A stretch of DNA of 64,000 nucleotides from Myxococcota bacterium. GTDB lineage: Bacteria > Myxococcota > B64-G9. The notes beneath the pieces are model-generated. The model made no database searches. It was not told where the DNA came from and worked only from the letters and a program-made list of their open reading frames with translations. Both the position numbers and the translations under genes were made by a program. Location: the NCBI GenBank assembly GCA_022710975.1, contig JAKLGA010000021.1:1-64000 (forward strand), read 5' to 3'. Of this stretch, positions 1 through 64,000 are shown in pieces. Every line of letters starts with the position of its first letter. The first letter of the stretch is position 1.

Positions 1-84
1 ACAAGTGCGCCGATAGTCGCCCAACTCTACTTGCGAAAACTCGGTCGATAGGTCCGGGATCGTGAGGTTCATCCACCGGTTTGA

Positions 85-417
85 TCACATCTCGAGCTTC
101 AAGGGAAGATGTGAGGGATCTTTAGCCGGCCGGTCGCCCCTACGGGACGGGTCGATCAACACGATGCCATGCAGGTGATTCGGCATGACGACCCAGTCGT
201 CCATTTCGATTTCGTCCCGCAACGTCGCGGACAATCGCCATTCGTCATCGACGATGCGCCCGATCTGGTTCAACCGCATCGCCCCGTCCACCACCTCGCC
301 AAATAGATTCTCGCGGTCCTTGGCGCAGACCGTCACGAAGTACGCCCCGGCCTGGGTGTAGTCGTAGCCGCGCAGGCGGATCGAGCGGCGGTGGTGGCGG
401 GAAGGGTCGAACCTCAT
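85..417 (-). pseudogene. Truncated REP-associated (IS200/IS605-like) Y1 transposase
   Basis: The reading frame encodes 110 residues that look like the first half of a REP-associated tyrosine transposase (TnpA_REP/RAYT). It has an Arg-rich start, the strand ending ITVTVC-like (FVTVC at about 27-31) and the metal-binding HUH core MPNHLHG with H81 and H83. After RRGDRPAKD the family sequence stops and an unrelated tail PSHLPLKLEM ends the frame. The C-terminal helix that carries the catalytic tyrosine is missing, so the protein should be inactive. I chose the ATG at 417 because a GGAGG motif lies about 9 nt upstream; a longer in-frame extension has no family similarity. It may be an allele broken by deletion or frameshift. 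Confidence 0.75.
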
Positions 418-508
418 GCATGCGCCTCCAGCCTGGCCTTGGCGGCCTTCTCGCGGTCTAAGGCCCCGGCTGACAGGTGCCAGCCGCCTGCATCCCCCTG
501 GAGCAGCG

Positions 509-1036
509 TCACCCACCGAAGCCGATGCGACCCTTCGGTCTCTCCGGGGGAGCCATGAGCCCACGGATGGCGTCGAAGACGACCTTGAACTGGGCGTCTA
601 CCTTCTTCTCGAGCTCGACCAGCTTGCGGGCCATCTCGGCGTTCGACTGGAGCAGCTGGCGGAGGTGAACGAACGCACGCATGATGTCGATGTTCACCTG
701 GACCGCCCGGGGGCTGCGCAGCACGCTCGAGAGCATGGCCACGCCCTGCTCGGTGAAGGCGAAGGGCAGGTACTTGCTGTGCTGGCCTCGCCCAGGCCTG
801 GCGTCTTCGTCTAAGGTGCCAACTTGGCACCTTAGAACCCTAGCCTCCTCGGCCTCGAGCTGAAACATGAAGTCGGCAGGGAAACGCGCGAGGTTTCGCC
901 GGACAGCGCGGTTGAGGACCTTGGTCTCGACCCCGTAGAGCTCCGCCAGATCGGAATCGAGCATCACCTTGTGCCCGCGCAAGAAGAGGATCGCCCGTTC
1001 GATGCGCTCGATCGGAACAAGAGTCAGCTCGCCCAT
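509..1036 (-). CDS. ORF6N domain DNA-binding protein
   Basis: This 175-residue protein matches the ORF6N (KilA-N-like) family, which is common in phages and in mobile or accessory DNA and is thought to bind DNA. The diagnostic block runs from about residue 10 to 125: [20 protein letters not shown], a basic helix ending [10 protein letters not shown], then [15 protein letters not shown] and [12 protein letters not shown]. The C-terminal third is a charged helix that could be a short coiled coil. The ATG at 1036 follows a GGGAGGG ribosome-binding site; the longer open frame upstream is not family-like. Its neighbour is a dead transposase, which fits an accessory-DNA remnant. The regulatory target is unknown. 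Confidence 0.85.
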
Positions 1037-1384
1037 CGATCCCTCCCGGTATCGCGGTTGGCAGGCCACCGAGTGAAGGCGGCTAGCAAGACACGCGCCA
1101 TGGAAGGTGGGGACGGCGTTCGAGGGGCCGACCGCAGCAGGAGTCGCGAATTCTCGGCCGGTTGGACCACGTGCCTCGCTCCTGAAGGCCCTCGGCTTAC
1201 GACCCAGGCCGGCCTGCCTGTGTCCGGATTCCGGACACGGTGCCCGAGAAATCCGGACACGAGCAAGGTGCTGGTGGCGCCGGAGCGTTGGCCGAGCCCG
1301 CGTGTGTGGATCGCTCAGGGCATTTCTCAAAGAGGTGGCGACAGGCAGGAGGGCGAACGGTTAGCACGGTCCGCGCGGGCGGGG
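1037..1384. other. Gene-free interval between ORF6N and secreted-protein genes
   Basis: No convincing gene lies here. The interval holds the upstream region of the ORF6N gene and the downstream side of the next minus-strand gene. The notable structure is the GTGTCCGGA inverted repeat at 1220-1238 with a third half-site at 1252-1260, listed separately. Confidence 0.6.
1220..1260. repeat. GTGTCCGGA inverted repeat plus third half-site
   Basis: The sequence GTGTCCGGA (1220-1228), one T, then TCCGGACAC (1230-1238) is a perfect 9-bp inverted repeat. A further TCCGGACAC stands at 1252-1260, 22 bp from the previous copy, that is about two helical turns. It lies some 185 bp upstream of the ORF6N start on the minus strand. 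The geometry fits an operator for a dimeric regulator, but no bound protein can be named. Confidence 0.5.
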
Positions 1385-2011
1385 TCAGCCGGCCAGCTCC
1401 TTGATCAGCTTGTAGAGCCTCTGGCCGCGCTCGAGCGCGGCCCTGCCGACCTGGCCGGCCGGGCTGCCATCCACGGGCCGGTCCCGGGTCGCGCTCTGCT
1501 CGCCCCCGTCGTAGTTCCTCAGGATCACCCGCACCACCTTGCCCTTCTCGAAGTAGACCCGCAGCTCGGAGGGCGGGGGGCAGGACTCGCTCATGGCGCC
1601 GCAGGCGTGGGTGCCGGTCAGGAAGGCGAAGAACAGGGTCCCGTCGGGCCGGTAGTAGTAGGTCTCGGTCGAGGGGCCCACGGCCGGCTCGGTGCGGGTC
1701 TTCTTGATGCGCCGGGGCTCGAACACCTCGGCGTAGGGGTCGCGCTCGAGGTCGGCCTGGCTCGGGCCGCGGTAGTGGACCACGTACTCCAGCGGGTTCT
1801 GGCCGCCGCCCAGGGCGAACTCGGCCTTGGGGAGCCGCTGGGCCCCGTCCGCGCCCTCGGCCGCGTCCTCGACCGCCTTGAACTCCGCGCGGATGCCCTC
1901 GATGACCTTCTCCACCCCCGCGGGCGCCCCGGCCCGGGCCGGGAGCGACCAGGCGAGGAGCAGGCAGGCCAGGCTGGCGAGGCCGAGTCGGGAGACGGTG
2001 CGCGCGGGCAT
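1385..2011 (-). CDS. Secreted protein of unknown function
   Basis: I do not recognise this 208-residue protein. It starts with a clear Sec signal peptide (basic MPARTVSR, hydrophobic core, then LPARAGA cleavage-like site near residue 28). The mature part is hydrophilic, contains a PDGTLFFAF strand segment and a CGAMSESC pair of cysteines that could form a disulfide, and ends in a basic helix. The ATG at 2011 has an AGGA-type ribosome-binding site; an in-frame start 14 codons earlier would put the signal peptide internally. It stands alone between a gene-free interval and the divergent RCC1 gene. A periplasmic or secreted location is inferred. Confidence 0.75.
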   Translation of the reverse strand: MPARTVSRLGLASLACLLLAWSLPARAGAPAGVEKVIEGIRAEFKAVEDAAEGADGAQRLPKAEFALGGGQNPLEYVVHYRGPSQADLERDPYAEVFEPRRIKKTRTEPAVGPSTETYYYRPDGTLFFAFLTGTHACGAMSESCPPPSELRVYFEKGKVVRVILRNYDGGEQSATRDRPVDGSPAGQVGRAALERGQRLYKLIKELAG

Positions 2012-2151
2012 CGAGGTTCCTTTCCGGTTCGGACGGCCGGGCCATTGTAGCACCGGCCTGCACGGAGGGTAGATCTGGCGTTCTCCCCCGCGGGCTGGTA
2101 GGGATCTCGCTGTCAGCCCTCGCAGCAGATCTCGGATGGGGGAGGTGAGAC

Positions 2152-3594
2152 ATGCGCTTTCGTGGAGGCTGGAACCTCGGGCTGGGCGCGCTGCTCGCGC
2201 TGGGCCTGCTCGGCGGCTGCAGCGACAGCACCTCGGCGTCCGACGACGGCGGGCAGGACGGCGTCGACGGCGCGGACGACGGCGGGCAGGACGGCGGGGA
2301 GGGCGACCTCCCGGACGCCGCCGACGGCGCGGACACCACCCCGGGCTGCGGCAACGGCGTGGCCGAGGAGAACGAGAGCTGTGACGGCGAGGACCTCCGG
2401 GGGCAGACCTGCGCGGGCCTGGGCTACACCGGCGGCGAGCTGGCCTGCAGCGAGTGCAAGCTCGACCGCACCGGCTGCGCGAGCGCGTGCGACAACGATC
2501 TGTGCGAGACCGGCGAGACGGCCACGAGCTGCTCGGCCGACTGCGGCGCGCGGGACGTCGCCTGCGGCACGTTCCACACCTGCGCGGTGCGCAACGACGG
2601 CACGCTGTGGTGCTGGGGCGGCGAGGCCGGGCTCCAGGCGGGCGGCATGGGCAGGACGTCGGTCCCCCGGCCCGTCCCGGGCATCACCGGCGCCAGCCAG
2701 GTGTGCGCCGGCGAGGGGCACACCTGCGTGCTGATCGGCAGCGGGGTGCGCTGCTTCGGGCGGAACGGCTTCGGCGAGGCGGGCCAGCACCCCGGCCAGG
2801 CCTTCGTGTTCCCGCCGGCGGTGGTGCCCGGGCTGGAGCAGGGGGTCACCGGCATCTCCTGCGGCCGGTTCCACACCTGCGCCAAGGGCGACGGCAAGGT
2901 CACCTGCTGGGGGCGGAACGACTCGGGCCAGGCCGGCGCCCCGCGCACCGTGCGCCTGCACACCCCGGTGGAGACCGCCATGCCGGAGGTGGTCGGCGTC
3001 GCCACCGGCGGCCGGCACACCTGCGCCTCCTCGGGGGTCTCCGCGGTCTACTGCTGGGGGTACGGCGCCGAAGGCGCCCTGGGGAGCGGGGTGGGCGAGT
3101 GGACCACGGCGCCCGGCGCCAGCCTCCTGCCCGACACCAACGGCCAGGTGGGCGCCGGGGACCGGCACGCCTGCGCGAACCGCTTCAGCCTGGGGGGCGA
3201 GGATCCCGCGTTGTACTGCTGGGGGGCCAACGAGTATGGCCAGGTGGGCCAGCCCGCGGGGGCGCCGGTGCTCAGCCCGCAGCTCGTGCAGATGCCCAGC
3301 GCCTCCATGGTGGCCGGCGGCGCCGCGCACACCTGCGCCCTGCGCTTCCACGGGGTCTACTGCTGGGGGCGGAACGACGCAGGCCAGCTCGGCGACGGCA
3401 CCACCACCTCGACCCACGTGCCCAGGGAGATCGCCCTGGACGCCCGCAGCCTCTCGGTCGGGGAGTCCCACACCTGCGTGGTGCTGCGCGACGACCTGAC
3501 CGTCCGCTGCTGGGGCAGCAACCTGCAGCATCAGCTCGGCATCGGCTCCGCCGACCGCCAGAGCCTGATCCCGGTCGAGCCGGTGGGGCTGTGA
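2152..3594 (+). CDS. RCC1-repeat surface lipoprotein
   Basis: A 480-residue lipoprotein. The lipobox LLGGC gives a lipidated Cys23, followed by an Asp/Gly-rich linker (about 24-60) and a cysteine-rich segment with CGNGVAEENESCDG (about 63-120). The rest is a seven-bladed-propeller-type RCC1 repeat array; each blade has the pattern G..HTCA...G...CWG (for example HTCAVRNDGTLWCWGG), with paired cysteines typical of myxobacterial versions. RCC1 domains in these bacteria are probably protein-interaction scaffolds at the cell surface, not nucleotide exchangers. The ATG at 2152 follows GGGGGAGG. The next gene starts 12 nt after the stop, so the two are probably co-transcribed. Partner unknown. Confidence 0.88.
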   Translation: MRFRGGWNLGLGALLALGLLGGCSDSTSASDDGGQDGVDGADDGGQDGGEGDLPDAADGADTTPGCGNGVAEENESCDGEDLRGQTCAGLGYTGGELACSECKLDRTGCASACDNDLCETGETATSCSADCGARDVACGTFHTCAVRNDGTLWCWGGEAGLQAGGMGRTSVPRPVPGITGASQVCAGEGHTCVLIGSGVRCFGRNGFGEAGQHPGQAFVFPPAVVPGLEQGVTGISCGRFHTCAKGDGKVTCWGRNDSGQAGAPRTVRLHTPVETAMPEVVGVATGGRHTCASSGVSAVYCWGYGAEGALGSGVGEWTTAPGASLLPDTNGQVGAGDRHACANRFSLGGEDPALYCWGANEYGQVGQPAGAPVLSPQLVQMPSASMVAGGAAHTCALRFHGVYCWGRNDAGQLGDGTTTSTHVPREIALDARSLSVGESHTCVVLRDDLTVRCWGSNLQHQLGIGSADRQSLIPVEPVGL

Positions 3595-3605
3595 GGAGGC
3601 ACACC

Positions 3606-4490
3606 ATGCGCACGCACGCGGACGTCCGTCCCGTCCTCCTCGGCGTGGTCCTGCTGGCCGCGGTCCTGCTGCCCGCGGGGGAGGCGCGCGCGCTCTGCGG
3701 GAACCAGATCGTGGAGCCCGGGGAGGAGTGCGATCGGGGCTGGGTCAACGACTGCTGCACCGATGACTGCCGGATCGCAGGCGAGGACAGCTTCTGCGGT
3801 GACGGGTGCGTGGGTGGAATCGAGGAGTGCGACGAGGGTACCCGGAACTCCGATGAGGCGCCGGACCGATGCCGGTCCGACTGCACCCCGCCCCGCTGCG
3901 GTGACGGGGTGACGGACGCGGGCGAGCAGTGCGATGACGGCCCCAAGAACAGCGACATCGTCCCGGACGCCTGCCGGCCGAGCTGCGAGCTCCCGCGCTG
4001 CGGGGACGGGCTCCGGGACAGCGCCGAGATGTGCGATCTCGGCGACGAGGAGAACGGCCAGCCGGGCTCGGCCTGCAGCGCCGCCTGCGCGCTGGCCGGG
4101 TGCGGCAACGGCACGCTGGACACGGGCGAGGTGTGCGACGACCACAACCCGGACAGCGACGACGGCTGCCTGGGTACCTGCATCCCCAACACCTGCGGCG
4201 ACGGCTTCGCCAACCGGGACGTGACCCCGGATCTCCTCATCGAGGAGGTCTGCGACGGGGCGAGCTGCCGCTACGACTGCGGCCAGGACCTCGCCCGGTG
4301 CGGGGACGGCGTCACCCAGCAGGGCGAGGGCTGCGATCTGGGCGCGGCCAACTCGAACCAGCCCAACGCCGCCTGCCGCGTGGACTGCCAGCCCGCCCGC
4401 TGCGGGGACGGCGTCGTGGACGATCTAGCCGACCCGCCAGAGGAGTGCGACCGCTCGGGCCTCTGCCTGGCCGACTGCCGCCGGCCGTGA
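3606..4490 (+). CDS. Exported Myxococcus cysteine-rich repeat protein
   Basis: A 294-residue exported protein with a signal peptide (hydrophobic core about 8-27, cleavage near GEARA-LC) and about eight tandem cysteine-rich repeats of the form CGDGv.d.GEqCDdG..NSd..pd.CR..C, the Myxococcus cysteine-rich/DUF4215-type repeat. Cysteines occur in even, disulfide-like spacing and no catalytic domain is visible, so the role is probably structural or adhesive outside the cell. There is no membrane anchor or sorting tail. The ATG at 3606 follows GAGGAGG that overlaps the stop of the RCC1 gene, which supports an operon and translational coupling. Confidence 0.85.
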   Translation: MRTHADVRPVLLGVVLLAAVLLPAGEARALCGNQIVEPGEECDRGWVNDCCTDDCRIAGEDSFCGDGCVGGIEECDEGTRNSDEAPDRCRSDCTPPRCGDGVTDAGEQCDDGPKNSDIVPDACRPSCELPRCGDGLRDSAEMCDLGDEENGQPGSACSAACALAGCGNGTLDTGEVCDDHNPDSDDGCLGTCIPNTCGDGFANRDVTPDLLIEEVCDGASCRYDCGQDLARCGDGVTQQGEGCDLGAANSNQPNAACRVDCQPARCGDGVVDDLADPPEECDRSGLCLADCRRP

Positions 4491-4575
4491 GCGCCCCCCC
4501 TGGCCGGGCTTGCGCCGCTGCCCGGGCTGTGGCCTCCTTCAGCCTGGACGTCCGCAAGCCCGGAGGGAACCCGCG

Positions 4576-7308
4576 ATGATCCAGACGCTCCTTGCCCTGG
4601 TGCTGCTGGCCGCGCCCGCGCTGACCGCCGCCCCTCCCAGGGCGCCCAGGCCCTTCACCCTCGGCCCGTCGGTCGAGGGCCTGACCGAGTACCGCCTGCC
4701 GAACGGCCTCAGGGTGCTGCTCGTGCCGGACGCGTCGCAGCCGACCACGACGGTGAACCTGACCGTGTTCGTCGGCAGCCGGCACGAGGGCTACGGCGAG
4801 AAGGGCATGGCGCACCTGTTCGAGCACATGCTGTTCAAGCGCACCAAGCGCTTCAAGTCGATCAAGGACGAGCTCACCCGCCTGGGCGGCTTCGCCAACG
4901 GCTCGACCTGGTACGACCGCACCAACTACTTCGAGATCTTCCCGGCCGACGACGCCAAGCTGCGCCGCGCCCTGGAGCTGGAGGCCGAGCGGCTGCGCCG
5001 CGCGATCATCTCGCGCGATGAGCTGGCCACCGAGATGGGGGTGGTGAAGAACGAGCTCGACATGGGCGAGAACGATCCGCAGAACGTGCTGATCGAGCGC
5101 GTCCTGTCGACCGCCTTCCTGTGGCATAACTACGGCGACAGCACCATCGGTCCGGCCAGCGACGTCGAGGGGGTGCCCAACGAGCGGCTGCTCCGCTGGT
5201 ACGAGACCTACTACCAGCCCGACAACGCCCTGCTCATCGTGGCCGGCAAGTTCGATCCGCAGCGGGCGCTCAAGCACATCGCCGCGACCTTCGGCCGCAT
5301 CCCCAGGCCCCGGCGCCAGCTGCCGGCCACCTACACCCGGGAGCCCGCGCAGGACGGCGAGCGCGCCGTGACGGTGCGCCGCGTGGGCGGCACGCCGCTG
5401 CTCCTGGCCGCCTACCACGTCCCGGCCGGGACCGATCCCGACTACGCGGCCATCGACGTGCTCGAGCGCATCCTGGGCGAGGCGCCCGCGGGCCGGCTGC
5501 ACAAGGCCCTGGTGGAGACCAAGCTGGCGGCCAGGGTGAGCTGCACCAACTACCAGCTGCGCGAGCCCGGGGTGTTCTACTGCCAGGCCGAGCTGCAGGC
5601 CAAGGACCCGGTGGCCCCGGTCCGGGACGGCATGCTGGCGGTCCTCGAGGGGCTGGCGCAGAAGCCGGTCACGCCCGAGGAGGTGGAGCGGGCCAGGACC
5701 AGCCTGCTCAAGCAGATCGAGCTCCTGCTCAACAGCTCCGAGCGCGTGGGCATCGTCCTGTCGGAGTTCGCCGCCATGGGCGACTGGCGCATGCTCTTCG
5801 TGCACCGCGATCGGATCGAGAAGGTGACCGTGGAGGACGTGATGCGGGTGGCCGGCCGCTACCTCCAGTCCGCCAACCGCACCCAGGGAGAGTACGTGCC
5901 CTCCGAGCAGCCCGCGCGAGCCGAGATCCCCGCCGTGGTCGATCTCGGACCGGTGCTGGCGGGCTACGCGGGCAAGCAGGCCCTGGTCGCCGGCGAGGTG
6001 TTCGAGGCCACGCCCGGGAACATCGAGGCGCGCACCGCCCGCAGCAGCCTGCCCGGCGGGCTGAAGCTGGCGCTGCTGTCCAAGAAGACCCGCGGGGAGA
6101 CGGTGAGGGCGTTGCTGCGGCTGCGCTACGGGACGGAGAAGAGCCTGACCGGCAAGGGCGCCGTGGGCGACCTCGCCGCGCAGATGCTGCTGCGCGGCAC
6201 GAAGACCCGGACCCGCCAGCAGATCAAGGACCAGCTCGACAAGCTCAAGGCCGAGGTGGAGGTGAACGCGCACGGGCAGGGGCTGGACGTGACGATCGAG
6301 GTGCGCCGGCCCGAGCTGGCGGCGACGCTCGAGCTCGTCGCCGAGTGCCTGAAGGCCCCGACCTTCGACCCCCGGGAGCTCGAGGAGCTGCGCCGCGAGG
6401 TGCTGGCCGGCCTCCAGCAGCAGCAGGACGACCCCATGCAGGTGGCGCTCACCGGGCTCGGCCGCCTGGTGGCCAAGTACCCCAAGGGTCATCCCTACGA
6501 CACCCCGACCTTCCAGGAGCAGATCGCCGAGACCCAGGCCGTCACCCTCGAGGCGGTGAAGGCCTTCCACGCCGCCTTCTACGGCGCCCAGGATGGGCTG
6601 CTGGCCGTGGTCGGCGACTTCGAACCCCAGGCGCTCCAGGCCCAGCTCGTCGCGCTGCTCGGCGGCTGGAAGGCCCCCGAGGCCTACCAGCGCATCCCCG
6701 CGCCGCTCCAGGCGCACGCGGTGGAGGACCTGATCGTCCCGATCAAGGACAAGCCCATGGCCTGCCTGGTGGCCGCGGTGACGTTCGCGCTGCGCGACGA
6801 TCAGCCCGACTACCCGGCCCTGGAGCTGGCCAACTACCTGCTCGGCGGGGGGTTCATGAACGGCCGGGTGACCAAGCGCCTGCGCGAGAAGGAGGGCTTC
6901 TCCTACGGCGCGGGCACGTTCCTGAACGCGTCCGCGTGGGAGGAGCGGGGCTTCCTCGGCGGCTACGCCATCTTTGGCACCGCCAACACCGCCGAGGTGG
7001 AGCGCGCCTTCCGCGAGGAGCTGGAGAAGGCGGTGGCCGGCGGGTTCACCGCCGAGGAGCTCAAGCTCGGCCGGGAGGGGCTGCTCAAGGAGCGCGAGCA
7101 GACGCGGGCCATGGACGACGCGCTGGCCCGGGATCTCGTCGGCCAGCTCGAGCTCGGCCGCACCATGGCCTTCGAGGCCGCCATCGACGCGCGGCTCGCC
7201 GCCCTCGGCCTGGAGGAGATCGCGGCGGCCCTGAAGAAGTACGTCGACCCCGGGCGCCTGTCCGTGCTCAAGGCCGGCGACCTCGCGGCTCCGGCCGCCG
7301 AGCCCTGA
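4576..7308 (+). CDS. M16-family zinc metalloprotease (two fused M16 units)
   Basis: A 910-residue exported protease of the pitrilysin/insulinase (M16) family. A signal peptide covers about 1-19. The N-terminal unit has the inverted zinc motif HLFEH (H80, E83, H84), with the third ligand E160 in VVKNELD exactly 76 residues later, the usual spacing. The C-terminal unit (about 475-900) lacks HxxEH but keeps the R/Y substrate motif in RLREKEGFSYG. This active-plus-inactive arrangement makes the clamshell chamber that digests peptides. It probably acts in the periplasm. The ATG at 4576 follows GGAGG; the cupin gene starts 9 nt after the stop. Confidence 0.92.
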   Translation: MIQTLLALVLLAAPALTAAPPRAPRPFTLGPSVEGLTEYRLPNGLRVLLVPDASQPTTTVNLTVFVGSRHEGYGEKGMAHLFEHMLFKRTKRFKSIKDELTRLGGFANGSTWYDRTNYFEIFPADDAKLRRALELEAERLRRAIISRDELATEMGVVKNELDMGENDPQNVLIERVLSTAFLWHNYGDSTIGPASDVEGVPNERLLRWYETYYQPDNALLIVAGKFDPQRALKHIAATFGRIPRPRRQLPATYTREPAQDGERAVTVRRVGGTPLLLAAYHVPAGTDPDYAAIDVLERILGEAPAGRLHKALVETKLAARVSCTNYQLREPGVFYCQAELQAKDPVAPVRDGMLAVLEGLAQKPVTPEEVERARTSLLKQIELLLNSSERVGIVLSEFAAMGDWRMLFVHRDRIEKVTVEDVMRVAGRYLQSANRTQGEYVPSEQPARAEIPAVVDLGPVLAGYAGKQALVAGEVFEATPGNIEARTARSSLPGGLKLALLSKKTRGETVRALLRLRYGTEKSLTGKGAVGDLAAQMLLRGTKTRTRQQIKDQLDKLKAEVEVNAHGQGLDVTIEVRRPELAATLELVAECLKAPTFDPRELEELRREVLAGLQQQQDDPMQVALTGLGRLVAKYPKGHPYDTPTFQEQIAETQAVTLEAVKAFHAAFYGAQDGLLAVVGDFEPQALQAQLVALLGGWKAPEAYQRIPAPLQAHAVEDLIVPIKDKPMACLVAAVTFALRDDQPDYPALELANYLLGGGFMNGRVTKRLREKEGFSYGAGTFLNASAWEERGFLGGYAIFGTANTAEVERAFREELEKAVAGGFTAEELKLGREGLLKEREQTRAMDDALARDLVGQLELGRTMAFEAAIDARLAALGLEEIAAALKKYVDPGRLSVLKAGDLAAPAAEP

Positions 7309-7317
7309 GGTCCCGCC

Positions 7318-7680
7318 GTGCCGACCCTCATCGACGCGCCCGCGGTGATCACCGCCGCGGGCAGCCCGCCCAAGCGCATCGAGGAGTACGCGGGCCGGGT
7401 GCGCACGCACGGCGCCGCTTTCAGCGTGGCCCGCATGCAGAGCCCCTGCGGCTGGAGCGAGCCCGGCCAGCGGCCCGAGTTCGACGAGCTGAGCCTGGTG
7501 CTGCGGGGCGAGCTGCGCGTGGAGCACGAGTCCGGCGCGCTCGTGGTGCGGGCGGGCCAGGCCGTGCTGGCGCAGCGGGGCGAGTGGGTGCGCTACTCGA
7601 CCCCGGGCCCCGAGGGCGCCGAGTACCTGGCCGTGTGCCTGCCGGCCTTCTCCCCCGACCTCGTCCACCGCGACGGCTGA
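7318..7680 (+). CDS. Small cupin-domain protein
   Basis: A 120-residue protein with a single cupin barrel: RPEFDELSLVLRGELRVE corresponds to motif 1 and the segment around GEWVRYSTPG to motif 2. The metal-binding histidines expected in motif 1 are replaced by acidic residues, so a canonical metal-dependent enzyme is unlikely; a ligand-binding or EutQ-like role is possible. No signal peptide is seen, so it is cytoplasmic. The GTG start at 7318 comes 9 nt after the M16 stop, implying co-transcription although the two products would be in different compartments. A strong hairpin follows the gene. Confidence 0.75.
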   Translation: MPTLIDAPAVITAAGSPPKRIEEYAGRVRTHGAAFSVARMQSPCGWSEPGQRPEFDELSLVLRGELRVEHESGALVVRAGQAVLAQRGEWVRYSTPGPEGAEYLAVCLPAFSPDLVHRDG

Positions 7681-7694
7681 GCCCTCGTCCTCCC

Positions 7695-7712
7695 CGCGCC
7701 AGAGCTGGCGCG
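7695..7712. terminator. Hairpin between convergent genes
   Basis: CGCGCCAG (7695-7702) pairs perfectly with CTGGCGCG (7705-7712) across a 2-nt loop, and flanking CCTCCCC/GGGAGG can extend the stem. It sits between the convergent cupin gene and the minus-strand secreted-protein gene, so it may end transcription from both sides. No U-tract follows, so intrinsic termination is uncertain. Confidence 0.5.
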
Positions 7713-7722
7713 AACGGGAGGG

Positions 7723-8484
7723 TCACTCGGCGGGCCGGAAGCGGGCGCCCTCGAGGCGGGGGAGCGCGGGCGGGCCGGCCCGCTGGGCCTGCGGCGCGGC
7801 CATGCCGCGCAGGCGGCCGAGGGCCAGCGCCGGCTTGCCCAGGAGCGACCGGGGCCAGGCGTCCGGCCCGGCGAGCAGGACCTCGCCGTCCTGCAGCTCC
7901 AGGAGCGCGCCCGCCGGGCCCCTCCGCGCGGTCCCGCCCAGCAGCACCACCTGACCCTCCTGGCCCGCCAGGTCGGCCAGGCGCCGGACGGACTCGTCGA
8001 GGTCCGCCCGGCCCTGGATGCGCAGGCCGTGCAGCCTCAGGAGCTGGTAGATGCGGGCCTGGGCCGAGGGCCCTTCCTCTCCCTCGAGCAGCAGGAAGGT
8101 CACCCGGTGGCCCGCCAGCCGCCAGGGCGGCATGACCGGCTGGGTGTCGATCTGGCCGGCCTCCTCGTCGCGCAGGTAGAGGTGGATGTGGAAGGCGAGC
8201 CCGTCCCGGTCCGGGGCGGGGAAGCCCGAGGTCCAGCCGCCTCGGTGGGTGGGCTCGTGGGTCTTGTGGGCGTAGGAGAGCACGCAGCGCCCGGGCTGCA
8301 GGGCCTGGTCCGCGCTGAAGGCCGAGAGCTTGGGGAGCTCGCCCTTCAGCGCCTCGAGGTCCGCGGCCAGGGCGGCCAGGATGGGGGCGCAGGCCCTGGG
8401 CTGGCCGTTGTCCGCGCGCGCGGGGGGCGCGGCCGAGGGCCAGGCCAGGAGGGCGGCGAGGAGCCAGGGAGTGCGGGCGGGCAT
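7723..8484 (-). CDS. Secreted protein of unknown function
   Basis: I do not recognise a family for this 253-residue protein. It has a Sec signal peptide (MPARTPWLLAALLAW..., cleavage near ARA-D). The mature part contains CAPILAALAADLEAL, a FHIHLYLRDEE strand, a TFLLLEGEEG strand and an LGG-TARRG segment, giving an alpha/beta impression with two cysteines that may pair. The ATG at 8484 follows AGGAGG. It is the third gene of a minus-strand trio with a glycosidase-like lipoprotein and a GNAT protein (gaps 16 and 32 nt). Periplasmic location is inferred from the signal peptide. Confidence 0.72.
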   Translation of the reverse strand: MPARTPWLLAALLAWPSAAPPARADNGQPRACAPILAALAADLEALKGELPKLSAFSADQALQPGRCVLSYAHKTHEPTHRGGWTSGFPAPDRDGLAFHIHLYLRDEEAGQIDTQPVMPPWRLAGHRVTFLLLEGEEGPSAQARIYQLLRLHGLRIQGRADLDESVRRLADLAGQEGQVVLLGGTARRGPAGALLELQDGEVLLAGPDAWPRSLLGKPALALGRLRGMAAPQAQRAGPPALPRLEGARFRPAE

Positions 8485-8516
8485 GGCCAAACCTCCTGGA
8501 GGCGGTGGTCCTGCGC

Positions 8517-9122
8517 TCAGAGCGCCTTGCGCAGGCGCTGCTTGCCGGCCTTGCGCGGGCCCACCGGGTGGAAGCCGGCCTTGAGGAAGAGCGACTCGGT
8601 CCCGGTCCAGGCGAAGGCCGCCGGGATGGCGCTGCCGGCCCGCGTCGGGCGGACCGGGTAGGCCTCGACCAGGCGCGCTCGCCGGCGCTCGAGCGCGCGG
8701 AGCGCGCGCTCGAGCAGGGCGGTCGCCACCCCGCGGCCGCGCAGGCCCGGCTTGACGAAGAAGCACGGAATGGACCACACCCGCTCGGCGTCCTCACAGC
8801 GCAGGCTGGGGGCGCGGTCCAGCCGGGGGTAGTCCACCCGGCGGTCGAACGAGCACCAACCGACCGGCTCGCCGCCGAGGTAGGCCAGCACCCCGTGGGC
8901 CCGGCCCGAGCGGACCTGCTCGCGCAGGCGCGCGCGGGCGCAGGCGCCCTTGACCTCGGCCCACCGCTCGCCCCGCTCGAGGCGCCACCACTGGCACCAG
9001 CAGCCTCCGCAGGCGCCGTTCTGGCCGAAGAGGCGCTCGAGGTCGGGCCAGCGCGCGGGGGTGAGCTCGCGGGTGGTGAGCTTGCCGCCAGGCGCGGGGC
9101 CCGATTTCACCTTCTTCTCCAT
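8517..9122 (-). CDS. GNAT-family N-acetyltransferase
   Basis: A 201-residue cytoplasmic acetyltransferase of the GNAT fold. The acetyl-CoA pyrophosphate loop is LRGRGVATALLERAL in the C-terminal half, preceded by the strand VWSIPCFFVKPG. The N-terminal part has an unusual cysteine/tryptophan cluster CGGCWCQWW (about 38-46), which is shared by a subgroup of uncharacterised GNAT proteins and could bind metal or line the substrate pocket. The acceptor substrate cannot be inferred. The ATG at 9122 follows GGGAAGG, 16 nt after the stop of the glycosidase-like gene. Confidence 0.85.
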   Translation of the reverse strand: MEKKVKSGPAPGGKLTTRELTPARWPDLERLFGQNGACGGCWCQWWRLERGERWAEVKGACARARLREQVRSGRAHGVLAYLGGEPVGWCSFDRRVDYPRLDRAPSLRCEDAERVWSIPCFFVKPGLRGRGVATALLERALRALERRRARLVEAYPVRPTRAGSAIPAAFAWTGTESLFLKAGFHPVGPRKAGKQRLRKAL

Positions 9123-9138
9123 GTGCCACCTTCCCGGT

Positions 9139-10770
9139 TCACGGGCACCAGCTCGGATCGATGGTCCACCAGCCCCGGTCCGCGCCCGGGTGCCACACCA
9201 CCATGGAGCCGCCGTAGTTGAACACGTGGTAGCCGTACCAGCGGCCGGCGAAGCCGGTGCTGCTGACCGCGATCTCGTCGGTCACCCCCACCTCGTGCTG
9301 GCCGGCGCAGAAGCCCTGCGCGCGGAGCTGCCCGTTCACCGCGTCGAACCAGCTCTGGGCGGTGGGGTAGCTGCCGCCGAGGGGACAGGAGCTGCCCACG
9401 TCGCAGCCCGAGAGCCCAGCCATGACCGCGTTGACCGCCGCGCCGATCGCGGGGTCGGAGTCGCCGCCGCCGGTGAAGTCCTGCTCGGGCACCCCCTGGG
9501 GGAAGGCGCAGCCCCCGCCGCAGGCCTGGCCCATGCTCGCCAGGCTGGCGAGCATGTCCGGCTCGGGCTGGCCGTGGCGCCAGTACCAGAAGTAGGTGCC
9601 CCAGGCCTGGGCGGCGCAGTACTGCGCCTGGAACCCGGCCGGGGTCAGGGGCGGGTCGGGGTTGTATTCGTTCACCCCGCACGGCTTGCCGTGGCAGCCG
9701 GCCGGATCCCTGGCCGTGTCCTGGTGGAACTCGAGGTAGTCCACGGCCGCCGCCTGCATGACCGACGGGTCCCCGGAGTTCGTGCCGAATGGGTGGCGGG
9801 GGTAGTTCCAGCGCGCTTCCTCGTCCCGCACCAGGGCCTCGAGCCCCAGGCTCCAGGCGGGCGCGTAGCCAGGCACCTGATCGATCTCGTTGCCGTCCTG
9901 GTAGAGCACGTTGCCGAAGCGGCCGGTCTCGGCCACCACCTTGCGGATCCAGGCCTCGTGCCTCGAACCGGGCGCCACGGCCGCGCTGCCCGCCGCGGCG
10001 CAGGCGTCCTCGCCCTGCGCGTTCCCGGCGGGATCCCAGGCGCTGTAGCCCGGGGTGTCTCCCCAGCGGCAGTGCTTGATGGCCCAGCCGTCGGCGAGGT
10101 CCACCTCGACCCACATGCCGTGGGAGCCGGCCAGCTCGAGGAGCCTGCGCACCTCGGCCCAGAAGGGCTCGTTCCACTGGCCGAGGTCGGCCAGGCCGCC
10201 CTGCTCGACGTAGCCGCCGCCGGGGACCGCCCAGTCGCTCTCGCCGCCCGGCCCGGTCAGGAACGGCCCCAGGCGCGCGTGCAGGAAGGTGACCCCGTAG
10301 CCCGCCAGCAGCTCGACCCAGGCGTCGTCGTAGAGCGGCCAGCCGTATCCGCCGCCGCAGCAGGAGATGGCCCCGCGGAAGACCACGGGCTGGCCGTCGG
10401 GCCGGACGAGCCGCCCGCCCTCGGCGTGGAGCAGCATGTCCTGGAACGGGTGCTGCTCGCAGCGCGGGGACCGGCACCACCAGCCCACGGGGCAATCGTG
10501 GTTGGTGTTGCAGCCCGAGGCCGCGTCCGCGCCCTGCCCTGAGTCGTCCTCGCCGGTCCCGCCGTCGTCCTCGCCGGCCGGGTCGGCGCCGTCCTGGCCG
10601 GCGTCTTCTCCGGCGTCCTGGCCGCTGTCCTCGCCGTCTGGCCCGGCGTCCTGCTCGTCCCCGTCGTCGCCGTCCACCGGCGGGGTCCCCTCGCCGGCCT
10701 CGCAGGCCGCCAGCGTGAAGCCCAGCAGGAGCCAGAGTCCCGGCGCGACCCAGCGTGCAAGTCCGTGCAT
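9139..10770 (-). CDS. Glycoside-hydrolase-like TIM-barrel lipoprotein
   Basis: A 543-residue lipoprotein: lipobox LAAC with Cys23, then a long Asp/Glu/Gly linker (about 24-85), a short cysteine pair region, and a catalytic-type domain. The domain starts with LVRPDGQPVVFRGA, a hallmark opening of GH5/clan A barrel enzymes, and contains GNEID (candidate acid/base Glu) and GVNEYNPDPP (candidate nucleophile Glu) in the right order. Sequence between these is divergent, so the exact GH family is not assigned. It would act on glycans outside the inner membrane. The ATG at 10770 follows GGGAGG. It is the first gene of the minus-strand trio. Confidence 0.7.
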   Translation of the reverse strand: MHGLARWVAPGLWLLLGFTLAACEAGEGTPPVDGDDGDEQDAGPDGEDSGQDAGEDAGQDGADPAGEDDGGTGEDDSGQGADAASGCNTNHDCPVGWWCRSPRCEQHPFQDMLLHAEGGRLVRPDGQPVVFRGAISCCGGGYGWPLYDDAWVELLAGYGVTFLHARLGPFLTGPGGESDWAVPGGGYVEQGGLADLGQWNEPFWAEVRRLLELAGSHGMWVEVDLADGWAIKHCRWGDTPGYSAWDPAGNAQGEDACAAAGSAAVAPGSRHEAWIRKVVAETGRFGNVLYQDGNEIDQVPGYAPAWSLGLEALVRDEEARWNYPRHPFGTNSGDPSVMQAAAVDYLEFHQDTARDPAGCHGKPCGVNEYNPDPPLTPAGFQAQYCAAQAWGTYFWYWRHGQPEPDMLASLASMGQACGGGCAFPQGVPEQDFTGGGDSDPAIGAAVNAVMAGLSGCDVGSSCPLGGSYPTAQSWFDAVNGQLRAQGFCAGQHEVGVTDEIAVSSTGFAGRWYGYHVFNYGGSMVVWHPGADRGWWTIDPSWCP

Positions 10771-10903
10771 GGCGACCTCCCGGAGGGCCCCATCTTACCT
10801 CGATCCCGGCCGCGCGGGGACACCCTGGTCCGCGCCGGATTCCTGACGATCTGCCGCCCTCCGAGACGGATTTCTGAGTGCCAGCGAGGCCCCGCCGGGT
10901 CTA

Positions 10904-10919
10904 TGTGATCGGAATCACA
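10904..10919. promoter_or_regulatory. CRP-like palindrome TGTGA-N6-TCACA
   Basis: TGTGATCGGAATCACA matches the consensus half-sites of CRP/FNR-family regulators exactly (TGTGA, six bases, TCACA) and is a 6-bp inverted repeat overall. It is centred about 46 bp upstream of the start predicted from the sigma-54 element at 10933-10948. It could bind a CRP-family activator or repressor, or be the site of the sigma-54 enhancer-binding protein. The bound protein is not encoded in the window. Confidence 0.6.
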
Positions 10920-10932
10920 GGCGTTCGCCGGC

Positions 10933-10948
10933 TGGCACGCGGCTTGCT
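10933..10948 (+). promoter_or_regulatory. Sigma-54 (-24/-12) promoter for the alpha-2-macroglobulin operon
   Basis: TGGCACG, four bases, TTGCT matches the sigma-54 consensus TGGCACG-N4-TTGCW at every position. The predicted transcription start is near 10958, leaving a leader of about 80 nt before the ATG at 11039, in the same orientation as the gene. Transcription would need an ATP-dependent enhancer-binding protein, linking the gene to a signalled response. Confidence 0.72.
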
Positions 10949-11038
10949 GCGTGCAGGGGCTGGCTCCAGGCGCAGGTCGTATCCAGGGGCGCGCCCAGGG
11001 GCCGATGAGCGATGGTCTGCCTTTCTGAGGAGGTTCCC

Positions 11039-14000
11039 ATGCAGAGCGCGGCGAGGGGCTGGAAGCTGGGCTGGGTGTGCCTGCTGGTGGGGGTCCTGGG
11101 CCTCGGCCTGGGGGCGTGCGCCGGAGGCGGCTCGCCGGGCGGGGAGGTGACCGAGCGGGACGGGCTCAAGCTCGACGAGAGCCGTCTGAGCGCCGTGCTC
11201 CACGGCGGCGAGCTGGCGCTCCAGGTCGTGGTGGAGCGCACCCGGGTGGCCGCCTTCGCCGGCCTGGTCGCGGTGACGCTCGAGGATCTCGACGGCAACC
11301 AGCTCGGCCGGCGCGAGGTGCGCTTCCGGCTGAACGAGCCGGAGGTGGCGCTCGACTTCGAGTTCCGCGGGCTGCCGCAGCTCGCGGACACGCAGGAGCT
11401 CGGCCGCTTCCTGATCCGCTACCAGGTCGGGTGGGACGACTCCTCCCTGTACGGCCGGCGGAGCCTGTACGCCATGGTGGAGAAGGTCGAGGCGCAGGTG
11501 CTGGCGCCCGCGCACATGTACGCCGGGACCGGCTCCTTCCTGCGGGTGCTGACCCGCGATCCGGGCAGCGGCCGCGCCCTGGCCGGGCTGGACGTGCGGG
11601 CCGAGCTGCAGCTCGGCGACACCAGCCTGCAGCTCGGCGCGGGCGTGACCGACGAGCACGGCACGGCCGAGGTGTACCTGCAGGCCCCGGCCGACGCGCA
11701 GGGCGGCGGCAAGCTGGTGGTGACCGTCCGCTCCCAGCAGGGCGGCGAGCAGCAGGTCGAGGGCTCGGTGGACGTGCTGCGCGAGGAGAAGATCCTGCTG
11801 ACCACCGACAAGCCGCTGTACCAGCCGGGCCAGGTGATGCACCTGCGCAGCCTGGCGCTCAGGCGGCCCGAGCTCAGGCCGGTGGGCGACGAGGAGGTGC
11901 TGTTCGAGGTGCGCGACGGCAAGGGCAACAAGGTCTTCAAGATGCTCGGCCGCACGGACGCCTTCGGCGTGGCCGCGGCCGACTTCCACCTGGCCAGCGA
12001 GGTGAACCTGGGCGACTTCGAGCTCCTGGCCCGGGTGGGCACCACCGAGGCGCGCAAGAGCGTCGAGGTCAAGCGCTACGCCCTGCCCAAGTACGGGGTG
12101 AGCTTCCGGCCCGACCGCGGCTACTACCTGCCCGGGGAGCGGGTCACCGGCCAGGTGTCCGCGCGCTACTTCTTCGGCCAGCCGGTCGGGGGCGAGGTGC
12201 GGGTCAAGGTCTACACCTTCGACGTGGGCCTGGCGGAGATCGGCGAGGTGGTGGGCGCGCTGGACGCGGACGGCCTGTGGAGCTTCGGCTTCGACCTGCC
12301 CACGGCCTTCGCCGGCATCGATCTGCTGCAGGGCAACGCCTACCTCCAGTTCGACGTGGAGGTGACCGATCTGGCCGCGCACACCGAGCGCGTGAGCGCG
12401 GTCTCGGTGGTGGCCTCGAGCTCGCTGGCGGTGGCCCTCATCCCGGAGAGCGGCGAGCTGGTCCCGGGCCTGCCCAACCGGGTGCACGTGGTGACCGCCG
12501 ACCCGACCGGCATGCCGGTCCCTGCCCAGGTCGAGGTGAGCGCGGCCGGGCTGCCGGCCGTCCAGCTCGACACCGACGCGCGCGGCTTCGGCAGCCTGAG
12601 CCTGACCCCGCCCGAGGGCGCCCTCACGCTGCACGTCGAGGCGGCGGACGCGCTCGGCAACCAGGTCGAGAAGGAGGTGACCTTCCAGGCCGGCCAGAGC
12701 GGCACGGCGCTGCTGCTGCGGGTGGATCGCCGGCTGGCCCAGGTGGGCGACACCCTGCGGCTGTCCGTCTTCGCCGCCGACAGCCTGGACCGGGTGTACC
12801 TGGACGTGATCAAGGGCAACCAGACCCTGCTGACCCACAGCCTGGACCTGGTGGACGGGCAGGCCAGCTACGAGCTCGAGGCCACCCCGGACATGGCGGG
12901 CAACGTGCAGTTCGACGCCTACTACCTGACCCGCGAGTCGCAGATCGTGCGCGACAGCCAGCTCGTGCTGGTGGAGGGCGCCCGCGAGCTGGCCGTCGAG
13001 GTGAGCCTGGACAAGCCGAGCTACCTGCCCGGCGAGACCGCCCAGGTCGCCTTCCAGGTCCGGGATCAGACCGGCAACGGGGTGCCGGCCGCGCTCGGCC
13101 TGGCGGTCGTGGACGAGGCGGTCTTCGCCCTGTCCGACGCCCGCCCGGGCCTGGCCGAGACCTTCTTCGAGATCGAGCAGGACATCCTCGCCCCGCGGGT
13201 GCAGGCCATCAGCTCGAGCGCGCTCGACGACTACCTGGACCCGGACCAGCCGCCGGAGGAGCGCGAGGCCGCGGCCGAGGTGGCCTTCGCCGCGGCGCGC
13301 GGCTTCAGCGGCTACGGCATCGAGAAGAACACCTACGTGGACGCGGCCAGGCTGGTGAGCGCGCTGGTCAAGGCCCGGGTGGATCGCGACGCCGAGGGGA
13401 TCCTCGCCGAGCTGCGCGAGCTGGCGGACCTCGGCGTGGTGACCCACGAGAACCTGCGCGCCTGGTTCGAGCGCGGCCCGCGCAGCTGGTACGATCCCTT
13501 CGGCCAGGCCTACCGGGCCGAGGTGCACGGCAGCTCGGAGTGGGACCAGACGGTGGTGTTCCTGTCGTCCGGCCCGGACGAGCTCGCGGGCTCGCCCGAC
13601 GACGTGGCCTCCAACGCCTACTACTCCTGGTACATCATGCAGGGCCGCAACGGCGGCTGGTGGGGCGAGGAGGACATGGCCGGCGGCGCGGACCCGGGCG
13701 GCCAGCCGCCCTACGCCAACGACGGCGGCGGCGAGGAGTGCGCGGGCGGGCAGTGCGGCGCGCCGGAGGACAAGACCTCCGCGGCGCCCCGGGTGCGCAG
13801 CTACTTCCCCGAGACCCTGTACGTGAACCCGGCCCTGCTGACCGACGCGAGCGGGCGGGCCGAGCTGGAGATCCCGCTGGCCGACAGCATCACCACCTGG
13901 CGCATGAGCTCGCTGGCCAGCTCGCTCGAGGGCCAGATCGGCAGCCGGGCCGACGGGCTGCTGGTGTTCCAGCCCTTCTTCGTGGACGTGGACTTCCCGG

Positions 14001-15901
14001 CCACCCTCACCCGAGGCGACGAGGTGTCGGTGCCGGTGGCGGTGTACAACTACCTGGACGTGCCCCAGCGCGTCGACCTCGAGGCCCAGCCCGAGCCCTG
14101 GTTCAGCCTGATCGGCTCCGGCAGCCAGAGCCTCGAGCTCCAGGCCGGCGGGGTGGGGGTGGTGTTCTTCAGCCTGCGGGCCGAGGTGGTCGGCTGGCAC
14201 GGGCTGACCGTGACCGGCATCGGCAGCGCCATGTCGGACGCCGTCCGGCGCACGGTGGAGATCGTCCCCGACGGCAAGGAGTTCCGCGTGAGCCACTCGG
14301 ACCGCCTGGGCGGCGAGGCCAGCGCGACCCTCTCCATCCCCGCGGAGGCCATCGACGGGGCCAGCCGCATCTTCGTCAAGGTCTACCCCGGGCTGATGAG
14401 CCAGGCGGTCGAGGGCCTGGACGCCCTGCTGCAGATCCCCAGCGGCTGCTTCGAGCAGACCACCACCACGGCCTGGCCGAACATCATGGTGCTCAACTAC
14501 CTGCGCGGGGCGAACCTGCTCACCCCGGCCATCGAGCTGAAGGCCCGCGACTACGTCAACCAGAGCTACCAGCGCATCCTGACCTTCGAGTGCCCCTCGG
14601 GTGGCTTCAACTGGTGGGTGGGCGACGACCCGGGCAACTCGATCCTCTCGGCCATGGCGCTGATGATGTTCGCCGACGCGCGCCAGTCGGTCGATCTGGA
14701 CCTCGACGTGGTCGCCCGCACCGAGGCCTTCCTGGTCTCCACCCAGCAGGCGGACGGCTCCTGGAGCGGCGAGGACCACCTGCACGCCGGCAACGAGGTG
14801 TACGGCCAGTCGCAGCTGCGCGCCTCGGCCTTCTGCACCTGGGGGCTGGCCATGAGCGACCGCGCCCTGCCGGCGGTGGACCGCGGCGTGGGCTACCTGC
14901 TCTCGGCCGTGGACGGCACCGACGACACCTACACCCAGGCCCTGGTGGCCTGCGCGCTGGCCTGGGCGGACCCGTACAGCCCGGCGCTGGCCAGCCTGCT
15001 GGCGGAGCTCGACGCCAAGAAGGCTGACGGCGGCAACGGGCTGGTCTACTGGCCCACCGACAGCGGCACCGCCAGCGGCGCCTGCGGGCAGAACGGCGAT
15101 CTGGAGACGACCGCGCTGGTGGCCCAGGCCATGATGCAGGCCGGGTCCTACCTGGACTCGGTCGACGGCGCCATCACCTGGCTCATCCAGCACAAGGACA
15201 GCTTCGGCACCTGGTCCACCACCCAGGGCACGGTGCAGGGCCTGCGGGCCATGACCCAGGCCATGGACTTCGCCGCCGGCCAGGACGCCAACGGCACGGT
15301 GCGGGTGGGCATCAACGGCCACGAGGACGTGTGCGACTTCGCCATCACCCCCGAGACCTCGGACGTGACCCGCATCTGCGAGCTCGACCAGCTCACCGGC
15401 GAGGGCGACAACGCCGTCAGCGTGGGGCTGAACGGCACGGGCAGCTTCCTGTACCAGGTGGTGGGCGTCTACTACCTGCCCTGGGAGCTGGTCGGCGATC
15501 CCCCGGGCACCCCGCTCAGCATCCAGGTCGAGTACGACCGCACCAACCTGGGCGTGGACGAGACCGTCGAGGCCCTGGTGACCGTGAGCTACAACGTGCC
15601 GGGCGAGAGGGTCGCGATGATCATGATCGACCTCGGCATCCCGCCGGGCTTCGATCTGCTGACCGAGGACCTGGCCGCGCTGGCCAACCCCGACGGCCCG
15701 ATCACCCGCTTCGAGGTGCGCGGGCGGCAGCTGTCGGTGTACGTGGACGAGCTGGCCTACGGGGAGCCGCTGAGCTTCAGCTTCCGCCTGCGGGCCAAGT
15801 TCCCGGTGAACGCCCAGAGCCCGGCCTCGGCCGTGTGGGCCTACTACAACCCGGAGGTGCGCGCCACGAGCAGGCCGGTCGAGTTCGTGGTGGCGCAGTA
15901 G
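11039..15901 (+). CDS. Thioester-containing alpha-2-macroglobulin lipoprotein
   Basis: A 1620-residue lipoprotein (lipobox LGAC, Cys27) of the alpha-2-macroglobulin/complement family, broad-range protease traps held in the periplasm or at the surface. Order: N-terminal MG domains; MG2-like LTTDKPLYQPGQ at about 253; VVDEAVFAL at about 689; a flexible Gly/Asp-rich insert (GGWWGEEDMAGGADPGG region, about 870-917) that looks like the bait region; the A2M signature RSYFPETLYVNP at about 919; the thioester motif GCFEQ with C1137 and Q1140; an alpha-toroid domain; and a C-terminal receptor-domain-like region. It is close in size to E. coli YfhM, but no penicillin-binding protein 1C gene is adjacent. 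The ATG follows GAGGAGG. Confidence 0.92.
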   Translation: MQSAARGWKLGWVCLLVGVLGLGLGACAGGGSPGGEVTERDGLKLDESRLSAVLHGGELALQVVVERTRVAAFAGLVAVTLEDLDGNQLGRREVRFRLNEPEVALDFEFRGLPQLADTQELGRFLIRYQVGWDDSSLYGRRSLYAMVEKVEAQVLAPAHMYAGTGSFLRVLTRDPGSGRALAGLDVRAELQLGDTSLQLGAGVTDEHGTAEVYLQAPADAQGGGKLVVTVRSQQGGEQQVEGSVDVLREEKILLTTDKPLYQPGQVMHLRSLALRRPELRPVGDEEVLFEVRDGKGNKVFKMLGRTDAFGVAAADFHLASEVNLGDFELLARVGTTEARKSVEVKRYALPKYGVSFRPDRGYYLPGERVTGQVSARYFFGQPVGGEVRVKVYTFDVGLAEIGEVVGALDADGLWSFGFDLPTAFAGIDLLQGNAYLQFDVEVTDLAAHTERVSAVSVVASSSLAVALIPESGELVPGLPNRVHVVTADPTGMPVPAQVEVSAAGLPAVQLDTDARGFGSLSLTPPEGALTLHVEAADALGNQVEKEVTFQAGQSGTALLLRVDRRLAQVGDTLRLSVFAADSLDRVYLDVIKGNQTLLTHSLDLVDGQASYELEATPDMAGNVQFDAYYLTRESQIVRDSQLVLVEGARELAVEVSLDKPSYLPGETAQVAFQVRDQTGNGVPAALGLAVVDEAVFALSDARPGLAETFFEIEQDILAPRVQAISSSALDDYLDPDQPPEEREAAAEVAFAAARGFSGYGIEKNTYVDAARLVSALVKARVDRDAEGILAELRELADLGVVTHENLRAWFERGPRSWYDPFGQAYRAEVHGSSEWDQTVVFLSSGPDELAGSPDDVASNAYYSWYIMQGRNGGWWGEEDMAGGADPGGQPPYANDGGGEECAGGQCGAPEDKTSAAPRVRSYFPETLYVNPALLTDASGRAELEIPLADSITTWRMSSLASSLEGQIGSRADGLLVFQPFFVDVDFPATLTRGDEVSVPVAVYNYLDVPQRVDLEAQPEPWFSLIGSGSQSLELQAGGVGVVFFSLRAEVVGWHGLTVTGIGSAMSDAVRRTVEIVPDGKEFRVSHSDRLGGEASATLSIPAEAIDGASRIFVKVYPGLMSQAVEGLDALLQIPSGCFEQTTTTAWPNIMVLNYLRGANLLTPAIELKARDYVNQSYQRILTFECPSGGFNWWVGDDPGNSILSAMALMMFADARQSVDLDLDVVARTEAFLVSTQQADGSWSGEDHLHAGNEVYGQSQLRASAFCTWGLAMSDRALPAVDRGVGYLLSAVDGTDDTYTQALVACALAWADPYSPALASLLAELDAKKADGGNGLVYWPTDSGTASGACGQNGDLETTALVAQAMMQAGSYLDSVDGAITWLIQHKDSFGTWSTTQGTVQGLRAMTQAMDFAAGQDANGTVRVGINGHEDVCDFAITPETSDVTRICELDQLTGEGDNAVSVGLNGTGSFLYQVVGVYYLPWELVGDPPGTPLSIQVEYDRTNLGVDETVEALVTVSYNVPGERVAMIMIDLGIPPGFDLLTEDLAALANPDGPITRFEVRGRQLSVYVDELAYGEPLSFSFRLRAKFPVNAQSPASAVWAYYNPEVRATSRPVEFVVAQ

Positions 15902-15913
15902 GGGCGCCGGGTC

Positions 15914-17026
15914 ATGCGGGCGCCGCGAGACCTCGCCCTGGCCGCCCTGGCCGTCGTGGCGTGCGGGGCGTCCGCCTGCGGGGCCGGGACTCCCCTGGAG
16001 GCGCTGTCAGGGGAGCCCCGCGCCCTGGTGACCTCGCGCGGCGATCAGCTCCACCCGGCCCTGGCGGGTGACTGGCTGGTGTGGTTCGACCTGTCGGAGG
16101 ACCCGGACGGGAGCTGCCCGGCCAGCTCCTACTGCTACGAGCCCGGCTGCGACCCGACCTGCCAGGGGCGGGTGATGTCCCTCGAGCTCTCGTCCGGCGA
16201 GGCCCGGGTGCTCTCCAACCCGATCCTGCAGGAGACCGCCCCGGCCATCGCCGGCGGGCGGGCGGCGTGGCGCTGCCAGGACGCGGGCGGGCGGGGGCTG
16301 TGCCTGTCGCCGCTGGGGGCCGACCGGCAGACCTTCCTGGACGAGGTGGGCTGGGACGACTACGCCAACGACCTGACCCAGCCGCTGGCCGTGTCCGGGG
16401 ACACCCTGGTCTGGCCGCGCTACCGCTACGACGGGGGCGCCACGCCCTTCAAGCTGATGAAGGCCGACCTGACGACCGGGGTGCGCCAGGCGCTGCTCGC
16501 CCTGCCGTCCTTCCCCGCCGCCTGGGCCCTGGCCGGCCGGCGCGCGGCCTGGGTGACCACGGCCTGGTACGACCAGGGCTACCGCTCCCGGCTCGAGACG
16601 CTGGACCTCGACACGGGCGAGCAGCGGCTGGTGCTGGAGACCGGCCAGGTGATCTTCGGCCTGGCCGCGGCCGGGGAGCTGCTGGCCTGGAAGCAGGGCA
16701 CCCGCCAGGAGTGGGAGGGCGAAGAGAACGAGGTGCACGTCTTCTACCTGGACGGGGCCGGGGAGATCCAGCAGGCCGACGGGCCCGAGGCGCTGGTGTC
16801 GGAGGAGTCCGGGGTGGTGGCCGGCCAGGGCGAGCTCTTCTGGCTGGACTACCGCGAGGGCGTCTACCGCCTGGCCGCGCGCGACCTGGCCGCGGGCACG
16901 GAGGCGCTGGTCACGCCCGAGGAGGCGGTGCTGGGCGCCTACCAGCTCCCGGCGGTCTCGGGCGGGCGCCTGGTGTGGGGCGATCGCCGCGGCGGCGACT
17001 GGGATCTGTACGTGCTGGAGCGCTGA
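15914..17026 (+). CDS. Beta-propeller-like lipoprotein downstream of A2M
   Basis: A 370-residue lipoprotein with lipobox GASAC (Cys22). The mature part shows repeating units of the type ...AGGRAAWRCQD..., SGDTLVWPRYRY, AGRRAAWVTTAW, AAGELLAWKQ, GGRLVWGDRRGGDWDLYV, that is W-containing strands ending blades of a TolB/YncE-like beta-propeller (five or six blades). An early cysteine set CPASSYCYEPGCDPTC probably forms disulfides. It starts 12 nt after the A2M stop with only a weak ribosome-binding site, so it probably relies on translation from the upstream gene. Co-expression suggests an envelope partner of the A2M; no enzymatic residues are evident. Confidence 0.75.
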   Translation: MRAPRDLALAALAVVACGASACGAGTPLEALSGEPRALVTSRGDQLHPALAGDWLVWFDLSEDPDGSCPASSYCYEPGCDPTCQGRVMSLELSSGEARVLSNPILQETAPAIAGGRAAWRCQDAGGRGLCLSPLGADRQTFLDEVGWDDYANDLTQPLAVSGDTLVWPRYRYDGGATPFKLMKADLTTGVRQALLALPSFPAAWALAGRRAAWVTTAWYDQGYRSRLETLDLDTGEQRLVLETGQVIFGLAAAGELLAWKQGTRQEWEGEENEVHVFYLDGAGEIQQADGPEALVSEESGVVAGQGELFWLDYREGVYRLAARDLAAGTEALVTPEEAVLGAYQLPAVSGGRLVWGDRRGGDWDLYVLER

Positions 17027-17032
17027 GGCGGC

Positions 17033-17737
17033 TCACCGCGCCAGGGCCCGATCGACCGACTGCGGGCTGAAGCCGCGCAGGATGGTGCCGTGGATGTCCA
17101 GCACCGGCACCCCGCGCGAGCCGCCGGTCTTCCTGAGCATCTCCTCGAGGGCCGCGCGGTCCCGCTCGATGTCCTTCTCCGCGAAGCTCACCCCCCGCTT
17201 CTGCAGGTGGTCGCGGGCCCGGGTGCAGTGCGGGCACCAGCTCGTGGTGTACAGGACGACCTGGCCGTGCTTCGGGGCCGCCGCCCCGGGCTTCTGGGCG
17301 TAGCTGGCCGGGTCGATCTTCTCTTTTTCCAGGATCTCGTCGATGGGCGAGCTCGGCAACACGGTGATCGCCCCGCCCGTGGGGTGGACGGCCTGCTTGC
17401 GGTAGCGGGGCGGGATCTTCTCCGGGCTGTCCACGAAGTGGATGACCCCCGCGGAGTCCGTGTACTTGTACACGCCCTCCATGGCCCCGCGGAGCTGGCG
17501 GTCGGAGGCGGTCAGCTCCTCGCCGCCGGCCTGCCCGGGCGACCCGGCCGGCTTCCCGTCCGCACCCTGGCTGGCGCCGCCCGACTTCGCGGCCACGGCC
17601 CCGGACCCCGCGCCGGCCCCGCCTTCCGTGCCCTGGCCCCCGGTCAGCTCGTTCCAGGTGTCGCAGCCCGGCAGGCACGCCAGGCCGAGCCCCAGCAGGC
17701 CGAGCGCGATCCCTCGATGCAGTCGGGCGAGTTGCAT
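17033..17737 (-). CDS. Lipoprotein with DUF4124 segment and glutaredoxin domain
   Basis: A 234-residue lipoprotein (lipobox CLPGC, Cys25). After a Gly/Ala/Ser linker comes a DUF4124-like strand set, VYKYTDSAGVIHFVDSPEKI (about 86-105), then a glutaredoxin domain with the redox motif WCPHC and the GVPVLDI cis-proline loop in the last 80 residues. It probably reduces or isomerises disulfides of exported proteins, plausible beside so many cysteine-rich secreted products. The ATG at 17737 puts the signal peptide at the very start but has a weak ribosome-binding site; a GTG at 17758 is an alternative. It is convergent with the propeller lipoprotein gene, 6 nt apart. Confidence 0.85.
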   Translation of the reverse strand: MQLARLHRGIALGLLGLGLACLPGCDTWNELTGGQGTEGGAGAGSGAVAAKSGGASQGADGKPAGSPGQAGGEELTASDRQLRGAMEGVYKYTDSAGVIHFVDSPEKIPPRYRKQAVHPTGGAITVLPSSPIDEILEKEKIDPASYAQKPGAAAPKHGQVVLYTTSWCPHCTRARDHLQKRGVSFAEKDIERDRAALEEMLRKTGGSRGVPVLDIHGTILRGFSPQSVDRALAR

Positions 17738-18174
17738 GGCTGCTCGGCTATGTACCACACGGGCAGCCGGGAGGGTAGAATGAACCCCGGATCACTGAAA
17801 GGACCGCAAGCTCCTGGCCGCGCGTGACCAGGCCGTGGCCGAGCGCCGGCGGGACTGACCCCGGGCTCCAAGCTCTTCGCCTCGTTCCGCACGGCCGGCG
17901 AGACCCCCGTTCGATGACCTTCCGTGTGTTTGCACTCAGGAATCTCCCTGAGGGTGAAGGCCAGAAGGTCGCGCTCACGACCACGTTCAACCACGCCTGC
18001 AAGAGAGGGCTCCCCAGCCTCGCCTCGTTGCGGCAGCCGGCTGGCATCTGCCTGGGGATGTTCTGCATGCCGCACGAACCTGCCCTTGAGCCCTCTCCTA
18101 TCCCAGTGCTACGCTTCGATCATCGGCGTGGCCTCCACGGGGGATGCCTAGGAGAAGGATGTTGCGATGGTGCG
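17738..18174. other. 437-bp gene-free interval
   Basis: No supported gene is seen, although an open plus-strand frame runs through it. It contains a TAGAAT hexamer (17776-17781), imperfect repeats around CTCGTTCCGCAC (17880s) and CTCGTTGCGGCA (18020s), and at 17922-17940 a 19-bp stretch that recurs with about 16 matches in inverted orientation downstream of the next gene (18909-18928). Confidence 0.5.
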
Positions 18175-18816
18175 ATGGTGCGCCTGTTCTCCTCCATGCT
18201 CCTGGCCCTGCTGGCGATCCTCTGCCTGCCCCGGCAGACGGAGGCGAGTGGGTGCCTGGGCCCGACTTGCTGCCTCGGCGACCTCGTGACCCCTTGGTCC
18301 TCGACCGCCCTGGCCGAAGTGGTTGAGTTCTCGTTTGAGCGCGTGCGGGTACGTGTGCTGAGCGACGTGGCCTACTGCCAGGGCCCGGTCGAGTGCCCGG
18401 TGGCGGACTTCCCGACCGAGCTCCTGTGGTGCCCGTACCCGGGCTGCACGCGCTACCAGCACCCTTACGAATTCTGTATCGAGCCGATCGACGTCGGCGA
18501 TCGGATCATGTGGGTCGTGGACCTCATGACTGGCTGCATCCAGGCTGCGATCCCCATGGACGGTGAGGAGGTGGAGTGCTCCCCCTCCCACGTCCCCGTC
18601 GACTTCGCCATGGCCCACGTCCTGCGCCCCTTCGCGGAGTGCCACTACTACTACCAGATGGCCGGCTGGAAGAGTGGGGAGTGTGACGAGGATACCGAAG
18701 GCAACGACCTGGACTGCGCCGACGCCGTGGCGGGGCAGGGGAGCGGAACCGGGCTGGTGCTGGTGATCGGGCTCATCTTGCTTACCTGCCGGAGGCGCCC
18801 CCCCCGCCGCAGGTGA
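18175..18816 (+). CDS. Small cysteine-rich exported protein with C-terminal membrane/Arg tail (paralogue 1)
   Basis: A 213-residue protein of unknown function, clearly paralogous to the gene at 49314-49937. It has a signal peptide (MVRLFSSMLLALLAIL..., cleavage near TEAS), a cysteine-rich body with the shared block YCQGPVECPVADFPTELLW, then DLMTGC, PMDGEEVEC and PVDFAMAH, and ends in a Cys, a hydrophobic segment GLVLVIGLILL and an Arg cluster. That tail resembles a MYXO-CTERM-type sorting signal. The start is uncertain: ATG 18175 lies in a duplicated GCGATGGT stretch about 17 nt from the best AGGAGAAGG site. Slightly lower GC than its neighbours. Role not inferred. Confidence 0.75.
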   Translation: MVRLFSSMLLALLAILCLPRQTEASGCLGPTCCLGDLVTPWSSTALAEVVEFSFERVRVRVLSDVAYCQGPVECPVADFPTELLWCPYPGCTRYQHPYEFCIEPIDVGDRIMWVVDLMTGCIQAAIPMDGEEVECSPSHVPVDFAMAHVLRPFAECHYYYQMAGWKSGECDEDTEGNDLDCADAVAGQGSGTGLVLVIGLILLTCRRRPPRRR

Positions 18817-18965
18817 CTCCCCTCTGGCAGGTGCCACCAGGCCGCGGGCGAGGTCCTTTGTGACTGGTTCCTGGTTCCCGGCCCTCCCCCTGAGGAATGC
18901 CCTGAGTGGAAGCACACAGAAGATCTGCAAACACCATCTGATCCCTTGGTGCCACGCTCACGGGC

Positions 18966-18995
18966 GGTCTGGTACCGGTGCCGGCCGGTCTGGTA
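18966..18995 (+). repeat. Direct repeat GGTCTGGTA upstream of GH5-like gene
   Basis: GGTCTGGTA occurs at 18966-18974 and 18987-18995, spaced 21 bp start to start (two helical turns), 29 bp before the ATG at 19024. This could be a regulator site or part of the promoter; the second copy overlaps a GGTATCCT -10-like element. Confidence 0.35.
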
Positions 18996-19023
18996 TCCTG
19001 AGGCGCCAACCCAGGAGGCAGCG

Positions 19024-20652
19024 ATGGGGAAGCTCAGATTCGTGGCGGGCTGGGTCGTCTGCTTCGGCCTGGCGCTCGGCGCGTGCGACCAGGGCGCCAT
19101 CGAGTCCGTGAGCGTGACCCTCTCCCCGGAGACCGTCACCCTGGCGCCTGGCGCCACCCAGGCCTTCACCGCCGAGGTCCTGGGCAGCGACGACCAGCGT
19201 GTGCTCTTCTCCGTGGAGGAGGCGGGCGGCGGGAGCGTGGACGGGAGCGGACGGTACACGGCCCCGGCGGACGAAGGCGTCTACCACGTGGTGGTGACCA
19301 GCGTCGCCGACGCCACCAAGTCCGACACGGCCACCGTCACCATCACGGCCAACCCCGAGGTCACTGTGACCGTGCTGCCAGCCTCCGTGACCCTCCAGGT
19401 CAGTGAGACCCAGCAGTTCAGCGCCACGGTCACGGGCGACGCCAACACGGCGGTCACCTGGAGCGTGGACGAGGCCAACGGCTGCGGCAGCGTGGACAAC
19501 CTCGGGCTCTACACCGCCCCGGCCGATCCGGCCACCTGCCACGTGACCGCCACCAGCCAGGCCGACCCCACCAGGTCCGACACGGCCAGCGTGAGCGTGG
19601 TCCCGGCCGGCACCTGCACCGACGACTGCCCGGTGGCCGACGGGGTGCTGTACGGCTGCGAGCGCCGGTTCGTGTACGGGGTCAACTGGGCCTGGAAGAA
19701 CTGGTGCGGCGACTTCGGCGGCGTGTCCGCCTGGGGCTTCCAGGGGGTGGCCGCGGACCGCGAGGCCTTCTCGGCCGACATGGCCGCCATGAAGGCCGCC
19801 GGGGTGGACGTGATCCGCTGGTGGATGTTCCCGCGCTTCCTGACCGAGAGCATCGCCTGGGACGCCGACGACACCCCCAGCGGCATCGGCGGCACCCTGG
19901 TGGCAGACATCCAGGCCGCGCTCGAGCTGGCCGAGGAGCACGATCTCTACCTGATGCTCACGCTCTTCTCCTTCGACAGCTTCTACTCCACGGCCGACGA
20001 GGCCGGCATCCGCTCGCGCAGCATCCAGCCCATGGTGCTCGACCCGCTGAAGCGGCAGAGGCTGCTCGACAACCTGGTGCGCCCGGTGGCCGAGGCGGTC
20101 GAGGCCAGCCCCCACAAGCAGCGCATGCTGTCCTGGGACATGATCAACGAGCCCGAGTGGGCCATCTCCGGGCCCAACCCGAACGGCGGCGAGGACTTCA
20201 GCCCCAACGGCCAGTGCGATACGGTCAGCCACGCCGAGATGGAGACCTTCCTGGACGAGCTGGCGGCCACCCTCAGGACCTACAATCCAGGCGCCCTGCT
20301 GACCGTGGGCAACGCCGCCATCAAGTGGGGCACGGCCTGGCTGTACGTGGACCAGGACTTCTACTCGCTGCACTACTACGACTGGGTGTACGAGTGGTTC
20401 CCCTACGACACGGTCACGCCCGAGTCCATCGGCATGACCGACAAGCCCGTGGTGCTGGGCGAGTACCCCATCCAGGGCCTGAGCGCGGTGGGCGGCAACC
20501 CGGCCCGCAGCGCGGCCGAGCTGTCCGCGGACCTGTGGGCCCTGGGCTGGGCCGGCACCCTGGCCTGGGCCTACAACGACCCGTCCTTCCCCTGGAACGA
20601 TCAGACACTGGGGACCTTCGCCGACGCCCACCCCTGCGAGACGGCCTACTGA
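19024..20652 (+). CDS. GH5-like glycosidase lipoprotein with two Ig-like (BIG2) domains
   Basis: A 542-residue lipoprotein (lipobox LGAC, Cys21). Two bacterial Ig-like BIG2 domains follow (about 26-105 and 107-192), each with a SVTLSP...-type start and a D..KSDTATV-like end. Then comes a TIM-barrel domain of the GH5 cellulase type beginning RRFVYGVNWAWKNW. The acid/base Glu is E376 in WDMINEPEW and the nucleophile is E480 in VVLGEYPIQG, about 104 residues later, as expected. It probably cleaves a beta-linked glucan or mannan outside the cell. The ATG at 19024 follows AGGAGG. It is convergent with the operon at 20657, with a 4-nt gap. Confidence 0.88.
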   Translation: MGKLRFVAGWVVCFGLALGACDQGAIESVSVTLSPETVTLAPGATQAFTAEVLGSDDQRVLFSVEEAGGGSVDGSGRYTAPADEGVYHVVVTSVADATKSDTATVTITANPEVTVTVLPASVTLQVSETQQFSATVTGDANTAVTWSVDEANGCGSVDNLGLYTAPADPATCHVTATSQADPTRSDTASVSVVPAGTCTDDCPVADGVLYGCERRFVYGVNWAWKNWCGDFGGVSAWGFQGVAADREAFSADMAAMKAAGVDVIRWWMFPRFLTESIAWDADDTPSGIGGTLVADIQAALELAEEHDLYLMLTLFSFDSFYSTADEAGIRSRSIQPMVLDPLKRQRLLDNLVRPVAEAVEASPHKQRMLSWDMINEPEWAISGPNPNGGEDFSPNGQCDTVSHAEMETFLDELAATLRTYNPGALLTVGNAAIKWGTAWLYVDQDFYSLHYYDWVYEWFPYDTVTPESIGMTDKPVVLGEYPIQGLSAVGGNPARSAAELSADLWALGWAGTLAWAYNDPSFPWNDQTLGTFADAHPCETAY

Positions 20653-20656
20653 GTCA

Positions 20657-22231
20657 TCACGCCACCGGCGGCGGCTCCCCGTCCATGACCGCGCGCAGCC
20701 TCTCGTAGGCCTCCGGGTGATCCGGTTGCAGCACGAGCAGGCTCGCGTTGACCGCCGCCCGCACGGCCATGAGCACGCCCCCGCCCAGCTCGGCCCAGTG
20801 GCCCGCCTGCAGCAGGCCCTTGACCGGCGTGCGGTAGCGCGCCAGGCCGGCCTTGATGTTGTGGGTGGTGGGCCGGTAGCCCATGATGCTGCCGCCCCGG
20901 TTGCCGGTGTAGCGCCAGAAGGTGACCGGGGTGGCGATCTCCAGGACCTCGAGCCTCTCCCGCAGCCCGGGCACGAGCTGGCGCTCGACCCGCTCGAGCA
21001 GCTTCTCGGCGAAGGCCGCCTTGCAGGCCCGGTAGTCGGCCCCGCGGGTGAGCTCCGGGCCGGTCCCCCAGCGCCCTTGCTGCTCCAGGTAGGCCGGGCA
21101 CTGGATGGTGAGGGTCGACTTGCCCGGCGGCGCGAGCCCGGGATCGCGGGCCGAGGGCGCCAGCACGAGCAGCGCGGTGGTGTCCGGATCCCCGCTGTTG
21201 TGCGCCGCGCGCGGGAGATCGTCGCGGGTGAGCCGGACCATCTCCTCGCCCAGGCCGAGCTCCGCGGGCGAGCAGGACAGGCCGCAGTAGAGCATCACGC
21301 ACGAGTAGTTGAGCTCGGCCTCGGAGAGTTTCCGCCGGTGCCTGGCCGGAACGACCTCCGGGGGCAGCAGGCGCGCGTACACGCTCTCGGCGTCGCAGGC
21401 GGCCACCACCCAGCGCGCGCGCAGCTCCTCGCCGCCCGCGAGCCGGACCCCGGCGGCCCGTCCTCCCTCGACCAGGATGCGCTCCGCGCCCTGGCCCAGC
21501 CGCACCTCGGCCCCGCGCGCCCGCAGGCGCTCGAGCAGCCAGGCCACCCAGGCCTGGCTGCCGCCTCGCGGGGCGGCGAAGTAGTCGTGGGTGTAGCCCC
21601 AGGCGAGGGGAAACATGACCGAGGCGAGCTGCTCCTCGGCGCAGAAGATCCGCTCCAGCTCCCGGCCCTTGAAGTAGCGCGCCAGGCCGGGCTCGAGGGC
21701 CGAGCGCAGGAACCGTCGCAGCGGCCAGTACCAGCGCAGCATGGTGAGCCCGTAGCCGGCCTTGGTCCACAGCCCCATGGTCTCGGCGGCCCGCAGCCTG
21801 GTGCTGAACGCGCCGAGCTGCTCCCCCAGGTGGCGGCTGTCGGCGAACAGGCGCCGCACGCCCTCGGCCTCGGCCGGGAAGTCCGCGCTCAAGCGGTCGC
21901 GCAGCAGGTCGGGCTGGCCGGTCAGCAAGTAGTCGTAGGACTCCCCGCGGAAGCGCCAGGCGCGTTCGAGCGGCCGGCAGGCGGGCCAGCCCGGGCCGAG
22001 GTGATCGAGCAGGCGGCGCAGCAGCCCGCCCTCGCCCAGCCCGCTCAGCCAGTGCACGGCGGTGTCGAAGGTGAAGCCCTGGCGGGAGAAGCCCTGCAGG
22101 TAGCCGCCGGCCCGGGGCTGGCGCTCGATCAGGGCGACCCGCTGGCCGGCCTCGGCCAGCAGGGCCGCCGCCGTCAGGCCGGAGATCCCGGCCCCGATGA
22201 CCACCACGTCGTGTTGGGAGCCCGCCGCCAC
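20657..22231 (-). CDS. Phytoene desaturase/retinol saturase-family FAD oxidoreductase
   Basis: A 524-residue flavoprotein of the CrtI/CrtISO/RetSat family. The N-terminal dinucleotide-binding motif VVVIGAGISGLTAAALL is at about 7-23, followed by the family signature RAGGYLQGFSRQGFTFDTAVHW. The C-terminus has the second FAD motif GLLQAGHWAELGGGVLMAVRAA. Relatives add or remove hydrogens, or isomerise double bonds, on polyprenoids such as phytoene, lycopene or retinol. It is the last gene of the eight-gene acyl-CoA operon, 20 nt after the BKACE stop. No ATG fits; the GTG at 22231 lies just before the Rossmann motif behind a GAGGCAGG-like site. The substrate is unknown; context suggests an isoprenoid or unsaturated acyl chain. 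Confidence 0.85.
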   Translation of the reverse strand: MAAGSQHDVVVIGAGISGLTAAALLAEAGQRVALIERQPRAGGYLQGFSRQGFTFDTAVHWLSGLGEGGLLRRLLDHLGPGWPACRPLERAWRFRGESYDYLLTGQPDLLRDRLSADFPAEAEGVRRLFADSRHLGEQLGAFSTRLRAAETMGLWTKAGYGLTMLRWYWPLRRFLRSALEPGLARYFKGRELERIFCAEEQLASVMFPLAWGYTHDYFAAPRGGSQAWVAWLLERLRARGAEVRLGQGAERILVEGGRAAGVRLAGGEELRARWVVAACDAESVYARLLPPEVVPARHRRKLSEAELNYSCVMLYCGLSCSPAELGLGEEMVRLTRDDLPRAAHNSGDPDTTALLVLAPSARDPGLAPPGKSTLTIQCPAYLEQQGRWGTGPELTRGADYRACKAAFAEKLLERVERQLVPGLRERLEVLEIATPVTFWRYTGNRGGSIMGYRPTTHNIKAGLARYRTPVKGLLQAGHWAELGGGVLMAVRAAVNASLLVLQPDHPEAYERLRAVMDGEPPPVA

Positions 22232-22251
22232 GCGCGCCTGCCTCGGGGCCG

Positions 22252-23139
<888 letters not shown>

Positions 23140-23154
23140 CGGGGGCTCCCTCGC

Positions 23155-23931
23155 TCAGCGGTTCTTCCACGCGGGCGCGCGCTTCTCCAGGAAGGCCGAG
23201 ATGCCCTCCAGGGCGTCCTCGGAGCTCAGCACCTCGGCCAGCCCCTGGGCCAGCGCTGGCAGGGCCGCCTCCAGCGGAAGGCCGCGCGTGGCGGCCAGGG
23301 CCCGGCGCCCGAGGCGGATGGCCGTGGGGCTGACCGCCAGCACCCTGGCCACCAGCGCATCCACGGCCGCGTCCAGCTCGGCGCGCGGCACCACCCGGTT
23401 GAGCAGCCCGGAGGCCAGCGCCGCCTGCGCGTCGAGCCGCTCCCCGGTGAAGAACAGCTCGGCCGCGCGCTTGGGCCCGGCGTGGCGCTCGAGGAGCGGG
23501 GCGATCATCATGGGGAACAGCCCGCTCTTGACCTCCGGGGTGCCCAGCTTCACGTCGTCGGCGGCCACCGCCAGGTCGCAGGCCAGCAGCAGCCCGAGCC
23601 CGCCGCCCACGGCGTGACCGTTGACCCGGGCGATGACCGGGGTGCCCAGGCCGTCCAGCGTGCGCATCAGCTCGGAGAAGGCGCGGGTCACCGCCTCGAC
23701 CCCGCCGGTGAGATCGCCCGCCAGGTCGCCCCCCGCGCAGAAGGCCGCCTGGCCGGAGCCGGTCAGCACCACCACCCGCACCTCGGGGTCGGCGTCGGCC
23801 GCCCGCAGGGCCTGGGTGAGCGCCTCGACCAGCTCGCGCGACAGCGCGTTGCGCCGCTCGGGCCGGTGGAGCGTGAGATCCAGGCGGTGCCCGTCCCGCC
23901 GGGAGAGCAACACCGCGTCGGCCTCGCTCAT
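23155..23931 (-). CDS. Enoyl-CoA hydratase/isomerase (crotonase) family protein
   Basis: A 258-residue crotonase. The oxyanion-hole segments are AFCAGGDL (64-70) and NGHAVGGGLGL (104-114). At the position of the first catalytic Glu of rat hydratase (E144) this protein has Gly113, while the second Glu (E164) is kept as E133 in GTPEV, 20 residues later. A single remaining Glu is typical of enoyl-CoA isomerases and of some atypical hydratases, so hydratase activity should not be assumed. In a leucine-like pathway it would hydrate a glutaconyl-CoA intermediate. Its ATG overlaps the biotin carrier stop (ATGA), indicating translational coupling. Confidence 0.9.
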   Translation of the reverse strand: MSEADAVLLSRRDGHRLDLTLHRPERRNALSRELVEALTQALRAADADPEVRVVVLTGSGQAAFCAGGDLAGDLTGGVEAVTRAFSELMRTLDGLGTPVIARVNGHAVGGGLGLLLACDLAVAADDVKLGTPEVKSGLFPMMIAPLLERHAGPKRAAELFFTGERLDAQAALASGLLNRVVPRAELDAAVDALVARVLAVSPTAIRLGRRALAATRGLPLEAALPALAQGLAEVLSSEDALEGISAFLEKRAPAWKNR

Positions 23932-24497
23932 GACTTGGCTCCTCCCGCCTCGTCCGCCGAGCCCTGGGGATCGGCGTCGATGCGCACCAGCACGTCGCCC
24001 GGGCTGACCTTGTCGCCGACCTTGACCCGCACCTCGGCCACCACGCCGTCGCGCGGGGCGGCCAGGGTGGCCTCCATCTTCATGGCCGAGACCACCACCG
24101 CCGGCTCGCCGGCCTTCACCCGCTGGCCGACCACCACCCGGACGGCCACCACCACGGCCGGCATGGGCGGGGTCACCTCGCGCGGTGGCTCCCGGCCGGC
24201 GCCGCCCCCGCGGCGCGCGCGCCCGGGCTCCACCCGGAGCGAGGCGCCCAGGCCGGCCACCAGCCGCGCCCGGCCGTCCTCGGCCACGAGCAGCCGGTGG
24301 GTGCGGCCGTCCAGCTCGAGCGCCAGCTCGAGCACCTGATCTCTGGGGCCGAGCAGGCGGTAGCGGCAGGCCAGGCGCGCCCCGCTGATCGCGGCCACGA
24401 ACGTGCCGGGCGTGTCGGGCGTGGCCCGCGCGTGCTCCAGGACCTCGAGCTCGAGATCCTCGTCCGCCACGCGCACGTGGAACGTCCTGCTCGCCAC
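23928..24497 (-). CDS. BT-BCCP subunit of acyl-CoA carboxylase (biotin carrier)
   Basis: A 189-residue protein with an N-terminal beta-rich region like the BT (BC-CT interaction) domain of MCC/PCC alpha subunits (about 1-95), a Pro/Arg linker, and a biotinyl domain (about 115-180) with the biotinylated lysine in SAMKMEA. It carries carboxybiotin between the biotin carboxylase and the carboxyltransferase encoded upstream. In most methylcrotonyl-CoA carboxylases this part is fused to the biotin carboxylase; here it is a separate cistron. The GTG start at 24497 lies one nucleotide after the upstream TGA with GGAGGG in front, so translation is probably coupled. Confidence 0.88.
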   Translation of the reverse strand: MASRTFHVRVADEDLELEVLEHARATPDTPGTFVAAISGARLACRYRLLGPRDQVLELALELDGRTHRLLVAEDGRARLVAGLGASLRVEPGRARRGGGAGREPPREVTPPMPAVVVAVRVVVGQRVKAGEPAVVVSAMKMEATLAAPRDGVVAEVRVKVGDKVSPGDVLVRIDADPQGSADEAGGAKS

Positions 24498-24498
24498 G

Positions 24499-26001
24499 TC
24501 AGCCCTCCATCCGCCAGCGCCCGAGCGTGTGCCAGGGGCTCGCGTCGGCGGCCGCGGGCGCGCCGGCGGCCGCCTCGCGCGCGCGGCCCGCGTGGCCGCT
24601 GAGCTCGGCCGCCAGCCAGCCGAGCAGCAGCGCCTGCCTGCGCCCGGGATCGGGGTGCCAGTCTGCGAAGTGGCGCGCCAGGAAGCCGGTCGAGGTGTCG
24701 CCGGCCCGGAAGGGCTCCGAGCCGACCACGTCCAGCAGCAGCTCGAGCGGGGTGGCGACCCCGAGCACCGCCGTCTCGGCCAGGGCCCGCTGCATGCGAG
24801 CGATGGCCGCCGGCCGATCCTCGGCCTGGCAGATGAGCTTGGCCAGGATGGGGTCGTAGTGCACCGGCACCTCGCTGCCCGCCTCCACCCCGCAGTCGAA
24901 GCGCACGCCGGGGCCGGTGGGAGAGCGCAGCCCGGCGATGCGGCCTGGGCTCGGCAGGAAGCCGTGCTCCGCGTCCTCGGCGTACAGGCGGCACTCCAGC
25001 GCGTGCCCGCGCCGGGTGAGGTCGGCCTGGCTGAGCCCGAGCGGCTCACCCGCGGCCAGCCTGAGCTGGGCCCGCACGAGATCCAGCCCGCAGATGGCCT
25101 CGGTGATCGGGTGCTCGACCTGCAGGCGCGCGTTGACCTCCATGAAGTAGAAGCGGCCGTCACGGTCGAGCAGGAACTCGACCGTGCCGGCGTTCTGGTA
25201 GCCGGCCGCCCGGGCCACCTGGACGGCCGCGGCGCACAGGCGCTCACGCAGGGCCTCGTCCACGCCTGGCGAGGGGGCCTCCTCGATGATCTTCTGGTGG
25301 CGGCGCTGGATGGAGCACTCGCGCTCGAAGAGGTGCACCACCTGGCCGTGCTGGTCGGCCAGGATCTGGACCTCGACGTGGCGCGGATCGAGCAGGCACT
25401 TCTCGAGGTACAGGCGCTCGTCGCCGAAGGCGCCGCGGGCCTCCGAGGCCGCGCGCGCGAGCGCCTCGGGCAGCTCCTCCGCCCGCTCCACCCGGCGCAT
25501 GCCCTTGCCGCCGCCGCCGGCGGCCGCCTTGAGCATGATCGGGAAGCCGAGCCGCTCGGCCTGGGCCACGAGCGCGCCCGCGTCGCCGGTCGGCTCGAGC
25601 AGCCCCGGGGTGATCGGCACGCCCGCCGCCTGGGCCAGCCGGCGCGCCTGGAGCTTGTCGCCCACCGCCCGCAGCACGCGGGCCGGCGGGCCGATGAAGG
25701 CGAGCCCGGCCGCCGCGCACGCCTCGGCGAAGTCGCCGTTCTCGGACAGGAAGCCGTAGCCCGGGTGGATGGCCTGGGCCCCGGTGGCCCGCGCGGCCTC
25801 GAGCAGCCGCGCCATGTTCAGGTACGACTCGGCCGGCGCGTCGCCCGGCAGGGCCACCCGCTCGTCGGCGTACAGCGCGTGCGGGGCGCGCGCGTCCACG
25901 GGCGAGTGGACCGCCACCGTGCGCACGCCCAGCTCGCGGCAAGTGCGCGCGATGCGCAGCGCGATCTCCCCGCGGTTGGCGATCAGGATGCGCTCGAACA
26001 C
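24499..26001 (-). CDS. Biotin carboxylase subunit of acyl-CoA carboxylase
   Basis: A 500-residue ATP-grasp biotin carboxylase, which uses ATP and bicarbonate to carboxylate the biotin on the downstream carrier protein. It shows the family start MFERILIANRGEIALRI, IHPGYGFLSEN, the glycine-rich ATP loop AAGGGGKGMR, FERECSIQRRHQK and the signature FYFMEVNARLQVEHPITE. The C-terminal extension ends SPWHTLGRWRMEG, matching the PW..LdGWRlN motif at which MCC/PCC alpha chains pass into their BT domain; here the chain stops. Start is GTG with GGGAGG five nt upstream. It lies 12 nt downstream of the carboxyltransferase gene. Confidence 0.93.
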   Translation of the reverse strand: MFERILIANRGEIALRIARTCRELGVRTVAVHSPVDARAPHALYADERVALPGDAPAESYLNMARLLEAARATGAQAIHPGYGFLSENGDFAEACAAAGLAFIGPPARVLRAVGDKLQARRLAQAAGVPITPGLLEPTGDAGALVAQAERLGFPIMLKAAAGGGGKGMRRVERAEELPEALARAASEARGAFGDERLYLEKCLLDPRHVEVQILADQHGQVVHLFERECSIQRRHQKIIEEAPSPGVDEALRERLCAAAVQVARAAGYQNAGTVEFLLDRDGRFYFMEVNARLQVEHPITEAICGLDLVRAQLRLAAGEPLGLSQADLTRRGHALECRLYAEDAEHGFLPSPGRIAGLRSPTGPGVRFDCGVEAGSEVPVHYDPILAKLICQAEDRPAAIARMQRALAETAVLGVATPLELLLDVVGSEPFRAGDTSTGFLARHFADWHPDPGRRQALLLGWLAAELSGHAGRAREAAAGAPAAADASPWHTLGRWRMEG

Positions 26002-26013
26002 AGGGCCTCCCTC

Positions 26014-27630
26014 TCACATGCGGAAGACGCCGTAGCCCCAGGGCGCCGAGCGCAGCGGCGCGTTCAGCGCGGCCGACAGCCCGAGCGCCAGCACGTCCCG
26101 GGTGCGGGCCGGGTCGAGGATGCCGTCGTCCCACAGGTTGGCGGTCGAGTGGTAGGCCGAGCCCTCGCGGCGGGCCGCCTCCTGGATCGGCTCCTGGATG
26201 GCGGCCACCTCCTCGGGCGTCATGGGCGGCAGCCCCTCGCGGGCCTGCTGCTCGTTCTTCACCGAGACCAGCACCGAGGCGGCCTGATCCGGGCCCATCA
26301 CCCCGATGCGCGCGTTCGGCCACATCCACAGGAAGCGCGGCGAGTAGGCCCGTCCGCACATGCCGTAGTTGCCCGCGCCGAAGGAGGCCCCCACGATGAC
26401 CGTCAGCTTGGGCACCCCGGCGGTGGCCACCGCGTTGACCATCTTGTGCCCGTCCTTGGTGATCCCGCCCCGCTCGTACTCGCGCCCGATGATGTAGCCG
26501 TTGATGTTCTGCAGGAAGACCAGCGGCACCCCGTCGCGATCGCACAGCTGGATGAACTGGGCGGCCTTGAGGGAGCTCTCGGAGAACAGTACCCCGTTGT
26601 TGCCCAGCAGCCCCACCTGCATGCCGTGCAGGTACCCCCAGCCGCATACCAGGGTGGGCCCGTAGTCGCGCTTGAACTCGTGGAACTGGCTGCCGTCCAG
26701 CAGGCGCGCCAGCAGCTCGCGCACGTCGTAGGGCGTGGACAGGGCGCGCGGCACCAGCCCGTAGATCTCGTCGGCCGGGTAGAGCGGCGGGGCGGGCGGC
26801 CGGGTGGGGATGCGCGCCCGCTCGACCGGCGGCAGCAGCGCCACCAGGTCGCGGGCGATGGCCAGCGCGTGGGCGTCGTCCTCGGCGTAGTAGTCGCTCA
26901 CCCCGGACTCCGCGCAGTGCAGCCGCGCGCCGCCCAGCTCCTCGGCGGTGACCTCCTCGCCCGTGGCCGCGCGCACCAGCGGCGGGCCGCCCAGGAAGAT
27001 GGCCCCGGTGCCGGCCACGTGGATGGCGTGATCGCTCATGGCCGGCATGTAGGCCGCCCCGGCCGTGCACAGCCCCATGACGCAGGTGATCTGCGGCACG
27101 CCCAGCTTGGAGAGCTGGGCCTGGTTGTAGAACACCCGCCCGCCGTCGTCGAGGTCCGGGAACAGCTCGCTCTGCAGCGGCAGGAAGGCCCCGCCCGAGT
27201 CTACCAGGTTGAGCATGGGCAGGCGGTTCTCGAGCGCGATCGCCTGGCAGCGCAGGGTCTTCTTGACCCCCAGCGGGTAGATGGTGCCGCCCTTGATGCG
27301 CGCGTCGTTGGCCAGCACCAGCACCTCGCGCCCGGACACCCGGCCGATGCCGGCCAGGCTGCCCGCCCCGTGCACCCGGCCGTCGTACATGTCCTTGGCG
27401 GCCAGCGGGGCGACCTCCAGGAAGGGCGCGTCCGGGTCGAGCAGCGCCTCCAGGCGCTCCTCGACCGTCAGCTTGCCCTGCTCCTTGTGGCGCGCCTGGG
27501 CCTTGGGGCTGCGGTCGGTGTGCGCCCGCTCGAGCTCGGCCCTGAGGTCCGCCACCAGGGCCAGCATGGCGGCCCGGTTGGCCTGGTACTCGGCCGAGCG
27601 GGTGTCGATGCGCGTCTCCAGCACGTCCAT
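26014..27630 (-). CDS. Carboxyltransferase (beta) subunit, methylcrotonyl/geranyl-CoA carboxylase type
   Basis: A 538-residue acyl-CoA carboxyltransferase with two crotonase-like halves. Features of the MCC-beta group: the start IDTRSAEYQANRAAM, LLDPDAPFLE, GIGRVSGREVLVLANDA, VDSGGAFLPLQSE, the SDYYAEDDAHALAIAR segment, LLGNNGVLFSESSLKAAQFI, FLQNINGYIIGREYE and SFGAGNYGMCGRAY. It transfers the carboxyl group to the gamma carbon of an unsaturated branched acyl-CoA: 3-methylcrotonyl-CoA in leucine breakdown, or geranyl-CoA in acyclic terpene breakdown. Motifs visible by eye do not separate these. The ATG at 27630 follows GGAGGAA. Confidence 0.92.
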   Translation of the reverse strand: MDVLETRIDTRSAEYQANRAAMLALVADLRAELERAHTDRSPKAQARHKEQGKLTVEERLEALLDPDAPFLEVAPLAAKDMYDGRVHGAGSLAGIGRVSGREVLVLANDARIKGGTIYPLGVKKTLRCQAIALENRLPMLNLVDSGGAFLPLQSELFPDLDDGGRVFYNQAQLSKLGVPQITCVMGLCTAGAAYMPAMSDHAIHVAGTGAIFLGGPPLVRAATGEEVTAEELGGARLHCAESGVSDYYAEDDAHALAIARDLVALLPPVERARIPTRPPAPPLYPADEIYGLVPRALSTPYDVRELLARLLDGSQFHEFKRDYGPTLVCGWGYLHGMQVGLLGNNGVLFSESSLKAAQFIQLCDRDGVPLVFLQNINGYIIGREYERGGITKDGHKMVNAVATAGVPKLTVIVGASFGAGNYGMCGRAYSPRFLWMWPNARIGVMGPDQAASVLVSVKNEQQAREGLPPMTPEEVAAIQEPIQEAARREGSAYHSTANLWDDGILDPARTRDVLALGLSAALNAPLRSAPWGYGVFRM

Positions 27631-27662
27631 GGGCGGTTCCTCCGCGTCCCGTCCGGCCCGGC

Positions 27663-28760
27663 TCAGACCGGGGCCAGGCGGGCCAGCACGTCGTCGGCCA
27701 GCGCCAGGCGGGCCGCGTGCGAGGAGTGCCCGGCCAGGCAGCCGAGGCGCGCCTCGGCCAGGGCCCGGGCCACCGGGTGGGAGCGCAGGTACCCGGCCCC
27801 GGCCAGGATGCCCAGCGCCTGGTCGGACACGCGGCAGGCGGCCTCGCTGGCGAACACCTTGGCGCACAGCCCGAGCCGCTCCGCCTCCGGGCTCCCGGCC
27901 GCCGCGGCGGCCGCGGCCCGGAGGGCCAGCAGCTCGGCGGTCTGGAGCTGGGTGAGCATCTCGGCCAGCTCGAAGCGCACCAGCTGGTGGCTGGCCGCGG
28001 GCTTGCCCCCCTCCCGCGGGGCGCTGGCCGCGGCGCGGGCCTCCTCCAGGCAGCGGGCGAGCAGCCCGAGCGCCGCGGCCGTGGCCAGGCGATCCTCGGC
28101 CCGGCGCAGCGCCGCGATCAACCCGGGCAGGGCCGCGGCGGGCAGCGGCCCGAGCACCTGCCCGGCCGGCACGCGCACCTCCCGGAGGCTCACCGGCCGG
28201 CCCTCGAGCTCCGCGTAGCCGAAGGACTCGAGCGGCGCGCCCGGCTCGACCCCCGGGGCGGCGCGCTCCACGAACAGCACGGCCGGGCCGCGGGGGGTCG
28301 CGGCCAGCACCGCCAGCCAGTCGCAGCAGGCGGCCAGCGACACCGGGCCCTTCTGCCCCGAGAGCGCGTAGCCCTCGCCCGCGGGCTCGGCGCGGCAGGC
28401 GGGCCCGGCCTCGAGCGGCCGGCCGGGCTCGCTGAAGGCCAGCGCGGCCACGCGCGTCCCCGCCCGGAGCGCCGGCAGGAGCGCCTCGCGCTGGGCGAGC
28501 GCGCCGTGCTCGGCGACCAGCTCCGCGGCCAGGCGCTGCAGCTCGGCCGCGAACACCAGCCAGGGCGCGCGGGCGGCCAGGGCCTTGCCGGCCAGCAGCC
28601 GCGCGACGTCCGCGCCGGGCCCGGCCGCGAGGTAGCCGCACTCCCCCAGCCGGGCCAGCCAGGCCCGGGCCGCGCCGGCGGTGAGGTCCGGGTTCGCCCC
28701 CAGCAGCGCCTCGACGCGCGCCGCCAGCGCGGTCTCCTCGGGTTTCAGCTCGTAGTCCAT
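27663..28760 (-). CDS. Divergent acyl-CoA dehydrogenase-like protein, probably non-catalytic partner
   Basis: A 365-residue member of the acyl-CoA dehydrogenase superfamily by overall layout (helical N-terminus, central FSEPGRP...GYALSGQKG strand region at about 108-140, C-terminal four-helix part). Key motifs are degraded: the usual TEP-GAGSD flavin segment is reduced to SEPGRPLEAG, no GGTSE-type motif is found near the end (GHSSHAA instead), and no good catalytic Glu is evident. It starts 9 nt after the stop of the intact dehydrogenase, so they may form a heteromeric enzyme as known for steroid FadE pairs. Start ATG 28760 with AGGCGG. Function as a partner is inference. Confidence 0.78.
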   Translation of the reverse strand: MDYELKPEETALAARVEALLGANPDLTAGAARAWLARLGECGYLAAGPGADVARLLAGKALAARAPWLVFAAELQRLAAELVAEHGALAQREALLPALRAGTRVAALAFSEPGRPLEAGPACRAEPAGEGYALSGQKGPVSLAACCDWLAVLAATPRGPAVLFVERAAPGVEPGAPLESFGYAELEGRPVSLREVRVPAGQVLGPLPAAALPGLIAALRRAEDRLATAAALGLLARCLEEARAAASAPREGGKPAASHQLVRFELAEMLTQLQTAELLALRAAAAAAAGSPEAERLGLCAKVFASEAACRVSDQALGILAGAGYLRSHPVARALAEARLGCLAGHSSHAARLALADDVLARLAPV

Positions 28761-28769
28761 GGGGTCCGC

Positions 28770-29912
28770 CTACATCAGCTTGGAGATGATCATCTTCTGG
28801 ATCTCGGAGGTGCCGCCGCCGATGGCCGCCAGGCGGCCGTCGCGGAACACCCGCTCCACGTCGTACTCGTGGCAGTAGCCGTAGCCGCCGAACAGGGTGA
28901 GCGCGGCGTTGGCCGGCCCCAGCGACCAGTCGCCCACGAACAGCTTGGCCACCGCCGCCTCGAGGTGGTTCAGCGGCCGGCCCTGGTCCTTGCACCAGGC
29001 GATGCGGTAGACCAGCCCGCGCGCGGCCTCGATGAAGAGGGTCAGCTCGGCCAGCTTGGCCCGGACCGCCTCGAACTCGGCGATCGGCCGGCCGAACTGG
29101 ACCCGCTCGCGGGCGTAGCGGGCCCCGCGCTCGAGCGCGTAGGACACGCTGCCGATGAACGGGGCCACCAGCGCCGAGCGGTCCCACTCGACCGTCTGCA
29201 TGGCCATCAGGAAGCCGGCCCCCTCGGTCCCCAGCAGGTTCCCGGCCGGCACCCGGCAGTCGTCGAAGAAGAGCTCCGAGGTCTGGCTGGTGCGCACCCC
29301 CAGCTTGTGCAGCGGCGGCCCGGCGCTGAAGCCCGGCGTGCCCCGCTCGACCACGAAGGCCGAGATGCCGGCGTGCCCGGCGGCCGGGTCGGTCTTGGCG
29401 TACACCACGGCCACGTCCGCGAGCGGCCCGTTGGTGATGAAGATCTTCGAGCCGTTCAGCACGAACTCGTCGCCCCGGCGCTCGGCCCGGGTGCGCAGCG
29501 CGGCCACGTCCGAGCCGGCACCGGGCTCGGTCAGCCCCATGCAGCCGACCAGCTCGCCGGAGGCGAGCCCGGGCAGCAGGCACCGCTTCAGCTCCTCGGA
29601 GCCGTGGCGGAGCAGCGTGTCCGCGCACAGGAAGGTGTGCGCCCCGTAGGCCAGGCACAGGCCGCCGTCCACACCGGCCTCGCCCAGCGCCTCGCCGGCC
29701 ATCACGGTGGTGACCACGTCCGCGCCGGCCCCGCCGTACTCCTCCGGCAGGTGCAGCCCCAGCAGACCGAACTCGCCCAGGCGGCGGAAGGCCTGCCGGT
29801 CGAACTCGCCCCGCAGATCGTGCTCGCGGCAGCGCGGGACGATCTCCTTGCGGGCGAAGGCCAGCACCTGCCGGCGGTAGGCCTGCTGCTCCTCGGAGAA
29901 GGTGAAGTCCAT
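28770..29912 (-). CDS. Acyl-CoA dehydrogenase, isovaleryl-CoA/citronellyl-CoA type
   Basis: A 380-residue FAD-dependent acyl-CoA dehydrogenase. Diagnostic parts: LPEEYGGAGAD (55-65), TEPGAGSDVAALRT (128-141), NGSKIFITNGP (153-163), FGGYGYCHEYDVERVFRD (341-358) and GGGTSEIQKMIISKLM at the end. The residue before GTSE is Gly, not the catalytic Glu of MCAD; instead E242 in TVEWDRS occupies the helix-G position used by isovaleryl-CoA and long-chain dehydrogenases. This favours a 3-methyl-branched substrate, in line with the carboxylase genes downstream. First gene of the operon; ATG at 29912 after GGAGG, with a good promoter at 29960-29988. Confidence 0.92.
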   Translation of the reverse strand: MDFTFSEEQQAYRRQVLAFARKEIVPRCREHDLRGEFDRQAFRRLGEFGLLGLHLPEEYGGAGADVVTTVMAGEALGEAGVDGGLCLAYGAHTFLCADTLLRHGSEELKRCLLPGLASGELVGCMGLTEPGAGSDVAALRTRAERRGDEFVLNGSKIFITNGPLADVAVVYAKTDPAAGHAGISAFVVERGTPGFSAGPPLHKLGVRTSQTSELFFDDCRVPAGNLLGTEGAGFLMAMQTVEWDRSALVAPFIGSVSYALERGARYARERVQFGRPIAEFEAVRAKLAELTLFIEAARGLVYRIAWCKDQGRPLNHLEAAVAKLFVGDWSLGPANAALTLFGGYGYCHEYDVERVFRDGRLAAIGGGTSEIQKMIISKLM

Positions 29913-29959
29913 GCCGCCTCCGCTCCTCGCTCCCGGGTGGGCTCTCTGGGACGAAGGCG

Positions 29960-29988
29960 AGCCTATTACGCGCCGCGGCATATGGCAA
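29960..29988 (-). promoter_or_regulatory. Candidate sigma-70-type promoter of the acyl-CoA operon
   Basis: On the minus strand, TTGCCA (29988-29983), a 17-bp spacer and TAGGCT (29965-29960) lie about 48 nt before the dehydrogenase ATG. The -10 resembles the TAGGAT form seen before several other genes here. No operator-like palindrome is obvious. Confidence 0.45.
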
Positions 29989-30020
29989 GCGCGAGGTGGC
30001 GGCTGGCCGCAGACCGGGGG

Positions 30021-30026
30021 TACAAT
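30021..30026 (+). promoter_or_regulatory. -10-like TACAAT before LCCL gene
   Basis: TACAAT stands about 40 nt before the ATG at 30066 in the divergent intergenic region; no convincing -35 element is seen. Confidence 0.35.
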
Positions 30027-30065
30027 CCGCGCGTCTGCACAGGGGAGCTCGAAGGAGGGATCGAC

Positions 30066-30686
30066 ATGCGGGCGAGCACGTGGGCATTCCTGGCGATCGG
30101 TTGTTCCCTGGCGGCGCTCCCGGGCGCGGCGCGGGCGGGCGAGGAGGCCCTGCCGCCCGAGGCCCGGGCCGTGCTGGAGGAGTTCCAGCGGACCGAGGCG
30201 GCCGCGGCGGCGCGGGCCGAGGCCAAGATGGAGCCCATCCGCCAGGCCCTGGAGGCCGAGCTGGCGCCGGCCCGCGACGCGGCCGAGCGGAAGCTGCGCG
30301 CCCTCCAGGACCAGTACACCCGGGCCGGCAAGCTGGACGAGGCCCTGGCGCTGCGCGAGGCGGCCCGCCAGGTGTCGAACGTCCGCCAGGACCCGGGCAA
30401 CCTGAGCCTGTCGGAGAAGGACATCGGCCGGACCTACCTGTACGAGGTGACCGGCTCGACCCAGGGCTCGGTGTGGGGCAGCGAGGTGTTCACCAGCGAC
30501 TCCCACCTGGGCACGGCCGCGGTGCACAGCGGGGTGCTGCAGCCCGGGCAGCCCGGCGTCGTCCGGGTGCGCGTGCTCGGCCCGCAGAAGAGCTTCATGG
30601 CCAGCACCCGCAACGGGGTGACCAGCAACGCCTACGGGCCCTGGCACATCTCCTTCACCGTGGAGAAGGTCCGGGCCGAGCGGTAG
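30066..30686 (+). CDS. Secreted protein with coiled-coil and LCCL domain
   Basis: A 206-residue exported protein: signal peptide about 1-24, an Ala/Glu-rich helical (coiled-coil-like) region about 30-112, and a C-terminal LCCL domain. The LCCL match is clear: YEVTGSTQGSVWGSEVFTSD, AAVHSGVLQPGQPGVV and STRNGVTSNAYGPWHISF. LCCL domains are extracellular modules of unknown ligand (cochlin, Limulus factor C; bacterial and apicomplexan proteins). A bacterial helical spacer plus a single LCCL suggests a periplasmic or surface-binding protein. The ATG at 30066 follows GGAGG. It is divergent from the acyl-CoA operon and is probably transcribed alone. Confidence 0.9.
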   Translation: MRASTWAFLAIGCSLAALPGAARAGEEALPPEARAVLEEFQRTEAAAAARAEAKMEPIRQALEAELAPARDAAERKLRALQDQYTRAGKLDEALALREAARQVSNVRQDPGNLSLSEKDIGRTYLYEVTGSTQGSVWGSEVFTSDSHLGTAAVHSGVLQPGQPGVVRVRVLGPQKSFMASTRNGVTSNAYGPWHISFTVEKVRAER

Positions 30687-30711
30687 GCCCCGCCCGCCTC
30701 GCGGCGCGCCG

Positions 30712-30741
30712 TTGTCCGGCCCGGGGGGGGCGTGTTACCAT
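30712..30741 (+). promoter_or_regulatory. Candidate sigma-70-type promoter before TPR/TM gene
   Basis: TTGTCC (30712-30717), an 18-bp spacer including a G run, and TACCAT (30736-30741) precede the ATG at 30783 by about 42 nt. Confidence 0.4.
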
Positions 30742-30782
30742 CCGGACCGACGTGGGGGATCCTGCCGCACCGGAGGCCACGC

Positions 30783-31631
30783 ATGCGCTGGCTGCTCGTC
30801 CTGGCACTCGGCCTGCTGCCCTGCGCGGCCCGGGCCGCCGAGCCCCTCGAGCAGGCCGAGCAGCTCCTGATCGCCATGGAGTACGGCAAGGCGCTCAAGC
30901 TGGCCGAGGCCGTGCTGCGCGAGCCCGGGAGCGGACCCGGCGAGCTGGTGGCCGCGCTGCGCATGCAGGGGCTGTGCCTGACGGCGCTCGGCCGCGAGGC
31001 GGAGGCCGTGGAGGTCTTCCGCCGGCTGCTGGCCATCGAGCCCGCCTTCCGCCTGGGCGAGGACCTGTCGCCCAAGATGCGCTCCGGGTTCACCACGGCG
31101 CTCGGGCTGAGCGTCGACCAGCCGCCGCTGCGCGTGTCCCACGTGCCGCCGGTCGTGTCCGGCGCGCTGCGGGAGCTGCGCCTGGTGGCCCGGCTGGAGG
31201 CCGATCCGCTCAGGATGGTCAAGGGCCTGCGGCTGCGCTACCGGACCGCCGGGGGCCTGCGCGAGCTGTCGGTGCTCGTGGACGGGCCCAAGGGGGTGGC
31301 CTTCAAGCTGCCCGAGCGCTACCTGGCAGACGAGTTCACCTACTGGTTCGAGGCCTTCAACGAGCACGGCGGGGTGCTGGCCCGCGTGGGCTCGCCGGAG
31401 GCGCCGCTCGAGCTGCGGGCCGTGCCCGCGCCGCCCGTGGTCGCCCCGGCCCCGGTCGCGGCCCCGCCGCCGCCCGCGCTGGAGCCCGAGGAGCCCGGCC
31501 GCTGGTACGCGAGCTGGTGGTTCTGGACCGTGGTGGGGGTGGTGGTGGCCGGGGCCGTCACCGGCGGGGTGCTGGGCGCCACCCTGGACACGGGGCCCGA
31601 TCCGCTGCACTGGGACGTCGACGTCCGCTGA
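30783..31631 (+). CDS. TPR-like exported protein with C-terminal WYASWWFWT membrane segment
   Basis: A 282-residue protein: signal peptide (1-18), TPR-like helices about 20-100 (EQAEQLLIAMEYGKALKLAE..., EAVEVFRRLLAIEP), a beta-sandwich-like middle (LRYRTAGGLRELSVLV, FTYWFEAFNEHGGV), a Pro-rich linker, and one transmembrane helix starting WYASWWFWTVVGVVV (about 240-262). The same tail occurs in the PEGA protein at 62113. The topology puts most of the protein in the periplasm. The ATG follows GGAGG, and the next gene starts 9 nt after the stop. Probably an envelope assembly or scaffold protein; no catalytic motif seen. Confidence 0.8.
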   Translation: MRWLLVLALGLLPCAARAAEPLEQAEQLLIAMEYGKALKLAEAVLREPGSGPGELVAALRMQGLCLTALGREAEAVEVFRRLLAIEPAFRLGEDLSPKMRSGFTTALGLSVDQPPLRVSHVPPVVSGALRELRLVARLEADPLRMVKGLRLRYRTAGGLRELSVLVDGPKGVAFKLPERYLADEFTYWFEAFNEHGGVLARVGSPEAPLELRAVPAPPVVAPAPVAAPPPPALEPEEPGRWYASWWFWTVVGVVVAGAVTGGVLGATLDTGPDPLHWDVDVR

Positions 31632-31640
31632 GGAGACGCC

Positions 31641-34529
31641 ATGGCCCGCCGCCCCTCGCCCCTGCTGCTGACCGCGCTGCTGCTCGCCGGCTGCGGCGGG
31701 GGCGAGCCGTTCACCCTGCGCGTCGTCTTCCCGGACGAGGCCGCCCGCCAGGCCACGGAGTGGCTGCGGCTCGTGGCCATCGCCCCTGGCCAGGGCGCGG
31801 ACTGCGTGGAGCTCCTGTCCGGCCTGGCCTCCCCGGGGGAGCCGGGCTACGCCATCGAGGCGGAGGTCACCCTCGGCTACCCCCTCGCGGGCAGCCCCGC
31901 CGGGCTGGACCTCGAGGCCGCCGGGGACAAGCTCTTCTTCGCCGAGGCGCAGGACGGCTCCCTGGCGGTCCGGCTGCGCGGCTGCAGCGCGGTGGTGGTG
32001 GGCGAGGGCGCCCCGCGCGAGGCGAGCGTCTCGCTGCAGTGGCTGGGCGAGCACTGCCAGGCCGACGCCGACTGCCCGGACGACCTCCTGTGGTGCACGG
32101 GCACGCCGCGCTGCGTGGACTGGAGGTGCCAGGAGGAGCCCCCGGCGTGCGATGACGGCGTCGGCTGCACCCAGGACGCCTGCGACGAGGACGCCGACGC
32201 CTGCAGCCACCTGCCGCGCGACGGGGACTGCGACGACGGCGACGTGTGCACCGGCCAGGAGACCTGCGACCCGCGGGCCGGCTGCGTGGACGGCCAGCCG
32301 CTCGAGTGCGACGACGGGGAGTTCTGCGACGGCGCCGAGGGCTGCGATCCGGCGCTCGGCTGCCAGGCGGGCAGCCCCCCGAGCTGCGACGACGGCGTGC
32401 CCTGCACGCTGGACGCCTGCGACGCGGGCACCGACGCCTGCGCCCACACGCCCAACGCCGGGGGCTGCCCGGAGCTCCACGTGGGGCCGGAGCCGGACTC
32501 CTGCCCGCACGAGCTGCCCGACGGCACGCCCGTCACCACCTGCGACCACGCCGGGGCCGGCGGGCTCATCGCCGCGAGCCAGGCCGCGCCGGCCGAGGGC
32601 GCCCGCTTCCTGCTCCACGGCCAGGCCGACCTGCCCGGGCGTTTCACCGGACCGGTGCACGTCCCGGGCGGCTCCTTCGTCGGCGCGGCCCCGGGCGTCG
32701 ACCCGGCCCACGTGGTGCTGGCCGCGCCCCGCGACGCCGACAACGGCGCGCTGCAGCTCGCGGGCGACGGGGTGCACGTGGACGGCCTGACCATCCTGGT
32801 GGTGTACGACAACGACTACGCCATCTCCGCCTGGCCCGCCGCGGCCACCCCGGCCGGCGCCACGCGGGGGCACCTGATCGAGCGCGTGACCGCCTTCGCC
32901 GTCGATCCGGAGGTGCGCGGCACGAACGGCATCGGGCCGCCGGTGGCGCTGGGCGACGCCTGCACGGTGCGCAACTGCCACTTCTACGGCTACTTCGAGC
33001 TGGAGCTGCAGGTCCAGGGCCGCGCCGACGTGCGCCTGGTCCACAACACCTTCGTGCTGTTCCAGGCCAACGACGCCTCGCCCATCGACGCATCCGGCTC
33101 GCGGGGCTTCACCTTCGCCAACAACGTCGTGCTGTCGCTGGCCCAGGAGGAGCCCGTGCTGGTCTGGGCCGATCTGGCCGCGGTCGATCTGGTGCTCAGC
33201 GGCAACCTGGTCGAGGGGTTCGCCGGCGTCGCCACCGGCCACAACCCGGGCGATCCGGGCACCCGGGTCGTCGACAACCTGCTCGCGCCCGCCGAGCTGG
33301 AGTCCCCGCGCTCCCCGCGCTTCCTGGCGGACTCGGCCCAGCGCGTGGCCGGGCCGGTGGCCGGGGAGGGGACCAGCCTGGACGGGGTGGAGCTGGCGGG
33401 CCTGGCGGGGGCGCGCCCGGGCGCCTTCCAGCGGCCGAGCGCGCTCGGCCTGCCGCGGCGCCAGGTGGTCCGCCTCGGCCGGGGCGACTGCGGCGGCGAG
33501 GGCTGCGATCTGGACGCCGACGCGATCGGCCAGGACGTGCAGGAGGCGGTCTGGTCGGCCTGGCCGGGCGCCGAGGTGCAGGTGTTCCCCTCGGCCAGCC
33601 CGTACGCCGGCTTCGCCCTGCTCGGCTGGCCGGTCCGCCTGCGCGGGATGGGCGCCGCGGTGGACGAGGTGGTGCTGGAGAACGCCTACGACGACGCCCT
33701 GCTCGAGGGCCTCGACGTCTACAACCGCCACGACGCCACGCTGATCCTGCTGGAGAAGATCGCCGACCCGGTGCTCGTCTCCGACCTCACCGTGCGCCTG
33801 GACGCGGCCCGGTCCGGCGACAACTGGGGGGTGTACACCGAGGACCGGGCGGAGCAGGCCGACTGGCCGCCGCACCGCCTCGAGCGCCTCAGGCTCGCCT
33901 CGAGCGGCACCGAGCTCGGGCTGTACGCGGGCTTCTACCTGGGCACCCGGACGGTGGTGCAGGACTCGCTGGTGTGGGGCGGCTTCCGCGCCTGCGTCCG
34001 GCTGGGGCCGCGCAACTCGGAGTCGAACGCCAGCACGCCCTCCAACGCCAAGCTGGTCAACCTGACCTGCCGGCTGATCGGCGTCGGCAACCAGGTCCCG
34101 CAGGCCTTCCTCGACGTGGCGGCCGCGGACGGCGCGGTGTTCGTCGACCTGGCGGCCGAGTCCATCGCGCCCGTGCCGCTGCTGCGCGCCCAGCGCCGCG
34201 CGAGCGGGGACACCGGCGCCGCCGCGCTCGACCCGCCGCTCTCCTACCAGGCGGTGTCCGTGAGCGCGAAGAACGCGAGCGCGCTCCACGACGGCTTCGA
34301 CGCCGCGAGCGGCAGCTACACCGAGACCGGCGTCGAGCTGCTCGGGGCCGCGGACGCGCTGTTCGTGGACGAGGGCGACAGCCACCTGGCGCCGGGCAGC
34401 ACGGCGCTCGACACGGGCGTGGACCCGGGCACGCTCGATGCCCTGCTCGCGCCGGGGACCTCGCTCGACGGCGTGGATCGCGCCACGGTCCTGGCCCTCG
34501 ACCGCGGCTGCTACGAGCAGGGTCAGTAG
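31641..34529 (+). CDS. Large cysteine-rich, parallel beta-helix lipoprotein
   Basis: A 962-residue lipoprotein (lipobox LLAGC, Cys18). After an N-terminal domain of about 130 residues there is a disulfide-rich section with repeats such as CDDGVGCTQDACDEDADAC and CDDGVPCTLDACDAGTDAC (about 145-275), common in myxobacterial exported proteins. The rest (about 300-960) looks like a right-handed parallel beta-helix (VDGLTILVVYDNDYAIS, NCHFYGYFELELQVQG, VHNTFVLFQAN, NNVVLSLAQ), a fold shared by pectate lyases and passive adhesins. No lyase active site is evident. GAGGAG precedes the ATG; operonic with the TPR/TM gene. Confidence 0.8.
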   Translation: MARRPSPLLLTALLLAGCGGGEPFTLRVVFPDEAARQATEWLRLVAIAPGQGADCVELLSGLASPGEPGYAIEAEVTLGYPLAGSPAGLDLEAAGDKLFFAEAQDGSLAVRLRGCSAVVVGEGAPREASVSLQWLGEHCQADADCPDDLLWCTGTPRCVDWRCQEEPPACDDGVGCTQDACDEDADACSHLPRDGDCDDGDVCTGQETCDPRAGCVDGQPLECDDGEFCDGAEGCDPALGCQAGSPPSCDDGVPCTLDACDAGTDACAHTPNAGGCPELHVGPEPDSCPHELPDGTPVTTCDHAGAGGLIAASQAAPAEGARFLLHGQADLPGRFTGPVHVPGGSFVGAAPGVDPAHVVLAAPRDADNGALQLAGDGVHVDGLTILVVYDNDYAISAWPAAATPAGATRGHLIERVTAFAVDPEVRGTNGIGPPVALGDACTVRNCHFYGYFELELQVQGRADVRLVHNTFVLFQANDASPIDASGSRGFTFANNVVLSLAQEEPVLVWADLAAVDLVLSGNLVEGFAGVATGHNPGDPGTRVVDNLLAPAELESPRSPRFLADSAQRVAGPVAGEGTSLDGVELAGLAGARPGAFQRPSALGLPRRQVVRLGRGDCGGEGCDLDADAIGQDVQEAVWSAWPGAEVQVFPSASPYAGFALLGWPVRLRGMGAAVDEVVLENAYDDALLEGLDVYNRHDATLILLEKIADPVLVSDLTVRLDAARSGDNWGVYTEDRAEQADWPPHRLERLRLASSGTELGLYAGFYLGTRTVVQDSLVWGGFRACVRLGPRNSESNASTPSNAKLVNLTCRLIGVGNQVPQAFLDVAAADGAVFVDLAAESIAPVPLLRAQRRASGDTGAAALDPPLSYQAVSVSAKNASALHDGFDAASGSYTETGVELLGAADALFVDEGDSHLAPGSTALDTGVDPGTLDALLAPGTSLDGVDRATVLALDRGCYEQGQ

Positions 34530-34574
34530 GGAGTCGGCCCGCGACCCGCCCCCTCGCCGGACCTCCCCAGGAGC

Positions 34575-35675
34575 TCACTCGTCCGGGCTCAGGCCGAAGC
34601 TCTGCTTCGCGCCGAAGGGCCGCTCGCCGTCCAGGCGCGCCCCGCCCAGGGCCTTGAGGAACTCGTCGGCCACGAGATCGTGGCCGGCCGGGTTGAAGTG
34701 CAGCTCGTCGATCAGGTAGTCGTCCAGGCGCGGCACCTCGGCCCAGGCCTGGTACACGTCCACCAGCAGGATCCGGTCCTGCGGGCTGAAGGCGTCGCGC
34801 AGCAGCGTGAGCCCCTCGTCGAGCTTGGCGACCACGCTCGGCTGCAGCGCCTCGCCGACCCACTCCCCCCAGCGCTCGGAGCGGCCGTAGTTGGGGTACA
34901 GCAGCCAGGCCACGTCCACGCTGGGGTTGTCCACGCGGACGGCGGCCAGGATGGCGCGGATGCGGGCGAGCACCTCGGTCAGGAAGGGCAGCAGGCCGTC
35001 GTACAGCCCGGCCATGTCCCCGGACGAGAACTTCTCGTCCGCGAAGTACAGCACGTCGTTGCCGCCCAGCGAGACGAGCAGCAGGTCCGCCTCGGCCAGG
35101 GCCGCGCGGCTCGCCTCGAAGTTCGGCTGGCCGGGCAGCCAGTCCTCGGTGGTGGAGCCGGCCTCGGCCAGGTTGGAGAGCGTCACCTGGCCGAGCTCCC
35201 CCAGGCGCTCGGCCACGAGCTCCGGGAAGCGCCGCGCGGCGCCCATCACCGGCAGGCTGTCGCCGATGGCCACCAGGCGGATCGCGCCGGCCCGCACCGC
35301 GCCGGGCAGGCGCTGGGGCAGGTTCCGCGAGGTGGTCCACTGGCCCTCGGCCAGCGGGAAGGTCACCAGGTGCAGCCCGGGCTCGACCTGGCCGAAGGCC
35401 GCGAAGCCGTACCCGCAGGTGGTGAAGGTGCGCTCCTCGCCGCCCAGCAGCGAGACCTCGACGCCCTTCAGGAACGTGTCGCGGGGATCCCGGCGCGAGC
35501 CGTACACCGAGCGGTCCGAGCGGTCCCCGTCGAGGTAGACCGCGGCCTGGACGGAGGGCAGCCGCCCGGCCTCCGAGGTGTCGCAGGTCTCGCCCTGGGG
35601 CTCCGCCCCGCAGCCCGCGAGGGAGCCGCAGGAGGTCCACAGGCAGGCGGCGAGCAGGCTCGTCAGGGTGCGCAT
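34575..35675 (-). CDS. SGNH/GDSL-type hydrolase lipoprotein
   Basis: A 366-residue lipoprotein (lipobox SLAGC, Cys22). An N-terminal beta domain (about 40-125) resembles a small carbohydrate-binding or Ig-like module. The SGNH hydrolase follows with the nucleophile S140 in VAIGDSLP, the Asn block in SLGGNDVLYF, and the DELHFNPAGHD block supplying Asp and His. Such enzymes deacylate glycans or lipids at the cell surface; the substrate is not known. The ATG at 35675 has no ribosome-binding site, but a TAGAAT -10 element ends 6 nt upstream, so the mRNA may be leaderless. Confidence 0.88.
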   Translation of the reverse strand: MRTLTSLLAACLWTSCGSLAGCGAEPQGETCDTSEAGRLPSVQAAVYLDGDRSDRSVYGSRRDPRDTFLKGVEVSLLGGEERTFTTCGYGFAAFGQVEPGLHLVTFPLAEGQWTTSRNLPQRLPGAVRAGAIRLVAIGDSLPVMGAARRFPELVAERLGELGQVTLSNLAEAGSTTEDWLPGQPNFEASRAALAEADLLLVSLGGNDVLYFADEKFSSGDMAGLYDGLLPFLTEVLARIRAILAAVRVDNPSVDVAWLLYPNYGRSERWGEWVGEALQPSVVAKLDEGLTLLRDAFSPQDRILLVDVYQAWAEVPRLDDYLIDELHFNPAGHDLVADEFLKALGGARLDGERPFGAKQSFGLSPDE

Positions 35676-35681
35676 GCCGTG

Positions 35682-35711
35682 ATTCTAGCGCCCAGCGCGC
35701 GGCCGCCACAA
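35682..35711 (-). promoter_or_regulatory. Promoter for a probably leaderless mRNA
   Basis: On the minus strand TTGTGG (35711-35706), 18 bp, TAGAAT (35687-35682). The -10 ends 6 nt before the SGNH ATG at 35675, so transcription should begin at or beside the A of the start codon, consistent with the absence of a Shine-Dalgarno sequence. Confidence 0.5.
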
Positions 35712-35830
35712 GGCCGCTCCCGCGGCGCGTCCTCGCCGAAGAGCTCTGCGGCTTGCTCCCGCGTGGGTGGTGGTCGGGTGGCGGATCGACTAGGATGGGT
35801 GCATCCGATCCAGGGCTCGTGGAGGTCTGC

Positions 35831-37183
35831 ATGAATTCTGCGGTGCGCGTGTTCGCAGCGCTGTTCGTGGTCCTGGGTTGGGCCGGCTGTGACGGCGGGG
35901 GAGGGAGCGGTGACGGGGGCCTGCCCGACGCAGACGGGGAGGCGGACGGGGACGGAGGCACTGGCACGGGCTGCGCCTTCCCCTACGCGCCCCCTGTGGA
36001 GCACGTCCTCACGGACGAGATGGGGGACCAGCACACCTTCTCGGACCTCCAGCAGCTCTGCACCCTCGACTACGAGGGCATCCACGCGCTGGCCTTCGTC
36101 AAGGCCGAGCCCACCGGCATGACCTTCTGGGACCCGAACTACACCGTCCGGGAAGGCTACCTCTGCCGGGACGATCGGGTGGAGCGGCTCCCGGACGGCA
36201 GGTTCCTGCTCGAGTTCCTGCACCACGGCTGGACCCGCATGGGGGTCGGCTTCGACGACCTGCACTTCGTTTGGGAGTTCGGCGAGACCTGCATCGGCGC
36301 CCGCCCCTGCCTCTCCAACGCCGACAGGCTGAGCGTGCGGCGGCAGAGCGACGAGACGCTGCTGGCCGAGGGGTTGCCCGCCACCTGCGTGTACACGACC
36401 GCGCGGGGCCTCCCTCGGCCGCTCACCCCGCAGCTCCGCGTCCCCGCGAGCGGCGGCGCGATCACCTTCTCGATGGGCTCCGCCGCGGGCGCGGCCGACG
36501 AGCTGCCCGTCCACCGCGTGACCCTCAACCCCTTCGTGATGGACGCCCGCGAGGCCAGCAACGCGGACTTCGCCCTGTTCCTCTCCGACCAGGGGAACGA
36601 CTGCGCCGGCCACGCCTGCCTCGACGCCGCAGCGCCGGAGGTCAGGCTGCACCAGGTCGATGGCGTGTGGACGCCGGATTCCGGCTCCGAGGATCTCCCG
36701 GTGGTCCGGGTCACCTGGTTCGGCGCGAAGGCTTTCTGCGACTGGCGCTTCTGGTCCGGTCTGCCCTCCGAGGCGCAGTGGGAGGCGGCCGCCTCGGCCG
36801 CCGGGACCCGGGTGTACCCGTGGGGCGCGGACGAGCCAACCTGCGAGCTGGCCAGCTACGACGCCTGCGCGGCCGGTGCGCCGGGACCGGGCTGCTCGAA
36901 GCCCGGCGGCGCCAGCCAGGAGGGCGTGTGCGATCTCGCCGGCAACCTGGCCGAGTGGGTGGGGGACTGGTACCAGGCGGACGGCTACGCAAGCTGCGCG
37001 CAGGGCTGCGAGGACCCGCGCGGGCCGGACACGGACACCGGGCTCAAGGTGGTGAGGGGCGGCAGCTTCGAGGAGCCCGCGGCCGGGCTGCGAGCGTCCG
37101 CCCGGTCGTCCGCCGCGCCCGGCTCCTCCTCCGCCTCGATCGGGGTGCGCTGCGTCCAGGAGATCTACCCGCCGAACAAGTGA
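35831..37183 (+). CDS. Formylglycine-generating-enzyme-family (SUMF1) lipoprotein
   Basis: A 450-residue lipoprotein (lipobox GWAGC, Cys20) with a Gly/Asp linker, a cysteine-containing N-terminal domain, and a C-terminal FGE-sulfatase/SUMF1 fold (about 205-450). Family motifs: FVMDAREASNADFALFL, LPVVRVTWFGAKAFCDW, LPSEAQWEAAA, YPWGADEP, CDLAGNLAEWVGDWY, VVRGGSF and the final GVRC. The paired copper-binding cysteines of true formylglycine-generating enzymes are not apparent, so a binding or other enzymatic role is more likely, as for many bacterial paralogues. ATG 35831 after GGAGG; a TAGGAT -10-like hexamer is at 35791-35796. Confidence 0.87.
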   Translation: MNSAVRVFAALFVVLGWAGCDGGGGSGDGGLPDADGEADGDGGTGTGCAFPYAPPVEHVLTDEMGDQHTFSDLQQLCTLDYEGIHALAFVKAEPTGMTFWDPNYTVREGYLCRDDRVERLPDGRFLLEFLHHGWTRMGVGFDDLHFVWEFGETCIGARPCLSNADRLSVRRQSDETLLAEGLPATCVYTTARGLPRPLTPQLRVPASGGAITFSMGSAAGAADELPVHRVTLNPFVMDAREASNADFALFLSDQGNDCAGHACLDAAAPEVRLHQVDGVWTPDSGSEDLPVVRVTWFGAKAFCDWRFWSGLPSEAQWEAAASAAGTRVYPWGADEPTCELASYDACAAGAPGPGCSKPGGASQEGVCDLAGNLAEWVGDWYQADGYASCAQGCEDPRGPDTDTGLKVVRGGSFEEPAAGLRASARSSAAPGSSSASIGVRCVQEIYPPNK

Positions 37184-37187
37184 GCAG

Positions 37188-37211
37188 CCGGCCCGGAACT
37201 GCTCGGGCCGG
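37188..37211 (+). terminator. Hairpin after FGE-family gene
   Basis: CCGGCCCG (37188-37195) pairs with CGGGCCGG (37204-37211) over an 8-nt loop, four bases after the stop codon. Only TT follows, so it is a weak candidate for intrinsic termination. Confidence 0.5.
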
Positions 37212-37474
37212 GCTTCGCGGGACCATTCTGAATGGGAGGAGCGATGGAGGTCCGATATCACCGTGAAAGCGCGCCTGAGGCGCTGGCCGCTGGGCCCGAG
37301 GAAGAAGGAGCCTGGGGTCTGGGGCGAAGCCCCAGCGAGGCGCCGCCAGGCGCCGCGGAGTCCTGACAACCCTGCGCCGAGCTGACCAGTCCCCGATGCG
37401 CCAGGGCTGCCTGCAGCGACAGGCCCGCCCCTCGCCCCTCGAGGCTGTCTCTTCTAAAGAGGATCATGCCTATC
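37212..37474. other. Gene-free interval with REP-like hairpin
   Basis: No gene is seen between the terminator-like hairpin and the promoter of the GNAT gene. CTGGGGC-GAA-GCCCCAG at 37319-37335 forms a 7-bp stem with a 3-nt loop, followed at 37338-37356 by GGCGCC-GCCA-GGCGCC. The two together could be a small structured or REP-like element. Confidence 0.45.
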
Positions 37475-37504
37475 TTGTCCCCGCGGTCGACACGCCACTA
37501 GGAT
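37475..37504 (+). promoter_or_regulatory. Candidate sigma-70-type promoter of GNAT gene
   Basis: TTGTCC (37475-37480), 18 bp, TAGGAT (37499-37504), about 27 nt before the ATG at 37532. The same TAGGAT hexamer precedes the genes at 35831 and 44486 at a similar distance. Confidence 0.5.
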
Positions 37505-37531
37505 GGCCCTGAAAACTCCGAGGAGGTCGGC

Positions 37532-38074
37532 ATGCTGAGCGAGGACGGCGGGATCCGCGTGCGGGACGCCGCGCTGGCGGACGCGGAGCGGCTCACGGCC
37601 TGGGCTGCGGCCATGGCCTGGGAGACCGAGCGCAGGCGGCTCGATCCGGACACGCTCGGGCGGGGAGTCCGGCTGGGTCTCGAGGACCCGGCCCGGGCGC
37701 GCTACTTCGTGGCCGAGCGCGTCGGAGAGTCGGGCGCCGTGCCGGCCGGCACCCTGATGCTGACCCGCGAGTGGAGCGACTGGCGCGCCGGCGAGTGGTG
37801 GTGGATCCAGAGCGTATACGTGCCCCCGGCCTGCCGCCGCCTGGGCGTGCTGCGGGCGCTCTACGCGCACGTCCTGGGGCTCGCACGGAGCGCGCCCGGC
37901 GTGTGCGGCCTGCGCCTGTACGTGGCGCGGGACAACCGCGCTGCCCAGGAGGCCTACGCGCGCCTGGGGATGCAGGACCCGGGTTACTCGATGTTCGAGG
38001 CGGAGCTGCCCCCTCAACGAATTCTTCCTCACGGAACCGTGGAAGGCAGCTCCTCGGGCGCGCGGGTGCGGTAG
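37532..38074 (+). CDS. GNAT-family N-acetyltransferase
   Basis: A 180-residue cytoplasmic GNAT acetyltransferase. The core is clear: IRVRDAALADAERL at the start, WWWIQSVYVPPACRRLGVLRALYAHVLGLA (strand 4, acetyl-CoA loop with R..G.., helix 3), and GLRLYVARDNRAAQEAYARLGMQDPGYSMFE at the end. The last 25 or so residues extend past the fold, and the 3' end overlaps the convergent esterase gene by 46 bp. ATG at 37532 after GAGGAGG. The substrate cannot be inferred. Confidence 0.87.
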   Translation: MLSEDGGIRVRDAALADAERLTAWAAAMAWETERRRLDPDTLGRGVRLGLEDPARARYFVAERVGESGAVPAGTLMLTREWSDWRAGEWWWIQSVYVPPACRRLGVLRALYAHVLGLARSAPGVCGLRLYVARDNRAAQEAYARLGMQDPGYSMFEAELPPQRILPHGTVEGSSSGARVR

Positions 38075-39840
38075 GTCGCGTCGATGTGGGGGATGAGCTC
38101 CTGGATGAGTGAGTCCTCGTAGCGCCGGGGCGGCAGGTGGCGGCCGGACTGGTTCACGTAGAAGGTCCCGGCCACGCAGTCCTGGCCGCAGCGGCCGTCG
38201 GGGAACACGATGATGAACTTGGCCAGCGCGCCCTCGTTCATCCACGGCTCGGTGAAGAGCACGCTGGTGGTCATCAGCTCGGGCTCCATGCCCATGCCGT
38301 GCAGCAGGTAGAGCACCGGGTAGCGGGTGTCGGGCCGCTCGGCGTAGCCCGGCGGCAGGTAGATCCAGTAGGGCCGCTCGCCGCCCAGGATGGCGCTCGG
38401 GTAGGTGCGCGCGAGCACCTGGGCCGTCCCGGGCGGGGACAGCGGGCGGAGATCGGGGCGCGGCCAGGTGCGCGAGACGAAGGCCAGCATGCCGAAGAAG
38501 CGGTGCATGAGCTGGGTGGCCGTGCCCACGTGGCCGCCGTCGCCGGCCTGGATGTCGGCGGCGCTCGCCTGCTCGTCGCCGTAGAGCACGAACACGTCGC
38601 GGCCGACCCTCGACCAGTCGATGTGGTGGATGTCGAAGGCGCCCTCGTAGCCCGCCTCCAGCAGGGCCTCGAACCCGGGCCGCACGTCCACCGGCCGGCC
38701 GCGCGCGCCGAGCTCCCCGGCGAAGGCCTCCATGAGGGGCCGGAAGCGGAAGTGATCGCGCACCCCCACGTCCAGGTAGAAGTCGAGGCGCGCCAGGTCC
38801 TCCTCGGGCAGGGCCTGCAGCAGCCGGCGGGGATCGTACAGATCCTGCTGGCGCACGATGGCCGGGTTGAGATCGTAGACCCCGTTGCCCTCGCCCACGT
38901 CCCAGGGGCCTTCGGCCGTCCCGGCCACGCCGTCCAGGCCGAGGTCGAGGTAGGGCTCGCCCGGCTGCCAGGTGTGGTCGCCCTCGGTCCCCAGGGGGTT
39001 CGCCAGCGGCGCGAAGTCGTCGCCGGACGGATCGGGGTTCGTGGCCGGGTCGTGGCCGGGCTCGGCCGCGCTCGCCAGGCCGTCCGCGCCCACGTCGTCG
39101 AAGCGCTCGCCGCCCCAGAAGAGCACGGGCTCGCCCGGGCCGCGCCGGCCGTCCCCGTCGAGGTCCACGGCCAGCGCGATCTCGACCGGGAAGGTGGAGG
39201 GCAGCGCGGGGTCGAAGGCCCCGGGCGTGCTCCCGGCGTTGTCGCAGAAGGTGATCACCGGGAGCGCTCCGTCCGGGTTGTAGCGCCAGTCATGGAAGCC
39301 CTCGAGGCGCACGGGCTCCTCGCAGAAGCGGGACGGCTCGAGCAGGTACTCCTCCGGCACGCCCGGCGGCAGGTAGGCGTGCGCGGGGTTGACGCTCATG
39401 AAGTTGCCCCAGGCGATGGCCGCGCCCAGGAAGGCCTGCAGCATGCCGGTGCGGTTCGTGCCGCCCATCCCGTGACCCAGGTCGAGGTGCTCGTAGTCCT
39501 GGCCGGCCCCGGGCGCCGGGCACATCCGGCCGCCCTCGGGCGGCACGCAGAAGCCGCCGAACACCTCGGTCTGGAGCGTGTGCATCATGCCCGCCAGCTC
39601 GAGCGGGCCGCCCAGCGGGACGAGCTGGTCGAACAGCTCGTGGTGCCGGAGGCCCAGGAAGGCGGCGCTCACCGAGCCCATGGAGAAGCCGCCGATGGCG
39701 CGGTAGGTCCAGCGCCGTGTCCCGGGCCCGTCCGGGCCGCTGTCCTGACAGGCCGGGAGCAGGCACAGCCAGGCGCACAGCGCGAGTCCGGGGAGTGTCC
39801 GGCGGCTCGGTCCAGGTCGGGTGAGGTGCGTGGCGCGCAT
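38029..39840 (-). CDS. Alpha/beta-hydrolase (esterase-D-like) lipoprotein with permuted motif order
   Basis: A 603-residue lipoprotein (lipobox LLPAC, Cys31). The nucleophile elbow GFSMG (S53) with LRHHELFDQLVPLGG comes first; the part normally preceding it in the esterase D fold, RPYWIYLPPGYAE, YPVLYLLHGMG (511-517), FIIVFPDGR and the YEDSLIQELIPHIDATYRTRAP helix, comes last. A middle section carries acidic, calcium-like DLDGDGRRGPGE and GEGNGVYDLNP segments. In standard relatives the final helix runs straight into the GFSMG strand, so the domain looks circularly permuted. Probably hydrolyses esters at the surface. ATG 39840 after GGAGG; 25 nt from the upstream lipoprotein gene. Confidence 0.8.
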   Translation of the reverse strand: MRATHLTRPGPSRRTLPGLALCAWLCLLPACQDSGPDGPGTRRWTYRAIGGFSMGSVSAAFLGLRHHELFDQLVPLGGPLELAGMMHTLQTEVFGGFCVPPEGGRMCPAPGAGQDYEHLDLGHGMGGTNRTGMLQAFLGAAIAWGNFMSVNPAHAYLPPGVPEEYLLEPSRFCEEPVRLEGFHDWRYNPDGALPVITFCDNAGSTPGAFDPALPSTFPVEIALAVDLDGDGRRGPGEPVLFWGGERFDDVGADGLASAAEPGHDPATNPDPSGDDFAPLANPLGTEGDHTWQPGEPYLDLGLDGVAGTAEGPWDVGEGNGVYDLNPAIVRQQDLYDPRRLLQALPEEDLARLDFYLDVGVRDHFRFRPLMEAFAGELGARGRPVDVRPGFEALLEAGYEGAFDIHHIDWSRVGRDVFVLYGDEQASAADIQAGDGGHVGTATQLMHRFFGMLAFVSRTWPRPDLRPLSPPGTAQVLARTYPSAILGGERPYWIYLPPGYAERPDTRYPVLYLLHGMGMEPELMTTSVLFTEPWMNEGALAKFIIVFPDGRCGQDCVAGTFYVNQSGRHLPPRRYEDSLIQELIPHIDATYRTRAPEELPSTVP

Positions 39841-39865
39841 GGGTGCCTCCAAGACCCGTGCTCGC

Positions 39866-41014
39866 TCACTCGACGGGCGGGGCGTCGCCGGCCAGGAGGC
39901 AGCCAGAGAGGATTTGCTCGCTGGGCTCGCCGCCCGCGCCGCGTTGGGAGATCTCGGCCCACAGGAGGAGCAGACGTCCGTCGGGCAGGCGCAGGCCCTC
40001 GGGCTTGGAGGTCTCGCCCACCTCGGGCAGGGTGACCTGCTGCTCGGGGCCGAGGCTGCCGTCCGCCGCGAGCGCCCGGCGGTGGAGGCAGAAGCCCGCG
40101 GCCGAGCAGGGCCAGATGTAGTAGAGGTCCAGCCCTCCGTCGAGTCGTGGGACGAGGGTGGTGTCGTGCACGTTGGTCGAGGAGGCGCTCACCTCGACCG
40201 GCTCATCCCAGGCCTGCCCGTCGGCCGAGGTGCGCACCCAGGAGGACATGCTCCCGCCCGTGCCGGTCTGGTAGGCGTAGGCCAGCCAGCCGTCCGGGGC
40301 CTGGCCCAGCGCGGCCATGGCCGCAGCTCCCGTGTGGACCGTGACGGGTGGATCGAACAGCACGCCGTCCGCGGAGTAGGCCACCCGGGGTCGGCCGCTC
40401 CCATCGCGGAAGGCGAGCGCCACCCGGCCGCCCGACAAGGCCAGGAAACGCGGCCAGGAGAGCAGCGAGCCGAGCCCCGGCACCGTGGCCAGCGCCTCGG
40501 GCGTCCCGGCCGCGCCGCCCGCCACGCGTGCGCGGCGCAGCGAGACCTGGCCATAGAGGTCGGCGGCCTCGGCGAAGTAAACCCAGCCCTGTCCAGCGAG
40601 CGTGGCGGAGGATGGGCTGGCCCGGTAGGCCGGCCCGCCCGCGAGGAGCGCGCCCGGCGGACTCCAGGCCGCGCCGTCCGCGGAGCTCGCCAGCCAGAGC
40701 GCGCTCGAGGTGAACGCCGCGTCGAAGCGCTCCCAGGCCACCCACAGGCGGCCGTCCGCCTCGACCCAGGCCGCCGAGCCTACGTCCACCCCGCCGGGGC
40801 CGCTCACGCGGTAGACCGCCTCCAGGCCGAGCGGGAGCGTGGTCGGGTCCCCGTCGGCCGGGCCGGGATCGCCCTCATCTCCGGGCTCGCCCTCGTCCGC
40901 TGCGTCGAGACCGTCCTCGACGTCCTGGCCGCTGTCCCCCGGGTCCGCCTGCTCCGAGCAGCCCTGGACCAGGAGCAGCGCGATCCCCAGGAGCCCTGGT
41001 GTCCATGCGCGCAC
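39866..41014 (-). CDS. BNR/sialidase-like beta-propeller lipoprotein
   Basis: A 382-residue lipoprotein (lipobox LVQGC) with an acidic linker of about 40 residues and a repeat domain containing several blades of the type WLASSADGAAWSPPGALL, VAYSADGVLFDPPVTVH and VRTSADGQAWDEPVEVS. These are Asp-box-like (S.DG..W) repeats, as in sialidases and exo-alpha-glycosidase-type six-bladed propellers. The Arg triad of true sialidases is not recognisable, so binding is more likely than catalysis. I chose the GTG at 41014 because GGAGGTCGCC precedes it; a TTG seven codons upstream is possible. The esterase gene follows 25 nt after the stop. Confidence 0.78.
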   Translation of the reverse strand: MRAWTPGLLGIALLLVQGCSEQADPGDSGQDVEDGLDAADEGEPGDEGDPGPADGDPTTLPLGLEAVYRVSGPGGVDVGSAAWVEADGRLWVAWERFDAAFTSSALWLASSADGAAWSPPGALLAGGPAYRASPSSATLAGQGWVYFAEAADLYGQVSLRRARVAGGAAGTPEALATVPGLGSLLSWPRFLALSGGRVALAFRDGSGRPRVAYSADGVLFDPPVTVHTGAAAMAALGQAPDGWLAYAYQTGTGGSMSSWVRTSADGQAWDEPVEVSASSTNVHDTTLVPRLDGGLDLYYIWPCSAAGFCLHRRALAADGSLGPEQQVTLPEVGETSKPEGLRLPDGRLLLLWAEISQRGAGGEPSEQILSGCLLAGDAPPVE

Positions 41015-41120
41015 GGCGACCTCCACGTGTCCCAACCTACCACGGATAGATCGGTCTCGCAGCCCGGTCAGACCTGGAAGCTGCGGACAGGTCCCCGGCC
41101 CGGGCGCGCAGACAAATCTG

Positions 41121-41150
41121 TTGCGTTCCGATGTATGCGATCGGTAATAT
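41121..41150 (+). promoter_or_regulatory. Sigma-70-type promoter of the TonB-receptor operon
   Basis: TTGCGT (41121-41126), 18 bp, TAATAT (41145-41150) in an unusually AT-rich stretch; predicted start about 41157, some 37 nt before the GTG at 41194. No clear Fur or ModE box overlaps it by eye, apart from a CGAT-rich stretch CCGATGTATGCGATCGG in the spacer. Confidence 0.6.
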
Positions 41151-41193
41151 CGGCCCGCGTCGTGGGGCGGTGGAGGCCGGAGAGGGGTCCGCG

Positions 41194-43326
41194 GTGGAGC
41201 AGGCGACGAGGAAGCGGTCGTGTCGGGCAGCGTGGCTCGCGGCGTGCGCGACCTGCTCCTGGCTGCTCCTCGGCCCGCCGCTGGCCCGCGCCGAGGAGCC
41301 CGCGCCCCCGGCGGACGAGCCCGCCTGCGACGGCGAGGATGCGCAGGACCCCGCCTGCCAGGAGGTCGAGGCCACCACGGTGATCGTGGGCAAGCGGCCG
41401 CCCCCGCCCGGGACCATCACCCAGGTCGACGCGCGGGAGATCTCGCTGCGCGGCGCCCGCAACCTGCCCGAGGCCATCGCGGCCGAGCCGAGCGTGGACA
41501 TCCAGCAGGGGCCCAAGGCCGGGGCCACGCTCCAGATCCGCGGCTTCGACGAGCGCTCGGTCCTGGTCACCATCGAGGGCATCCCCATCCGCGAGGTGTA
41601 CGACGGTCACTTCGACATCTCCTCGCTGCCCGTCTTCTCCCTCGGCAGCATCACCCTGGAGCGGGGCATCGCCTCGCTCGCGCACGGGCCCAACTCGGCC
41701 GGCGGGGTGCTGGCCCTGCGGGTGCCCGCGGGCTGCGACGGCGCCGTGGACGCCTCGCTCTACGGCGGCCGGCCCCACGACGGGGCGCTGCTGCTCTACG
41801 GCGGCAGGCTGCGGGCCTGCACCCGGCTGTCCGACTTCACCCTCCAGCTCGGGGCCGGGTACGAGCGCGCGGACGGCTACGTCATCGCGGACGACTTCGA
41901 GCAGACGGAGCAGAACGCCCAGTACCACGAGGACGGGGGCCTGCGCGAGGGCAGCGACTACGCCCGGAGCTCGGTCGCGCTGCTGGCCAAGTACGCGCCG
42001 CGGCGCAACCAGAGCCTCAGCCTGTTCGTCGATCTGATCGACTCCCCGCGCGGCATCCCGCCCTTCGAGGGCTCCGGCTACGTGCGCTACTGGCGCTTCA
42101 GCGACTACGACACGGCGCTGGTGGGGCTGTCCGGCGTCTACGGGCCCGCGCTCGAGGACCTGTCGTCCAGCTGGGGCTTCCTGGAGGTGCGTGGGCAGCT
42201 CTACGTCCACGTGCACCGGGACGAGCTGCGCGACTACGAGGACGCGAGCTACACCCACCTGACCACCAACCCCCTGGCCTGGTTCGTGGCCTCGGCCTAC
42301 GCCAACGAGAGCTACGGGGCCGCGGTGCAGGCTTCCTGGTCGCTGAACGACGGCAACCGGCTGGACGCATCCCTGCGCTACAACCTCGACGTGCACCGGC
42401 AGCGCGAGATCCCGGTTCCGCGCGGCGGGGCGCAGACCACCTGGACCCCCTTCGAGCGCTACTCGGCGCACACCTACTCCGCCGCGCTGGAGGACACCCA
42501 GGTGCTCGGCGCCTGGCGGTTGAGCGGGGGGCTCGGGGTCGCCGGCCTGTCCCTGGGGACCGAGGAGATCCGCGAGACCTCCTACGCCGTCGACGACCGG
42601 GTGATCCCGGCCTTCGAGGGGCGGCTGGTGGCCGAGTGCTCGGTGGCCGAGGGCCTCCAGCTCGTGGCCGCGGCCGGCCACAAGGTGCGCTTCCCCATGC
42701 TGAAGGAGCTGTTCTCCAACTCCCTCGGCGGCAACCCGGACCTGGACAGCGAGCGCGCCTGGATGGTGGAGGCGGGCTTCGACGCCAAGGGCTTCCCCGT
42801 GGCGGGGCTCGAGGCCTCCGCGCGCGGCTTCTTCAACTCCATCGAGGATCTCATCGACAAGTACCGCGACGCCTACGCCAACGTCGGGCAGGCGCTGACC
42901 GCCGGCGTGGAGCTCGAGGTCCGCTACCGCCCGCTCGGGTGGCTGCAGCTCCTGGCCGGCTACCGCTACCTCTACTCCCGGGACCTGGACCGCGATCGGC
43001 CGCTCGACTACCGCACCCCGCACCGCGTGCTGGCCGGCGCCCGGGCGCTCACCGACTTCGGCCTGACCGGGGGGGTGCAGGTCTCCTACAGCTCCGGCCA
43101 GCAGGCCTACTACTTCGACACGCTGAGCGGGGTGTGGATCGAGGACCGGCTCGCGGGGTACGTGCTGCTCGGCGCGCACCTGCGGTACGACTTCGCCTTC
43201 GACGAGGTGAGCGCGCTCTACGCTTACGTGGACGGCCTCAACCTGCTCGGCGCCGACTACAACGTGGGGAGCTTCGAGCCCAGGCCCGGCCGTGAGTTCG
43301 TCTTTGGCCTCGGCGGACGCATGTAG
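41194..43326 (+). CDS. TonB-dependent outer-membrane receptor
   Basis: A 710-residue TonB-dependent receptor that would import a ligand across the outer membrane with energy from TonB/ExbBD. A signal peptide is followed by an acidic segment and a TonB-box-like EATTVIVG, then a plug domain (about 85-190: ISLRGARNLPEAIAAEPSVD, LQIRGFDERSVLVTIEGIP, ITLERGIASLAHG) and a 22-stranded-type barrel rich in Tyr/Trp strand ends, with a C-terminal VFGLGGRM. The ligand is unknown; the associated lipoprotein and ModE-like gene hint at molybdate, tungstate or a related metal complex. GTG start at 41194 preceded by GGAGAGGGG. The lipoprotein gene follows 29 nt later. Confidence 0.9.
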   Translation: MEQATRKRSCRAAWLAACATCSWLLLGPPLARAEEPAPPADEPACDGEDAQDPACQEVEATTVIVGKRPPPPGTITQVDAREISLRGARNLPEAIAAEPSVDIQQGPKAGATLQIRGFDERSVLVTIEGIPIREVYDGHFDISSLPVFSLGSITLERGIASLAHGPNSAGGVLALRVPAGCDGAVDASLYGGRPHDGALLLYGGRLRACTRLSDFTLQLGAGYERADGYVIADDFEQTEQNAQYHEDGGLREGSDYARSSVALLAKYAPRRNQSLSLFVDLIDSPRGIPPFEGSGYVRYWRFSDYDTALVGLSGVYGPALEDLSSSWGFLEVRGQLYVHVHRDELRDYEDASYTHLTTNPLAWFVASAYANESYGAAVQASWSLNDGNRLDASLRYNLDVHRQREIPVPRGGAQTTWTPFERYSAHTYSAALEDTQVLGAWRLSGGLGVAGLSLGTEEIRETSYAVDDRVIPAFEGRLVAECSVAEGLQLVAAAGHKVRFPMLKELFSNSLGGNPDLDSERAWMVEAGFDAKGFPVAGLEASARGFFNSIEDLIDKYRDAYANVGQALTAGVELEVRYRPLGWLQLLAGYRYLYSRDLDRDRPLDYRTPHRVLAGARALTDFGLTGGVQVSYSSGQQAYYFDTLSGVWIEDRLAGYVLLGAHLRYDFAFDEVSALYAYVDGLNLLGADYNVGSFEPRPGREFVFGLGGRM

Positions 43327-43355
43327 CGCCGCCATCACGACGAGGAGGAATAACG

Positions 43356-43991
43356 ATGCGGTCCCTCAAGCTCATGCCCCTGGTGGCGGCCCTGCTGGCG
43401 CTCGGCCTGGCGGTCGGCTGCGGCGACGATGGCAACGAGAACCCCACCGTGTTCACCTTCATGGAAGGCGCCGTGGCGGACTGCGAGTTCGACGTGGTCA
43501 GCTTCCAGATCGGCGCCGGGGCGCCCCAGGAGACGAGCATCAACGGGCTGGCCGTGGCCGAGCTGACCGGCGCCAACAAGATCGACGCGGACGTGTTCGA
43601 GATGGTCACCCGCCGGGGGGTGCGCTTCTCGGCCATCCTGGCCGAGGCCGGGGTGACCCAGGCCGACGACACGCCGGTCAACTGCGTGGCGCGGGACGGC
43701 TTCGACCCCCTGCGCACCCGGCTCGACAGCGACACCACGAAGCTGCCCACCTTCGCCTTCCTGCGGGACCACGGGTACGTGTACGTCGGCAGCCCCGGCG
43801 ACAAGGACCCGCTCTACCCGGAGATGGAGGGCAAGACCCTCATCGTGGACTACGACATGACCGGCGACGCCGACGTGCCGGCGTACCTGGGCGGCACGCT
43901 CGCCAGCCTGGGCATGTTCCGCTGGAAGATGCTCGAGAAGGTGGACGCGACGCAGCGTGGGGTGATCGAGATCGACCCGGTCGTGCCCTGA
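43356..43991 (+). CDS. Lipoprotein resembling a molybdopterin-binding (SUOX-like) fold
   Basis: A 211-residue lipoprotein (lipobox LAVGC). The middle part RRGVRFSAILAEAGV...VNCVARDGFDPLRTRL resembles the W.G..L..LL..AGV...v.v.a.DGF pattern of the sulfite-oxidase-type molybdopterin-binding fold, and later segments (FAFLRDHGYVYV, EGKTLIVDYD) fit its strands; this is a resemblance, not a firm assignment, and a cofactor-binding Cys is not evident. As part of a TonB-receptor operon it may hold the imported ligand in the periplasm. ATG at 43356 after GAGGAGG. Confidence 0.65.
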   Translation: MRSLKLMPLVAALLALGLAVGCGDDGNENPTVFTFMEGAVADCEFDVVSFQIGAGAPQETSINGLAVAELTGANKIDADVFEMVTRRGVRFSAILAEAGVTQADDTPVNCVARDGFDPLRTRLDSDTTKLPTFAFLRDHGYVYVGSPGDKDPLYPEMEGKTLIVDYDMTGDADVPAYLGGTLASLGMFRWKMLEKVDATQRGVIEIDPVVP

Positions 43992-44001
43992 GCCCGCGCC
44001 G

Positions 44002-44394
44002 CTAGCCCCCGCCGCCCTCGAGCGGCGCGGCGAACGCCGCGGCGAAGGCGCCGTCGGCGAAGCGCCGCACGCGCCCCAGCAGGTCGGCGTAGCGCCCCAG
44101 CAGATCTCGTCCCTGCGAGGTCAGCTCGGTGCCCCCCCGCTGGCTGCCGCCCTTGTGGCGGACCAGGATCGGGTGGCCGATCCCGGCCTCCAGCTTCGCG
44201 AGCATGCGCAGCGCCTTCGGGTACGAGAGCTCCATCTCCCGCGCGGCCTCGCGGATGGAGCGGTGCCGGTCGATGCCCGCGAGCAGCCAGTACACGCCGA
44301 TGCCCATGAAGTGCTGGCCCTGGCCGTCCAGGAGGGTGAGCCTCACGTCGATCTGCAGGGGCGACCCGGTACCCCTCGCGCGCGCGCGCGGCAT
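44002..44394 (-). CDS. ModE-like winged-helix regulator (N-terminal domain only)
   Basis: A 130-residue DNA-binding protein with the LysR-type winged helix-turn-helix found in ModE: MGIGVYWLLAGIDRHRSIREAAREMELSYPKALRMLAKLE, then HPILVRHKGGSQRGGTELTSQGRDLLGRY. Full ModE also has tandem molbindin (TOBE) domains that bind molybdate; these are absent, as in a number of small ModE-like proteins. It is convergent with the lipoprotein of the TonB-receptor operon (10 nt apart), so it is a plausible but unproven regulator of that operon. Start ATG 44394 after GGAGG. Confidence 0.88.
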   Translation of the reverse strand: MPRARARGTGSPLQIDVRLTLLDGQGQHFMGIGVYWLLAGIDRHRSIREAAREMELSYPKALRMLAKLEAGIGHPILVRHKGGSQRGGTELTSQGRDLLGRYADLLGRVRRFADGAFAAAFAAPLEGGGG

Positions 44395-44485
44395 GGTGCC
44401 TCGACCTCCGGCCTCAGGCTACACCCTCGGCCCCGTTTGGAGCTAGGATACTCCCAGACGGCACCTGTCGCCGGGGAGGTGGACG

Positions 44486-45028
44486 ATGATCCGCTGGCTG
44501 CGCAGGTCGTGGGTGTGCTTCGGGCTCGGCGCCTCGCTGTTCGTGCTGGCCGGGTGCGGGGGCGGGGAGACGCTGGGCGACCCGCCCGAGTCGGTGGTCG
44601 TGGATCTGGTGGTCGCCCTGTCCGCGCCCGTGGACGGCGTGGTCACCGCGGATCTGCGCGACCGCGCGGACGTGACGCTCGAGGTGGGCACCGCGCGCGG
44701 GGATCTGTGGCGCGACATGCTGCAGCACTCCCTGGACAACACGCGCCCGGTGTACCTGGAGCTCGAGCCCGAGACCCGGCGCATCCAGGACCTCGAGCTG
44801 CCGTACGTGAGCCCGGCGCACTCCGTGGACGAGACGGCCGAGGGCGCGGAGGTGCAGCTCATCTACTCCGCCGCCATCCACTTCCTCTACCTGACCCAGC
44901 CGAAGTACCAGGCGATGCTCGCGCTGCTGCAGGACTCGGTCACCAGCGGCGCCAGCCTGGTGGTCTCGGAGAAGGACCAGGTGGGGATCGTGGACGTCCG
45001 GCCGGACACCTTCAGCGCCACGCCCTGA
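44486..45028 (+). CDS. Lipoprotein of unknown function
   Basis: A 180-residue lipoprotein (lipobox VLAGC, Cys24) with no recognised domain. The mature part has alternating beta-like segments (SVVVDLVVAL, GVVTADL, DVTLEVGT) and a helix-rich C-terminal half (QLIYSAAIHFLYLTQPKYQAMLALLQDSV). ATG 44486 after GGGGAGGTGG; a TAGGAT -10-like element stands at 44444-44449 with a poor -35. The next gene begins 35 nt after the stop, so the three genes to 47513 may form one unit. Confidence 0.7.
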   Translation: MIRWLRRSWVCFGLGASLFVLAGCGGGETLGDPPESVVVDLVVALSAPVDGVVTADLRDRADVTLEVGTARGDLWRDMLQHSLDNTRPVYLELEPETRRIQDLELPYVSPAHSVDETAEGAEVQLIYSAAIHFLYLTQPKYQAMLALLQDSVTSGASLVVSEKDQVGIVDVRPDTFSATP

Positions 45029-45063
45029 GCCTGTCCGCTCCGGAAGCCCCCGGGAGGTGCGTC

Positions 45064-45870
45064 ATGTTCGCCAGGCTGCCCTCGCTGCCGGGTCTGCTGG
45101 TGACGATCCTGTCGAGCTCCGCCCTGGCCGGGCCCCCGGTGGCCCTCGAGGCGGTGCGGACGCTCGAGGGCGGGGGGCGGTTCCTGGTCGGCCCGCGCTG
45201 GTCGCCCGACGGCCGCCTGCTGCTGGCCTCGGGCCGCGGCGGGCACGGGCTGTTCACCCTGTCGGAGGCCGGCGACCTCCTGGAGGAGCTCGCGCCGGCC
45301 TCGCCCGCGGCGGCCGGCTGGACGCCGGACGGGCGCGTGGACGCGGCGCGGCCCGCGCTGGATGAGTCCGGGCAGGAGTGGATCACGGCCGGCTCCAGCG
45401 TGCTCGTGTTCGCGGAGTACACCGGGCGGCTGGCCGTGCTCCGGCCCTGGGGGGTCCAGGTGCTGGCGGAGGGGGCCTGGGACGTGCGGCCGTCGCCCGA
45501 CGGACGCCTGGTGGCCTTCTGCCTCGGGCACCTCAGCGCGCCGGCCCTGGTCGTCGCGGACCTGGCCGGCGGGGCGAGCTGGCGGCTCCCGGGCGCCCAC
45601 CCGGCCTGGGCCCCGGACGGCTCCGGGCTGGTGTTCGCCCGGCCCGTGGCCGGAACCGAGCGCGCCCCCGGGCCCTCCGCGGACGCGCCGTTCGCCTCCT
45701 CGGCGCTGGTGTGGTGGTCGGCCGCGGACGGGTCGCAGACCGAGCTGTGGTCCTCGGGCCTGCCCTTCCAGCCCGCCTTCTCCGCCGACGGCGGCAGGCT
45801 GGCCTGGAGCGACTGGGCCAGCGGCCGGCTGCTGGTGGGCCGCCTGCGGCGGCCGGGGGTGCGGCCATGA
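45064..45870 (+). CDS. Exported TolB-like beta-propeller protein
   Basis: A 268-residue exported protein with signal peptide (cleavage near ALAG-P). It has WD40/TolB-type blades: GPRWSPDGRLLLASGRGG, VRPSPDGRLVAFCLG, HPAWAPDGSGLVFARP and QPAFSADGGRLAWSD, each with the SPDG turn seen in PD40 repeats. It lacks a lipobox and may be periplasmic. The stop overlaps the next start (ATGA at 45867-45870), so the propeller and the CHAP/MopE protein are translationally coupled. Confidence 0.8.
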   Translation: MFARLPSLPGLLVTILSSSALAGPPVALEAVRTLEGGGRFLVGPRWSPDGRLLLASGRGGHGLFTLSEAGDLLEELAPASPAAAGWTPDGRVDAARPALDESGQEWITAGSSVLVFAEYTGRLAVLRPWGVQVLAEGAWDVRPSPDGRLVAFCLGHLSAPALVVADLAGGASWRLPGAHPAWAPDGSGLVFARPVAGTERAPGPSADAPFASSALVWWSAADGSQTELWSSGLPFQPAFSADGGRLAWSDWASGRLLVGRLRRPGVRP

Positions 45871-47513
45871 GCCGCGCCTGCCTGGCCGCCCTGGCGCTGC
45901 TCGGGATCGGGCTGCTGCCCGCGTCCGCCCGGGCGGCGTACGAGTGCGGCGGCGAGTACGACAACTGCGACTGCGGCGCCGCGACCTTCTGCATCTGCGA
46001 CGGCACCTGCGGCAACTGCGTCTGGCACGCCTGGCACATGGCCTGCTGCGGCTGGGGCCGGGCGCTGGAGTGGTGCACCGACGCCCAGTACTGGAACGAC
46101 CAGGCCCAGAGCCGCGGCTACCCCACCGGGTCCCACTCCCAGGCCAGCTCGATCTTCGTGTGCGAGCCGTCCGCCACCTGCAGCGAGTGGGGCCACGTGG
46201 GCTGGCTGGTGCAGGCCTACGCCGACGGCAGCTTCGACTCCACCGAGCAGTTCTGGGGCGGGCCCTGCGGCACCCACGACCGCCACCGGGCCGAGAGCTT
46301 CGCCACCGGCGGCTTCATCTACGACCCGGACGGCACCCAGCCCGGCCTGGACGACGCCTCCTTCGTGTCCGAGACCATCCCGGACGGCACCCACCTGGCG
46401 GCCGGGCAGCCCTTCACCAAGCGCTGGACCATGCGCAACGACGGCGACACCACCTGGACCCAGGCGGACAGCTACCTGTGGGCCTTCGACGGCGAGCAGC
46501 AGTTCGGCGCGGCCGAGCAGACCCTGCTGCCCGCGGGCGCCTCGGTGGCGCCGGGGCAGACCTGGGACTGGGACGTGCCCATGGTGGCGCCGGCCTCGGC
46601 CGGCACCTACCGCGGCTACTGGCGCATGGATCGCTACGGCACGGCGCGGTTCGGGGACCGGGTGTGGGTGGAGATCGTGGTCGACCCCCCGGCGGACGGG
46701 GACGGCGACGGCTACCCGGCGGGCGAGGACTGCGACGACGGGGACGGGGCCGTGCACCCGGGCGCCGTGGAGACCTGCGGCGACGGGCGGGACGAGGACT
46801 GCGACGGGCAGACCGACGAGGGCTGCGCCCCGGCGGACGGGGACGGCGACGGCTACCCGGTGGGCGAGGACTGCGACGACGGGGACGGGGCCGTGCACCC
46901 GGGCGCCGTGGAGACCTGCGGCGACGGGCGGGACGAGGACTGCGACGGGCAGACCGACGAGGGCTGCGCCCCGGCGGACGGGGACGGCGACGGCTACCCG
47001 GTGGGCGAGGACTGCGACGACGGGGACGGGGCCGTGCACCCGGGCGCCGTGGAGACCTGCGAGGACGGGCGGGACGAGGACTGCGACGGGCAGACCGACG
47101 AGGGCTGCGGCACCGGCATCGACGCCGACGGCGACGGCTACCCGGACGGCAGCGATTGCGATGACGCCGATCCGGACATCCACCCGGGCGCGACGGAGCT
47201 CTGCGGCGGGCCGGACAGCGACTGCGATGGCCTCGTGGATCCCGCCGTCCTGGAGGAGCTGTGCGGCAACCAGCGCGACGACGACTGCGACGGCCTCGTG
47301 GACGAGGGTTGCGACGACGGGGGGAGCGGCGACGGAGGGGGCGATGACGGAGGGGGCGGCGACGGGGGGAACGGCGACGGAGGGGGCGGCGACGGAGGGC
47401 TCGAGGAGGGGCCGGCCGGGGGTTGCGGCTGTGGGGCCGCGGGGGCCGGGACTCCGGGCCTGCTCGGCCTGCTGCTCGCCCTGCTCGCCCTGCGCCGGGT
47501 CCGATCCAGGTGA
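45867..47513 (+). CDS. CHAP-NBR1-MopE repeat protein with MYXO-CTERM-like tail
   Basis: A 548-residue exported, anchored protein. Signal peptide (1-23); CHAP amidase/peptidase-like domain (about 25-155) with the candidate nucleophile C51 in GNCVWHAW and H110 in EWGHV; an NBR1-type Ig-like domain (about 160-275, RWTMRNDGDTTWTQ...PMVAPASAGTYRGYWRMD); three near-identical 47-residue repeats plus a fourth divergent one of the MopE metal-binding type (DGDGYP.GEDCDDGD, DEDCDGQTDEGC); then a Gly/Asp linker and a C-terminus GGCGCGAAG, hydrophobic helix and Arg residues, as in MYXO-CTERM. It may trim peptidoglycan and be sorted to the surface. Coupled to the upstream propeller gene. Confidence 0.85.
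   Translation: MSRACLAALALLGIGLLPASARAAYECGGEYDNCDCGAATFCICDGTCGNCVWHAWHMACCGWGRALEWCTDAQYWNDQAQSRGYPTGSHSQASSIFVCEPSATCSEWGHVGWLVQAYADGSFDSTEQFWGGPCGTHDRHRAESFATGGFIYDPDGTQPGLDDASFVSETIPDGTHLAAGQPFTKRWTMRNDGDTTWTQADSYLWAFDGEQQFGAAEQTLLPAGASVAPGQTWDWDVPMVAPASAGTYRGYWRMDRYGTARFGDRVWVEIVVDPPADGDGDGYPAGEDCDDGDGAVHPGAVETCGDGRDEDCDGQTDEGCAPADGDGDGYPVGEDCDDGDGAVHPGAVETCGDGRDEDCDGQTDEGCAPADGDGDGYPVGEDCDDGDGAVHPGAVETCEDGRDEDCDGQTDEGCGTGIDADGDGYPDGSDCDDADPDIHPGATELCGGPDSDCDGLVDPAVLEELCGNQRDDDCDGLVDEGCDDGGSGDGGGDDGGGGDGGNGDGGGGDGGLEEGPAGGCGCGAAGAGTPGLLGLLLALLALRRVRSR
46689..47111 (+). repeat. Three 141-bp tandem repeats inside the CHAP/MopE gene
   Basis: Units begin with CCGGCGGACGGGG at 46689/46830/46971 and are 141 bp (47 codons) long. 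They differ at very few bases, including synonymous positions, so the array was duplicated or homogenised recently. Each unit encodes two Asp-rich loops. Copy number may vary between strains. Confidence 0.85.
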
Positions 47514-47613
47514 GCGCGGGTGCTCCCACCCGCGAGCGCTCGCCCCGCCCGCAGTGACCTCTCGTACCACCGAAGTGCCGTGATGCGGGACAGCTCCGCT
47601 GCTCCGTCGCTCC

Positions 47614-47673
47614 GTGGGTCTCCTCCGGCTCGGGCGGTTGAGGAGAAACCGCCCCTCGCCCGAGGAGACCCAT
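47614..47673. repeat. 60-bp palindromic repeat, copy A
   Basis: Begins GTGGGTCTCCTC and ends in its complement except for the last base (GAGGAGACCCAT). An inner stem GGGCGGTT/AACCGCCC surrounds a GAGGAG loop. Followed after 23 bp by copy B; a third copy is at 51650-51709. Confidence 0.85.
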
Positions 47674-47696
47674 CCCGTGCTCTGCTCCGTCGCTCC

Positions 47697-47756
47697 GTGG
47701 GTCTCCTCCGGCTCGGGCGGTTGAGGAAAAACCGCCCCTCGCCCGAGGAGACCCAC
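47697..47756. repeat. 60-bp palindromic repeat, copy B
   Basis: Perfect 12-bp terminal inverted repeats GTGGGTCTCCTC and GAGGAGACCCAC with the inner hairpin GGGCGGTT...AACCGCCC. The preceding TCTGCTCCGTCGCTCC is shared with copy A, so the tandem unit is 83 bp. No U-tract follows. Confidence 0.88.
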
Positions 47757-47784
47757 TCCGCTAGGTCTCCCCCTCCGGGCTTCA

Positions 47785-47866
47785 GGGCCCTTCGGCTTCT
47801 ACCCTCGATGAAATGCCCTGAGCGGACCAGGTTTCCAAGCGCCGAAGTGCCAGGTTTCCAAGCGCC
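47785..47866. repeat. Dispersed repeat copy R1 and 17-bp direct repeat
   Basis: GGGCCCTTCGGCTTCTACCC followed by a CTCG(AT)GAAATG-CCC block matches copies at 49145 and 50099. Directly after it, CCAGGTTTCCAAGCGCC occurs twice, at 47827-47843 and 47850-47866 (23-bp period). The whole 47514-48005 interval is gene-free. Confidence 0.6.
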
Positions 47867-47929
47867 CCAGCGTTCGGGTGCCGGGCGTACTCGACACCCC
47901 GAGAAGCGAGACCGATAAGCCCCAGGGCC

Positions 47930-47958
47930 TTCTCCGGGGAGTCCTTTCCGGGTAATAT
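47930..47958 (+). promoter_or_regulatory. Candidate promoter of cysteine-rich lipoprotein
   Basis: TTCTCC (47930-47935), 17 bp, TAATAT (47953-47958), 48 nt before the ATG at 48006. The -10 is strong and the -35 weak. Confidence 0.4.
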
Positions 47959-48005
47959 CAGGTGATTCGTCCGCTGGCCTGGAAGCGGGGCTCGGGAGGT
48001 GGGTC

Positions 48006-49127
48006 ATGCGCAGGCGCTGGTCCGACGCCACCCGGCGAGTTGTCTGGCTCGTGCTCGCCTGCCTCGCCGTGGCCTGCGACGGGGGCGGGGGGACGCCCGA
48101 CGGGTCCAGCGGGGACGGGGGCGCGGATGGAGATGTGGACGGAGCCTTGGATGGGAGCGGGGACGGGGACGGGGACGGAGACGCGGAGGTCCAGCGCTGC
48201 GCGACCCGGGAGGACTGCGCGGGCTGTCTGGTGTGCAAGGACCAGGAGTGCGTGGCCGAGCCGGCGGTGTGCGTCGGAGACCTGGACTGCTGCCTGGGAC
48301 GGCGCTGCAACTTCGGCGCCTGCCTGCCCGAGCCGACCCACTGCGCGACCGACGCCGACTGCGCTGATCCGTGGTTCCCGCGCTGCGTGGGCGGGACCTG
48401 CCAGCAGGATCCGAACGAGTGCGTCTCGGACGCGGACTGTCAGGCCGGGCACGTGTGCGTCGGCAGGATCTGCGTGACCCCCTGCAGCCCCCAGACCTGC
48501 GAGCTCGGCCAGTGGTGCGACCACCGCGGGGTCTGCGTCCCAGGCTGCGACGCTGACGACGACTGCCTTCCGCCCGACACCTGCGACTACTCGCTCCACG
48601 CCTGCGGCCAGACCGACTGCTGCGGCAACGCCTGCGCCCCGGACAGCCAGTACTGCGACCCGCGCGCCTGCGAGTGCGGGCAGCGGTGCGAGGCCTCGCC
48701 GGGCTGCGAGGTCAACCAGCGCTGCTGCCCGGGTGCCTACCCATGCGATCTGACCACCGGACGGTGCACCTGCACCGCGGACTCCTGCCCGGAGGGCAAG
48801 AGCTGCGAGCCGGTCACCGGAGCGTGCCTCCCGCCCGATGCCATCTGCGACCCTCCCTGCTCGCCGCCGAGCGTCTGCGTCGACAACGCGTGCGTACCCC
48901 ACGAAGAGCCTGGCGGCCCGTGCTTCGTCGACTCCGAGTGCGACGCCACCCAGGGGTACCTGTGCGACAGCGCGGTGGGCTGCGCCGAGTGCGTCGCGGA
49001 GGACCCGGCCTTCACGCCCGAGTTCGTGTGCCGGGTGGAGTGCTCGCTGGTCACGCGCGAGTGCAGCCACCCGGCCTACACCTGCAAGCTCCGCCGCCCG
49101 GGTCCGACGGGCCTGTGCGTCCCGTGA
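48006..49127 (+). CDS. Cysteine-rich repeat lipoprotein
   Basis: A 373-residue lipoprotein (lipobox LAVAC, Cys24) with an Asp/Gly linker and then a purely disulfide-rich body. Short modules such as CATREDCAGCLVCKDQEC, CVSDADCQAGHVCVGRIC and CTADSCPEGKSCEPVTGAC repeat with roughly even spacing, the pattern of myxobacterial EGF/dickkopf-like cysteine modules. No enzyme motif is present; an extracellular adhesin or scaffold is likely. ATG 48006 follows GGGAGGTGGG. Confidence 0.82.
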   Translation: MRRRWSDATRRVVWLVLACLAVACDGGGGTPDGSSGDGGADGDVDGALDGSGDGDGDGDAEVQRCATREDCAGCLVCKDQECVAEPAVCVGDLDCCLGRRCNFGACLPEPTHCATDADCADPWFPRCVGGTCQQDPNECVSDADCQAGHVCVGRICVTPCSPQTCELGQWCDHRGVCVPGCDADDDCLPPDTCDYSLHACGQTDCCGNACAPDSQYCDPRACECGQRCEASPGCEVNQRCCPGAYPCDLTTGRCTCTADSCPEGKSCEPVTGACLPPDAICDPPCSPPSVCVDNACVPHEEPGGPCFVDSECDATQGYLCDSAVGCAECVAEDPAFTPEFVCRVECSLVTRECSHPAYTCKLRRPGPTGLCVP

Positions 49128-49144
49128 GGGGCGCTCCGCCTCTC

Positions 49145-49218
49145 CTGGCACCGCGGCCCTTCGGCTTACCCCCTCGCAGAATGTCCTGGTTGGATGAGCA
49201 TGGGCGACCGGCAAGCGC
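49145..49218. repeat. Dispersed intergenic repeat, copy R2
   Basis: CCGCGGCCCTTCGGCTTACC, then CCTCGCAGAATGTCC and, after about 20 bp, CGACCGGCAAGCGCCC. Copy R3 at 50099-50175 shares all three blocks, and R1 at 47785 shares the first two. Confidence 0.6.
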
Positions 49219-49313
49219 CCGGCCCTGCGCTCATCGGGGCAGGCCTTGTCGGCTGCGGCCGGCGCTGGTAGGCTCGGAGTTGCAGACGGCATCGCACCAT
49301 GGAGGTCGGGGAC

Positions 49314-49937
49314 ATGCGGGGATTCGGGATTCTCGCGCTGGTTGCACTGGCGCTCTTCTTGTGCCCCGGTGCCCAGGCCGTTGGGGACGCGGGCATCGGG
49401 CCCTGCTGGTCGGAGTGCTGTTTCGGCACGAGCAACCTGAACAGGGCCGTGGCCCAGGCCGAGGTGACGGCTGTCCGGGCCCAGGGCGTCAGCATCCGCC
49501 TGCTCGAGACTCCAATCTACTGCGAGGGGGGCGTGTCCTGCTCGCCCTCGGACTTCCCGGCGGAACTCGCGTGGGGCGGGGGCAGTTGCCCGCTGCAGTG
49601 CGGGGAGTGCGAGCAGCTGGCCGTCGGAACGATAGGTTTCTTCCTGCTCGAGGAGCCCACGGGCTGCCTGCACCGCGTGCTCCCCGTCAACGCGGAGGAG
49701 GTGGGCTGCGGCAGGTACGACTCGGACGTGCCGATCGCCTTCGCCCTGGAACAGGCGCTGCGCGGACCCGCCGTGTGCGACGAGACCTACCGGCAGGCCG
49801 GCTACCTGGACGAGTGCGGCACGGGCGACGATGACCAGGACGGCTGCGCCCAGGCGGGTCTGAGCGGGGGCATCGTGTTGGTGGTCCTGGTGCTCGGGCT
49901 GGGCTGGTTCGCCCACAGGAGGCGCGGGGCATGCTGA
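49314..49937 (+). CDS. Small cysteine-rich exported protein with C-terminal membrane/Arg tail (paralogue 2)
   Basis: A 207-residue paralogue of the protein at 18175-18816. Shared order: signal peptide, early cysteine pair, IYCEGGVSCSPSDFPAELAW, a CPLQCGECEQL segment, EPTGCLHRVLPVNAEEVGC, a P-x-AFAL segment, C...Y.QAGY, then a Cys, a hydrophobic segment GGIVLVVLVLGLGWF and HRRRGAC. Function unknown; the tail implies membrane retention or a sorting step at the inner membrane. The ATG at 49314 has GGAGG 8 nt upstream; an ATG at 49299 is possible. The overlapping ATGCTGA at its end begins a degenerate lipoprotein frame. Confidence 0.8.
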   Translation: MRGFGILALVALALFLCPGAQAVGDAGIGPCWSECCFGTSNLNRAVAQAEVTAVRAQGVSIRLLETPIYCEGGVSCSPSDFPAELAWGGGSCPLQCGECEQLAVGTIGFFLLEEPTGCLHRVLPVNAEEVGCGRYDSDVPIAFALEQALRGPAVCDETYRQAGYLDECGTGDDDQDGCAQAGLSGGIVLVVLVLGLGWFAHRRRGAC

Positions 49938-50011
49938 GAACTCGATGTGTCGCGTGGCTGGGACTGGCGCTGTCTGCCGTAACGGGACTCTCCGGCCTCT
50001 TCTGGCTCTAG
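49931..50011 (+). pseudogene. Remnant of a lipoprotein signal peptide
   Basis: ATG at 49931 overlaps the stop of the preceding gene and opens a 26-codon frame MLRTRCVAWLGLALSAVTGL... with a perfect signal-peptide character. A TAG at 50009 stops it immediately before in-frame codons for GCGG, where the lipobox cysteine would be. The following DNA does not stay open. It looks like a lost lipoprotein gene once coupled to the upstream gene; a functional small membrane peptide cannot be excluded. Confidence 0.5.
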
Positions 50012-50054
50012 GGCTGCGGCGGCCCCCGGTTCGCAGGTGCCAGCCGTCCGCGAG

Positions 50055-50175
50055 CGGAGGTCAGCTCAGGCCGACGATTCGTCGGCTGACCCTCCGTGCC
50101 TGGCTCCGCGGCCCTTCGGCGTCCTCCCTCGCAGAATGTCCGGAGCGGGTGCACATGGACGCTCGGCAAACGCCT
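50055..50175. repeat. Strong hairpin and dispersed repeat copy R3
   Basis: CGGAGGTCAG (50055-50064) pairs with CTGACCCTCCG (50086-50096, one bulged C), enclosing an inner perfect CCGACGA-T-TCGTCGG stem (50071-50085). Directly after it, 50099-50175 repeats the R2 blocks. The interval 50012-50411 holds no gene. Confidence 0.6.
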
Positions 50176-50411
50176 CTGCCACCAGGGGGCCAGGCTCTGG
50201 TCGCGGTGCCGCCCGTCCGCACCGGTATCCGTAGCTACGGCTGCGGCTGGGACTGGACCGGGCCGCTCGCGAGCGCCACCTGCCCCGTGGCGGCCCCAGG
50301 CTCCGCTCCGTAACCTGGGGACCGGCTCGGCCGACCGACGGCCGGGCGAGGGTGACCTCGGGGGTGAGCCCTGGAGAGTCCCCCTCGATCCCCACAGGGC
50401 GAGGAGGACGA

Positions 50412-51587
50412 ATGCTGACGAACCATGCTTCGACGAGTGTTCTCGTGTTCTCGGTGCTCGCGCTGGGCCTGATCGCGGGGGCCTGCGGCAGCGGCTCGGA
50501 GCCCTTCCAGACCGAACCCGCCATCCGCGCCAGCGATCAGCAGCTCACCGCGGCCAACGAGGTCCTGGTGGCCAGCGCCAGCTCGGACGGCCCGGGCTGG
50601 GCGACCATCCACGCTGACGAGGCCGGCGCGCCCGGCGCGGTGCTCGGCTTCACCGCCGTGCCGGACGGCCAGAGCAGCCAGGTCGCGGTCACCCTCGAGC
50701 GCGACGCCACGGACGGCGAGACGCTGTGGGCCATGCTGCACCTGGACGCCGGGACCCTGGGGACCTACGAGTTCCCGGGCGCCGACGTGCCCGTCACCGA
50801 CGCGCAGGGCGCCATGGTCATGGAGTCCTTCAGCGTGACCCTGGCCCCGCCCCCTGAGCCCGCCATCGCGGCGGCGGCCCAGACGCTCGACGACCTGTCC
50901 ACCGTGGTGCTCGTGCAGAGCGCCACCTCGGTTGGCCTCGGCTGGGTCACCATCCACGAAGACGACGCAGGCAGCCCGGGCCTGGTCCTGGGCCACGCCC
51001 ACCTCGACGCCGGCACCACCGCCTCCGTCGCCGTGGTCCTCGATCGGCCGGCGGTGAACGGGGAGACCCTGCACGCCATGCTGCACCTGGACGAGGGCAC
51101 CCCTCGGGCTTACGAGTTCCCGGGCGTTGACGTCCCGGCCACCGACGGGCAAGGGGGTGTGGTCATGGCGCCCTTCCTGGTGACCGTGCCCGTGGCCACC
51201 CCGGCCGTGCGGCTCACCCTCGGCGCCAGCGGGACCACCGACTACCGGGTGGTGAGCGCGGAGCCGACCGACCTGGCCGGTGGGCTGGGCGTGGGCCTCA
51301 TGGATCCCGCCCTGAGCTTGCGTGCGGGCTGGCGCTACGAGGTGGTGAACCAGGCCGCGGGCAGCCACCCCTTCGAGCTGGTGACCCGGGGGGCGATCGC
51401 CGCCCAGGACACGGTGCTCCTGTCGGCGTCAGCCAGCGGCAGCCTGGAGGGCGACGCCGCGGTCCACTGGACCGAGGTCGGCGGTACCCTGGGCTTCACC
51501 CTGGCCGGCGGCCTGAGCGCGGCGCTGGACGGTTACCGCTGCGCATTCCACCCGGCCAGCATGCGGGGGACCATGGCCGTGGAGTGA
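50412..51587 (+). CDS. Lipoprotein with two DUF7282 domains and a cupredoxin-like copper site
   Basis: A 391-residue lipoprotein (lipobox IAGAC, Cys25). Two DUF7282-type repeats follow (about 38-150 and 155-265), each with GPGWATIHADEAG.PG.VLG..., TLWAMLHLD.G..G.YEFPG.DVPV. The C-terminal domain (about 270-391) looks like a small cupredoxin: a His in AGSHPFEL (H319) and C377, H380, M384 in YRCAFHPASM provide the four type-1 copper ligands; the Cys-x2-His-x3-Met loop has an intermediate length between amicyanin and plastocyanin. It may be an electron carrier or copper binder outside the inner membrane. ATG after GAGGAGG. Confidence 0.78.
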   Translation: MLTNHASTSVLVFSVLALGLIAGACGSGSEPFQTEPAIRASDQQLTAANEVLVASASSDGPGWATIHADEAGAPGAVLGFTAVPDGQSSQVAVTLERDATDGETLWAMLHLDAGTLGTYEFPGADVPVTDAQGAMVMESFSVTLAPPPEPAIAAAAQTLDDLSTVVLVQSATSVGLGWVTIHEDDAGSPGLVLGHAHLDAGTTASVAVVLDRPAVNGETLHAMLHLDEGTPRAYEFPGVDVPATDGQGGVVMAPFLVTVPVATPAVRLTLGASGTTDYRVVSAEPTDLAGGLGVGLMDPALSLRAGWRYEVVNQAAGSHPFELVTRGAIAAQDTVLLSASASGSLEGDAAVHWTEVGGTLGFTLAGGLSAALDGYRCAFHPASMRGTMAVE

Positions 51588-51649
51588 GCGCAGCCCCGCT
51601 CGCGGGTGCCATCCACCCGCAGCGAAGGAACATCTCGATCCGCTGCTCC

Positions 51650-51709
51650 GTGGGTCTCCTCCGGCTCGGGCGGTTGAGGAAAAACCGCCCGTCGCCCGAG
51701 GAGACCCAC
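51650..51709. repeat. 60-bp palindromic repeat, copy C
   Basis: Starts GTGGGTCTCCTC and ends GAGGAGACCCAC; near-identical to copy B, including the inner GGGCGGTT hairpin. The downstream TGGTCTCCCCTCCGGGCT resembles the flank of copy B (AGGTCTCCCCCTCCGGGCT), so the duplicated unit extends beyond the palindrome. Confidence 0.88.
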
Positions 51710-51804
51710 TGCGCTTGGTCTCCCCTCCGGGCTGGCTCACCAGCCCCATCGTGAGAACCAACAGCGCCTGTGTCGATTCTCAGGCTGTCATCGAGGGGAA
51801 TGAA

Positions 51805-52491
51805 TCAGGTCGATTTCTTGGTGCGATCCGGACCCTTCGCCGCCGGTTTCCGGCCATTTTTTGCCGGTTGGCGCCTGGGTTCGGGCCTGGGGGAGGCGCT
51901 ACCCTGGGTGGCCTGGGCGGGATCGGCGAACATGGCCTCGAGCTCCGCGGCCACGTCCTCGGGGCTCTGGCGGCGGACGAACGCGATCTCGTCGGCGAGG
52001 ACGGCCTGGGCCAGGGCGCACAGCGCGGTGAGCTCCCCGGATAACTTCTGGTTCCTGGCCGCGTCCTCGCACATGCGGCGCACGTCTCGGTAGGCGCGCG
52101 CCAGGTCGAGGAAAGTGCCGCGCTCCCGCACCATGGCCGTCAGCACCGAGGACAACCGGTGGCGCGGAAGTTGCCGCAGGATGTCGCTGGGCTCCGCCGC
52201 GATCTCGGGCAGCCGCGCGAGCTCCTCGGGGCTGGCGACCGGGCGCTGGCAGCGCGCGGAGAGGTGCTCGGGCACCATCACCCTCGCGCGATTGCGCCGG
52301 ACGGTGAAGGTGATCATGGCCTGCCTCACGGTTCCGATCTGGAGCACCTCACGGCACTTCTCCGCCAACCCGAAGGGGGCGGTGTCCGACGGAACCTGCA
52401 GCGCGCCCCCGTGGAGGACGGGCCGGAAGAAGGCCCACCCGATCGGACCCTGCGCGCTACCGATGTCGCCGTCCACGTCCCGTGTCTTCAT
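51805..52491 (-). CDS. Protein of unknown function with a basic C-terminal tail
   Basis: I do not recognise a family. The 228-residue protein has no signal peptide. The N-terminal part (SAQGPIGWAFFRPVLHGGAL) is beta-like, the middle is helical (EELARLPEIAAEPSDILRQL, LSSVLTAMVRERGTFLDLARAYRDVRRM), and the last 25 residues are rich in Lys, Arg, Pro and Ala (PRRQPAKNGRKPAAKGPDRT), a nucleic-acid-binding type of tail. The ATG at 52491 follows GAGGAGAA. Base use is a little less GC-rich than its neighbours. It is isolated between a repeat and the lamin-tail genes. Confidence 0.65.
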   Translation of the reverse strand: MKTRDVDGDIGSAQGPIGWAFFRPVLHGGALQVPSDTAPFGLAEKCREVLQIGTVRQAMITFTVRRNRARVMVPEHLSARCQRPVASPEELARLPEIAAEPSDILRQLPRHRLSSVLTAMVRERGTFLDLARAYRDVRRMCEDAARNQKLSGELTALCALAQAVLADEIAFVRRQSPEDVAAELEAMFADPAQATQGSASPRPEPRRQPAKNGRKPAAKGPDRTKKST

Positions 52492-52625
52492 GGTTCTCCT
52501 CGCTCGCGCCTCATGGCGTCGCTGTTCCCTTAGCATACGGATGGGCGGGAAGCCTTCCTCCGCGCCCGCTCGGCGAGCTGCTCCCGCACGTGGCGCTCGA
52601 TCAGGCGCTGGGCCTGCGGGCCATC

Positions 52626-53453
52626 CTAGAACGGGTTCCCGTCGAGCCGGGTCCCGGGGCTGAAGGCCGCGCCGTTCGCGCCGGCCGCGGCGTCGTGCGG
52701 GCCGAAGTCGCCGGTCAGATCGGGCGCGCGGGTGAGCGAGGCGTCGGCGGCCGCCTGGAGCGGGCACCCGGCCGCGGGGCTGCCGTAGCAGAAGCGGTCC
52801 ACCACGCCCCCCGCGGCGTCCAGCAGCCAGACCGCGTCCGCGGGCACGGACAGGTGCAGCCCGAAGCTCAGGCCGGGCGGGTCGGCCGCGTTGGCGCTGT
52901 GGAACTCGGCCGTGGCCGTGGCCGCCGGGGCGTCGCCGCCGCCGAACACCACCAGGGCGTGGCCCGCGGGCAGGACGGCGCCGGCCGGGAAGGTGTGCCG
53001 CGGGCTGCCGTCGGAGAGGTCCTCCTCGATCAGGGTGAAGCCGTCGAGCGCCAGGTCCGCGCCCTGGACGTTGACCAGCTCCACGAACTGGTCCTCGAAG
53101 GGCTGGCTGGTGTCGCCGTCGCCGTTGGGATCCCCCTCGGCGGTGCCGTCGGTCAGCACCTCGTTGAAGAGGATCTGGCCGTAGAGGGGGCTCTTCGGCC
53201 GGCCGCCGATCGTGTCCTGGTCGCCCCCGTCCTCGCCGTCGGCGGCGTCCTGCCCGTCCTCCGCGTCCGGTTCGTCCCCGTCCTCGCCCCCGTCGGCGCC
53301 GGGATCCGCGCCCGGGTCCTGGCCCGGGTCCGCGCCGTCCTCCTCGCCGTCCTCCACCCAGCCGTCGTCCCCCGGGCCCGAGGAGCCGGAGTCGCAGCCC
53401 GGCCCTGCCAGGGCGAGGGCCAGGGCGCCCGCCAGCGTCCAGGCGGCCCTCAT
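52626..53453 (-). CDS. Lamin-tail-domain lipoprotein
   Basis: A 275-residue lipoprotein (lipobox AGPGC) with an Asp/Glu/Gly linker of about 60 residues and a single lamin-tail (LTD) domain: ILFNEVLTDG, QFVELVNVQGADLALDGFTLIEED, HTFPAGAVLPAGHALVVFGGG and VWLLDAAGGVVDRFCYG. Prokaryotic LTDs are extracellular Ig-like modules, often attached to nucleases or adhesins; no catalytic domain is present. Its ATG overlaps the stop of the larger LTD gene upstream (ATGA at 53453-53450), so the two are co-translated. Confidence 0.87.
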   Translation of the reverse strand: MRAAWTLAGALALALAGPGCDSGSSGPGDDGWVEDGEEDGADPGQDPGADPGADGGEDGDEPDAEDGQDAADGEDGGDQDTIGGRPKSPLYGQILFNEVLTDGTAEGDPNGDGDTSQPFEDQFVELVNVQGADLALDGFTLIEEDLSDGSPRHTFPAGAVLPAGHALVVFGGGDAPAATATAEFHSANAADPPGLSFGLHLSVPADAVWLLDAAGGVVDRFCYGSPAAGCPLQAAADASLTRAPDLTGDFGPHDAAAGANGAAFSPGTRLDGNPF

Positions 53454-56400
53454 GGCAGCGGGACCTCCACCGTGAACGGGGCCAGGATCCCGTCGGGCGG
53501 CAGCGCCCAGTAGAGCTCCGGGTCCCCGCCGAACCAGTCGAGCGTGTTCAGCTCCGGCCCCGAGGTCTGGGCGTAGTAGAAGCCCTGGGAGGAGGCCGGC
53601 ACCTGGACGCTCGTCAGCGGCTCGACCCGCACGCTCGCGCCGGTGCAGCCGTTGCCCTGGATGCCGCCGCAATCGTCGTCCGGACCCGCGCGCTCGGTGA
53701 ACACGACCGCGAAGTCGGGGTAGGGGTTGGTGAAGGCGAACGCCCGCGCCGCGGGGAAGTTGTCCCGGTAGGTGTAGCCGCCGGCGCCGCCCGGGCAGAC
53801 GATGTTCAGCTCGCAGGTCGGGCTGTGCCACTCCGGCCAGCCGATGGCCTGGTACCAGTAGATGCCGCCCTCGTCGGCGTAGCGGTCGACCCAGAAGGAG
53901 GTGAAGGTGGTCACCTCGCCGGCGCCCGGGCAGGAGCCGGCCCCGGGCGAGGAGCCGCAGGGGGTGGCCGCCCAGTTGGCGGCTTCGTTCGGCGCGGCCA
54001 GGCTGACGCGGTAGAGCGACACGCCGTCGCCCGGGTCCGAGGGGTGGCGGAACTCGTCCAGCAGGGTGATCCCGTCCACGTCGTAGAGCGCCACCCAGTG
54101 GGTGGTGGCCAGCCCGCTCGCGCCGAGGCTCGCGTCGTCGACGGTGACCCGCACCGTCCCCGCGGGGAAGGTGAACCGGCCGTCGTAGTCGGCATCGAGG
54201 ACCACCGCGAACCCGCCCGGCGGCAGGCTGGTCGCGCCGGCCTGGAAGGCCACGAGCTGATCGCGGGTGAGGGAACCCTCGGGGCCCACCCCCAGCCACA
54301 TGCCCGCGAGGTCCACCGTGGCGTTCCCGAGGTTGACCAGCTCGACGAACTCGCCGGCGCCGCCGGTCTCGACGTCGGTCTGGTTGGAGAGGATCTCGGT
54401 GAAGGCGAGGCGCTTGGGCAGGCCGGCGGGCGCGGCCGCGCAGTTGTCGGCGCCCGGCGACGAGCCGCCCGGGCAGGTGGACGCGGTCCAGTTCGCGGGC
54501 GAGTCGAAGGCGCGCACGTCGATGCGCTCGGCCGACACGCCGTTGCCCGGGTCGAAGGGCGAGCGGAAGGAGTCGATCACCACGACCCCGTTGGCCTCCA
54601 GCAGCCGGATCGGGTCCGTCGTGCCGAGGCCGCTGCCCAGGGTGGTGTCCTGGGTCGAGAGCAGCACGGTCGCGGGCGGCAGGCTGTAGTCCCCGGCGTA
54701 CTCGGCGTCGAGGATCAGGGCGTAGCCGCCGGCGGGGATCAGCGTCGCGCCGCCCTGGTAGGCGCCGATCACGTCGGTGGCGTCGCCGTCGGTGAGCAGC
54801 AGGCCCGCCGCGTCCACCGGGTCGATGCCGCGGTTGTACAGCTCGAGGAACTCGCCGGTGTCCTCGCCCCTGGGGTTGGCCATCACCTCGGTGATCACCA
54901 GCGGCTTGCGCGGCCCGGCGCTGGCCGAGGACACGCAGTTGAGCCCGCCCGGGGAGGAGCCGGTCCCGCAGGAGGACTGCGCCCAGTTGCCGACCTGATC
55001 CCCGGCAGACAGGGAGATCTTCTCGATCGAGAAGCCGTTCTGCGCCGACAGCGGCTGGGCGCAGGTGTCGATCACCTCGCCGAGCGGGGAGAGCAGGGCG
55101 ATCGGGTCGCTCACCGCCAGGCCGTTGCCGAGCGCGGTCGGGGCCACCGTCAGCAGCACGGCGGCCGGATCGATCTGGAAGAGCTGCGCGTCGGGCCACT
55201 CGGGATCGAGCACCACCGCGTAGCCCCGGGCCGGGATGACCGCGCCGCCCCCGCGCCAGGGCAGGAGCGCGTCGGTGGCGTCGCCGTCCGACAGCTGCAT
55301 GCCGGTGGTGTCGATCGGGGCGTCCGTCCCGTTGTACAGCTCGATGAACTCGCCGCTCGACTCGTCCAGGGGGTTGGACATGATCTCGGACAGGATCAGG
55401 CCGTCCGCCAGGGTGACCGGGGCGCAGTTGGGGCGCCCGGCCGACTGCGTGCACGGGGAGGCCCGCCAGTTCGTCTCCGCGTCGGGGCGCTGGAGGTCCA
55501 CCCGCTCGGCGCTCACCCCGTTGCCCGGGTCGAAGGGGTGCTCGAAGGTCGAGAGCGCCGTGACCCCGTCGGCGTCGTAGAGGGTGAGCTGGTCGTTGGT
55601 GGACAGGCCGTTGCCCAGGGTCGAGTTCTGCGGCGCGACGATCACGGTGCCCGCCGGGATGCCGTAGCCGTCCAGGTACTCGGGATCGAGCACGACCGCG
55701 TAGGCCGCGGGCGGGACGATCGTGGCCCCGCCCTGGAAGGCCCCGAGCGTGTCCCGCGCGTCGCCGTCGGAGAGCACCAGCCCGGCCAGCTCGATGGGGT
55801 CCGCGGAGGCGTTGTAGATCTCGACGAACTCGCCGCGGTCCTCGTCGACCGGGTTGGCCAGCACCTCGGAGATCACCAGCCGCCGATCGGCCGGGGCCGC
55901 GCGCTGCTCGTAGGCGCCGAGGTCGACCGCCGCCCCCTGGGGCCGGGAGACGCCGTCGAAGTCGACCTCGGTGCCGTCGTGGTCCGAGCCCGTGTCCATC
56001 GCCGGCGAGCCCGGGCGCAGGTGGAAGTCGTCGTTGCCGAGGTCGACGAACAGCGGGTCCGCCGAGAGGTCGCCGGGGTCGGCCACCGCCTGGCCGGCGT
56101 AGTCGACGGTGTTGCCCCAGACCAGGTTGTGGGTGAGGTTCGGGTTGGCGATCTCGAGCAGGTTCCAGCCGCCGTGGTTGGAGACCACGATGTTGTTGTG
56201 GGCGTGGTCGATGTTGCTCCCGGTGGTCACCAGGGCCGCGCCGCCCTCGGCGATCGGCTCCGCGAAGCCGTTGCCGACGAAGGTGTTCTGGGAGACGTTC
56301 AGCCCGCAGCCGTTGAGCACGATGCCAGCCTTCTGGTTGTAGAGCACCAGGTTGTCGGTGAGCTGGCCCCCGGAGTCGCCGAGCACCATGCCGCGCTGGT

Positions 56401-56893
56401 TCCGCTTGAGGAGGTTGCGGGTCAGCACGTTCTGCGGGCACTCGGCCAGCGCGATCCCGGTGCCGAAGCCGTCGATCTGGTTCTCGGTGAGGGTGACGCC
56501 GGGGCGGCCGGTGCAGTCCTTGGCGATGCCGCCGGCGTTCACCGACAGGGTCGTGCCCTCCCGGGTCACCCGGAACCCGGTGATCACGTGGTGGTCGCCG
56601 GACTCGAGCATGATCCGGCCGTGCAGCACCGTCCGGTCCATGCCCGCGCCCATCAGGATCAGCCCGGGCTGGACCAGGACGCTCTCGAAGTACTCGCCCG
56701 CGGCCACCTCCACGATGTCGTCCATGGCGGCCGCGTCCAGGGCCTCCTGGATGGTGGCGAAGTCCCCGGGCACGTGGATGGTCAGGGCCTCCTGGCGGCT
56801 GCCGAGGGAGCCGCCGGGCTGGCAGCCGGCCAGGGCCACCAGGCCGAGCGCGGCCAGCAGGCCGCGTCGCCGCGTCGCGGGCGGGTTGCGCAT
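53450..56893 (-). CDS. Parallel beta-helix plus four lamin-tail domains, lipoprotein
   Basis: A 1147-residue lipoprotein (lipobox LAGC near residue 24). The N-terminal 300 residues form a right-handed beta-helix of the nitrous-oxidase-accessory/pectin-lyase type (IHVPGDFATIQEALDAAA, VEVAAGEYFESVLVQPG, ILMGAGMDRTVLHG). Four LTD modules follow, opening LVISEVLANPVDEDRGEFVE, LILSEIMSNPLDESSGEFIE, LVITEVMANPRGEDTGEFLE and LAFTEILSNQTDVETGGAGE, separated by CGSSPG-type cysteine linkers. The C-terminus is a unique domain with several cysteines. Probably a large surface fibre or adhesin. ATG 56893 after AGGAGG. Confidence 0.87.
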   Translation of the reverse strand: MRNPPATRRRGLLAALGLVALAGCQPGGSLGSRQEALTIHVPGDFATIQEALDAAAMDDIVEVAAGEYFESVLVQPGLILMGAGMDRTVLHGRIMLESGDHHVITGFRVTREGTTLSVNAGGIAKDCTGRPGVTLTENQIDGFGTGIALAECPQNVLTRNLLKRNQRGMVLGDSGGQLTDNLVLYNQKAGIVLNGCGLNVSQNTFVGNGFAEPIAEGGAALVTTGSNIDHAHNNIVVSNHGGWNLLEIANPNLTHNLVWGNTVDYAGQAVADPGDLSADPLFVDLGNDDFHLRPGSPAMDTGSDHDGTEVDFDGVSRPQGAAVDLGAYEQRAAPADRRLVISEVLANPVDEDRGEFVEIYNASADPIELAGLVLSDGDARDTLGAFQGGATIVPPAAYAVVLDPEYLDGYGIPAGTVIVAPQNSTLGNGLSTNDQLTLYDADGVTALSTFEHPFDPGNGVSAERVDLQRPDAETNWRASPCTQSAGRPNCAPVTLADGLILSEIMSNPLDESSGEFIELYNGTDAPIDTTGMQLSDGDATDALLPWRGGGAVIPARGYAVVLDPEWPDAQLFQIDPAAVLLTVAPTALGNGLAVSDPIALLSPLGEVIDTCAQPLSAQNGFSIEKISLSAGDQVGNWAQSSCGTGSSPGGLNCVSSASAGPRKPLVITEVMANPRGEDTGEFLELYNRGIDPVDAAGLLLTDGDATDVIGAYQGGATLIPAGGYALILDAEYAGDYSLPPATVLLSTQDTTLGSGLGTTDPIRLLEANGVVVIDSFRSPFDPGNGVSAERIDVRAFDSPANWTASTCPGGSSPGADNCAAAPAGLPKRLAFTEILSNQTDVETGGAGEFVELVNLGNATVDLAGMWLGVGPEGSLTRDQLVAFQAGATSLPPGGFAVVLDADYDGRFTFPAGTVRVTVDDASLGASGLATTHWVALYDVDGITLLDEFRHPSDPGDGVSLYRVSLAAPNEAANWAATPCGSSPGAGSCPGAGEVTTFTSFWVDRYADEGGIYWYQAIGWPEWHSPTCELNIVCPGGAGGYTYRDNFPAARAFAFTNPYPDFAVVFTERAGPDDDCGGIQGNGCTGASVRVEPLTSVQVPASSQGFYYAQTSGPELNTLDWFGGDPELYWALPPDGILAPFTVEVPLP

Positions 56894-56941
56894 GGGTTCC
56901 TCCTGTGCGGGTCCCAGCATCTCACGCGGGCCGGCTGCGGA

Positions 56942-57646
56942 TCAACGGCGTCCCGGCACCCTCAGCAGGGCGAGCCCCATCACCGCGGCCGCCAGCCCGA
57001 ACATCCAGGCCCCGGCGTGGAGCCCCGCGCCGAGCTGCAGGGCGATCGTCCCGAGCCCGCAAGTGGCCAGGCCGAGCGCCCCGCCCGCCAGCCGGGCGAG
57101 CCCGGACCAGCCCCGGGCCTGGAGCAGGAGCGTCAGCCCCAGCCCCAGCAGCCCGAGCAGGGCCGCGGCCCCGTGGAGCACCCACAGCGACAGCGCGAGC
57201 TGCGGGGCCTCGCTGGGCATGGCCTGGTAGCCCACCTGGAAGAGCGCCACGCCGACGCCGAGCAGCGCGACGAAGGCGATCCGGGAGAACGCCAGGCCGA
57301 CCGCGCGCTCCGCGTCCTCCGGGGGCTGCGTGTCCACCTGGGAGACGGCGGGAGGCGCGGAGGACAGGGCCGGCGGGGCCGAGGCAGGGGAGGGCGGGGC
57401 CGAGGACGGGGCGGGTGCGTCCGGCGCGGCCACGGCCTCGCCCGCGGGTCCCGGCGCGTCGTCGGCCTCGATGGCCTCGTCGTTCGGACACACCTCGAGG
57501 CAGGCCGGCGTGTCGAGCTCGGCGCAGCCGTCGCAGCGCGAGGGGTCGATGGTGAAGACGTCGTCCCGCTCGGAGATGGCCTCGCGCGGACACTCCTCCA
57601 CGCACGCCCCGCAGCTCACGCACTCGTCCGTGATGCGCATGCCCAC
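56942..57646 (-). CDS. YfhL-type 2[4Fe-4S] ferredoxin fused to a four-helix membrane domain
   Basis: A 234-residue protein. Residues 1-60 form a ferredoxin with CVSCGACVEEC (C9, C12, C15, C19) and a second set C38-x2-C41-x7-C49-x3-C53, the long-loop Allochromatium/YfhL arrangement with unusually low-potential clusters. A Pro/Ala linker follows, then four hydrophobic helices (about 125-230) such as FSRIAFVALLGVGVALF and LSLWVLHGAAALLGLLGLGL. Electron transfer at the membrane is likely but the partner is unknown. GTG start at 57646 chosen for its GGAGGA spacing; ATG at 57640 is an alternative. The lamin-tail genes follow 48 nt downstream. Confidence 0.87.
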   Translation of the reverse strand: MGMRITDECVSCGACVEECPREAISERDDVFTIDPSRCDGCAELDTPACLEVCPNDEAIEADDAPGPAGEAVAAPDAPAPSSAPPSPASAPPALSSAPPAVSQVDTQPPEDAERAVGLAFSRIAFVALLGVGVALFQVGYQAMPSEAPQLALSLWVLHGAAALLGLLGLGLTLLLQARGWSGLARLAGGALGLATCGLGTIALQLGAGLHAGAWMFGLAAAVMGLALLRVPGRR

Positions 57647-58127
57647 GCTCGCGCTTCCTCCGGCAGGAAGTGTCACCCGCGCCCCGAGAGCAGGTCAACT
57701 CCAGGGAGAGGCAGGAAAGTAATCTTGGAGGGTGGCGTGGAGGAGTTGAGCTCGGGGCCTCCGGCGAGAGGCTGAGTCTGATGTGGCCGCCCTTCGTCCT
57801 TCGGCTGCTCGCTCGGCCGCACGCACTGATCCCGCATGACTGCTCGCCGCGGCGGCCACGCAGCCCTCACTCCCACATCCTGATTGCCGCTTCCTGGCCC
57901 ACCCCACCCTTTGAGCATTCCTCCGACCCGGGCCCCTGGCGAAGTCGGGTGATCCCGCTGGACTGCGCGGGACTGCGCGGCGGGATGGGTTTGTTCCTGG
58001 TGGATCCGCGCCGTCAGGGACGGCTCGATCCCCGGTCGCTGAGGAGTTCCTTGGCTTGGAAGGCTTGCATCCGCTTCACCCTCGGTGGGATGTTCGGGCT
58101 CGAAGCCGAACTTCCAAGGGGTATGCC
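57647..58127. other. Gene-free interval before symporter genes
   Basis: No credible gene; a 153-codon open frame here has no start context or domain. A GCCGTC-AGG-GACGGC hairpin stands at 58007-58021, and GTTCGGGCTCGAAGCCGAAC at 58090-58109 can form another. The region probably contains promoters for the ferredoxin gene (minus) and the symporter pair (plus), none of which is clear by eye. Confidence 0.45.
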
Positions 58128-58241
58128 ATGAGCGGAGGCATCTCGATCTGGACCCACCTCTTCCTGGTCGGCGTGCCCGCGGCCATCGTGGTCGCGGCCG
58201 TGCTGCACTTCGCGCTGAGGGGCAGGCGCCATGCCGGCTGA
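58128..58241 (+). CDS. 37-residue single-span membrane protein, symporter companion
   Basis: The frame encodes MSGGISIWTHLFLVGVPAAI..., one transmembrane helix (about 10-29) and a basic end ALRGRRHAG. It overlaps the start of the sodium:solute symporter gene by 11 bp and is preceded by AAGGGG, so the two are co-translated. Some SSS transporters have small partner subunits; this peptide may play that role. Alternatively it is only a leader frame. Too short for domain assignment. Confidence 0.6.
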   Translation: MSGGISIWTHLFLVGVPAAIVVAAVLHFALRGRRHAG

Positions 58242-59679
58242 CACCCAGATCCTGATCGTGGTCTGCGTGTACCTGGCCCTGCTGCTCGGCCTCGGCGCGC
58301 TGGCCGGCCGGCGCACCCGCTCGGCCGAGGACTTCTTCCTGGCCAACCGCTCGCTGGGCGCCTGGGTGACCGCCATCTCCTCCACCGCCTCGTCCGAGAG
58401 CGGCTGGGTGGTGCTGGGCGCGGTGGGCATGGCCTACGTCGACGGGGTGGCCGCGCTGTGGCTCGCGCCGGGCTGCCTCATGGGCTACTGGGTGAACCTG
58501 TATGTCCTGGCCCCGCGCCTGCGCAAGGTGGCCGCGGACAAGGGCGCGCTGACCCTGCCCGACTGCCTGGTCGGCCTGTTCGGCGATCGCGGCCACCTGC
58601 TGCGCGGGGCGGCCTGCCTGGTGATGCTGTGCTGCCTGGCCGGCTACCTGGCCGCGCAGATGACCGCCACGGGCAAGGCGCTCCAGGGGGTGACCGGCCT
58701 CGACTACGGCAGCGGCGTGTGGGTGGGGGGCGCCGTCATCGTGGTCTACACCCTGCTGGGCGGCTTCCGCGCGGTGGCCTGGACCGACTTCGTCCAGGGC
58801 CTGATCATGGTCTTCGCCCTGGTGCTCATGCCGATCCTGGCGCTGGCCGCGGCGGGCGGCTACGGGGCCACGCTGGACGGGCTGGCCAGGCTGGACCCGA
58901 ACCTGGTCTCCCTCGGGGCGGGCAAGAGCGGCTTCGCCCTGTTCGGCTTCCTGGTGGGGCTGCTGGGCATCGGGCTCGGCTACCCGGGCCAGCCCCACGT
59001 GATCACCCGCTACATGGCCGCGGCCTCCGATCAGAAGATCCGCCAGACCCAGGTCATCGGCATGGTCTGGGGGGTGCTCGTGTTCTACGGCGCCGGGCTG
59101 CTCGGCCTGGCCGGCCGGCTGGTGATGCCCGAGCTCGGCCAGCCCGGCGGGGACCCGGAGCAGCTCTTCCCCCTGCTCGCCCGCCAGTCGCTGCCCCCGC
59201 TGCTGGCCGGGCTCATGCTGGCCGCGGTGCTGTCCGCCATCATGTCCACGGTCTCCTCCCAGCTCCTGGTGGCCGCCTCCACCGTGAGCCGGGACATCCT
59301 GGAGGGCGTGTTCCGCCTGAACCGCACGGGCAAGGCCTCGGTGCTGGCCGGCCGGCTGGCGGTGCTGGTCCTGGGGATCCTGGCCATGCTGGTCGCCAGC
59401 CAGGACGTGCGCCTGGTGTTCTGGTTCGTGCTGTTCGCCTGGTCCGGGCTGGGCGCGGCCTTCGGGCCCGTGCTGCTGCTGGGGCTCTTCACCCGGCGGC
59501 TCGAGCGCGTGGGCGCCGTGGCCGGGATGCTGACCGGCTTCGGGGTGACCATCGCCTGGAAGGCCACGGGGCTCTCGGACGCGGTGATCTACGAGCTGGT
59601 GCCGGCCTTCTTCCTGGCCGGCCTGGTGGCGCTCGGGGTGAGCGCGGTGCGCCTGCGGGGGCGGCCGGGGGCCGCCTGA
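58231..59679 (+). CDS. Sodium:solute symporter (SSS/PutP-type)
   Basis: A 482-residue integral membrane transporter of the SSS family with about 13 helices. Recognisable parts: RRTRSAEDFFLANRSLGAWV, TAISSTASSESGWVVLGAVG, FRAVAWTDFVQGLIMVFALV, GIGLGYPGQPHVITRYMAA (a PutP-like signature) and LSAIMSTVSSQLLVAASTVSRDI, which holds the sodium-binding serines/threonines. The overall pattern is closest to proline/PutP-like carriers. Substrate is inferred only at family level. GAGGGGCAGG precedes the ATG; the stop is 3 nt from the convergent gene. Confidence 0.92.
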   Translation: MPADTQILIVVCVYLALLLGLGALAGRRTRSAEDFFLANRSLGAWVTAISSTASSESGWVVLGAVGMAYVDGVAALWLAPGCLMGYWVNLYVLAPRLRKVAADKGALTLPDCLVGLFGDRGHLLRGAACLVMLCCLAGYLAAQMTATGKALQGVTGLDYGSGVWVGGAVIVVYTLLGGFRAVAWTDFVQGLIMVFALVLMPILALAAAGGYGATLDGLARLDPNLVSLGAGKSGFALFGFLVGLLGIGLGYPGQPHVITRYMAAASDQKIRQTQVIGMVWGVLVFYGAGLLGLAGRLVMPELGQPGGDPEQLFPLLARQSLPPLLAGLMLAAVLSAIMSTVSSQLLVAASTVSRDILEGVFRLNRTGKASVLAGRLAVLVLGILAMLVASQDVRLVFWFVLFAWSGLGAAFGPVLLLGLFTRRLERVGAVAGMLTGFGVTIAWKATGLSDAVIYELVPAFFLAGLVALGVSAVRLRGRPGAA

Positions 59680-59682
59680 GGG

Positions 59683-60339
59683 TCACTCGTCCTTCGAGGA
59701 GAAGCCGTCCTCCCGGTCGCGGAACAGCGCGTTGAAGGTGGTGAGCGTCCCGTAGGCCTTGGTGATGTAGCCCTGCAGCTCGACCTTCTCCCCGTCGCTG
59801 AGCTTGTCGTGGCCGTTCAGCTTCTGCTCGAGCACCCGCAGCCGGTCGCGGATCATGACGATCTTGTGGAAGAAGGTCTCCAGGGGCAGCTCCTTCGCCT
59901 GCAGGCCCGGGTCGGCCGGCTTCAGCACCAGGACGCCGCCCTGCCAGCGCTTGCCGAGCGCCGGGTAGCCGTAGAGCGTCTCCTCCTCCAGGAGCTCCCG
60001 CAGCACCGCCTTCAGGCCGTCCCGATCCATGGCGATCTCCCCGCGCGTGTCGCCGCGCGCCGCGTCCCGGAGGGTGCGCCGGACGGGCGCCTCGACCTCC
60101 ACGTGGGACCGGGTCCTCGGCGCCGGAGCCTGGGGCGCCTGGTGCGGCGGGCGCACCTGGCCCTGGCGGCTCTGGCGAATCTGCAGCATGGGGCAGACAG
60201 GGTGGCTGTCGCGGATGACGCCGATCTCCGGGCGCAGCCGGCACTTGCCCTGCGCGCCGCCCTGCGCGTCGGCGCCCTCGCCGCGGAAGGCGGCGCAGTC
60301 GGCGCACACGGCGATCGGCAGCTCGGACGTCTCGGGCAT
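59683..60339 (-). CDS. Protein with N-terminal Cys4 cluster, unknown function
   Basis: A 218-residue cytoplasmic protein. Cysteines C12, C15, C33 and C49 (CADC, KC, VCP) form a zinc- or iron-sulfur-like cluster at the N-terminus. A basic Pro/Ala linker leads to a helical C-terminal part (MDRDGLKAVLRELLEEETL..., LPLETFFHKIVMIRDRLRVLEQKL, SDGEKVELQGYITKAYGTLTTFNALF). I do not know the family. It starts 7 nt after the FmdB-like gene and forms a three-gene unit with it and the metallopeptidase. Confidence 0.72.
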   Translation of the reverse strand: MPETSELPIAVCADCAAFRGEGADAQGGAQGKCRLRPEIGVIRDSHPVCPMLQIRQSRQGQVRPPHQAPQAPAPRTRSHVEVEAPVRRTLRDAARGDTRGEIAMDRDGLKAVLRELLEEETLYGYPALGKRWQGGVLVLKPADPGLQAKELPLETFFHKIVMIRDRLRVLEQKLNGHDKLSDGEKVELQGYITKAYGTLTTFNALFRDREDGFSSKDE

Positions 60340-60346
60340 GCGCGCC

Positions 60347-60652
60347 TCAGCGCTTCGGGGCCACGAGCTCGCCTGGGCCGGCCGCGCCGGCCACCCGCTC
60401 GTAGCGCCCCTTCTTCTTGCGCTTGTAGGTGGTGAAGCCCTTGGCCGCGGCCTTCTGGTAGTCGATCTTGCCGCTGGCGGTCCCGCCCCGGGCGGGCGGG
60501 GCCGGGAGCGAGATCTGCCGCGTGAGCGCGCCGTCGCCCGGGCAGCCCTCGGCCCGGCAGTGCTCGCCGCAGACCGCCAGCGGCTCGAAGCCGGCCTGCA
60601 CCAGCTCGAAGGTCTGCTCGCACTTGGCGCAGCGGTACTCGTAGATCGGCAC
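60347..60652 (-). CDS. FmdB-family zinc-ribbon protein
   Basis: A 101-residue protein opening with the FmdB-type zinc ribbon VPIYEYRCAKCEQTFELVQ and a later CGEHC...GC pair, giving a C-x2-C...C zinc site. The rest contains LTRQISLPAPP, KIDYQKAAAKGFTTYKRKKKGRYERV, a basic segment that may bind nucleic acid. Members are small putative regulators of unknown target. The GTG at 60652 makes it start (M)PIYEYRC as in the family; GTG 60664 is possible. Confidence 0.85.
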   Translation of the reverse strand: MPIYEYRCAKCEQTFELVQAGFEPLAVCGEHCRAEGCPGDGALTRQISLPAPPARGGTASGKIDYQKAAAKGFTTYKRKKKGRYERVAGAAGPGELVAPKR

Positions 60653-60677
60653 GGCGCGCGGCACCTTGCTGCGGGGG

Positions 60678-61826
60678 CTAGCGGGCGAAGAACGTCCCCC
60701 GGTAGACGTGGTTCATGGCGAGGGTGGTCAGGAACCCGGCCAGCTCGCGCAGCACGTCCTCGCGGGCGGTGAGCGGGTAGCTCAGGCCGAGCTCCTGGGC
60801 CACGCGGATGAGGTGCTCGAGCAGCGGCTCGAACTGGCCCGGATCCGCGCTGGTCCAGCGGTAGACCGTGTTGAACAGCGCGTCCTTCTGGCGCCGGAGC
60901 AGCACGGCCGCCGAGCCCAGGCGGGCCCCCTCGGCCGCGGGCGCCACCCCGGCGAAGATGGCCTTGAGATCGCCCACCAGGCTGCGCGGCACCGGCACGC
61001 CTCCGGCGGTCACCTCGGCCGCGTAGAACTCCTGGATGGTCAGCTTGAGGTCGTGCACCTCGGCCATCAGCTCGACGGTGTGGACCTGCGGGTCGCGCCC
61101 GCGCAGCTCCGCCAGGGTGCGCTCGCAGTACTCGAGCTTCTGCAGCGCGCCGGGCGAGTCGCCGTAGAGCTGGCGCCAGTCGAGCCCCGGGGTCAGCCAC
61201 AGGGCGAAGGTCTCGGCCCAGTCGTCGTCCGGGTGCTTCTGCGCGTAGTTGCCGGGCAGGTGCCGCACGTAGTCCGGGCTGAAGGGGATGGCGTGGAACA
61301 CGTCGGTGTAGGGCCGGGCCATGGGGCCGAACAGCAGCGTCCACTCCTGGCTCTCGTGCAGCCGGTAGGCGTAGTTCAGCACGTGGCCCAGCTCGTGCCG
61401 CAGGTAGCGCAGGATGTCCTCGGCGTCGGCCCCGGGCAGCCAGCCGCCCTTGAGGTACTGCACCTTGCGCAGGCGCTCGTCGGCCAGGTAGAACGGCACC
61501 CCGATGGCCACGGTGCCCTCGGGCACGCCCCACTCGTCGGACAGGTAGAAGACCGGACGCACGCGGTCGAGCCCGCGCCCCTCGAGCTCGCGGCGGAAGC
61601 GCTCGATCACCCCCTCGAGCGGCGAGCCCTCGATGTGCAGGTCGAAGTCGCAGATGCGCTGGGACAGCACCTCGGCCGGGATCTCGTCGGAGAGGGTGGA
61701 CTCCTGGAAACGATCTTCAGGGCCCGCGGCGGCAGGACCCGCGAGGGCCGGCGCGCCCGCGGCGGCCGGCGCAGGTGCGCGCGGCTCGAGGTTCTCGGCT
61801 GCGGCGGTGGAGGCGGGTGCGGTCAT
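60678..61826 (-). CDS. Putative zinc metallopeptidase (HELGH)
   Basis: A 382-residue protein with an Ala/Pro-rich N-terminal 40 residues and then a gluzincin-like catalytic region: YLRHELGHVLNYAY (H144, E145, H148) and the third ligand E205 in DDWAETFALWL, about 60 residues later. This matches the putative zinc-binding metallopeptidase family found beside other envelope genes. No signal peptide is evident, so it is probably cytoplasmic. The ATG at 61826 follows GAGGTG. A large AT-rich patch lies upstream. Confidence 0.85.
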   Translation of the reverse strand: MTAPASTAAAENLEPRAPAPAAAGAPALAGPAAAGPEDRFQESTLSDEIPAEVLSQRICDFDLHIEGSPLEGVIERFRRELEGRGLDRVRPVFYLSDEWGVPEGTVAIGVPFYLADERLRKVQYLKGGWLPGADAEDILRYLRHELGHVLNYAYRLHESQEWTLLFGPMARPYTDVFHAIPFSPDYVRHLPGNYAQKHPDDDWAETFALWLTPGLDWRQLYGDSPGALQKLEYCERTLAELRGRDPQVHTVELMAEVHDLKLTIQEFYAAEVTAGGVPVPRSLVGDLKAIFAGVAPAAEGARLGSAAVLLRRQKDALFNTVYRWTSADPGQFEPLLEHLIRVAQELGLSYPLTAREDVLRELAGFLTTLAMNHVYRGTFFAR

Positions 61827-61980
61827 GCTCACCTCGCGCGGGGCACCTGCCCCGGGCCGGCGGCAAGACTAGGGCCTCCGTTGGACGGTTTCAAGATCCA
61901 TCCGATCTGTTTCTTCAATGGGCTGATAAATATGGTGAAATTATCCAGCCCGGACGGTCCGGGGCGCCCTGGCCATTCTG

Positions 61981-62010
61981 TTGACAGCCTCGGAAGGGTC
62001 ATGCTAGACC
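61981..62010 (+). promoter_or_regulatory. Candidate sigma-70-type promoter of the PEGA gene
   Basis: TTGACA (61981-61986, perfect -35), 18 bp, TAGACC (62005-62010). It lies about 103 nt upstream of the ATG at 62113. The AT-rich stretch at 61890-61960 (GATAAATATGGTGAAATTAT) could be an UP element or belong to the divergent metallopeptidase gene. Confidence 0.5.
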
Positions 62011-62112
62011 AAGTTCGCTGCCGGAACGCGTAGATCGCGTGCGCGGAGCAGGGCGTCTCAGCATGGCCAGGCCCCCTGTGGGCCTCCGGCAACTGCGCAG
62101 GAGGAGTGGACG

Positions 62113-63810
62113 ATGAAGCGACCGAGCTGGCTGCGTGCACTGCCCGCTTCCGTGCCCCTGCTGGCCCTCGTCCTGGCCGCCCCCGCGGCCCGGGCCGGGG
62201 TGGCCAACGCGCCAAAAGTCTATGTTTTTCCGTACCAGGGCGTGTTCAAGGGCGTGCCCAAGGAAGTGATCACCCAGGTGACGGACCTCGTGCGCAACGA
62301 GGTCAAGAACAACGACGAGGTCCAGCTCCAGAAGGGGCCGGTCTTCATCCCGGAGGCGGTGGCCACCGAGGTGAAGCCCATGAGCGACAAGGACCTCAAG
62401 GACGCCGAGAAGCTGTACGCGGCCGGCGAGGCGGCCTACCAGGAGCTCGAGCTCGACAAGGCCATCGCCGCCTTCAAGGGCGCCGTGGACAAGTACGAGA
62501 GCTCGCTGGCCATGATCCAGAACTTCGATCCGGTGGTGGACACGCTGCTGATGCTGGCGGTGTGCTACTACCGCCGGGACAAGGAGGACGACGGGGCCAA
62601 GATGCTGGTCAAGGTGATCCGGCTCCGCCCCGAGCTGGTCCTCGATCCCGAGAAGTACCCGCCCATGTTCCGCAACACCGTGGAGACCATCCGCACCCAG
62701 CTGCTGCGCCGCACGCGCGGCGAGGCCGAGGTGATCGCCAACGCCGAGGGCGCCACCGTGTTCCTGGACGGGCGCAAGGTGGGCACGGCCCCGCTGCTGC
62801 TGAAGGACCTCGTGCCCGGCGAGCACTACGTCCGGGTGGAGAAGGAAGGGCTGCAGACCTGGGCCGACAAGGTGGTGGTCGAGGCCACCAAGAAGCGCGC
62901 CGTGCTGGCCTCGCTGGGCGGGGTGATGAAGGCCTCCGGGCCGCTGGGCGAGATCGCCGAGGCCCTGCGGGCCAACCGCATCGACGCCGCCGCGGCCGCG
63001 GCCATCGCCAGCCAGGGCAAGGAGATCAGCGCGGACCTGGTGCTGCTCGGCGGCGTGGCCAAGGTGGGCGACAACTACCGCGTGGGCTCGTTCCTGCTGC
63101 GGGTGGACAACCACCAGGTCTGCCAGCTGGCCGAGATCCAGCTCGATCCCGACCTGCTGGGCGCGAGCGTCGAGGTCTACAACCTGGTGTCCGCGGCCAT
63201 CAAGACCGTGGACGGCTGCCCGAGCCCGGCCAAGCTGCCCATCCCGGTGGTGACCACGGCCGCGGAGAAGAAGGTGGAGATCAAGGCCGTGGCCGTGGGT
63301 CCGGCCGTGCCTCCGCCCGAGGCGGCCAAGCCGAAGGCCGCCCTGCCGCCGCCCGAGCCGGAGCCCGGCCCGGCCGTGGCCCAGCCCGAGCCCGTGGCGC
63401 CCGTGCCCGGGCCGGCCGTGCCCGGCCGGGGACCCGCGGTGCCCGGTCCGGCCGTGCCCGGCCGGGGACCCGCGGTGCCCGGTCCGGCCGTGCCCGGCCC
63501 GGCGGTCGCCCAGCCCGTGGAGCCCGCGCCCGGCCCGGACAAGCCGGCGGTGACCGACGAGGGCCTGGCGGTCGGCGGTGGCAGCGCCATCGTCGAGCCC
63601 ACCGGCCCGGTGGTGCCCATGGTGCCCGTGGCCGGCACGGCCAAGCCCCTGGACGAGGAGCCGGACGAGGGCCCGCGCTGGTACGCCTCCTGGTGGTTCT
63701 GGACCCTCGTGGGCGCGGTGGTGGTGGGCGGGGCGGTGGTCGGCGCCGGCGCCGGCACGAACTGGTTCGAGGGCAGCACGAACGGCGGCACGGTGACGGT
63801 CGGCTGGTGA
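62113..63810 (+). CDS. PEGA-domain exported protein with WYASWWFWT membrane tail
   Basis: A 565-residue protein: signal peptide (cleavage near ARAG), an N-terminal domain (KVYVFPYQGVFKGVP), TPR-like helices (ELDKAIAAFKGAVDKYESSL, VVDTLLMLAVCYYRRDKE), a PEGA domain (VIANAEGATVFLDGRKVGTAP, about 205-245), then a long Pro/Ala/Val linker (about 390-515) and one transmembrane helix beginning WYASWWFWTLVGAVVV (about 523-545). PEGA domains are envelope modules, often beside TPR repeats in myxobacteria. The tail is shared with the protein at 30783. Preceded by a weak GGAGTGG site. Confidence 0.85.
   Translation: MKRPSWLRALPASVPLLALVLAAPAARAGVANAPKVYVFPYQGVFKGVPKEVITQVTDLVRNEVKNNDEVQLQKGPVFIPEAVATEVKPMSDKDLKDAEKLYAAGEAAYQELELDKAIAAFKGAVDKYESSLAMIQNFDPVVDTLLMLAVCYYRRDKEDDGAKMLVKVIRLRPELVLDPEKYPPMFRNTVETIRTQLLRRTRGEAEVIANAEGATVFLDGRKVGTAPLLLKDLVPGEHYVRVEKEGLQTWADKVVVEATKKRAVLASLGGVMKASGPLGEIAEALRANRIDAAAAAAIASQGKEISADLVLLGGVAKVGDNYRVGSFLLRVDNHQVCQLAEIQLDPDLLGASVEVYNLVSAAIKTVDGCPSPAKLPIPVVTTAAEKKVEIKAVAVGPAVPPPEAAKPKAALPPPEPEPGPAVAQPEPVAPVPGPAVPGRGPAVPGPAVPGRGPAVPGPAVPGPAVAQPVEPAPGPDKPAVTDEGLAVGGGSAIVEPTGPVVPMVPVAGTAKPLDEEPDEGPRWYASWWFWTLVGAVVVGGAVVGAGAGTNWFEGSTNGGTVTVGW
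63421..63492 (+). repeat. Two exact 36-bp repeats in the PEGA protein linker
   Basis: The 36-bp unit beginning CCCGGCCGGGGACCCGCGGT occurs at 63421-63456 and again at 63457-63492 without a mismatch, encoding twelve-residue Pro/Gly/Val units. Likely prone to slippage or strain variation in linker length. Confidence 0.8.
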
Positions 63811-63867
63811 CGGGCGGCCCGCGCCCGCGCGGCGCGGGGCGCTGCCATCCAACTGCGAGGTAGGCGC

Positions 63868-64000
63868 ATGAGGAACTCCTGGACGATGGGACGCGTTGCG
63901 AGACGGGGCGGATCCGCGCTGGCCGCGGCGCTGGCGCTGTGCGCGCTGGCCGGCTGCGCCTCCGAGGTGGACGTGTCCTTCAAGCTGACCGACCCGTGCG
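63868..64000 (+). CDS. Lipoprotein, cut by the window end
   Basis: Only the first 44 codons are present. They encode a lipoprotein signal peptide (MRNSWTMGRVARRGG, hydrophobic core, lipobox ALAGC) followed by ASEVDVSFKLTDPC. ATG at 63868 after GCGAGG; it starts 57 nt after the PEGA gene and is probably in the same operon. Its function cannot be told. Confidence 0.75.
   Translation, partial: MRNSWTMGRVARRGGSALAAALALCALAGCASEVDVSFKLTDPC

What the first reader, a model, noticed from the sequence alone, without database searches (positions are those of the whole stretch)
10904..10948. Perfect sigma-54 promoter and CRP-consensus palindrome upstream of an alpha-2-macroglobulin
Seen: TGGCACG-N4-TTGCT exactly matches the -24/-12 consensus, about 90 bp before the A2M start in the right orientation, with TGTGA-N6-TCACA centred about 46 bp before the predicted start. 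Inference: this bacterial protease trap is inducible through an enhancer-binding protein, with a possible CRP-type input.
Basis: partly seen in the sequence, partly recalled or inferred. Interest (0 to 1): 0.65.

Follow-up and report, generated by a model that had tools for sequence, protein, structure and literature searches.

The report
Conserved sigma-54/CRP switch for bacterial macroglobulin
The gene for a bacterial protease-trapping lipoprotein related to human alpha-2-macroglobulin is preceded by a conserved three-part switch (paired activator landing sites, a CRP-type regulator site and a sigma-54 promoter), which suggests that the trap is made on demand rather than all the time.

Summary
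Both motifs are present as described. TGGCACG-N4-TTGCT (10933-10948) and TGTGA-N6-TCACA (10904-10919) have no mismatch and are the only perfect copies in the window. Conservation shows this is not chance: all six A2M orthologues in the family (window plus five other genera, 63-67% protein identity) keep the sigma-54 site; the palindrome is intact in four, weakened in one and lost in one, at fixed spacings. This site plus promoter occurs 15 times in 195 genomes of the phylum, against 0 for the reversed pattern; 14 of the 15 precede genes with a lipoprotein-like start, including five A2M and one serpin. The genome has one rpoN, about 41 activators and one CRP with the E. coli-type recognition helix. 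The activator is unidentified; a PspF encoded next to A2M in relatives was tested and not supported. Whether CRP helps or blocks is unknown, and there are no transcript or binding data. A well-supported new variant of a known kind of promoter.

The parts
10835..10846 (+). Upstream activator site 1, CCGGATTCCTGA (6 of 8 to TCAG-N4-CTGA), centre about -118
   Evidence: conserved pair in five of six orthologous promoters at 30-31 bp, 19 bp in G002; summed score beyond 2000 of 2000 shuffles
10866..10877 (+). Upstream activator site 2, ACGGATTTCTGA (6 of 8; TTTCTGAG half conserved), centre about -87
   Evidence: conserved in orthologues; TTCTGA-N50-80-sigma54 25 listed matches against 1 control in 97 genomes, TTCTGAG form 15 against 0 in 195 genomes
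10904..10919 (.). CRP-type palindrome TGTGATCGGAATCACA, centre about -47
   Evidence: 0 mismatches; intact in 4 of 6 orthologues, weakened in 1, lost in 1; 23-24 bp from site 2, 13 or 22 bp from the promoter
10933..10948 (+). Sigma-54 -24/-12 promoter TGGCACGCGGCTTGCT
   Evidence: 0 mismatches; conserved in 6 of 6 family orthologues; motif enriched in genome 118 against 20
11027..11033 (+). Shine-Dalgarno sequence GAGGAGG
   Evidence: sequence, 5 bases before ATG 11039
11039..15901 (+). Alpha-2-macroglobulin-type lipoprotein, 1620 aa: MG2, MG3, bait region, A2M, thioester domain with PSGCFEQT, receptor-binding domain
   Evidence: Pfam matches above cut-offs, lipobox LGAC and CxEQ in sequence
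15914..17026 (+). Predicted beta-propeller lipoprotein, 12 bp after A2M, probably co-transcribed
   Evidence: weak match to TIGR04275; homologue (38-40% identity) directly follows A2M in four relatives

Best explanation
10835-10948 is a composite enhancer-promoter for the A2M gene and probably its beta-propeller partner. Sigma-54 RNA polymerase sits in a silent closed complex at -24/-12. An enhancer-binding protein, not yet identified, binds as dimers to two TCAG-N4-CTGA sites at about -87 and -118, on one face of the helix, and loops over to open the complex. A CRP-family dimer, most likely the single CRP with a SRETVSR recognition helix, binds between them at about -47, bends the loop DNA and so gates activator contact. 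I lean towards CRP shaping a productive loop (as IHF does at other sigma-54 promoters), because its spacing to the activator site is fixed, but the sign is open. Shown: the sequences, their conservation, enrichment and spacing. Inferred: binding, looping, induction, the sign of the CRP effect and the signal. The product would be a surface protease trap made under envelope or competitor stress (inference).
For: Perfect motifs in place. Sigma-54 site in 6 of 6 family orthologues; palindrome intact in 4, in register but weak in 1. Palindrome-plus-promoter composite hits only A2M promoters in this family. Paired upstream sites conserved, 0 of 2000 shuffles as good, and upstream site plus sigma-54 found 25 times against 1 in 97 genomes and 15 against 0 in 195 genomes. 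One rpoN, about 41 activators. One CRP with the E. coli-type recognition helix among 20 inspected cyclic-nucleotide-binding proteins. No sigma-70-like promoter in 10771-11045. IHF at Pu sits between activator sites and promoter (PMC3900584), and a protein bound in the loop can quench or raise output by helical phase (PMC4740811).
Against: No expression or binding data. The window's own upstream sites match only 6 of 8 and G006's match less well. The activator is not identified. G003 has lost the palindrome and G002 has a weak one, so CRP input is not essential to the module. The two promoter spacings (13 and 22 bp) differ by 9, not a full 10.5-bp turn. CRP effects at sigma-54 promoters described so far are inhibitory (PMC3900584), against my preferred sign.
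Confidence: 0.72

Rival explanations
1. Same promoter and activator, but CRP is an anti-activator: when its ligand is high, CRP at about -47 contacts sigma-54 polymerase or misdirects the loop and keeps A2M off. This differs from the best explanation only in the sign of the CRP effect; the confidence is a separate estimate and overlaps with it.
For: cAMP-CRP inhibits the sigma-54 promoters dctA, glnAp2, glnHp2, ast, several nif promoters and Pu in E. coli (PMC3900584); proteins in the loop often quench (PMC4740811).
Against: The palindrome keeps a fixed 23-24 bp distance to activator site 2 in five genomes while its distance to the promoter varies, which fits help with loop geometry at least as well. 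No data on sign.
Confidence: 0.35
2. The activator is PspF: A2M belongs to the phage-shock (envelope stress) regulon.
For: A pspF-pspA-pspC cluster lies directly upstream of A2M in three genera (L009, L010, L012); TIGR02974, TIGR02977 and TIGR02978 identify the genes at or near their cut-offs.
Against: The six pspF-pspA intergenic regions lack the paired TCAG-N4-CTGA sites. This PspF is missing from the window's genome, which has only a 47% homologue, and from the best matches in Myxococcaceae, G059 and G075, which use the same upstream site.
Confidence: 0.1
3. The palindrome is the operator of another CRP/FNR-type regulator or is a class II CRP site of a sigma-70 promoter, unrelated to sigma-54.
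For: The palindrome would fit a centre about 40 bp before a start near 10952.
Against: No sigma-70-like hexamers in the region; order and spacing with the sigma-54 site are conserved; only one CRP-type protein with a matching recognition helix was found.
Confidence: 0.05
4. Both motifs are chance matches in GC-rich sequence.
For: At up to 2 mismatches neither motif is more frequent in the window than in shuffles.
Against: Motifs, order and spacing are conserved in other genera, and the composite patterns are specific.
Confidence: 0.02

Closest known systems
Sigma-54 promoters with paired activator sites and a DNA-bending site between them, such as Pseudomonas Pu (XylR sites, IHF site, -12/-24; PMC3900584)
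   Same: Two activator sites upstream, a bending-protein site in the loop, -24/-12 promoter.
   Different: The loop site here is a CRP palindrome, the activator operator TCAG-N4-CTGA belongs to no activator I could identify, and the target is a protease trap.
CRP-modulated sigma-54 promoters of E. coli (glnAp2, dctA; PMC3900584)
   Same: CRP acts upstream of a sigma-54 promoter.
   Different: There the effect is inhibitory and on nitrogen or carbon genes; here the sign is unknown and the palindrome is conserved at fixed spacing next to activator sites.
Type I (thioester) bacterial A2M with PBP1c (Salmonella Sa-A2M, E. coli; PMC5764988, PMC4498604)
   Same: Bait region, CxEQ thioester, periplasmic or surface lipoprotein trap.
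   Different: No PBP1c gene beside it; sequence closer to CD109, A2ML1 and TEP1 than to solved bacterial A2Ms; followed by a beta-propeller gene.
Type II A2M MagD and the mag operon of Pseudomonas aeruginosa (PMC5764988, PMC12663445)
   Same: A regulated bacterial A2M linked to defence against attackers.
   Different: MagD lacks the thioester, lies in a six-gene operon and is in the GacS/GacA regulon, not described as sigma-54 dependent.

Membership tests
Sigma-54 promoter | GG and GC of the -24/-12 consensus with correct spacing | tested here: met
   TGGCACGCGGCTTGCT, 0 mismatches, conserved in 6 of 6 orthologues
Sigma-54 promoter | RpoN and activators encoded in the genome | tested here: met
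   one RpoN, about 41 strong activator-domain matches
Sigma-54 promoter | Upstream activator sites about 80-150 bp before the start | tested here: met
   paired conserved TCAG-N4-CTGA-type sites at about -87 and -118; protein binding not tested
Sigma-54 promoter | Transcription dependent on rpoN and ATP-driven activator | not testable with these tools
   needs experiment
CRP operator | TGTGA-N6-TCACA palindrome under conservation | tested here: met
   0 mismatches; intact in 4 of 6 orthologues
CRP operator | A CRP with a matching recognition helix in the genome | tested here: met
   L062: cNMP-binding and CRP helix-turn-helix domains, SSRETVSR
CRP operator | Binding that depends on cAMP | not testable with these tools
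   ligand of the L062 protein unknown
PspF (phage-shock) regulon | PspF orthologue present wherever the A2M promoter is | tested here: not met
   found in G002, G003, G005, G006, G007 but not in the window's own genome
PspF (phage-shock) regulon | Same upstream sites at pspA and at A2M | tested here: not met
   six pspF-pspA intergenic regions lack the paired sites
Thioester (type I) alpha-2-macroglobulin | Bait region, A2M, thioester (CxEQ) and receptor-binding domains | tested here: met
   Pfam PF07703, PF00207, PF07678, PF07677 above cut-offs; PSGCFEQT
Thioester (type I) alpha-2-macroglobulin | Adjacent PBP1c gene, common in type I bacterial A2Ms | tested here: not met
   the neighbours whose domains were searched are not PBP1c; this is a frequent, not a defining, feature
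Thioester (type I) alpha-2-macroglobulin | Protease trapping | not testable with these tools
   needs experiment

The most novel reading that the evidence does not exclude
An undescribed activator with the operator CTCAG-N4-CTGAG runs an inducible lipoprotein regulon across this phylum that includes protease inhibitors (thioester A2M, serpin), a bacterial counterpart of an acute-phase response, gated in one family by CRP acting as the loop-bending protein.
Probability: 0.2. Interest if true: 0.7.

Novelty: new variant of a known kind. Interest (0 to 1): 0.45.

Why it matters
How bacterial thioester A2Ms are controlled is little known; the regulated case found in the literature here is the thioester-less mag operon under GacS/GacA. 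A conserved enhancer, CRP site and sigma-54 promoter say that this trap is switched, give exact sites to mutate, and define an operator with which to look for the activator and its signal. The same operator before a serpin and other surface lipoproteins makes a regulon testable. A natural CRP site in the loop position also offers a test of whether CRP can help, rather than only block, sigma-54 transcription.

Tried and rejected
PspF as activator: suggested by the psp-A2M gene order in three genera, rejected because the psp intergenic regions lack the upstream sites and the window's genome lacks this PspF. Activator gene near other targets of the same upstream site: of 19 stretches fetched, one held an activator gene (G059), about what chance gives. 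Own-genome search for CTGA pairs before sigma-54 was void because my pattern was one base too long; the correct later pattern finds the A2M site as the only one in this genome. Structured leader RNA: no Rfam match and no unusual folding of 10959-11050 (z = 0.8). Sigma-70 promoter or terminator in the intergenic region: none. Literature searches for A2M with sigma-54 gave nothing on this link.

Full report
Observation. The sequence holds TGTGATCGGAATCACA at 10904-10919 and TGGCACGCGGCTTGCT at 10933-10948, both without mismatch and both the only perfect copies in the window. The A2M start codon is ATG 11039, with GAGGAGG at 11027-11033. The sigma-54 element ends 91 bp before it, and the palindrome centre lies about 47 bp before the predicted transcript start. 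Counts at two mismatches are not above shuffled sequence, so the window alone could not settle the matter. In the whole genome (7.13 Mb, 98.6% complete) the sigma-54 pattern is enriched about six-fold over its reversed control (118 against 20) and the palindrome about five-fold (24 places against 5).

Machinery. The genome encodes one RpoN and about 41 strong matches to the sigma-54 activator domain. Of 21 cyclic-nucleotide-binding matches, 20 were inspected as open frames. One, L062 at G000:C24:401739, has a CRP-type helix-turn-helix with SSRETVSR, the arrangement of recognition-helix residues of E. coli CRP. Its ligand is unknown.

Conservation. Orthologues of the A2M (63-67% identity) were found in five other genera of the same family. 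Their upstream regions were read. All six promoters carry TGGCAC-N5-TTGCT. Four carry an intact palindrome (window; TGTGACCGGGATCACA in G006; TGTGACCGGGATCACG in G007; TGTGACCGAGATCACA in G005). G002 has TGTAACCGTGATCTCA in register, and G003 has lost it. The distance from palindrome to promoter is 13, 13, 13, 22 and 22 bp. A search of 97 genomes for palindrome plus promoter hit, in this family, only the A2M promoters of G000, G005, G006 and G007; elsewhere it hit one element of G034, present on two contigs, before a different gene. Three control hits occurred. Among more distant A2M genes of other families, L024 and L025 have a sigma-54-like site with 1 mismatch and L027 with 2, all without the palindrome; three others have none within 2 mismatches at a credible place.

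The missing element. The alignment shows a third conserved element: GATTTCTGAG 23-24 bp before TATGTGA, and a second copy usually 30-31 bp further upstream. In G003 and G005 these are TCAGATTTCTGA and, further up, TCAGAGATTTGA and TCAGAGTTCTGA: a palindrome TCAG-N4-CTGA. The summed two-site score over six promoters (80) was not reached in 2000 dinucleotide-preserving shuffles (maximum 72). The copies in the window score 6 of 8; in G006 no 12-mer reaches 6 and the site rests on aligned half-sites. TTCTGA-N50-80-TGGCAC-N5-TTGC gave 25 listed matches in 97 genomes against 1 for the reversed pattern; in the window's genome the A2M promoter is the only one. The stricter TTCTGAG form gave 15 matches in 195 genomes against 0. 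Such paired sites at about -87 and -118 are where enhancer-binding proteins bind at sigma-54 promoters (established knowledge; an example is described in PMC3900584).

What else uses this operator. The 15 strict places precede five A2M genes, one serpin (Pfam PF00079, E = 3.6e-58, G075), seven members of one Myxococcaceae lipoprotein family with a weak AurF match, one EGF-like lipoprotein, and one place where the first gene could not be called. Fourteen start with a lipoprotein-like signal by eye; no signal-peptide predictor was run. That fits the published idea that sigma-54 controls the cell exterior (PMC3162934).

Which activator. In L009, L010 and L012 the A2M gene follows a pspF-pspA-pspC cluster (TIGR02974 438.8 bits against a cut-off of 443.6; TIGR02978 above cut-off). 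This made PspF a candidate. It was tested in two ways and failed both: six pspF-pspA intergenic regions lack the paired TCAG-N4-CTGA sites, and the window's genome has no such PspF, only a 47% homologue next to another pspA-like gene whose promoter lacks the sites. The activator remains unidentified.

Mechanism. Sigma-54 polymerase waits at -24/-12; an activator on the paired sites loops over and opens it. The CRP-type dimer sits in the loop, where IHF sits at the Pu promoter (PMC3900584). The CRP effects at sigma-54 promoters reviewed there are inhibitory, through contact with polymerase or a wrongly placed bend. Synthetic enhancers show that a protein in the loop can quench or slightly raise output depending on helical phase (PMC4740811). 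The constant distance from palindrome to activator site leads me to favour, weakly, a loop-shaping helper. The sign is a real uncertainty: I give the anti-activator reading 0.35 as a separate estimate; it shares everything but the sign with the best explanation.

The product. The protein has the A2M domains above Pfam cut-offs, a CxEQ thioester and a lipobox. Its solved relatives are CD109, A2ML1, A2M, TEP1 and complement; no bacterial A2M structure appeared at E up to 0.001. It is followed at 12 bp by a beta-propeller gene whose homologue also follows A2M in the relatives. Thioester A2Ms trap proteases (PMC5764988); that this one does so, and against what, is inference.

Verdict. Observation confirmed, interpretation supported and extended, mechanism inferred: a well-defined new variant of a known kind of promoter.

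Noticed in passing
L098:282-1496 (-), G075:C32: A serpin-type lipoprotein gene sits behind the same upstream site (CTCAGGATTCTGAG) and a sigma-54 promoter: a second protease inhibitor with this operator, in another family.
   Followed up: partly
L101, L099, L104, L112, L126, L127, L128 (Myxococcaceae): A family of lipoproteins of about 440 aa with a weak AurF (di-iron oxygenase) match carries CTCAGGTTTCTGAG-type sites and sigma-54 promoters; function unknown.
   Followed up: partly
L009:79-2701, L010:2-2506, L133:5368-7906: A divergent pspF / pspA-pspC cluster lies directly upstream of A2M in three genera but not in the window.
   Followed up: yes
L006:757-2598 (G000:C9): In the window's genome a second PspF-like activator is followed by a pspA-like gene with a perfect sigma-54 promoter (TGGCACGCGGGTTGCT) between them.
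   Followed up: partly
window:11039-15901: This bacterial A2M matches solved CD109, A2ML1 and insect TEP1, and no bacterial A2M structure at E up to 0.001; its relation to animal A2Ms deserves a tree.
   Followed up: no
L089:1710-1820 and L090 (G034): The full order TTTCTGA, TGTGATCTGCGTCACC, TGGCACCGCACTTGCA recurs in a distant family before a different secreted-protein gene.
   Followed up: partly
window:9139-10770 (-): The divergent neighbour of A2M (543 aa) has no Pfam or NCBIfam match.
   Followed up: no
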